Virus record (IMG/VR): IMGVR_UViG_3300037804_000543
Coordinates: 1-22,232 of that record
Strand: one strand, 5' to 3'
Origin: a virus
DNA: 22,232 nucleotides
Positions 1-22,232 of the stretch are shown here, piece by piece. The notes beneath the pieces are model-generated. The model ran no database searches. It had not been told where the DNA came from and saw nothing but the letters and a program-made list of their open reading frames with translations. Position 1 is the stretch's first letter. The number at the start of each line of letters is the position of its first letter. The translations under genes and the position numbers were made by a program.

Positions 1-1706
1 TAACCCCCAACGATCGCCCAGAATTTTCTAACTTTAACAAAGATATATTAGTTAGCTCTGATTTGCTTGATCCCTCCCAAGATGAAGAAATTATCGTCTT
101 ATATGATTCCGCATCGATTACAAGCTCAATAGATCCCTCCAATCCTCTTGATTTAGATTATAAAATAAAAATCCAAGACACCCAAAGCCCAAGAGTTAAT
201 AGTAGCGCTATTGCTTTAAGGAATCAGATCTTAGTGGGGGGAGCTATAAATCTCAATGATTTTGACATAAATGTTGATGCGTATGATCTTGGATCTAAAT
301 ATCAAATTTCTTTTGATTTTGAGTTGCGGTCTCCTAACGGCGGTATTACTCCAGTGAGTGTTTCAAACACCAATACTTCTGGAATAACCATACCCAATGC
401 CACCCTTTCTAATTCAGCTGTTGCTGGATTATATACTTTAACCCTTAAATCAGTAGAAGATTTACAGGGGAATGACACAACGATTAACCATTCGCTTCAA
501 TTCGCAGTAAAAACGAATGTAGGCTTAAGTATTGAAGCAACCGCAAGCACCCAAACAATCGCCTGGGCTCCTGAATATGGGAAATCAGAAATAGTATTTT
601 GTTACGATGGCTCAGGCAGCATGACTGCAGAGAATCTTGGCGAAGGGATAATATTGGAGACCGATTTGTTTTACAAACAAAGGATATGGATTGATAAAAC
701 TATAGATCAATTAAGAGAGCTTGAAGAATCTGGGATAGCTGCACCTGGCACTTTCAAAGTCAGTTTAGTTCAATTTTCCACTGATGCTAAGGTAGACAAA
801 AGTTTATCATTGTTGGCTGATGGAGACATATCAGTGGGAGACTTCTATAATGCAGAGACTAATTTTGACCCAGGATTAAATTTATCAGGAAAACAATTTA
901 CAATTGATAAAAGTAAATACAAAATGATTTTATTTACTTCTGACGGGGGTCCCAGTTCTGATGGATTCGCTGAGACAACGCTTGGCATCAGCGATGTGGC
1001 TAAAAAATTATACGAAGTTGATCCCAAGGCCAATGCCGATGACCCGCTTGTAAAGAAAATAAGAATTAGAACAGTTCCCGTCAAAATAGCAACTGCTTCC
1101 GAAGCATCTCTAAAATCTGTTGGTAGAGGTGGGCAAGGTTTGGCTAGCGATAAAGAGCCAACTATGCTTTCCTGGGACGGCAACTTAGTGGATGGAGACA
1201 TCCCTCAAGACTTATTTTTCCAAACCCTACAAGCAATTGCCCCTCAAAATGGATTCGCCTTTTACACTATATCTAATAACTCTAATTCTCATTTATACCT
1301 TAATGATTTAGATGAAGATTTTGTTAATTTTTCTTTCGCAGGAGATAAAATACAAAAGGTTGTTCCGTTTGGGAAGACGATGAGAACTTCTAGCGAAGAA
1401 TATTACTATTTAGAACCTGGTGGTTCTGTAGAGCTATATTACAATGTAATCCCCACGCAGGAGGCTATATCCGATGTAGAGAATGATGAAGCGGTTGATC
1501 TTGACGCCGAATTCAACTTGCAACACTTCGCTTACTTTAACAGGCGGTTAAACTTAGCTAAGAGTGGCGACTTGAGTGAATTGAAATCCTCATTAGGGAC
1601 GCCAACGGATTCATTATTTAATATTAATATTGGGGGTAATATCTACTCCGCAAGCGAAGACTTCCAAATTGCAACTTCAGTAAAAATCCAGAAGAATAAC
1701 GATTAA
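1..1706 (+). CDS. von Willebrand factor A (MIDAS) domain protein, 5' partial
   Basis: The reading frame is open to the left edge, so the start lies outside the window; a TTG at 63 is not needed as a start. The visible part is about 567 residues. An N-terminal beta-rich region with Ig-like character comes first, followed by a vWA domain. Its MIDAS motif, YDGSGSM (DxSxS), starts near residue 182 counted from codon 63, and FTSDGGPS fits the later metal-binding strand. vWA domains bind metal and mediate protein-protein adhesion. No signal peptide or membrane segment is visible in this part. It lies next to head genes but on the opposite strand, and its TAA shares four bases with the TAA of the convergent gene at 1703. 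A virion-surface, tail or adhesion role is inferred; a host-interaction protein is equally possible. Domain call strong, role weak. Confidence 0.8.
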   Translation, partial: TPNDRPEFSNFNKDILVSSDLLDPSQDEEIIVLYDSASITSSIDPSNPLDLDYKIKIQDTQSPRVNSSAIALRNQILVGGAINLNDFDINVDAYDLGSKYQISFDFELRSPNGGITPVSVSNTNTSGITIPNATLSNSAVAGLYTLTLKSVEDLQGNDTTINHSLQFAVKTNVGLSIEATASTQTIAWAPEYGKSEIVFCYDGSGSMTAENLGEGIILETDLFYKQRIWIDKTIDQLRELEESGIAAPGTFKVSLVQFSTDAKVDKSLSLLADGDISVGDFYNAETNFDPGLNLSGKQFTIDKSKYKMILFTSDGGPSSDGFAETTLGISDVAKKLYEVDPKANADDPLVKKIRIRTVPVKIATASEASLKSVGRGGQGLASDKEPTMLSWDGNLVDGDIPQDLFFQTLQAIAPQNGFAFYTISNNSNSHLYLNDLDEDFVNFSFAGDKIQKVVPFGKTMRTSSEEYYYLEPGGSVELYYNVIPTQEAISDVENDEAVDLDAEFNLQHFAYFNRRLNLAKSGDLSELKSSLGTPTDSLFNINIGGNIYSASEDFQIATSVKIQKNND

Positions 1707-2131
1707 ATACTTGGGTCAACTTCTACTGGGCTGCTGGAATATACATTGTATTTAGCAACCAAATTATTTATCTCAATTTGTATTTCTTTGGCTAAACTTA
1801 AATAAGTTTTGGACACCTCGTTTTTATTTGTTCGAGTAATCATCGTGTCTCCTTCCCTTATAGTAATGAAGTCAGCGGACTCGTCAATGCCTCTCAAGGT
1901 GTCTCTAGCCTTCTTACCGTAGTAATGCTTAAGGTATAGAAGCTTGTATATGTCAGGCTCTTCTAGCTGCCATTCTGGATCGACCCCGCTAAACGAAGTG
2001 TTTAGGAGGGTGTTTAGTTGCCCTAAATTGTTTTCTAACCAAGAAGTGATGAATTGCACGGTGGGAGCGTTTGCGTCTCCGCCAAATTCATCGTTCCAAA
2101 CATCTGTCGCTAGATCATCTATTTTACTCAT
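1703..2131 (-). CDS. putative head completion / connector protein (142 aa)
   Basis: This 142-aa acidic, mostly helical protein has no motif I can name. It contains the phrase EEPDIYKLLYLKHYYGKKAR and a helix-rich C-terminal half. It is the last gene of the minus-strand head module, after the capsid gene and the SAP-like gene, where tailed phages often encode head-tail connector or neck proteins. The role is inferred from position only. The ATG at 2131 has no visible Shine-Dalgarno but has a GTGTAATA motif 9 nt upstream, within the 18-nt gap to the preceding gene. The stop overlaps the stop of the convergent vWA gene through a shared TTAA. Confidence 0.7.
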   Translation of the reverse strand: MSKIDDLATDVWNDEFGGDANAPTVQFITSWLENNLGQLNTLLNTSFSGVDPEWQLEEPDIYKLLYLKHYYGKKARDTLRGIDESADFITIREGDTMITRTNKNEVSKTYLSLAKEIQIEINNLVAKYNVYSSSPVEVDPSI

Positions 2132-2137
2132 ATAAAA

Positions 2138-2145
2138 TATTACAC
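2138..2145 (-). promoter_or_regulatory. GTGTAATA start-proximal motif (exact copy)
   Basis: Exact GTGTAATA on the minus strand, ending 6 nt before the ATG at 2131 (9 nt between its GTGTA core and the ATG). It occupies most of the gap after the gene ending at 2150. Candidate phage promoter -10 element; see the finding on this motif. Confidence 0.5.
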
Positions 2146-2149
2146 TAAT

Positions 2150-2557
2150 CTACATACCTTCGTTCAAAAGCTTTTTAAGAGACTTTCCTTGTTCTGAATC
2201 GGGGTCGACTACAGGAGTTTCCTGAGTGACTATATCATGATTTGTAGATAGACAAGTGTGCTTTATTGATTGCGAATATTTTTTAAACTCCCTTTTGAGT
2301 TTGTTTTTAAGAGCAGTTCTGTTCCCAGAAGGCATGACTCCAGCCTGTACTGCTAGGCGTTGCAAATCATTAAGGTTCATAGAAGATAAATTATCTTCTA
2401 GAGTTTCAAGTTCTGTAGTTCCAAATGGATTAATTTCTCTAGTAGACAACAGTTCTTCCAGGCTTGGAGAGTCCGACTTCCCTTGCCCGTCAGTCTGTTT
2501 TAACGTGTCTAATTTAGACTTGCTACTTTTGGAGATTTTCTTTTTAGGTTTGCTCAT
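2150..2557 (-). CDS. SAP-like domain protein in head module (135 aa)
   Basis: A 135-aa protein with a very basic Lys/Ser-rich N-terminus (residues 3-16), an acidic middle and a SAP-like helix-extension-helix around residues 57-90. That segment includes MNLNDLQRLAVQAGV followed by SGNRTALKNKLKREF, which fits the two-helix DNA-binding SAP pattern of an Asp-Leu helix, a Gly turn and a Lys-rich helix. SAP motifs generally bind DNA. It lies between the capsid terminator and the 142-aa connector candidate, so it may be a virion or DNA-contacting head protein; this is inference. Its ATG at 2557 follows an AT-rich promoter-like stretch (TATTATATAGTATAA at 2574-2588), consistent with a new transcript starting after the terminator. 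Confidence 0.7.
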   Translation of the reverse strand: MSKPKKKISKSSKSKLDTLKQTDGQGKSDSPSLEELLSTREINPFGTTELETLEDNLSSMNLNDLQRLAVQAGVMPSGNRTALKNKLKREFKKYSQSIKHTCLSTNHDIVTQETPVVDPDSEQGKSLKKLLNEGM

Positions 2558-2573
2558 AATATATTTGGTTGAG

Positions 2574-2588
2574 TTATACTATATAATA
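2574..2588 (-). promoter_or_regulatory. AT-rich promoter-like 15-mer (copy 1)
   Basis: On the minus strand this reads TATTATATAGTATAA. The identical 15-mer occurs at 19168-19182 on the plus strand, also upstream of a gene. It sits between the hairpin terminator at 2591-2622 and the gene starting at 2557, where a new promoter is expected. The GTATA core recalls the GTGTA motif elsewhere in the window. Confidence 0.4.
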
Positions 2589-2590
2589 AC

Positions 2591-2622
2591 GAAAAGTCCA
2601 CCTTTTTCAAGGTGGACTTTTC
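2591..2622 (-). terminator. intrinsic terminator after the major capsid gene
   Basis: A perfect inverted repeat: arms 2591-2604 and 2609-2622, 14 bp, with a 4-nt loop that reads GAAA (a GNRA tetraloop) on the minus strand. The GC-rich core GTCCACC/GGTGGAC is flanked by A and T runs inside the arms, the form of a bidirectional rho-independent terminator. It begins about 30 nt after the capsid stop and separates abundant capsid transcription from the next two genes. Confidence 0.85.
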
Positions 2623-2652
2623 TAAACATTAAATGACAAACTATAACTTAGA

Positions 2653-3741
2653 TTAGCTCATTTTTACAGACATTCCAACGATAGTCTTATCGTTAAGAAC
2701 CATGCGCCCTTCTTCAAGAGCGCCGTAGTAACCGATCCTTTGCTGTCTAACGCTATACTGATCGTCTGCTACTAGGGTCATTTGAGCCCCTGTGTCAGAA
2801 TCTAAAGCAACAGCCCTCATGAGGGAATCCTTCGAGCGATCTAGCCCTAAAATAAGATCATGAGTGGAGTCGTTGAAAACGCCTGCGTCATTAACTAAGC
2901 CAGCCCAAATCTTATTGAAGCGTTGGCCTGAGCCCATTTCGTAAGCTTCCATAATGCCGAGACCAAAGAATTCTGGAACTCCAGCGTTTTGGTAAATGCT
3001 ATCACGCATGTTGTCAGTCGCAGCGATATCGGTGTTACTGCCAGAAGCAATTGGGTTATAAGCCATAGCTCTCAAGGCTTCAACGATCTCAGGAGAGACA
3101 ATTAAGTCTGTGATTCCGCGACCTCTGTTCTCGGGAGTACCTCCTGCGAACGATGGGTTCAACCGCTTAGCCAAAGTAAGGATTTGATTGAAATCGTCGA
3201 GAGTAACTTTGTTATTTCCGCCGCCAGTATTATCTACAGTCAAGAGATTAGTTGAATCATTGCCTTTTAAGGTTCCCAGGATCAAGCTAGCGGAAGTGCG
3301 CTCCTGCTTGAGGAGGACTTCTTGAGCGATTCTGGAGAATGTTTTGCTAACCACGTCTAAGCGAGAGCGAGAAGCGTACTTCTTGTCAAATTCAACAGCA
3401 CTATCTAAACGATAGGTGGTGAATTTCATTTCGCTATGAGTAGGAGCAACCGTGCTTGTTGGCAATCCGCCAGGAACGGAAGTGCTATAAACGCGGATGT
3501 AATCCTCGTCAGTGATGTCGTAATATAAATCTAAAGGAACGCTAGGATTGTCGTCCGCATTAAATTCAAAAGGAGTAAACATGTTACTCAAAACAGGAGC
3601 GTTATTGATGACCTCAGCGAGAACAGGGCCAATGAAATCGGCCAAGGCTTGCTGGGCTTCATAAGCTGTATCCCTGTTCTTTGAAGCCATCGCTTTTATA
3701 AGCTCGACTTGCTCGTCAGTTCTTTTTATTGTAATCTTCAT
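2653..3741 (-). CDS. major capsid protein (HK97-like fold)
   Basis: A 362-aa protein, the right size and position for a major capsid protein, after protease/scaffold and decoration genes. Features typical of phage capsid proteins are an N-terminal helical region (residues 1-60), a long middle with the SEMKFTTYRLDSAVEFDKKY stretch (an E-loop/spine-like region), a helix rich in Gln/Glu/Arg (RIAQEVLLKQERTSASLILG) and the phrase IVSPEIVEALRAMAYNP, similar to segments in myovirus-like capsid proteins. It builds the icosahedral head and is probably matured by the protease at 4433-6127. No GTGTA motif or good Shine-Dalgarno precedes the ATG; the 38-nt gap is A/T-rich. It is followed by the strong terminator at 2591-2622. 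The capsid call rests mainly on position, length and general resemblance. Confidence 0.85.
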   Translation of the reverse strand: MKITIKRTDEQVELIKAMASKNRDTAYEAQQALADFIGPVLAEVINNAPVLSNMFTPFEFNADDNPSVPLDLYYDITDEDYIRVYSTSVPGGLPTSTVAPTHSEMKFTTYRLDSAVEFDKKYASRSRLDVVSKTFSRIAQEVLLKQERTSASLILGTLKGNDSTNLLTVDNTGGGNNKVTLDDFNQILTLAKRLNPSFAGGTPENRGRGITDLIVSPEIVEALRAMAYNPIASGSNTDIAATDNMRDSIYQNAGVPEFFGLGIMEAYEMGSGQRFNKIWAGLVNDAGVFNDSTHDLILGLDRSKDSLMRAVALDSDTGAQMTLVADDQYSVRQQRIGYYGALEEGRMVLNDKTIVGMSVKMS

Positions 3742-3779
3742 TTATTTTAAATTTCTATTTTTGATAGTTATTCGTTAAA

Positions 3780-4391
3780 TTAGAGATCGATTTTAACGAT
3801 AACGGCCTGTTGAGCACCATCTTCGCTTCCGTCGCCAGCGCCTAAACAAACGCCAACTTTGGGTCCTGCACCAGAAGTGCCAGAAACCTTACCGTCTACT
3901 AAATAAACTGCAGCGCCAACTGCAGGGACATCGCCTTGATCGATTCCGTCTGCACCAAAAGTAAATATACCTTTAGAAGCAACGGGGACTGCTTGCCCAG
4001 GAAGAATAGCTTGAAGCTCGTCTCTTTTTACTGGGTTATATAAGACTTTCTCTCCGTTCTCGTCATGAGTGAGAGTTTGCCTCAAGGTTATACCAATCGG
4101 AGCACCAGTGCTTCCGTCGCCATTAGCTATCGCTGTTAAAGCGGTAACTTTTAACGGAACAGTTGGGTACTGGCTGTGGATTCCTTGAGCGCTAAAGTCA
4201 GCCCCCAAGTAAGAATCGCTGCCATACTCGATTGGATCCTTATCAAGATCTCCTGCGGTTGGAGTAACAAAGACTCCACTATCATTGTCTCCGCTGACTC
4301 CAGCGGTGAGATCCCCCGAGATGTCCAGGGAATATAGGTTGATTACGTCATGTTCACTGTACTGACGAAACGGTTTTAATCTAAGTGCCAT
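3780..4391 (-). CDS. putative head decoration / stabilisation protein (203 aa)
   Basis: A 203-aa acidic, Gly/Ala/Asp-rich and beta-rich protein starting MALRLKPFRQYSEHDVINLY. It lies directly between the protease-scaffold gene and the capsid gene, the usual place of head decoration proteins (lambda gpD position). Small beta-rich composition with alternating Gly-Ala-Val stretches in the second half (AVPVASKGIFTFGADG, VGAAVYLVDGKVSG) fits a capsid-surface binding protein. I do not recognise a specific family. Probably co-transcribed with the capsid gene (38-nt gap) and with the protease upstream (41-nt gap with long T and A runs). Confidence 0.7.
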   Translation of the reverse strand: MALRLKPFRQYSEHDVINLYSLDISGDLTAGVSGDNDSGVFVTPTAGDLDKDPIEYGSDSYLGADFSAQGIHSQYPTVPLKVTALTAIANGDGSTGAPIGITLRQTLTHDENGEKVLYNPVKRDELQAILPGQAVPVASKGIFTFGADGIDQGDVPAVGAAVYLVDGKVSGTSGAGPKVGVCLGAGDGSEDGAQQAVIVKIDL

Positions 4392-4432
4392 AATTAATGT
4401 CTTTCTATGATTTTATTTTTTTTTTAAAAAAA

Positions 4433-6127
4433 TTAATATTTAATTGTTAAATTTTCTTTTGAAAAAGCTTTTTCAAATTTTTCTTTCAAGGATAATTCGC
4501 TTTGGGAGGATTGCTCGTTATTGTTAACGATTTCTTCTCCTGAAGCTTCTACAACGTTTTCCAAAATTTCTTCGGTTACTTCTTCAACCTTAGCTTCTTC
4601 AGCCTTTACTTCTTCAACTGAAGCTACAGCCTCTTCTTGAGGAGTCTTCTTTTCAGCTTCTTCTGAAGTGGCTTGCAATTCAGCAAGACGTTTCTCGACT
4701 TCTTCGTTAATCTTGGCTTCAACAAGTTTGGCTTCTTCAGCTATATTTTCCTTATTTTTGTGGCTCCAAATCTTGCTGATTTTTTCGGAGTACCCAGTAA
4801 AGGCTTCGTCAGAAGAATCTAAATCTTTCAATTCGGAAGCTAAGAGCTCTCGATCCGAATCTTCTAATTGATAAGTGCTATCGAGAACTTCCATTCTTGA
4901 ATCAAAAATTGCAGCGGCTATGGCTGCGTTTTGTTCTGCGCGGATTTCGTCCAGCTCTTTTTTGGTGTCTTCGAATTGAGCCTTTAAGGATTCAAATTCT
5001 TCGTTTACTGCAGAAAGCTTTTCTTCGGTTTCTTTTTTAGCTTCAGCCAAAACTTGAGAATTCTTTTCCGCTTCTTCCTTGTCTGCAAGGAACTGCTCGT
5101 TCTTTTCGAGGATCGCATCATTCACAACTTTCGTTACAGTGGCAATCGCTTCGTCGGAGAATTTTTTGTTTTGCAACTTCTCTCCTAAGAGGTCTTCTAA
5201 AATAGATGTCATTTGTTCTTTATTTTCCATGATATTATTATGGGGTTTATTTTGGTTTATTACAGTCAGTTTTTCGTTTTGTGAAATTTTTTCTTCGTTT
5301 TTATTGATTTTTTTTGATTCTGATTCTTTTTCGAGAGTAGGATTATCTTCTTCGTTATAGACTGCTACTCCTGATACGTCTGCAGCTGGGTTCATGGTTA
5401 AACCGATCCCCAGAGGAAAAACTTCCCCAACGATTAATCTAAAAACTTTTTTCCCATCTTCAGTTTCGCCACTCCCGCCCTCTCCAGACAAATGAAAAGA
5501 TAAACTTTCAAACAATTCTGGATCTTTATCCGCATAAACAACCTCGCAATCTTTTAACATATTGCTAGAACCAACAGCAATAGCATATTCATTGTACCCC
5601 AGCTCCCAACTTGCGGATACAGATTTATATAATGGATTTCCGTCCGATTCTTCACTAGAGCTTTCTAGTAATTCTATAAAATCTGGATTTACTATTCTAT
5701 ATATCACTGCGCTTAACGACAGATTAAAAGGAGATTTTTCCTGGACATAAGTTTGGACAGCTAAAGAATCACCAGTATCTATTAGAGAATTATCCTCTCG
5801 CCTCGTAAAAAAACTACCGACAATATGCCCTACGATTTTTTGCCTTTGGTGCTCAATGTTAACTGGTTTATTTATAAAATAATCTTTAATCTTGCTGGCA
5901 GTCTCCAAGTCTATCCCGTCGCCATTTTTATTGAAGGTGTTGATTACTGCCCCATCAAAGGCCACGCCCATTAGGTCTATATTTTTTTCTAAATCAACAT
6001 GCTTTGGCAAAAGAGGCTTGAGCCCATTTAGAGAAGATTGGCTAATCCTCAAATTATTGTCATCAATCTTCGAAGCTAAAGAAATTTTGGCGCCGAAGGT
6101 CGCAGTATACTTGAAATTATTGTCCAT
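4433..6127 (-). CDS. prohead protease fused to scaffold-like coiled coil
   Basis: A 564-aa two-part protein. Residues 1-260 resemble phage prohead maturation proteases: KPVNIEHQRQKIVGHIVG around His93, then KSVSASWELG with Ser169/Ser171, a plausible His/Ser catalytic pair, ending with GLTMNPAADVSGVAVY, a usual protease-domain end. A low-complexity linker (residues 260-300) leads into a long Glu/Lys/Ala-rich coiled coil (about 310-540) typical of internal scaffolds. The protease cuts scaffold, capsid N-termini and itself during head maturation. An internal ATG at 5230 (Met300, MENKEQMTSILEDLLGEK) could start a separate scaffold product, as in lambda-type nested genes, but no convincing Shine-Dalgarno precedes it. 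The GTGTATCT motif lies 12 nt from the ATG at 6127. Confidence 0.85.
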   Translation of the reverse strand: MDNNFKYTATFGAKISLASKIDDNNLRISQSSLNGLKPLLPKHVDLEKNIDLMGVAFDGAVINTFNKNGDGIDLETASKIKDYFINKPVNIEHQRQKIVGHIVGSFFTRREDNSLIDTGDSLAVQTYVQEKSPFNLSLSAVIYRIVNPDFIELLESSSEESDGNPLYKSVSASWELGYNEYAIAVGSSNMLKDCEVVYADKDPELFESLSFHLSGEGGSGETEDGKKVFRLIVGEVFPLGIGLTMNPAADVSGVAVYNEEDNPTLEKESESKKINKNEEKISQNEKLTVINQNKPHNNIMENKEQMTSILEDLLGEKLQNKKFSDEAIATVTKVVNDAILEKNEQFLADKEEAEKNSQVLAEAKKETEEKLSAVNEEFESLKAQFEDTKKELDEIRAEQNAAIAAAIFDSRMEVLDSTYQLEDSDRELLASELKDLDSSDEAFTGYSEKISKIWSHKNKENIAEEAKLVEAKINEEVEKRLAELQATSEEAEKKTPQEEAVASVEEVKAEEAKVEEVTEEILENVVEASGEEIVNNNEQSSQSELSLKEKFEKAFSKENLTIKY

Positions 6128-6136
6128 TTACATATA

Positions 6137-6144
6137 AGATACAC
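6137..6144 (-). promoter_or_regulatory. GTGTA start-proximal motif before protease gene
   Basis: GTGTATCT on the minus strand, with 12 nt between the GTGTA core and the ATG at 6127, inside the 21-nt gap between the portal and protease genes. Same position and orientation as the other copies. Confidence 0.45.
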
Positions 6145-6148
6145 AAAA

Positions 6149-8122
6149 TTAATAAGAAGCGTGCCAAAGGATGGCTGAAGGATAATGCAAAAGACTGTGC
6201 TCGTTCGAAATCTCAATTACATCCGAAGAGATTTCCAGCTCCCCAATTAAATCGAAATTAACCAAGCAAGCTTCTAGCGATTCTATCCATGAATTTTTAT
6301 TCTTAGAAAGAATTACGCTTTCACACAACTGATCAACAAGGCGTCTTTGCTCTTTAGAGATTCTCTTTATATTTTTTGCTTTTTTAAAAACGGCCACGGA
6401 TTCTTTTTGGAACTTAGATATATCGGTTATAGCTTCTTGGATTTTAGATTGGGAATACTGTCTAGTGTTTTCTTGCTTTATTTCCGAAGTTCCTGCAGGC
6501 CTCCCAGCTTCAGGCTTCACTTGATTATTCTTATTTTGTTCGCCTTGGAGATCTTCATCTACTGGATTACCACCAACCAAAGGATTAAAGAGGCCTTGCT
6601 TTCTGAGTTCCAAAGATTCTTTTTGAGCCTCCTCTAACTCTTCAGCTTCTGGATAGATTCCCGTTTTAATTACGTTAATTCCTTGTTCAGGAGTTAATAC
6701 TCCTAACTCAACCAATCTAGTGGCAACCCTCTGAAGTTGCACTTCGTCCTTAATATCTATTTCCTGAAACTTAGCTACAGGATACTTTCTGAAACCTAAA
6801 TTTTGACAAACCATTTTGATTTGAGGCATTAAGAAATCATTTAAAAAAGACTCTCTAGCCTCCTTAAGTCTCTCTAGGAAAATTTGAGCCTTAACTTGAG
6901 TATTGCTGTATTTCTCCTCCCCGACAACAATATTTTGGAGCCCATCCTTAATGTCTTGATTTACAATTTTATATTTTTCTGGGCCAATAATCTTTTCAAT
7001 ATCTGGGATAATAAATTTTGCTTCAGTAGTGTAATCGGACACTAAAACTCGACCAACGCTTTCATTTTTAAACAAGTCTTGCATAGCCTTGATATTTTTC
7101 CCACTAACTCCACCTTTATCGGGAGTGTTGCCCATTGTTATTAGCAATATAGCATTCTCAATAGTCCTACAAACGGACTGATCGATTTTCTTAAGCTCTA
7201 GCTTCCAGTTAATATCATCTAGAACTGGATAACCAAATGGAATAGCGAAAGGCTCATAGTCTTGTTTTTTATAAAATGAATAAGATAATTTATCAGGATC
7301 GATAATAACATTAACCCCGTCCTTACTAAAATCTCCTTTTTTAATTTGCTGTTTTACTTCGGAAGGTAGCCCCTTGTAAACCTGCTCGTCATACTCGGTC
7401 TTGGGATTAGATAACTTTTCTAAATCGTACTGATTAAGAATTTTTTTATAAACCCCGTTCTTAAAGGAAGTGGCATTTTCCAAAGTAATATCGTATGGAT
7501 TTAATACTATATATTTGATAGGGATTTGATTGGGGCGCAAACCTTTGCCGCTATAAATTTTACTTAATTTTAAAAAGTCCTCGGTAGAAAACTTTCCATC
7601 AACTCTATACAAAAATATATTTCCTGATCTATAGTATTCTCGAAAATATTGATCTTTTAAATTATTTAAATTAATTTTTTCAAACCATTTAGAAACAAAA
7701 TCCCTAGACTTTTTAGTCCCCTCAAATAATTTTAATTTTGAATTAGATAATTCAGACATTATGTCTATAGCATTTCTAAAGATGGAAACATTTGCATAGG
7801 CTTTTTGACAAAGTTCGATAGTGTCTCTAACATTAACCCCGCTTGAGTCTTGATCGAAAGGAAGTAATCCTGAAGAGATATTGCTAAATTTACTAGACTT
7901 AACTTGCCTATGCCTTCTTACGGATCTAGAAACGCTAGCGCCATCTCCAGCGCTAGTTAAAACATTTCTAGTGTAAGACGCGGAAGATTCTACGTAATAG
8001 GGGGATCCAACTAATTCGGGGAGAGCCTCTTCTTCCAGCTTAGTGTTTGCAGCCATTTCGCCTTCGCTTTTTTGAAATTTATTCCAGTAACTAGATTTTT
8101 TAGTATATTTTCTCTTTGCCAT
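6149..8122 (-). CDS. portal protein
   Basis: A 657-aa protein directly downstream of the large terminase and upstream of the protease, the standard portal position. Portal-like features are an early helical segment (FRNAIDIMSELSNSKLKLFEG), a wing region containing FREYYRSGNIFLYRVDGKF, KYIVLNPYDITLEN, a long amphipathic helix before the crown (TQVKAQIFLERLKEARESFL) and a Gln/Glu/Lys/Asn-rich tail. The portal forms the dodecameric ring at one capsid vertex through which DNA is packaged and to which the terminase docks. The N-terminal 20 residues are very basic (MAKRKYTKKSSYWNKFQKSE). The length is at the larger end for portals. The GTGTAACA motif lies 10 nt from the ATG at 8122, and no Shine-Dalgarno is seen. 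Confidence 0.85.
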   Translation of the reverse strand: MAKRKYTKKSSYWNKFQKSEGEMAANTKLEEEALPELVGSPYYVESSASYTRNVLTSAGDGASVSRSVRRHRQVKSSKFSNISSGLLPFDQDSSGVNVRDTIELCQKAYANVSIFRNAIDIMSELSNSKLKLFEGTKKSRDFVSKWFEKINLNNLKDQYFREYYRSGNIFLYRVDGKFSTEDFLKLSKIYSGKGLRPNQIPIKYIVLNPYDITLENATSFKNGVYKKILNQYDLEKLSNPKTEYDEQVYKGLPSEVKQQIKKGDFSKDGVNVIIDPDKLSYSFYKKQDYEPFAIPFGYPVLDDINWKLELKKIDQSVCRTIENAILLITMGNTPDKGGVSGKNIKAMQDLFKNESVGRVLVSDYTTEAKFIIPDIEKIIGPEKYKIVNQDIKDGLQNIVVGEEKYSNTQVKAQIFLERLKEARESFLNDFLMPQIKMVCQNLGFRKYPVAKFQEIDIKDEVQLQRVATRLVELGVLTPEQGINVIKTGIYPEAEELEEAQKESLELRKQGLFNPLVGGNPVDEDLQGEQNKNNQVKPEAGRPAGTSEIKQENTRQYSQSKIQEAITDISKFQKESVAVFKKAKNIKRISKEQRRLVDQLCESVILSKNKNSWIESLEACLVNFDLIGELEISSDVIEISNEHSLLHYPSAILWHASY

Positions 8123-8129
8123 ACTTAAT

Positions 8130-8137
8130 TGTTACAC
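8130..8137 (-). promoter_or_regulatory. GTGTA start-proximal motif before portal gene
   Basis: GTGTAACA on the minus strand, with 10 nt between the GTGTA core and the portal ATG at 8122, in the 52-nt gap after the terminase gene. A TTGACT lies 17 nt upstream of TAACAA, so this copy alone could also be read as a sigma-70 type promoter; the -35 is not shared by the other copies. Confidence 0.5.
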
Positions 8138-8174
8138 ATTCAATTGTTAAAAGTCAACTTTTAATCTTTAATCT

Positions 8175-10058
8175 TTATTTGATAAACATTGGCTCGAAAG
8201 TGTCAAAAGACTCTTCTTTAACTTCTTTCATGTCGTAATAAATTTTAACCATCCAATTTCCCAATACTAAAGCCGAATAAGAGTCCTTTCTAGCCTTGTC
8301 TGGCCCGCTCTGCCTCCTGAGGTTGGCTGGAAGATCGAATGTTTGCGTTCCTTGCGGAGAGGTAGTAATTTGGATTAAAGCGCATTCATTCTTTGTTAAA
8401 TTAATCATATCGCTTTGGTGTTCAACAAAATCGATCATTAAAGCTTTTGAATTTTGCCTATCTTCGCCAACGACAGTCTTTAGAAACTTTAATTTTTGTA
8501 TAGGTATTTTTTTATTTGTTTGTTGCGTGTATGAGTCGTCTACAGCTCTAGATCCAAACCAAATCTTTTTATGGTCAAAATTAGCTTGAAGCAATTCGTT
8601 CGCTCTCCGTATCCATGCTGAGGAAGGCTTTTGTAAATGACAAATAACTTTCTTATCTAAATCATACTCCATTTTCGCGGCCATTAATTCTTTTTGATAT
8701 TTCTCAACATTATTAAAATCAGCAGTCAGGGTTCTAAGCTTAAGGTTGGCTTTTTTAAAAATTTCGCTTTCGTTGGCTGCATTTAAAAACTGAACCGCCC
8801 CGTTGTAATCTCCAATAACTGCAACGACATTAAAATTAGTTAATAGGTAGTGAAAATAAAAAATATGCTCTTTCATCCTTGTCCCCGCTAAAGCATAACT
8901 ATGAACTAAGGTCCCGCATTTTTTATCATCATTTAATTTTAACACTTGAATAGCAAAATCATCGCTATTCTCAGTTTCCGCCCAACTTGGGTCGAAAGCA
9001 ATAATATACTTAGAGTCTTCGTCTCCTTTAACCTCGACACTAGGTGAATCTCCATCGCTAACTGTACACATAGCCATCCTGGAGGTCTTAAAATACCCAC
9101 TGCTATCGTCTGTGAATTTTGCGCCAAACTCTCTCTCGAATTGACTTTGGCTCATTGAAGAGACCGCTTGGTCAATCAAGTTTTGATCGTATAACCTTTT
9201 TGGGGCACAATCATAAGAAAACTGCAAAATGTTCCGAGTCGCATTTGACCTACCGTCTGAACCTGCATAATTAGGGTTAAAAATTAAATCCTCAAAATTT
9301 TGATATAATTTATATAAATATTCAAATTTATAAGACGCAGAAGATAAAGCGACTAATTTATTATTAGGCCATTTATACCTACCCCCTTCTTCCATTTCTC
9401 CTTTTTCAATTAATTTAGTTTCTATATTATACAAATCCTCCCGCTCGGTAGGGTTTTCTACTACAGAAAGAAAGGGAAGTATAACTTCATTATAAATTCT
9501 TTCTGGCATTAATAAAAACTCATCTATAATAATTCTATGAAACCTAAAACCTCTAAGCTTAGATCCGTCCCCCAAAGGCAAAGCTCTAATTCTACTTTCT
9601 CCAATTTCCATTAACCACTCATCATTATTTTTAGATTTCTTTGTGATACATTGCGCTAAAAGTCTAGCTTCGGGCTTAGCAGCAATGTCTTCGATTTTTC
9701 TAAATATTTGCTTCGATTGCCTAAAAGACGCTGCAAGAATTCCGATCTCTACGCCCTGATTTAATATGGCGTCTAAAAACGCAAAAATTCCCGTAGAATA
9801 AGATTTTGACATTCCTCGACTCCAAACCCCTAAAGTGTAATCCGTATTAAACATAGCCTTTACAGCCATGTGTTGAAATGGAAATAAACGAACCCCCGCG
9901 ATTAAGTCTACAGCAAATGTTATGTTTTCCCTTAAGAATTTATACAGAAGCACCTTCGCCTCCTCCTCCTCTAAGAATCCTTTTTTCGACAGGATTTCTT
10001 TGTTTATATTCTGAAAAGATCTAACTCTCTCGCTCTGCTTTCCTATTTCCCAGGCCAT
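8175..10058 (-). CDS. terL: terminase large subunit
   Basis: A 627-aa DNA-packaging motor with both domains visible. The ATPase has a deviant Walker A, SRGMSKS (residues 80-86, Lys85), a Walker B, IIIDE (176-180, Asp179/Glu180), and a coupling-motif candidate, SSAS (239-242). The RNase H-like nuclease has acidic residues in IIAFDP (Asp356), VIGDYNG (Asp417) and KARKDSYSA (Asp592). It docks on the portal, translocates DNA into the head and cuts the concatemer. It overlaps the preceding small gene by 16 bp, so translational coupling is likely. It is followed by the portal gene. No family subtype (headful or cos) can be assigned from sequence alone. Confidence 0.95.
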   Translation of the reverse strand: MAWEIGKQSERVRSFQNINKEILSKKGFLEEEEAKVLLYKFLRENITFAVDLIAGVRLFPFQHMAVKAMFNTDYTLGVWSRGMSKSYSTGIFAFLDAILNQGVEIGILAASFRQSKQIFRKIEDIAAKPEARLLAQCITKKSKNNDEWLMEIGESRIRALPLGDGSKLRGFRFHRIIIDEFLLMPERIYNEVILPFLSVVENPTEREDLYNIETKLIEKGEMEEGGRYKWPNNKLVALSSASYKFEYLYKLYQNFEDLIFNPNYAGSDGRSNATRNILQFSYDCAPKRLYDQNLIDQAVSSMSQSQFEREFGAKFTDDSSGYFKTSRMAMCTVSDGDSPSVEVKGDEDSKYIIAFDPSWAETENSDDFAIQVLKLNDDKKCGTLVHSYALAGTRMKEHIFYFHYLLTNFNVVAVIGDYNGAVQFLNAANESEIFKKANLKLRTLTADFNNVEKYQKELMAAKMEYDLDKKVICHLQKPSSAWIRRANELLQANFDHKKIWFGSRAVDDSYTQQTNKKIPIQKLKFLKTVVGEDRQNSKALMIDFVEHQSDMINLTKNECALIQITTSPQGTQTFDLPANLRRQSGPDKARKDSYSALVLGNWMVKIYYDMKEVKEESFDTFEPMFIK

Positions 10059-10279
10059 AAACGTAATTCTTTAGGTTCTAAAAATCCCTCTTTGATTGCG
10101 TAATTTAAATCGATCCATTTTTCAGAATAAGGAATATATATGTTATAATAAACAATATCTTCATAAAATTCCAGTCCATTCTTTTCAATAATAAATTTTT
10201 TATTATTAAATAAATTAATGAAAGCGGGAATTATTTCGAAAATATTTTTATTGATTTTGTTCTGAACCCTTACTGTCAT
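10043..10279 (-). CDS. small overlapping protein between nuclease and terminase (78 aa)
   Basis: A short open frame whose 3' end overlaps the terminase start by 16 bp and whose 5' end overlaps the nuclease gene. I chose the ATG at 10279 (MTVRVQNKINKNIFEIIPAF); the frame extends up to another ATG at 10336, giving 97 aa, but that would deepen the overlap to 89 bp and read through the nuclease C-terminus. The sequence has many aromatic and Ile residues and ends KELRLWPGK. I do not recognise it. Its position in a tight overlapping chain with packaging genes supports it being real, and translation is probably coupled. No Shine-Dalgarno is visible, so the start is uncertain. Confidence 0.6.
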   Translation of the reverse strand: MTVRVQNKINKNIFEIIPAFINLFNNKKFIIEKNGLEFYEDIVYYNIYIPYSEKWIDLNYAIKEGFLEPKELRLWPGK

Positions 10280-11240
10280 TGCTGTGAAACTTATCAAAAT
10301 GATATTGCAGATCACACCCCCATATTTTATCTCCATAGGTCAACAACTTGGGGATTATCTCTTCGGAATTCTCTCTATTTCCTGTAAATAAAAATTGACA
10401 AGTTTTAGGGTATTTATGTATTATCTCTCTTATGTTGTGATGAATATAAGGTATGTTGGAAGAATAGTGATTATTTGATTCTATATCTTTCATAGAACAT
10501 TCGACAACCACATACAAAAAACTTTCAAATTGTTTTGCTCTATCAAGTTCTTTTTTGAACCTTTCTATGCCACCCCCAAAAGTTCCCCTAAAATCTGATT
10601 CGCTTTTCCTGTCCACATAAGTATAGGAATACAAATCCCCGCCTACTGTATAATCCCCAAAGTCTAACTTTTTATTTTTTGTCTTTTTGAATTCTAAAGG
10701 ATTTTGCTCTCTCGTATCTACGAAGATAGCTACCTCCTTCATTTTTTCGTTTGGTTTAAAAAAATTTTTAGGAATAGGATTTGGGTAAAGAGGCTTGCAG
10801 TTAATTTTCTCACAGGCATCAGTATAACTCCCAAAGAAATATTTGTACATATCTATAGATGGTAAATTTAACGAAGCAAGCTCTATAGATGACGGGGCGA
10901 ATTCTAATTTTTTTTCTTCAACCCTTCTCTCCAAAAGCTCCAAGATATATTTGGATACTATGTCCTTAGGTTGATGCAAGCACCACAACCTTAAATTATC
11001 AAAATTTACAAAGTCCCTAAGGAAATAATCATTTTTATTTTTAAAGGGGATGGGGGATTGGTCCCATAAATCTATTCTTGGAAAAAAATTACAATAATAC
11101 TCCGCTATAGAAGTCTTGTGTTTTTTTAAATGTCCATGTAGCGATCTTTCACTGCGAAACGATTGCTCGCAAATTTTACAATCAAGAACCTTCGGGGCAC
11201 TCGGGTTTTTCTCCATCAACAACTGCTCTACCTTTGTCAT
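10248..11240 (-). CDS. C2H2 zinc finger-ERCC4 (XPF-type) nuclease
   Basis: A 330-aa protein with two recognisable parts. Residues 21-41 form a perfect C2H2 finger, C-x2-C-x12-H-x3-H (Cys21, Cys24, His37, His41). A middle region without motif follows. Residues 171-250 form an ERCC4/XPF-type nuclease core: VDTREQ (Asp175), FGDYT (Asp196) and VDRKSESD (Asp210, Arg211, Lys212, Asp216), the ERKxxxD active-site motif with Asp for Glu. This family cuts branched or flapped DNA. In a phage it may resolve packaging or replication junctions; its position two genes upstream of terL favours that, but this is inference. It overlaps the upstream dehydrogenase by 59 bp if the ATG at 11240 is used; an ATG at 11216 is an alternative, just before the finger. 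Confidence 0.8.
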   Translation of the reverse strand: MTKVEQLLMEKNPSAPKVLDCKICEQSFRSERSLHGHLKKHKTSIAEYYCNFFPRIDLWDQSPIPFKNKNDYFLRDFVNFDNLRLWCLHQPKDIVSKYILELLERRVEEKKLEFAPSSIELASLNLPSIDMYKYFFGSYTDACEKINCKPLYPNPIPKNFFKPNEKMKEVAIFVDTREQNPLEFKKTKNKKLDFGDYTVGGDLYSYTYVDRKSESDFRGTFGGGIERFKKELDRAKQFESFLYVVVECSMKDIESNNHYSSNIPYIHHNIREIIHKYPKTCQFLFTGNRENSEEIIPKLLTYGDKIWGCDLQYHFDKFHSNDSKGSEQNQ

Positions 11241-12054
11241 TTTGCCAGTCTTTTTCTGGGCGATCTACTAAATTATTTCTTTTTACCGCCGCATCTATAA
11301 TATAAGAATTTAATCCTATTTTTTCAATATCTTTTAATAAAGCGCTAGAATCCTTGGGAAAGCAAGTTCCCCCAAATCCATAACTCCCGTCTGGCCCAGG
11401 CACAAAAGAGTGCCCAGAGCCTATTCTGGCGTCTTGTGTTGATGCTTCCCGCGCCTTATCAAAGTCTATGCCTTTGCGAGCACAATACTCATGAATTTCA
11501 TTAAAGAATGAAACCTTCACGCTTAAGAAAACATTTTTAATATATTTCACCAATTCAGCTTCCGCTGGCAAACATCTCGTATATTCTTTCGTATATATAT
11601 TTCCATCCCCTTTGTTATAAACGTCCTCCAGTATATTTTTGAATTTTTCTTCAATCCTATCTGAATGTGTTCCTATGATCCAATGCTTACAGGAAACAAA
11701 ATCCTGCCTCCAATTGCTTTCCGTTAAAAACTCAGGCATAAAAGAAACATCTAAGGAATCGGAAACTCCAGGAATAACTGTTGACCTAATTACAATATCT
11801 TTATTTGGATCTATATTTCTAATTGATTGTATAGATTCTTTGACTATGCCAAGGTGGCATTCTCCGTCATTATCCATTGGAGTGGGAACCGATATGAAAA
11901 TGATCTCGCAAGAATTAACAAAGTCTTCGTAATTCAAATTCAACGGCTCTCGTTTTTGGGAATCTATATCCCACATTAATACTTCGACGAATGGACGAAA
12001 TACGTCCATTGCCTGCCCAACAAATCCATTCCCAACAACCCCTATAGTTTTCAT
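11182..12054 (-). CDS. UDP-glucose/GDP-mannose dehydrogenase family, short form
   Basis: A 290-aa NAD-dependent nucleotide-sugar dehydrogenase. The Rossmann motif GNGFVG is at residues 8-13, SVPTPMDNDG at 55-64, and the catalytic-loop Cys231 lies within YGFGGTCFPKD. These enzymes oxidise C6 of UDP-glucose, GDP-mannose or related sugars to the uronic acid. Family members are usually about 390-450 aa; this one ends soon after the central helix and lacks the C-terminal nucleotide-sugar domain. The last dozen or so residues are encoded in the overlap with the nuclease gene and may not be ancestral. The substrate cannot be told. It probably works with the sugar genes at 17310-19622. The GTGTAATA motif lies 10 nt before the ATG at 12054; no Shine-Dalgarno is seen. 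Confidence 0.85.
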   Translation of the reverse strand: MKTIGVVGNGFVGQAMDVFRPFVEVLMWDIDSQKREPLNLNYEDFVNSCEIIFISVPTPMDNDGECHLGIVKESIQSIRNIDPNKDIVIRSTVIPGVSDSLDVSFMPEFLTESNWRQDFVSCKHWIIGTHSDRIEEKFKNILEDVYNKGDGNIYTKEYTRCLPAEAELVKYIKNVFLSVKVSFFNEIHEYCARKGIDFDKAREASTQDARIGSGHSFVPGPDGSYGFGGTCFPKDSSALLKDIEKIGLNSYIIDAAVKRNNLVDRPEKDWQNDKGRAVVDGEKPECPEGS

Positions 12055-12061
12055 ATAGGAG

Positions 12062-12069
12062 TATTACAC
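12062..12069 (-). promoter_or_regulatory. GTGTAATA start-proximal motif (exact copy)
   Basis: Exact GTGTAATA on the minus strand, with 10 nt between the GTGTA core and the ATG at 12054, in the 17-nt gap after the gene ending at 12072. It would place a promoter for the packaging and sugar genes inside the long minus-strand cluster. Confidence 0.5.
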
Positions 12070-12071
12070 AA

Positions 12072-13121
12072 TTAAATTACATCCCCTCGAGAAACCCCTA
12101 AAACTCTAGCTTTCCAAGAGGGCATGCTTTCGAGCCGATCCGCCTCTTCTTCAACCAAAATTTTTTGTTTCTCAGCTATCATTACCATTCTCTCTCTTTC
12201 TTCCTCGTTTTGAAAAGCTTGAACAAGAGCTAGTATAGAAGCGTTATCATTTTTTTTTGAAGCGACTCTTTTCGCTCTATCTCCATTTAGTCTATTAATT
12301 AAAGACTCCATCCTTTTTTCGCATTGATTATACTCTTCGCTTTTGGTCTTCAATAACTCTGCCAACCTAACAGTTAATTCTTGCTGTTGCTCCGCGTCGT
12401 TAAACATTGAATTTAACTTTTCCATATGCTTGGAAATATTTTTTAGATTAATGTAATCCACGCAGACATTAATGTAAAGATTCACTTCATCCGCAGTCAA
12501 ATCAGATTTATCCCAAGTAGCTCTCACGAATTCAGCTTCAAATAAATTCCTATCTTCTTGATCGGAATATGTGTGGATAATTGATAGAAATCTTGGGGAC
12601 TGTAAAAATAACTCTAAAGCTTCAACGCTCTGCTTATCAAATAGAGAAATTTTATTTGGATTTATCCCTTCGCCAGTAAACTTATTAATAATTTTTATAA
12701 TATTCTCTGCGCCCTTCGGAGACTGATATGTTTTCCCCAACGCAGATTCTGAACTTTTAATGGATTCGGGGGAATATTTTTCTAAATATTTAAATACAGC
12801 TTTTTGTTCTACGCCTAAATTTACTACGTTATTGTCTGGAAATACTAGCTGCGCAATCTGAAAGCTACTCATTCCTTGATTCGCGTATTCAACTATAAAA
12901 TCTTTTTGTTCGGGAGAGAAGCTAATGCTATCTTTCTTTTTCTTTTTGGTAGTTTTATAGTTTAATCCTTTTTGGGATAAATAACTCCGAACCGAGCGGC
13001 CTTCTTTAGTTCGGCCATCTAAACTATTGTCATTAAAAGTTAGTCGAGTAAGTTGAATTAAATCAGGGATATCATGATAATTAGAATCAATGAAAGATTT
13101 TTGTTCTTCTGAAAGTTCCAT
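12072..13121 (-). CDS. tandem-HTH DNA-binding protein; candidate small terminase
   Basis: A 349-aa protein with two tandem N-terminal repeats. SEEQKSFI...QLTRLTF.DN...RSVRSYL (residues 4-50) and SPEQKDFI...QIAQLVFPDN...KAVFKYL (about 69-116) align over their whole length and look like helix-turn-helix modules. A Lys run (six in a row) separates them. The C-terminal half (about 220-335) is helical, Glu/Gln/Arg-rich and likely coiled coil, suited to oligomerisation. Small terminase subunits combine N-terminal HTH DNA binding with a helical oligomerisation region, and no other small-subunit candidate is visible upstream of terL, so that role is a reasonable inference; a transcription regulator is an alternative. 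The start is 2 nt after the stop of the sigma-like gene, so they are probably coupled. A run of nine T near 12250 lies inside the gene. Confidence 0.7.
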   Translation of the reverse strand: MELSEEQKSFIDSNYHDIPDLIQLTRLTFNDNSLDGRTKEGRSVRSYLSQKGLNYKTTKKKKKDSISFSPEQKDFIVEYANQGMSSFQIAQLVFPDNNVVNLGVEQKAVFKYLEKYSPESIKSSESALGKTYQSPKGAENIIKIINKFTGEGINPNKISLFDKQSVEALELFLQSPRFLSIIHTYSDQEDRNLFEAEFVRATWDKSDLTADEVNLYINVCVDYINLKNISKHMEKLNSMFNDAEQQQELTVRLAELLKTKSEEYNQCEKRMESLINRLNGDRAKRVASKKNDNASILALVQAFQNEEERERMVMIAEKQKILVEEEADRLESMPSWKARVLGVSRGDVI

Positions 13122-13123
13122 GA

Positions 13124-13843
13124 TTAAACTATATCTTCCTTTTGAATAATTAAAAGCACTTTTTCTTTAATTTTCTTTTTGATGTTTTTTATTTGTTTGT
13201 ATCCAGCCTTCCTTCCCTTTTCATTGCTGATGAGGTTTAATTTTTTTGCGATAGCTTTATCGTCATCTTTTTCAATGAACAGCATCAAAAATATTTCGTA
13301 GTCTTTCGGGGAAAGCTTTTTTTTTAAAACGGATTTTAATTTAGATATTGAATGTTCGAGGTCGAATCCATTATTATGATAATTTATCGCTCCCGAGTTC
13401 TCGTGCTTCTCTAATGCTACAGGCATCTTAATGTTAAAAGCGGGTTTTTTTTGCTTTTCCCATTTTTTATATAAGGGACATTCCGAGTTTTGTCTTCCGC
13501 TTTTTGTGAAAGAGCAAAATCCAGCATTATTAACGTTATCTAAATCAGCACCATTTTCTGGATTGCCTTCATTGAAGGGGCATCCAGTACATGGCCTAGC
13601 AAAATTAAAGTAAACATTCCTGAGAATATTTTTTATTTGATTGCTAATTACTCTATTAATCCAAGGTTTTAGCGATCGAGATTGATCCCACTGATCCCAC
13701 TTGTTGTATATATGGGCGTGGATTATTTGGCAAACATCGTCGAAGTCGATCCACTGTATAGAGGAAAGCATCCATTTCGATTTTCTTTTCCTAAGCTCTT
13801 GGTTAATTTCTTCATATTTATCTTCGTAAGAAAAGTTGGGCAT
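13124..13843 (-). CDS. sigma-70-like factor with four-cysteine insert
   Basis: A 239-aa protein built like a two-domain (ECF-sized) sigma factor. Residues 5-76 resemble region 2: WIDFDDVCQIIHAHIYNKW, then PWINRVISNQIKNILRN. Residues 175-235 resemble region 4: LSPKDYEIFLMLFIEKDDDKAIAKKL with a basic HTH tail. Between them is an insert with Cys85-x2-Cys88, Cys110 and Cys122, a likely zinc site and not usual in sigma factors. The protein would direct host RNA polymerase to phage promoters, probably late ones. It is the best candidate for reading the GTGTAATA motif found before many genes here. It lies between the zinc-ribbon gene (22 nt) and the tandem-HTH gene (2 nt). The sigma call is from pattern, not alignment, so moderate. 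Confidence 0.65.
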   Translation of the reverse strand: MPNFSYEDKYEEINQELRKRKSKWMLSSIQWIDFDDVCQIIHAHIYNKWDQWDQSRSLKPWINRVISNQIKNILRNVYFNFARPCTGCPFNEGNPENGADLDNVNNAGFCSFTKSGRQNSECPLYKKWEKQKKPAFNIKMPVALEKHENSGAINYHNNGFDLEHSISKLKSVLKKKLSPKDYEIFLMLFIEKDDDKAIAKKLNLISNEKGRKAGYKQIKNIKKKIKEKVLLIIQKEDIV

Positions 13844-13865
13844 ATATTAAAATGTTAAAATATTT

Positions 13866-14174
13866 TTATTTATTTTCCTTAGGTTCTATTTTCTTAAGCT
13901 GCCCTCGGTTTCTTGAAATTTGATTTGGATCTGAATCCTCCTTCATAATGTCCGCAATAGTAGTCTTCCTGCATCCTTCAAAATTAATATCAATATCAAC
14001 ATCTAATTTCTCTAGATTAGGTATTTCATCAATTACAACTTCTTCGGGAGAAGGCTCTGAAGATTTATTCCCGAGGGTTGAGCCGATTGAAAGAGATGAT
14101 CCACAATTGGGGCAAAACTTTGCGACAGCAACTTTGTTTTCTATTTTTGAACCACAGTTTGAGCAATATTTCAT
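13866..14174 (-). CDS. zinc-ribbon protein (102 aa)
   Basis: A 102-aa protein with an N-terminal zinc ribbon: Cys4-x2-Cys7 (YCSNCGSK) and Cys21-x2-Cys24 (FCPNCGSS). The rest is acidic and probably disordered, with a basic last 15 residues. Such ribbons bind zinc and usually mediate protein or nucleic acid contacts. It is next to the sigma-like gene, which also has a Cys-rich insert, so a transcription role is possible but not shown. A TACTATAAGG stretch just before the ATG could serve as promoter -10 or weak ribosome site. Confidence 0.75.
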   Translation of the reverse strand: MKYCSNCGSKIENKVAVAKFCPNCGSSLSIGSTLGNKSSEPSPEEVVIDEIPNLEKLDVDIDINFEGCRKTTIADIMKEDSDPNQISRNRGQLKKIEPKENK

Positions 14175-14217
14175 GCCTTATAGTAAATGCAAATCCAATT
14201 AATTAAATAATTTTAAT

Positions 14218-14817
14218 TTATTTTATTAAATATCCAGCAATAGCTCTACACGCATCTTTCATGAAACACACATCTTTTTGAGATTTCTCTTCCCAATCCT
14301 TATCTAAAATAGACTCAGCTTTAATGTAGTCTATTCCAATGATGCCTACGATATTGTTTAGCTTTGTGTAAATTGGTATCAAACAAGCCTTATGTACTCC
14401 TTTATTCAAAAATAATTGTCTGGACGCCGAATGCTTGATGTCGTCGATTTGGTTTATTATCGTTCCATTTTCTTTCATTATCCTCTCTATAAATAATGAA
14501 TATATAGAGCACCTTAGATCTTTTACATGCTCGCATTCCGTAGACACTCCTTCAGAAACTATTTCGTAAGTACAACTCATTCTTTGCCTAGGTAAGCCTG
14601 AAAAATATTTTCCACCATTATGAAATTGATAGATGTAAACCCTGTCAGAATCTGTATTTTTCTGTAATTTATCTAATATTTTATAAATATTCCTAGCAGC
14701 ATCAACGCTATCAAATACAGGGCACGCTTCCTTATTGGATTTTTTTGAGATATAAACCGTCAAAAGTGTTGTTGTCGCGCCGATTATAGCGGCGATAATT
14801 GAGGACCAATCAAACAT
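14218..14817 (-). CDS. membrane-anchored GAF-like domain protein (199 aa)
   Basis: A 199-aa protein with one N-terminal membrane segment (residues 5-24, SSIIAAIIGATTTLLTVYIS) followed by a basic stretch, then a GAF-like sensor domain (about 35-195). GAF-like features are YIYQFHNGGKYFSGLPRQR, LFLNKGVHKACLIPIY and IVGIIGIDYIK, the last matching the usual final strand. GAF domains bind small ligands or mediate signalling; no effector domain is attached. The membrane anchor would put it at the inner membrane facing the cytoplasm. It starts 1 nt after the phoH stop, so coupled to phoH. The role in infection is unknown. Confidence 0.7.
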   Translation of the reverse strand: MFDWSSIIAAIIGATTTLLTVYISKKSNKEACPVFDSVDAARNIYKILDKLQKNTDSDRVYIYQFHNGGKYFSGLPRQRMSCTYEIVSEGVSTECEHVKDLRCSIYSLFIERIMKENGTIINQIDDIKHSASRQLFLNKGVHKACLIPIYTKLNNIVGIIGIDYIKAESILDKDWEEKSQKDVCFMKDACRAIAGYLIK

Positions 14818-14818
14818 T

Positions 14819-15556
14819 TTAGTTTTTACCTTTGTGGGATTGGAGTTTTTTAATGATGAACTTTAATACTTGGCTTCTTTTGATGTCTTGCTCTGTAAAG
14901 GTAAAAAAGTGGATGCCTTGATTTTCGCTTTCTGAATCATGGAAAACCTTACACATTTCAGTAAATCCGCTTCTACCACCAATATCGCTCTGCATGGAAT
15001 CCCCACAAATAAATAATTTAGAATTCTCTCCTATTCTAGTCACTAATGTAACCAATTCGTTAAAGGTGAAATTTTGACTTTCATCGCTAATAATTATTTT
15101 ATCCACCCAATTCATTCCTCTCAAGAAATTTACGGGCCTAGCGTCAACCCTTTTTTTCTCAATTAAATCTTTATATATATTTACCTTAAGCATTTCTTCC
15201 AGCTTGTCCATTAATGGATCCATATACGGATTAAACTTTTCATCTATGTTTCCAGGCAGCGCTCCCATTCCCCTATCTGCGCTTTCAATTATTGTGCGCA
15301 CATATAACAAGTCAAGTTTTTCGTTTTCGCTCAGCATTCTTAATGCGGAGTATACCGCCATGTAAGTCTTTGTGCTGCCTGCGGGACCGTTTAAGAAAAT
15401 AACTTTAGTCGAAGGATCTAAGGCTAACTCAAGAAATTTTTTTTGTTTATCGGTTAATCTTTTGGATCTAACGTTCCAAACGGGGTTTCTTAAGCTCATT
15501 ATTTCTAAATCAAATTCTTCTTCCCCGCTGTTCCCTCTCTTTTTTTTTCGAGCCAT
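14819..15556 (-). CDS. phoH: PhoH-like ATPase
   Basis: A 245-aa P-loop ATPase of the PhoH family, common in marine phages. Walker A is GPAGSTKT (residues 57-64, Lys63), with Ser-Thr where GPAGTGKT is usual. Walker B is IIISDESQNF (about 154-163, Asp158, Glu159), followed by CGDSMQSD. PhoH proteins are RNA-linked NTPases of unclear function and often lie in phosphate-stress regulons. It is the first gene of the long minus-strand cluster, divergent from the plus-strand block, with GTGTA 19 nt upstream of the ATG. The N-terminus is basic. Confidence 0.9.
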   Translation of the reverse strand: MARKKKRGNSGEEEFDLEIMSLRNPVWNVRSKRLTDKQKKFLELALDPSTKVIFLNGPAGSTKTYMAVYSALRMLSENEKLDLLYVRTIIESADRGMGALPGNIDEKFNPYMDPLMDKLEEMLKVNIYKDLIEKKRVDARPVNFLRGMNWVDKIIISDESQNFTFNELVTLVTRIGENSKLFICGDSMQSDIGGRSGFTEMCKVFHDSESENQGIHFFTFTEQDIKRSQVLKFIIKKLQSHKGKN

Positions 15557-15572
15557 AATGCTTTACATCTAT

Positions 15573-15580
15573 ATGTACAC
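15573..15580 (-). promoter_or_regulatory. GTGTA motif upstream of phoH
   Basis: GTGTACAT on the minus strand, core 19 nt from the phoH ATG at 15556, a longer spacing than the other copies. It is the left arm of an inverted repeat with the next copy. Confidence 0.35.
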
Positions 15581-15591
15581 GTTAAAGTGTA
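15576..15591. repeat. inverted repeat of two divergent GTGTA motifs
   Basis: TACAC-gttaaa-GTGTA: two copies of the motif back to back, each pointing at its own gene (phoH on minus, 57-aa lipoprotein on plus). It fits a compact divergent promoter or a dimer operator. Confidence 0.5.
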
Positions 15592-15594
15592 TGT
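15587..15594 (+). promoter_or_regulatory. GTGTA start-proximal motif before the small lipoprotein
   Basis: GTGTATGT on the plus strand, with 12 nt between the GTGTA core and the ATG at 15604, the same spacing as at 17054-17071. Confidence 0.45.
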
Positions 15595-15603
15595 AGTTAC
15601 ATA

Positions 15604-15777
15604 ATGAGGGTTATTTTTAAATATATAATAATTATTATTTTTACCTCATGCAAAACTCCACACCCTCAAATAAAGCCTTTTCTTGAAGAGGAAAAGCCTC
15701 CTCCCGCAAAGATTAAAAAAGAAGGCAAAGCTCGTGGCCCATTCATGCTTGCTAGTGATTTTTCAAATAAAAATTAA
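15604..15777 (+). CDS. small predicted lipoprotein (57 aa)
   Basis: A 57-aa frame opening the plus-strand block. Residues 1-16 form a lipoprotein signal: basic start (MRVIFK), five Ile in a row, then the lipobox-like FTSC with Cys16. The mature part is short, Pro/Lys/Glu-rich (EEEKPPP, KIKKEGK) and ends PFMLASDFSNKN. The product would be a membrane-attached periplasmic peptide. Small phage lipoproteins can act in lysis (o-spanin) or superinfection exclusion; there is no evidence to choose. Support for being real is the signal-plus-lipobox pattern and a GTGTA motif 12 nt upstream. No Shine-Dalgarno is visible. Confidence 0.55.
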   Translation: MRVIFKYIIIIIFTSCKTPHPQIKPFLEEEKPPPAKIKKEGKARGPFMLASDFSNKN

Positions 15778-15821
15778 ATTATTTTTCTTATTTGCTTGAT
15801 TTTTTGCGTTTTTAGTTTAAG

Positions 15822-15848
15822 ATTAGTTAAATCAAATTTTGAACTAAT
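15822..15848. repeat. AT-rich inverted repeat upstream of coiled-coil gene
   Basis: ATTAGTT (15822-15828) and AACTAAT (15842-15848) are perfect 7-bp arms, with a partial inner pairing TCAAA/TTTGA. It lies 23 nt before the ATG at 15872. Possible operator or weak terminator for the upstream gene; no T run follows directly. Confidence 0.3.
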
Positions 15849-15871
15849 TCAAAACACGAAATAAATATATC

Positions 15872-16252
15872 ATGGAAAAAGATAGAGAAGATACTCTTAC
15901 GCAAATTCTAGCAAACAATTACCTAAACTCGATTAAATTTAAAGATGTAGTCGAATTAGTTAAATTCCATTCTGTTAATGCAGTGAAAAATGATTTAGAC
16001 AAAATGGAGAATGAAGATAAGGAAGCTCTACTCGATAAGCTAGAGAAGCAAATCGAAGAGGCTCAAGCAAAAGCCAAAGAAGAAGCTGAGAAAGCTCAAG
16101 AAGAAGCGGCAAAAGCAGAGCAGGAAATTTTTGAGAAAAAAGTTGAACAGGCAGAAGCAATACTAGGCCCAGGACAACGAGTGACATTAGATAAAGATCA
16201 GCAAAAATCTGTTGAAGAAGGGCAAAAAGAATTAACCGCCGAAACTCCCTAA
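15872..16252 (+). CDS. Ala/Glu-rich coiled-coil protein (126 aa)
   Basis: A 126-aa acidic protein. Residues 1-45 are a mixed helical start (LTQILANNYLNSIKFKDVVE); residues 46-98 form an uninterrupted Ala/Glu/Lys/Gln coiled coil with EEAQAKAKEEAEKAQEEAAK-type repeats; the tail (99-126) includes LGPGQRVTLDKDQQKS. I do not recognise the family. The next gene follows after 6 nt, so they form a pair. The upstream region is AT-rich with an inverted repeat (15822-15848) and no GTGTA motif, so its control may differ from the late-type genes. Confidence 0.7.
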   Translation: MEKDREDTLTQILANNYLNSIKFKDVVELVKFHSVNAVKNDLDKMENEDKEALLDKLEKQIEEAQAKAKEEAEKAQEEAAKAEQEIFEKKVEQAEAILGPGQRVTLDKDQQKSVEEGQKELTAETP

Positions 16253-16258
16253 TCTCAG

Positions 16259-16495
16259 ATGAAGGTTAAGGGTCTTGAAATTTTAGAAGACCACAAAGAA
16301 GCATTTAATAATTTTGCTTTAAGTGATTTAAGTATTTTACATAAAGACTTGGGTATTGCTAAGTTATATAATGCCAATCAATCTTTTGATTTAATAGATC
16401 CTAAAGTTGTATTTGGTAGTAATGAAATATTTATATATTGCTCTGTATTAAATAATAATAATGTTTGTAGAGTATCCTTAAAGGTTTTAATATAA
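16259..16495 (+). CDS. hypothetical protein (78 aa)
   Basis: A 78-aa protein starting MKVKGLEILEDHKEAFNNFA, with hydrophobic strands in the second half (DPKVVFGSNEIFIYCSVL) and ending CRVSLKVLI. No family recognised. It follows the coiled-coil gene by 6 nt and is likely co-transcribed. The beta-strand C-terminus suggests a small folded domain. Confidence 0.6.
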   Translation: MKVKGLEILEDHKEAFNNFALSDLSILHKDLGIAKLYNANQSFDLIDPKVVFGSNEIFIYCSVLNNNNVCRVSLKVLI

Positions 16496-16515
16496 TATGT
16501 AGGGTGGGAGGTATA

Positions 16516-16866
16516 ATGTCTCATAGTAAAATATTTAGTCATTTGGATGAGATAGAGGCTGTAGTTAATGCTCATGGGGTAGGAGCGAAACGAGCTTTCC
16601 TGAACAACGAAGATACCCCAACCAAATTAACCCAATTCGCTTACAGTAAGTTGCAGCCAGGAGAAATCTGTGGTTTGCATACTCATGTAACAATGGAAGA
16701 GTATTTTTTCTTTTTAAGTGGCACCGCAAAATATTTTGTAGGAGAAGAAGTATATAATGTAGAAAAGGGTTCTTTTTTAAGAATACCCGCGAATACTTAC
16801 CACGAGTTAAGAAACAATAATACTGAAGAGCTAGAAATAATATACTTCGGAATTGCAACAGACTAA
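16516..16866 (+). CDS. single-domain cupin (116 aa)
   Basis: A small cupin_2-type beta barrel. Motif 1 is GLHTHVTMEEYFFFLSG (His55, His57, Glu62, Gly69); motif 2 is PANTYHELRN with His96. Metal-binding residues are all present, so a metal site is likely. Members include sugar isomerases, dioxygenases and sensors, so the substrate is unknown. The start is the ATG at 16516 because GGGAGGT stands 3 nt before it; the frame also opens at a GTG at 16504 inside that ribosome site, which is rejected. This is one of the few genes here with a clear Shine-Dalgarno. TATAAT (about 16491-16496) nearby may be a -10. Confidence 0.8.
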   Translation: MSHSKIFSHLDEIEAVVNAHGVGAKRAFLNNEDTPTKLTQFAYSKLQPGEICGLHTHVTMEEYFFFLSGTAKYFVGEEVYNVEKGSFLRIPANTYHELRNNNTEELEIIYFGIATD

Positions 16867-16872
16867 TCTATA

Positions 16873-17019
16873 ATGAGGGATTTGGTCAAAGTTTTCACCG
16901 AAATGTTTTGGGGTGAGGAAATCGGAAATATTGGTTTTATTAAATTCTTGGTGACTTTTGTTTGTATATTTGTTACTATTAAATTTTTCATGTATATAAC
17001 TTCTGACAAAAAGAAATAA
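16873..17019 (+). CDS. small single-pass membrane protein (48 aa)
   Basis: A 48-aa frame 6 nt after the cupin stop. Residues 1-17 are amphipathic and acidic (MRDLVKVFTEMFWGEEIGN), residues 20-42 are one strongly hydrophobic helix (FIKFLVTFVCIFVTIKFFMY), and the end is charged (TSDKKK), which fits a single-pass membrane protein with a cytoplasmic basic tail. No family recognised; holin-like or host-membrane functions are possible, not shown. Real-gene support is the tight spacing, the clean membrane pattern and the absence of another frame in the gap. Confidence 0.55.
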   Translation: MRDLVKVFTEMFWGEEIGNIGFIKFLVTFVCIFVTIKFFMYITSDKKK

Positions 17020-17053
17020 AACTTTTACAATAGTATCTCATTAGGGTATTCTT

Positions 17054-17061
17054 GTGTAATA
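17054..17061 (+). promoter_or_regulatory. GTGTAATA start-proximal motif (exact copy)
   Basis: Exact GTGTAATA on the plus strand, with 12 nt between the GTGTA core and the ATG at 17071, in a 51-nt non-coding gap. No -35-like hexamer at the usual distance. Confidence 0.5.
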
Positions 17062-17070
17062 TTAGTTACC

Positions 17071-17262
17071 ATGATCGAATTTTATAACGTAAGAAAAAAA
17101 GAGAAAGTTTCAATCTCAAAAGATAAGGTTGAAAAAAAAGAATACAAGCGCACTTTAAAGAGTGGTAAAGAATCTATAAGATATGCTTTTGCAGCTGTAG
17201 ATGAAGATGGAACAAAGCTGACTAAGTTCTGCAGTAAAGCTGATTACGACTCGCTTAATTAA
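17071..17262 (+). CDS. small basic protein (63 aa)
   Basis: A 63-aa Lys-rich protein starting MIEFYNVRKKEKVSISKDKV, with YAFAAVDEDGTKLTKFCSKA in the second half. It looks like a compact beta-rich fold found as short stand-alone proteins in phages and bacteria (the LTKF-SK-ADYD ending is reminiscent), but I cannot name the family or its function. It has its own GTGTAATA motif 12 nt upstream and is followed by another one before the epimerase gene, so it is probably transcribed alone or as a leader of the sugar genes. Confidence 0.7.
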   Translation: MIEFYNVRKKEKVSISKDKVEKKEYKRTLKSGKESIRYAFAAVDEDGTKLTKFCSKADYDSLN

Positions 17263-17294
17263 ATTAAGTAATATTCTTTTTTTGTTTATAGGTT

Positions 17295-17302
17295 GTGTAA
17301 TA
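17295..17302 (+). promoter_or_regulatory. GTGTAATA start-proximal motif (exact copy)
   Basis: Exact GTGTAATA on the plus strand, with 10 nt between the GTGTA core and the ATG at 17310. It would start transcription of the sugar cluster 17310-19158. Confidence 0.5.
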
Positions 17303-17309
17303 CCTGTAA

Positions 17310-18197
17310 ATGGGTGGAAAAAGAATTTTAGTAACGGGAGGGTCTGGGTTCGTAGGGACTCATTTAATAAAAAATTTATTAAAAGAGCACCCCAAGAATA
17401 AAATAATTTCTATCGACGACTATTCCTCGGGAACAAAGGATAATAACCTTCAAGATCCAAGGGTCAAATATTACAATATTGGCACTTACGAATTAGAGCT
17501 TTTAGATAAGCATGCATATTTTGAGCCTAACGAAATTTATCATTTTGGAGAGTTCTCCAGAGTTGTAACATCTTTCGATAAATATGATCAATGTTGGAAG
17601 TCTAATATAATTGGTACCAACAAAGTGCTGCAATACGCAGTAAAACACAAAGCTAAATTTTTTTATAGCGCCTCTAGTAGCGGATTGGGTAATGGCGGAG
17701 AAGATGAATCCTTGTCTCCTTATGCTTGGATGAAATCTAAAAATGTCGAATTAATTAAAAATTATAATAAATGGTTTGGCCTACAATATAATATCTATTA
17801 TTTTTATAATGTTTATGGGCCTGGACAAATTGAATCAGGTGAATATGCGACTGTCATAGGGATTTTCGAAAGATTGTATAGAGAAAATAAACCTTTATCT
17901 GTGGTTAGCCCTGGGACTCAAACTAGGGATTTCACTCATATCCAAGATATTATTGAAGGGATCCAATTAGGGTCTAATGTTGAATCGAACGATGAATATT
18001 GGTTGGGAACGGGAAAACAAACCTCAATATTAGAAATATGCAAAACTTTTAAACGGGATTATGTTTTTATTCCCGAACGGATTGGAGAGCGGGTCGCTGG
18101 CGAGGCTCCAGTTGAAGCAACTATGGAAAAATTAAATTGGCAACCAAACAAACAACTATCAAATTATATAGAAGAAATAATTAATCATGAAAACTGA
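17310..18197 (+). CDS. NAD-dependent sugar epimerase/dehydratase (extended SDR)
   Basis: A 295-aa extended short-chain dehydrogenase. The NAD-binding GGSGFVG is at residues 10-16, an acidic residue after strand 2 (SIDDYSSG) favours NAD over NADP, the catalytic Tyr138-x3-Lys142 (YAWMK) has Ser120/Ser122 upstream (YSASSSG), and NVYGPGQ (167-173) and RDFTHIQDI are sugar-binding segments of UDP-glucose 4-epimerases and NDP-sugar dehydratases. It interconverts or dehydrates a nucleotide sugar in the cytoplasm. Length is slightly short for the family (310-350). It overlaps the ManC-type cupin by 11 bp, so the two are coupled and likely act in one pathway, with the dehydrogenase at 11182. Exact substrate unknown. 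Confidence 0.88.
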   Translation: MGGKRILVTGGSGFVGTHLIKNLLKEHPKNKIISIDDYSSGTKDNNLQDPRVKYYNIGTYELELLDKHAYFEPNEIYHFGEFSRVVTSFDKYDQCWKSNIIGTNKVLQYAVKHKAKFFYSASSSGLGNGGEDESLSPYAWMKSKNVELIKNYNKWFGLQYNIYYFYNVYGPGQIESGEYATVIGIFERLYRENKPLSVVSPGTQTRDFTHIQDIIEGIQLGSNVESNDEYWLGTGKQTSILEICKTFKRDYVFIPERIGERVAGEAPVEATMEKLNWQPNKQLSNYIEEIINHEN

Positions 18198-18546
18198 AGA
18201 GATAGACGGTCCAATTAGGCCTTGGGGACATTACGAAATCCTTTTGGATGAAAGTTATTGTAAAGTTAAACGCATTGTTGTTAAGCCTGAGTGCAGACTA
18301 AGCTACCAGTATCATTACAAAAGAAAAGAGGCGTGGACTGTTGTTCAAGGAGTAGCCACAGTAACTGTTAATGGCGTGATGAAAGATTATTTTCCAGGGG
18401 AAACAGTTCTAATAGGTTTTCAAGATAAACATCGCATGGCTAATAATAGTAAATTAGAAAATATGATTTTAATTGAAGTTCAAACAGGTTCGTATTTTGG
18501 AGAAGACGATATCGTTAGAATAGAAGATGATTTTAATAGAGAATAA
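18187..18546 (+). CDS. stand-alone ManC-type cupin (mannose-6-phosphate isomerase type II domain)
   Basis: A 119-aa protein matching the C-terminal isomerase domain of bifunctional ManC/AlgA enzymes over nearly its full length: RPWGHYEIL (11-19), KVKRIVVKPECRLSYQYHYK with metal ligands Gln41, His43 and Glu48, His82 in DKHRMAN, and the diagnostic end IEVQTGSYFGEDDIVRIEDD. That domain interconverts fructose-6-phosphate and mannose-6-phosphate on the way to GDP-mannose. The GDP-mannose pyrophosphorylase half is absent here; such stand-alone cupins also occur in phage and capsule clusters. It starts inside the epimerase gene (11-bp overlap). Confidence 0.88.
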   Translation: MKTEEIDGPIRPWGHYEILLDESYCKVKRIVVKPECRLSYQYHYKRKEAWTVVQGVATVTVNGVMKDYFPGETVLIGFQDKHRMANNSKLENMILIEVQTGSYFGEDDIVRIEDDFNRE

Positions 18547-18552
18547 AAGTTC

Positions 18553-19158
18553 ATGCGAGGACTCTTGAAGATATCATATTTTATTTTGTTTTTCCTTTCG
18601 GGGTGCAACAATTTATCCAAAAATAAAAAGGATAGCCTTCTGGTTAATGATCTTGGGCCTGAAATAATCAAAAATACTGGGGCCGCTTTATTAGGTATGC
18701 CTAGCATCGCATACTGCTATCCTGGGCTAACAGATAAGGACGCTCGAGAAAGTCTCTCAGAACCATTAAAACGCGCGGGGAACGCGATATTTCCAGACAC
18801 ACACTACATTCGTATAAAATATCAATCATTTGTCACGTTTAGTGATTGGTTTCAGAAAATAACCTCTCAACTAAATAACGAAGAAATAGGAGATGGCTAC
18901 GATTGCGACAATTATTCTTTTTTATATAAATCTTTATTATCGGTTAGCTCTTATAAAAATCAAAACTTGCGAGAGGTATTAGTTGGGGTAATCTACGTCA
19001 ACCAAAAACATTCTTTTGGAGGCATTCCTTCGGGACAATTCTACCATGCATTAAATATAATTTGTACTGAGTCGGGTTGGTATGTATACGAGCCTCAAAC
19101 AGGAGAATTTGATAAAATAGAAAATTACCCAAATAACATTTTGTGGTTTATTTTTTAA
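18553..19158 (+). CDS. lipoprotein with Cys/His/Glu hydrolase-like domain
   Basis: A 201-aa predicted lipoprotein: hydrophobic N-terminus and lipobox LSGC (Cys18). Residues 110-185 carry a pattern of papain/transglutaminase-like enzymes: GYDCDNYSFLYKSL with Cys118, GQFYHALNII with His165, and YVYEPQTGEF with Glu180. The EPQT segment is typical of the MOA-lectin-related cysteine protease group, which is my best guess; catalytic activity is not shown. It would sit in the periplasm attached to a membrane and might cut or cross-link protein or peptidoglycan, or block other phages. It follows the cupin by 6 nt with no clear ribosome site and lies among sugar genes. Confidence 0.65.
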   Translation: MRGLLKISYFILFFLSGCNNLSKNKKDSLLVNDLGPEIIKNTGAALLGMPSIAYCYPGLTDKDARESLSEPLKRAGNAIFPDTHYIRIKYQSFVTFSDWFQKITSQLNNEEIGDGYDCDNYSFLYKSLLSVSSYKNQNLREVLVGVIYVNQKHSFGGIPSGQFYHALNIICTESGWYVYEPQTGEFDKIENYPNNILWFIF

Positions 19159-19167
19159 AATATACTG

Positions 19168-19182
19168 TATTATATAGTATAA
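19168..19182 (+). promoter_or_regulatory. AT-rich promoter-like 15-mer (copy 2)
   Basis: TATTATATAGTATAA, identical to 2574-2588 (minus). Here it runs into the ATG at 19182 and lies within TATACT...AGTATA arms (19161-19181). If a promoter, the message would be leaderless or the true start would lie further in; an operator is an alternative. Confidence 0.35.
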
Positions 19183-19622
19183 TGAAATTTTTATTAGAAA
19201 AAGACAGGGCGACTAAAGATATCGTTGCGGTGAGTGGATATTTTGACCCTTTACATATTGGGCATTTAGAATATTTAGAAATGGCAAGTAAATTAGGTAA
19301 TTATTTATGTGTTATAGTTAATAATGATTACCAATGTAGGCTAAAAAAAGGGAAATCTTTCATGCCTGAGCAAGATAGATTGAAAATTATTCAATCTTTA
19401 AAGATGGTTGACTACGCCATGATCTCCGTGGATCAAGACCGCACAGTTTGTATGAGCCTTGAGTTTTTGAAGCCGAAAATTTTTGCCAATGGGGGGGATA
19501 GGCATAATCAAGAAATTCCTGAAGCGGAAACCTGTCGAAGATTTGATATTCAAATAGTTGACGGGCTGGGAAATAAAATACGATCTTCTTCTTCTCTGAC
19601 TGGGCTAAAAGAAAAAACTTAA
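19182..19622 (+). CDS. HIGH-motif nucleotidyltransferase (RfaE/TagD-like)
   Basis: A 146-aa cytidylyltransferase-superfamily enzyme: SGYFDPLHIGH with the nucleotide-binding HIGH (residues 25-28), FANGGDR (102-107) and the closing KIRSSSSL (132-139), equivalent to the ISSTxxR motif. NGGDR plus this ending resembles heptose-1-phosphate adenylyltransferases (HldE C-terminal type) and glycerol-3-phosphate cytidylyltransferases. It would activate a sugar or polyol phosphate with ATP or CTP for glycan assembly. The start is the ATG at 19182; the frame extends upstream to 19143 but that would lie inside the lipoprotein gene. It ends 2 nt from the convergent gene at 19625, with no terminator visible between them. 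Confidence 0.85.
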   Translation: MKFLLEKDRATKDIVAVSGYFDPLHIGHLEYLEMASKLGNYLCVIVNNDYQCRLKKGKSFMPEQDRLKIIQSLKMVDYAMISVDQDRTVCMSLEFLKPKIFANGGDRHNQEIPEAETCRRFDIQIVDGLGNKIRSSSSLTGLKEKT

Positions 19623-19624
19623 CG

Positions 19625-20668
19625 TCAGTCGAGCACGGGAGATACAATCTTATTGTATCCAGCATTAACGCTATCTGCTCGAACCACGAAAAAGGATTCT
19701 CCTGACTGAAATACGTGATCGTCGATTTGCCCCGTATTTAAGTTGATCCAGTTGTTTACATCGTGATAATATGATACCCATGCCGATCCAGACCAAGCTA
19801 AAATATAATCTGCCTGAGAGCTATTTTGAGATTTATTCCAGTTGGAGCTAACATCTATAAGATCGCTTATTTTTGATTCTACTGGAAATGGATTAGACAT
19901 TAAAAATTTACCTTCTGACCCAGGAAGATAAGACTGAACAAACTGCGGGACATAACCAGAAAAACTTAGAGTTAAAGGAGCAGTGCCTTTTCTTTGGTAA
20001 ATTAATCCTTCATCAGGATAAATGATCGTTCCTCCTTGGTCAGATCTAGTTCCAAATGTTTGCCATTTGTCGTTATGATAAAAATAAGTCTTCCATCCAT
20101 ATGTAGTCCATATTAAAATATTATCACCAATACTTGGCGTTCCTTTCTCTCCATGAAAATCTTCTCCAGTACCAAACATTCCAGCCAAAGTGTTAGCTTT
20201 GATTATGTCAATAGAATCATATGCTTGAAAATACTGGCTAACTAGATTCGCTTCTAGGCCTATTGTAACATCGTTTTCTACATTCGCTAGAACCAAAAAC
20301 ACTAAGCCGTTATATTCTTCTTGCCCATCTCGCAACCTTAAAAAATGAGGTTCCTGAGCGAGAACGTCATCTTCGTAAGATTCCTCTTCGTACTGACCAA
20401 TGAGATCGCTCAATGTTAATGTTGATCCTATGATTGTTTCTATGACGCCCGAGTAAACAGCTTCTTGATTATAACCGCTCGAAAGAAATGTATAACTAGG
20501 TGTCGAATCTTCTGCTGCCTCCAATATATCAATATTAGTGACTCCTATAGCTTGCGTGGCAGCCTCGCTTCCCCAAAAATATTCAGCGCTTAGATCTTTC
20601 AGTTGAAAACTGCCTAAAGTCGCAGCTATTATCATAAGTGCAAAATATAATTTGAATCGCATACTCAT
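19625..20668 (-). CDS. secreted TIGR02597-like protein
   Basis: A 347-aa secreted protein with an N-terminal signal peptide (MSMRFKLYFALMIIAATLGS). Two internal repeats, about residues 182-228 and 287-332, share DxILxW-x5-W-x2-Y-(F/Y)-H...W...G(E/L)...R. The intermediate phrase GLIYQRKGTAPLTLSFSGYV and SNPFPV match my memory of the TIGR02597 family, which I associate with Verrucomicrobiota exported proteins of unknown function. In a phage it is unusual and probably acquired from the host. Start: the ATG at 20668 or 20662; a GTG at 20680 coincides with the GTGTATAC motif and is rejected. The gene converges on the nucleotidyltransferase. Confidence 0.7.
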   Translation of the reverse strand: MSMRFKLYFALMIIAATLGSFQLKDLSAEYFWGSEAATQAIGVTNIDILEAAEDSTPSYTFLSSGYNQEAVYSGVIETIIGSTLTLSDLIGQYEEESYEDDVLAQEPHFLRLRDGQEEYNGLVFLVLANVENDVTIGLEANLVSQYFQAYDSIDIIKANTLAGMFGTGEDFHGEKGTPSIGDNILIWTTYGWKTYFYHNDKWQTFGTRSDQGGTIIYPDEGLIYQRKGTAPLTLSFSGYVPQFVQSYLPGSEGKFLMSNPFPVESKISDLIDVSSNWNKSQNSSQADYILAWSGSAWVSYYHDVNNWINLNTGQIDDHVFQSGESFFVVRADSVNAGYNKIVSPVLD

Positions 20669-20672
20669 TATA

Positions 20673-20680
20673 GTATACAC
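20673..20680 (-). promoter_or_regulatory. GTGTA motif before the secreted protein
   Basis: GTGTATAC on the minus strand; the core is 7 nt from the ATG at 20668 and 13 nt from the ATG at 20662. If other spacings (9-12 nt) are a guide, the true start may be 20662. Confidence 0.45.
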
Positions 20681-20711
20681 TTTTCAAGCTAAAATTCAAG
20701 GGCTAAAAATG

Positions 20712-21614
20712 TTATCTGCTTGACGGCCTTCTGGAGCCATCTTTTTCAACTTCCTTTTTAGGGCGAGGAGGGGGACGTCTTTCGGGTCGAGCCTTATCAG
20801 CTACAGAAGATTCTTTGCGAGCGGAAACGTGATCTCTTAATTGCTTCTGGATATCCTTCAAATCATCATGCAAGGCCTTTTGTTCCTCCTTGAAAGAATC
20901 AAAAAGATCCTTTCTCTCTTCCCCTTTAGCTTCTTGCAAGGAATTTACAAATTGCTTTTTACTTTCATTTAATTTTTTAATTTTATCTGCATGAGATTTA
21001 TGTAAATCTTTAACTTCTTGAGGGATTACAGGTTTGATAGGCCTTTCTGGTTTATTTTTATTTAAATTTTCTTTAATAGATTCCGCTAATTCTTTATGGT
21101 TATCGAATCTTTGTTGATTATTCTTGCGAAATGAGTCTACGGCTTCTTTCACCTTTTTGCGGGTAGGGTTTTCTAGGTTTTTAATCACCACCTTCAATTC
21201 TTCGCGAAGCTTTTCTTTTTCAAGTTTATAAGAATTCATTTGATTTTTTAATTCATCTGGCAATTCAGGACGAGCAGGGCGAGTAGGCTTTTCGATTTTA
21301 TTAGGCTTCTCTTTATCTGATGTTGGCCTGACGGGTTTGATAGGTTTTGGCCTTGGCTTAGGCTTCTCAACTTCAAGACGCTTTTTTCCCGAAGGTTTTC
21401 CTGGCCCAGCTTGGAATCGATCATCAACTCGATCTCCATCAGAATCAACCCAATTTTTAATTTTCGGGCCATCAACTACATAACCTTCCTTGTCCAGCCA
21501 TTGACCAAATAAATTAGGTTTTTCAATGGAAGGCTTAGATATAGACGGGCGCTTTGCCCCAATGCTCGAAACGATAAAGCTAAAAGACAAAAGGTAGATA
21601 AATAATTTTTTCAT
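20712..21614 (-). CDS. secreted Pro/Lys-rich coiled-coil protein with EF-hand-like motif
   Basis: A 300-aa exported protein. The signal peptide (residues 1-20, MKKLFIYLLSFSFIVSSIGA) is followed by a 10-residue repeat, WLDKEGYVVD (39-48) and WVDSDGDRVD (55-64). The second is a DxDxD calcium-loop pattern (Asp57, Asp59, Asp61). Then come a Pro/Lys-rich spacer (80-115), two long helical coiled-coil segments (about 120-185 and 200-268) separated by KPERPIKPVIP, and a basic Pro/Arg tail. The pattern resembles exported proteins of planctomycete/verrucomicrobial type rather than phage structural proteins. It lies with the other secreted gene, so both may be host-derived. Function unknown; a cell-surface or cell-wall role is inferred. 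Confidence 0.75.
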   Translation of the reverse strand: MKKLFIYLLSFSFIVSSIGAKRPSISKPSIEKPNLFGQWLDKEGYVVDGPKIKNWVDSDGDRVDDRFQAGPGKPSGKKRLEVEKPKPRPKPIKPVRPTSDKEKPNKIEKPTRPARPELPDELKNQMNSYKLEKEKLREELKVVIKNLENPTRKKVKEAVDSFRKNNQQRFDNHKELAESIKENLNKNKPERPIKPVIPQEVKDLHKSHADKIKKLNESKKQFVNSLQEAKGEERKDLFDSFKEEQKALHDDLKDIQKQLRDHVSARKESSVADKARPERRPPPRPKKEVEKDGSRRPSSR

Positions 21615-21745
21615 GCAAATATATTAGCATCACCCATGCCAACCCAAGAATTGGCTCAGTCATTGGTTTCGCGAGTTTTTTATTTTAAATCTTTATTTAT
21701 ATTTGAGTAATTATTCCAATTGAGATTAGAAATATTCCCCAAATA

Positions 21746-21928
21746 TTAAGGCCTCCAATTCAAACTCCACTTGAAACTCCTAACAGAGCTAATTTCCTCC
21801 TGTTTCTCTTTGGGTAGGCACGACACGCAAGAACGAAGATTACATTGCAGCGTGTCGATTAAAACTAAAAGCTCTTCAACCTCCTTGCCCTTATCGGACA
21901 ATTGTTTCCTCAACATCTTATCAGACAT
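21746..21928 (-). CDS. small hypothetical protein (60 aa)
   Basis: A 60-aa frame 9 nt after the stop of the nucleotidyltransferase. It starts MSDKMLRKQLSDKGKEVEELL, has a short amphipathic helix, a cysteine-rich middle (CNLRSCVSCLPKEK) and a basic aromatic end. A second ATG (MLRK) is an alternative start. Close spacing and same strand suggest it is co-transcribed; no family recognised. The 131-nt gap downstream holds no gene I can support. Confidence 0.55.
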   Translation of the reverse strand: MSDKMLRKQLSDKGKEVEELLVLIDTLQCNLRSCVSCLPKEKQEEISSVRSFKWSLNWRP

Positions 21929-21937
21929 TCGTCAAAT

Positions 21938-22232
21938 CTATTCGGGGCGCCATCCAGGCTCGCGCTTTTGACTCTCATCAACCGCTTGGCCGTCTTTGTT
22001 TATCTTGCCTGCTCTAATTTTCGTTGCAGAAATATTTTGCAATTCCTTCGAAAGTTCTAACTGTTCTATGTTATACCCAACAGTTCTTCCGTAGAAAAAA
22101 TCAGTAATATTAGGAATTTCAATAACTTTAACTTTATCCCCAAACTCTTTGCATGCTGACATAATGTTATTTCTCACTTGATTAAAATCGTAAGGATTAG
22201 ATTCGTCAATTCCAGCCACATCCCTTAGGGCT
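21938..22232 (-). CDS. nucleotidyltransferase, 3' end only (5' partial)
   Basis: The C-terminal part of a nicotinamide-nucleotide adenylyltransferase/cytidylyltransferase-like protein; the frame stays open to the right edge, reading ALRDVAGIDESNPYDF before the GTG at 22219, which is not the true start. Family signs are LRD...NPYDFNQVRNNI, KVKVIEIPNITDFFYGRTVGY and the closing motif ISATKIRAG, equal to ISxTxxR, which holds the nucleotide triphosphate. Phages carry such enzymes for NAD salvage or sugar activation. The catalytic HxGH part is outside the window. Distinct from the gene at 19182. Confidence 0.75.
   Translation of the reverse strand, partial: ALRDVAGIDESNPYDFNQVRNNIMSACKEFGDKVKVIEIPNITDFFYGRTVGYNIEQLELSKELQNISATKIRAGKINKDGQAVDESQKREPGWRPE

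Follow-up and report, generated by a model that had tools for sequence, protein, structure and literature searches.

The window, a 22,232-nt stretch of viral DNA (IMG/VR record IMGVR_UViG_3300037804_000543, positions 1 to 22,232), encodes a 239-aa sigma-like protein with a four-cysteine insert, which is probably a late sigma factor that directs the host RNA polymerase to promoters with the single element GTGTAW, with the aid of a metal knuckle and a zinc-ribbon partner. The computed evidence comprises two sigma domains, four invariant cysteines, a motif placed before late genes with no clear -35 element, and a conserved gene order. The features are collected in Table 1.

Table 1. Features of the window and additional sigma genes of its relatives
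Feature	Position	Strand	Basis or remark
Sigma factor with four-Cys insert, 239 aa, ATG start	13124..13843	-	ORF list, Pfam, homologue alignment, AlphaFold2
Sigma2 domain, aa 3-82	13598..13837	-	Pfam Sigma70_r2 at aa 30-75; superposition on ECF sigma2 5uxx
Cys4 insert, aa 84-122 (C85, C88, C110, C122), right after region 2.4	13478..13594	-	predicted metal knuckle, invariant Cys
Sigma4-like HTH domain, aa 164-236, invariant GYKQIKN.K	13136..13354	-	superposition on SigW sigma4 5wuq; invariant columns
Acidic/hydrophobic C-terminal tail of sigma, KEDIV	13127..13141	-	conserved in 64/81 representatives
Zinc-ribbon protein, 102 aa, candidate sigma partner	13866..14174	-	conserved upstream neighbour
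349-aa protein, N-terminal HTH-like repeats (by eye) and long coiled coil	12072..13121	-	conserved directly downstream of sigma
GTGTAA, 9 nt before ATG 17310	17295..17300	+	promoter-like motif
GTGTAA, 11 nt before ATG 17071	17054..17059	+	motif
GTGTAA, 9 nt before ATG of 11182-12054	12064..12069	-	motif
GTGTAA, 9 nt before portal gene (6149-8122)	8132..8137	-	kept in 26/26 non-redundant relatives
GTGTAT, 11 nt before prohead protease/scaffold-type gene (4433-6127)	6139..6144	-	motif
GTGTAA, 8 nt before ATG of 1703-2131	2140..2145	-	motif
GTGTAT, 6 nt before ATG at 20668	20675..20680	-	motif
Extra sigma, ECF-like, 176 aa	G001, L085:1741-2268		
Extra sigma, RpoD/RpoS-like, 353 aa	G006, L086:1379-2437		
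Extra sigma, RpoD/RpoS-like, 272 aa	G009 (contig of L045), L087:1817-2632		
Extra sigma, 197 aa, ends NTLDFI	G009 (contig of L045), L088:1258-1851		

Domain architecture of the sigma factor and its four-cysteine linker

The protein matches the Pfam family Sigma70_r2 with 26.9 bits (cut-off 24), as do 38 of 39 members of its own family (E <= 0.01); region 4 was detected by profile search in just two of these 39 sequences. An AlphaFold2 model built with the 39 members (mean pLDDT 79.3, pTM 0.42) is confident at both ends and not in the insert. In the model, residues 3-82 superpose on the sigma2 domain of an ECF sigma factor (5uxx) with 2.3 A over 76 residues, and residues 164-236 on sigma4 of SigW (5wuq) with 1.9 A over 63 residues. 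All 50 chains listed among the structural matches are sigma factors, the Foldseek E-values being weak (best 0.014), and the matches listed from the BFVD viral structures are mostly phage sigmas. Comparison with the sequences of solved structures gave none at E <= 0.001, only weak matches (best 0.1). The preliminary description had recognized ends resembling regions 2 and 4 and called for a structural comparison; the Pfam score and the two superpositions agree with it, and the model does resemble these regions.

The NCBIfam model TIGR02937 (sigma70-ECF) spans residues 15-223 (E 2.7e-9), although its score of 36.9 bits remains below the curated cut-off of 42.9. Because this cut-off was missed and region 4 is visible by sequence in so few members, we do not file the protein as an ECF member and call it, from its sequence and its predicted fold, a sigma70-superfamily factor with an apparently ECF-like architecture. 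Neither sigma1.1 nor sigma3 was found in it (profile search with the sigma3 family; the AlphaFold2 model superposes on sigma2 and sigma4).

Cysteines occur at positions 38, 85, 88, 110 and 122. The last four were reported earlier as an insert between the two ends, and this feature is borne out by the alignment, in which they are invariant, initially in 81/81 sequences and then in 156/156 homologues from uncultured viral contigs (the 156 correspond to 81 representatives at 95% identity), while Cys38 is not conserved. Pro84, Gln118 and Trp128, the last just outside the insert, are likewise invariant, and the loop from Cys88 to Cys110 is longer in some homologues than in others. Such invariance of four cysteines despite a loop that is not constant in length is the signature of a metal site; since the insert is modelled at low confidence (pLDDT 53-64 over residues 81-110), it is from the cysteines alone that this site is predicted. 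The module is most likely a metal knuckle in the sigma2-sigma4 linker, with zinc as the likeliest metal. A literature search by title revealed no obvious zinc-binding phage sigma.

The C-terminal tail takes the form of EIDFL, EVDFL, KDIIL and similar variants in the relatives, reminiscent of SLDFLYE in T4 gp55 and TLDFLL in gp33; tails of this type in the two T4 proteins bind the sliding clamp (PMC2988020). In G009 the Cys-containing sigma has no tail, and another sigma encoded there ends with NTLDFI. As neither a gp45-type nor a DnaN-type clamp was found in the long relatives, the contigs of which are incomplete, coupling of the tail to a clamp remains a lead. A match to a "clamp loader" PHROG in G001 was dropped as support: the protein combines AAA and winged-helix domains and by eye is closer to RuvB.

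Two other interpretations of this protein were considered. It might be a non-sigma HTH DNA-binding phage protein that resembles sigma2 by chance, as the weak best Foldseek E-value, the pTM of 0.42 and the barely visible region 4 would allow, but Sigma70_r2 was matched independently by nearly every family member, both domains superpose on their sigma counterparts, only sigmas are present among the structural matches listed, and phage sigmas dominate the BFVD matches, which makes such an accident extremely improbable. Alternatively, the protein could be a late sigma whose Cys4 cluster is not structural zinc but an Fe-S or redox/metal-responsive sensor that gates its activity. A CxxC pair and two more cysteines can hold Fe-S clusters, and the insert has this possible arrangement with absolutely invariant cysteines; on the other hand, no Fe-S family was matched among the members of the sigma family, the candidate partner next door carries a zinc ribbon, and redox gating of a lytic late programme would have no obvious reason. 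We consider such a sensor quite unlikely and prefer structural zinc.

GTGTAW sites upstream of late genes

In the window the total number of GTGTAW sites is at chance level (15 vs 11.2 expected), but seven of the 15 are located 5-16 nt before start codons, where 0.11 would be expected (p ~7e-12). The extended form GTGTAAYA occurs five times vs 0.67 expected, a count reached by no shuffle, and GTGTAA ranks first among 150 6-mers of the same composition with respect to placement 5-16 nt before starts. The best form of the motif, GTGTAATA, is found in the 40 nt before gene starts of all loci 34 times vs 0.2 expected. The -10-only motif that had been described earlier as conserved is therefore real at 17295-17300 and common to the whole sigma-carrying group. 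Upstream enrichment is absent in four unrelated phages (Microcystis MaeS, Lactococcus P1048, Bacillus Slash and T4). The T4-type late promoter TATAAATA was rejected as the late motif, since it is not placed at gene starts, whereas GTGTAW is.

Among non-redundant loci, GTGTAW precedes the portal gene in 26/26 cases (1.5 expected), PhoH in 25/32 (1.8 expected) and the prohead protease/scaffold-type gene in 6/10 (0.3 expected). It is essentially absent before the genes of the sigma (0/46), the 349-aa protein (0/36), the nuclease (0/38) and the terminase (1/41), as expected inside operons. Genes bearing the motif encode portal, tail fibre, tail spike, prohead protease and structural proteins, as well as PhoH. 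By comparison, just one site, before a 97-aa ORF, is present between 34 and 88 kb in the 105-kb relative G001, where DNA ligase and rIIA/rIIB are encoded, and there are hardly any in the block of the 162-kb relative G009 with the genes for DNA polymerase III alpha, primase, DnaB and a UvsX-like recombinase. GTGTAW is a family-wide, -10-only promoter-like signal of late genes.

Among 121 non-redundant sites, a spacing of 8-11 nt from the ATG is the most frequent, other sites being 13-39 nt away, and the information is confined to GTGTAW and the immediately following bases. No -35 element stands out convincingly above the shift-shuffled null in these sites; the best positional k-mer, ACTT at -28 (z 5.19 vs 5.16 for the 95% level of the null), was not accepted. 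Repeats that precede the portal genes of a single clade probably account for its signal. At sites distant from the ATG, the proportion of purines rises abruptly 9 nt downstream of the motif (81% vs ~50% just before), which points to a transcription start site. A Shine-Dalgarno-like string was found in 1/52 genes with the motif at <=12 nt, where the motif occupies that space, and in 10/38 genes with the motif further away. From the distance to the ATG, the absent -35 element, the purine step and the rarity of Shine-Dalgarno strings, near-leaderless mRNAs are predicted. Inside genes GTGTAW is depleted two-fold with respect to synonymous-codon shuffles (178 vs 355 expected), both in sense (67 vs 117) and in antisense orientation (111 vs 238), while in control phages it is not (155 vs 166; sense 63 vs 62, antisense 92 vs 104). 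Depletion on the antisense strand is predicted for a promoter signal at the DNA level and not for a translation signal.

Pairing of the sigma factor with the motif and comparison with known systems

Each of the 22 family contigs searched encodes the sigma with the Cys insert, and no other sigma gene was found in all of them; additional sigmas, of different types, were detected in only three of the 22, which are mostly fragments. In these three relatives the additional sigmas may share its role or take it over. The earlier hypothesis that this protein is the candidate reader of the motif gains support from the group-wide occurrence of the motif together with this sole ubiquitous sigma, and we infer that the two are paired. 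Covariation between motif variants and sigma residues was considered as a further link and had to be abandoned, since both the motif and the sigma are invariant.

In the mechanism that we propose, sigma2 and sigma4 would bind the core of the host RNA polymerase, and sigma2 would read the one-element promoter, best in the form given above, and melt the DNA. Transcription would start ~9 nt downstream of GTGTAW, at the ATG of virion genes (portal, prohead protease/scaffold, tail fibres) or 1-3 nt before it, which would yield near-leaderless late mRNAs. With the four cysteines as predicted ligands, the sigma2-sigma4 linker would wrap around a metal ion, for which zinc is the likeliest candidate, and the knuckle, at the position of sigma3, probably either stabilizes the complex with the promoter or touches the upstream GT of the motif, replacing the -35 contact. 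Sigma3 of other sigmas contacts the extended -10 element; because the Cys4 module follows region 2.4, in the place of sigma3, we favour contact with the GT as the role of the insert. The adjacent zinc-ribbon protein is a likely partner or co-activator. A sigma factor with a sigma4 domain would be expected to use a -35 box, and the lack of such a box speaks against the late-sigma interpretation. A more elaborate scheme, in which the knuckle is a substitute sigma3 that reads GT and makes a -35 element unnecessary, the zinc-ribbon protein is an obligate co-activator, the tail is tethered to the replication clamp and the late mRNAs are leaderless, is conceivable but doubtful as a whole.

The motif itself might be explained differently. 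If GTGTAW were a real late promoter read by a host sigma or by a second phage sigma, the Cys-containing sigma would serve other promoters or another step; some relatives indeed encode extra sigmas, two of them RpoD/RpoS-like, and no covariation ties the Cys-containing sigma to the motif, both being invariant. However, the extra sigmas belong to different types and are confined to three of 22 contigs (mostly fragments), as opposed to the Cys-containing sigma in all of them; ordinary RpoD-like sigmas read pairs of -35 and -10 elements, yet a -35 element is not clearly seen; and there is a precedent of a phage sigma for single-element promoters containing TGTA. We therefore regard a different reader as unlikely. 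If, instead, GTGTAW acted near start codons as a signal in translation or in the mRNA leader, its sharp spacing of 8-11 nt to the ATG in genes mostly without Shine-Dalgarno strings would be accounted for, but an RNA signal should not be depleted in genes equally strongly on the antisense strand, operon-internal genes (sigma, 349-aa protein, nuclease and terminase) lack the motif in 160/161 non-redundant cases, sites are also found 13-39 nt away, and the purine step is fixed relative to the motif and not to the ATG. A role in translation is therefore very improbable, and a promoter read by the Cys-containing sigma remains our preferred explanation.

The best precedent for such a sigma is gp36 of phiEco32 (Kuravirus), an ECF-like phage sigma that acts with the host core enzyme at late promoters (PMC8948821, PMC4331800). 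These promoters have tAATGTAtA as their sole element, and transcription begins 6-8 bp downstream of it (PMC8948821). If the pairing inferred here is correct, both systems comprise a phage-encoded ECF-like sigma and a single-element late promoter with TGTA, although the element is GTGTAW in the group of phages related to the window. The two proteins have no detectable sequence similarity (hmmsearch, -1.2 bits), and gp36 has zero cysteines and hence no insert, in contrast to the Cys4 module of the window sigma. The single-element promoter of gp36 has been explained by its lack of region 4 (PMC8948821), while the window sigma possesses this region, as judged from the 1.9 A superposition over 63 residues.

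Like the proposed late sigma of the window, T4 gp55 is a small phage sigma for late genes whose promoters consist of the -10 element alone; it lacks a Cys insert, however, and its late motif, TATAAATA, differs from GTGTAW. The T4 late system uses a sliding clamp and gp33 as a sigma4 mimic. In the window sigma, by contrast, sigma4 is part of the same chain, and a clamp was not found in the long relatives. Gp47 of phage 7-11 is likewise a late sigma, it has region 4, and its promoter core contains GTAA, but that promoter is bipartite, GTAAtg-(16)-aCTA, and no second element was found for GTGTAW. Bacterial ECF sigmas (SigW, SigH, RpoE) have the same sigma2-linker-sigma4 order and provide the best structural matches; however, they use promoters with -35 and -10 elements, unlike GTGTAW with no clear -35 (assuming that it is the promoter of the window sigma), and their linker is devoid of a Cys4 module, while the window sigma has one and scores below the NCBI ECF cut-off. 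On the best reading, the window sigma is functionally like phiEco32 gp36 and T4 gp55 and distinct from them in sequence. A literature search found no phage sigma with GTGTAA late promoters.

With a known late promoter, expression classes can be read directly from metagenomic contigs of these phages and translation starts become predictable. Should the pairing be true, this would be a sigma family where a conserved Cys4 linker module accompanies the loss of the need for a -35 element, a case relevant to promoter opening by sigma factors without a -35 anchor, and it would provide an example of near-leaderless late mRNAs in a phage.

Distribution of the family and gene neighbourhood

The phages that carry the Cys-insert sigma are numerous, uncultured and for the most part marine: among IMG/VR viral contigs, 271 confirmed candidates were found with the window protein as the query and 386 with a distant member. 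A tblastn search of ~50,700 isolate-phage records (from which records near to the window are possibly excluded) with the window sigma and one distant relative gave no match at E <= 1. Matches to GTDB MAG contigs are labelled Halobacteriovorax, Flavobacteriales and another bacterium; as these labels conflict, no host is claimed.

In the relatives the genes form a fixed block, PhoH - zinc ribbon - sigma - 349-aa protein - nuclease - terminase - portal. The preliminary description had pointed to the adjacent zinc-ribbon ORF 13866-14174, and its position proved to be conserved: by pattern, a zinc-ribbon gene is directly upstream of the sigma gene in at least 68/70 non-redundant loci; of the two loci that seem to deviate, L028 does carry the ribbon gene, at a shorter spacing. 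On the other side of the zinc ribbon, a GAF-domain-like protein (14218-14817, minus strand) was found by tblastn in only 7/83 relatives.

The 349-aa gene abuts or overlaps the stop codon of the sigma gene, and it is downstream of sigma in nearly all relatives. No family was matched by its product, for which AF2/Foldseek yields coiled-coil matches only; a small terminase or a transcription cofactor may be considered as candidate roles. Two HTH-like repeats were recognized by eye in the N-terminal part of the protein, whose last residues (..RGDVI) are similar to the tail of the sigma in the window clade.

Between the terminase stop and the portal promoter (8123-8175, minus strand) we found short AAAGTNAACTTT-type palindromic or direct repeats, present at the same place in L001, L006, L014, L018, L028 and L082, all of one clade; they could be an activator site, a terminator or a packaging site. 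In the window, the 349-aa gene and an ERCC4-like nuclease gene are separated by an inserted sugar-nucleotide dehydrogenase-like gene (by eye; 11182-12054, minus strand), for which a separate GTGTAA site is present at 12064-12069. On the plus strand, the region 16504-19622 contains, by eye, two cupin-like genes, one nucleotide-sugar epimerase-like gene and one nucleotidyltransferase-like gene, a cluster located partly behind GTGTAA sites and putatively involved in phage-borne surface-sugar or glycan metabolism.

Follow-up and report, generated by a model that had tools for sequence, protein, structure and literature searches.

Introduction

Why would a phage carry, side by side, two genes for putatively exported proteins that resemble those of bacteria? 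The question is raised by one end of a 22.2 kb virus record (IMG/VR IMGVR_UViG_3300037804_000543, positions 1–22,232; the window in what follows). The phages of Verrucomicrobiota and their PVC relatives have been little described, even though such bacteria are common in water, and exported genes provide a sequence-based clue to the host of a large uncultured phage clade, as well as a testable candidate set of envelope-modifying genes. Here, we describe the two protein families (proteins 1 and 2), their distribution in bacteria and their surroundings in related phages, and propose a role for the pair in the envelope of a probable Verrucomicrobiota or PVC host.

Results

Organization of the window and its phage clade

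The window consists of a minus-strand phage core (2.6–15.6 kb) and an accessory region at 16–22 kb (Table 1). Both genes of the pair are found on the minus strand where a sequence-only reading of the window had placed them, with 43 nt between them, and the products have a Sec-type N-terminus (protein 1) and a signal peptide (protein 2), in line with the export that reading had assigned to both. The lipoprotein, which it did not mention, is a third exported-type protein in the window; its gene has homologues in two TerL-clade phages (L213 and L214) and in L018.

Table 1. Features of the window, with positions and strands.
Feature	Position	Strand	Remarks
Conserved phage core	2653–15556	-	Putative capsid and decoration proteins, portal, terminase, PhoH and others
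Terminase large subunit (TerL)	8175–10058	-	Within the conserved core
Sugar-pathway genes	16513–18546	+	Cupin, NAD-dependent epimerase/dehydratase, mannose-6-phosphate isomerase-type cupin
Lipoprotein	18553–19158	+	LSGC lipobox; weak match to lectin C-terminal cysteine-peptidase-like domains
RfaE/HldE-type nucleotidyltransferase	19182–19622	+	Phage flank
Protein 1, putatively exported, TIGR02597-type	19625–20668	-	347 aa
Protein 2, putatively exported, Pro/Lys-rich helical repeats	20712–21614	-	300 aa
p21746, small ORF	21746–21928	-	Homologue adjoins a p21938-type gene in phage L188
p21938, fused APS-kinase-like/nucleotidyltransferase	21938–22231	-	C-terminal part of the gene; phage flank

TerL has relatives in a clade of at least 96 members in IMG/VR, the best 80 of which are about 60–70% identical, whereas GenBank phages gave distant matches alone (about 24–29% identity); the clade is therefore regarded as uncultured. 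One TerL relative is carried by a 163 kb contig (L005, also designated G002).

Three further observations concern the phage genes. A partial protein at 3–1706, encoded on the strand opposite to the head genes, contains a weak von Willebrand A domain and has no counterpart in the related phage loci. A TTGTGTAATAnT-like motif is located just 5′ of several phage genes (2136–2147, 12060–12071, 17052–17063 and 17293–17304 of the window) and GTGTAATAT is enriched in related phages (50 versus 4 for the reversed motif); the start of the protein 1 gene shows a partial match alone to the promoter-like phage motif. Finally, a phage contig placed in a Verrucomicrobiales MAG encodes a TerL (L085:8162–11224) with an in-frame insertion of ∼400 residues, which bears LAGLIDADG-like motifs and has intein-type ends (C...HN/S).

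Protein 1 is a diverged relative of the TIGR02597 family

A resemblance of protein 1 to TIGR02597, suggested in the sequence-only reading, is borne out by profile comparison. The NCBI TIGR02597 model (positions 25–290) aligns to residues 58–296 with an E value of 7.8e-8 and a score of 31.6 bits, below the curated cut-off of 50 bits, as are the scores of several host relatives. Against a profile of 14 host relatives built without protein 1, the score is 173 bits, compared with 9.6 for the best of 500 shuffles; on this basis of sequence similarity, we conclude that protein 1 is a true but diverged, full-length TIGR02597-type relative. With protein 1 as the query, the best host match has an E value of 8.5e-24 at 28% identity. 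The host relatives align over the whole protein and share with it conserved G, W and D columns as well as two W/Y-rich repeats of the pattern D-x-I-L-x-W...W...Y...W, preceded by a short N-terminal strand region. The N-terminus (MSMRFKLYFALMIIAATLGSF) is hydrophobic and of the Sec type by inspection and by a simple pattern test, and an alternative GTG start is possible at 20680. In a tree, protein 1 occupies a long branch inside the family with no firmly supported neighbour. No close viral relative was found in IMG/VR or among the GenBank phages searched, neither protein 1 nor its relatives match a Pfam family, the solved structures searched in following up the exported pair gave no match and a single-sequence structure model yielded no usable fold (pLDDT 31).

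The family was counted in genomes of three phyla, each sample being centred on one MAG (Verrucomicrobiales, Gemmataceae or Flavobacteriaceae), from the label of which the phylum name was taken. It is present in 42 of 289 Verrucomicrobiota-phylum genomes (24 over the cut-off), in five of 149 Planctomycetota-phylum genomes (one over the cut-off) and in none of 198 from the Bacteroidota phylum (p = 1e-10 and 2e-4).

In Verrucomicrobiota-phylum genomes, TIGR02597 genes have a regular partner. A gene with a PEP-CTERM-type C-terminus lies directly downstream in 25 of 41 non-redundant host loci (L087–L118 and L203–L206), and complete ORFs that start within 100 nt downstream of TIGR02597-family genes are of PEP-CTERM type in 25 of 32 cases, compared with 4 of 173 elsewhere, with assignments made mostly by pattern and checked with models at four loci. 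Three of these four are over the Pfam PEP-CTERM cut-off and three pass or reach that of TIGR02595; locus L206 is under the former and over the latter. PEP-CTERM proteins, first noticed in Verrucomicrobium spinosum, have been linked to exosortase and to exopolysaccharide (PMC1569441). The phage gene lacks such a partner, its downstream neighbour being the convergent nucleotidyltransferase gene, and neither a PEP-CTERM motif nor an exosortase gene was found in the window. The phage copy is thus an orphan of the host PEP-CTERM cassette. A literature search found no paper on TIGR02597 or on this cassette, and the host comparison gives the uncharacterized family a context, as the regular upstream partner of PEP-CTERM surface proteins.

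Protein 2 is a helical-repeat protein with a signal peptide

Protein 2 had been described as a surface protein with a signal peptide, Pro/Lys coiled coils and a calcium repeat. The signal peptide (MKKLFIYLLSFSFIVSSIGA) is clear, and Pro/Lys-rich helices are present and form two internal repeats of ∼65 residues (score 108, compared with 37 ± 7 and a maximum of 65 for shuffles). The calcium repeat reduces to a single DSDGDRVDD loop, and the tandem DxDxDGxxD units of a thrombospondin type 3-like calcium repeat are absent. None of the family models searched fits protein 2. In BLAST searches, the helical region has relatives among proteins of Verrucomicrobiota-phylum genomes; the best of these are exported, comparable in size to protein 2 and share its ∼65-residue repeat and Pro-rich linkers. 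Alignment scores against the host relatives exceed those of all shuffles and lie far above heptad-block (seven-residue) ones. Protein 2 thus has the marks of an unnamed exported family defined by a signal peptide, ∼65-residue repeats with a hydrophobic/eeR...fR pattern and Pro-rich linkers. No close viral relative was found in the IMG/VR search. At E ≤ 1e-3, relatives occur in five of 231 Verrucomicrobiota-phylum genomes and in none of 247 others (0/124 Planctomycetota and 0/123 Bacteroidota; p = 0.026). Protein 2 is low-complexity helix, and its phylum preference is modest, with p = 0.08 at E ≤ 0.01. In two genomes (L200:5240–10325 and L201:4892–9677), the host helical-repeat gene is followed by genes for a secreted protein, a histidine kinase and a PQQ-type propeller.

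Exported proteins in the corresponding neighbourhood of related phages

Both flanks of the pair are phage genes. The RfaE-type gene on the left is 63–65% identical to genes in five phage contigs, and p21938 on the right has 32 relatives in IMG/VR contigs (63–76% identity). In five contigs (L167, L170, L173, L174 and L183), a gene for an exported protein of ∼215 residues lies between the rfaE-like and p21938 genes, in the place occupied here by the pair. This protein occurs in 15 of the 32 p21938 contigs and in the TerL-clade contig G002 (e.g. L167:7026–7676 and L213:11952–12584). It was modelled as an outer-membrane barrel (pLDDT 86) with the KdgM porin as the closest match (E = 3e-6), and from the model we are confident in describing it as a predicted porin-like outer-membrane barrel. 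Nine of the 32 contigs encode DUF1501 proteins, in six cases right next to p21938, and one contig encodes a PSCyt2-PSD1 protein; DUF1501 and PSCyt2-PSD1 sites in the phage contigs are at L195:10285–13860 and L167:10343–11620. PVC bacteria typically carry PSCyt/PSD domains (PMC5615132), and DUF1501 clusters are found preferentially in those PVC bacteria that have intracellular membranes (PMC4452313).

G002 and L189, which each carry both gene types, link the TerL clade to the p21938 contigs; G002 also has homologues of p21746 and of the lipoprotein gene. The families of proteins 1 and 2 are absent from the other phage loci compared, and since none of 43 TerL-clade records searched contains TIGR02597, the pair is not a trait of the clade.

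Discussion

A possible role in the host envelope

Around the same landmark genes, related phages differ in which exported host-type envelope proteins they encode. The simplest account is that these proteins act in the envelope of a PVC host. Envelope remodelling, proposed in the sequence-only reading, is plausible and is helped by the barrel and DUF1501 proteins in the same neighbourhood of related phages. In the scheme that we favour, and regard as about as likely as not, the two are accessory genes expressed during infection; the Sec pathway of the host would export their products, which would end up in its envelope or surface layer. As an orphan of a host protein normally encoded upstream of a PEP-CTERM (exosortase-sorted) protein, protein 1 would most likely occupy or mimic a site in that surface system, and protein 2 would most likely serve as a spacer or adaptor in the periplasm or at the surface. 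The pair may alter surface access during infection, for example by preventing superinfection or adsorption to debris. Phage genes for exported envelope proteins are best known for superinfection exclusion; the present results fit it and other envelope roles alike.

A broader and more tentative idea, which we consider somewhat doubtful, is that a clade of large PVC phages swaps host-type proteins of the envelope that are exported (porin-like barrel, DUF1501, PSCyt2/PSD1, TIGR02597 and helical-repeat) in a variable region around the conserved kinase/nucleotidyltransferase gene, with the orphan TIGR02597 protein here targeting the exosortase/PEP-CTERM surface system.

The pair might instead leave adsorption unaffected and serve to stabilize a slowly dying host's envelope or to keep progeny within a surface matrix. 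The pairing of host TIGR02597 genes with PEP-CTERM genes, whose products are linked to exopolysaccharide (PMC1569441), would suit such a task, and the histidine kinase near the host helical-repeat genes in two genomes would fit a role in envelope stress; however, phage genes known to block receptors or alter the envelope are brought to mind by the porin-like barrels that related phages encode, and we give this reading about half the weight of a change in surface access.

Identity of the host

The clue to a Verrucomicrobiota host that had been seen in the pair is upheld by the distribution of both families. We read the window as part of a large aquatic tailed phage from an uncultured clade. The distribution of TIGR02597, together with the PVC-type exported proteins of related phages, supports a probable host in Verrucomicrobiota or another PVC-group bacterium. 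The MAGs that hold TerL relatives are mixed (Verrucomicrobiales, Flavobacteriaceae, Halobacteriovorax and 'uncultured bacterium'), so that either this signal is ambiguous or the clade has several hosts, and the host is accordingly probable rather than proven. A phage of, for example, Bacteroidota could have taken the genes from a Verrucomicrobiota member of its community, as the Halobacteriovorax MAG and a Flavobacteriaceae MAG with two different TerL contigs (L084, L152 and L153) might suggest. The latter looks like binning noise or multiple infections. Such a host is unlikely given that one TerL relative lies in a Verrucomicrobiales MAG, that several independent PVC-type exported families occur in the clade and that exported proteins usually need to work in the envelope of their own host.

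Origin of the pair

W/Y-rich and helical repeats are also found in phage fibres, and the pair could be virion-associated proteins (fibre, adhesin or neck decoration) that resemble host surface proteins by chance. The Sec-type N-termini, the homology to exported host proteins and the absence of a counterpart in the conserved virion module of relatives make this improbable. Transfer from a host as one unit, as first suggested, is not supported: in none of the host genomes examined do genes of the two families adjoin, lying instead far apart or on separate contigs; the phage proteins share no more than about 20–28% identity with their host counterparts; and the codon comparison with neighbouring genes, which that suggestion had called for, matches the pair to the phage core (r = 0.86–0.87). 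For these reasons, we consider them to be old or fast-evolving phage genes. Although the pair sits close to the contig's right end and lacks close viral relatives, an assembly chimera or host contamination is very improbable and largely refuted by the phage genes on both sides, the phage-like GC content and codon use and the low identity to host proteins.

Comparison with known systems

Protein 1 shares with the TIGR02597 family (NCBIfam, function unknown) the signal peptide, an N-terminal PVG-like strand and the two W/Y-rich repeats, and differs in its score below the curated cut-off, its long branch, its encoding by a phage and its lack of an adjoining PEP-CTERM gene. With respect to the PEP-CTERM/exosortase surface-protein system (TIGR02595), the genes for host relatives of protein 1 immediately precede PEP-CTERM genes, whereas the window has neither the motif nor an exosortase gene. 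The planctomycete-specific PSCyt/PSD and DUF1501 proteins of PVC bacteria are absent from the window and may be just a functional analogue; related phage contigs do encode exported PVC-type proteins close to the shared landmark gene. Compared with phage-encoded outer-membrane porins and superinfection-exclusion proteins (moron genes), the pair belongs to different protein families and may affect adsorption; it likewise consists of accessory genes for exported envelope proteins, and relatives of the window phage encode a porin-like barrel near the same landmark genes.
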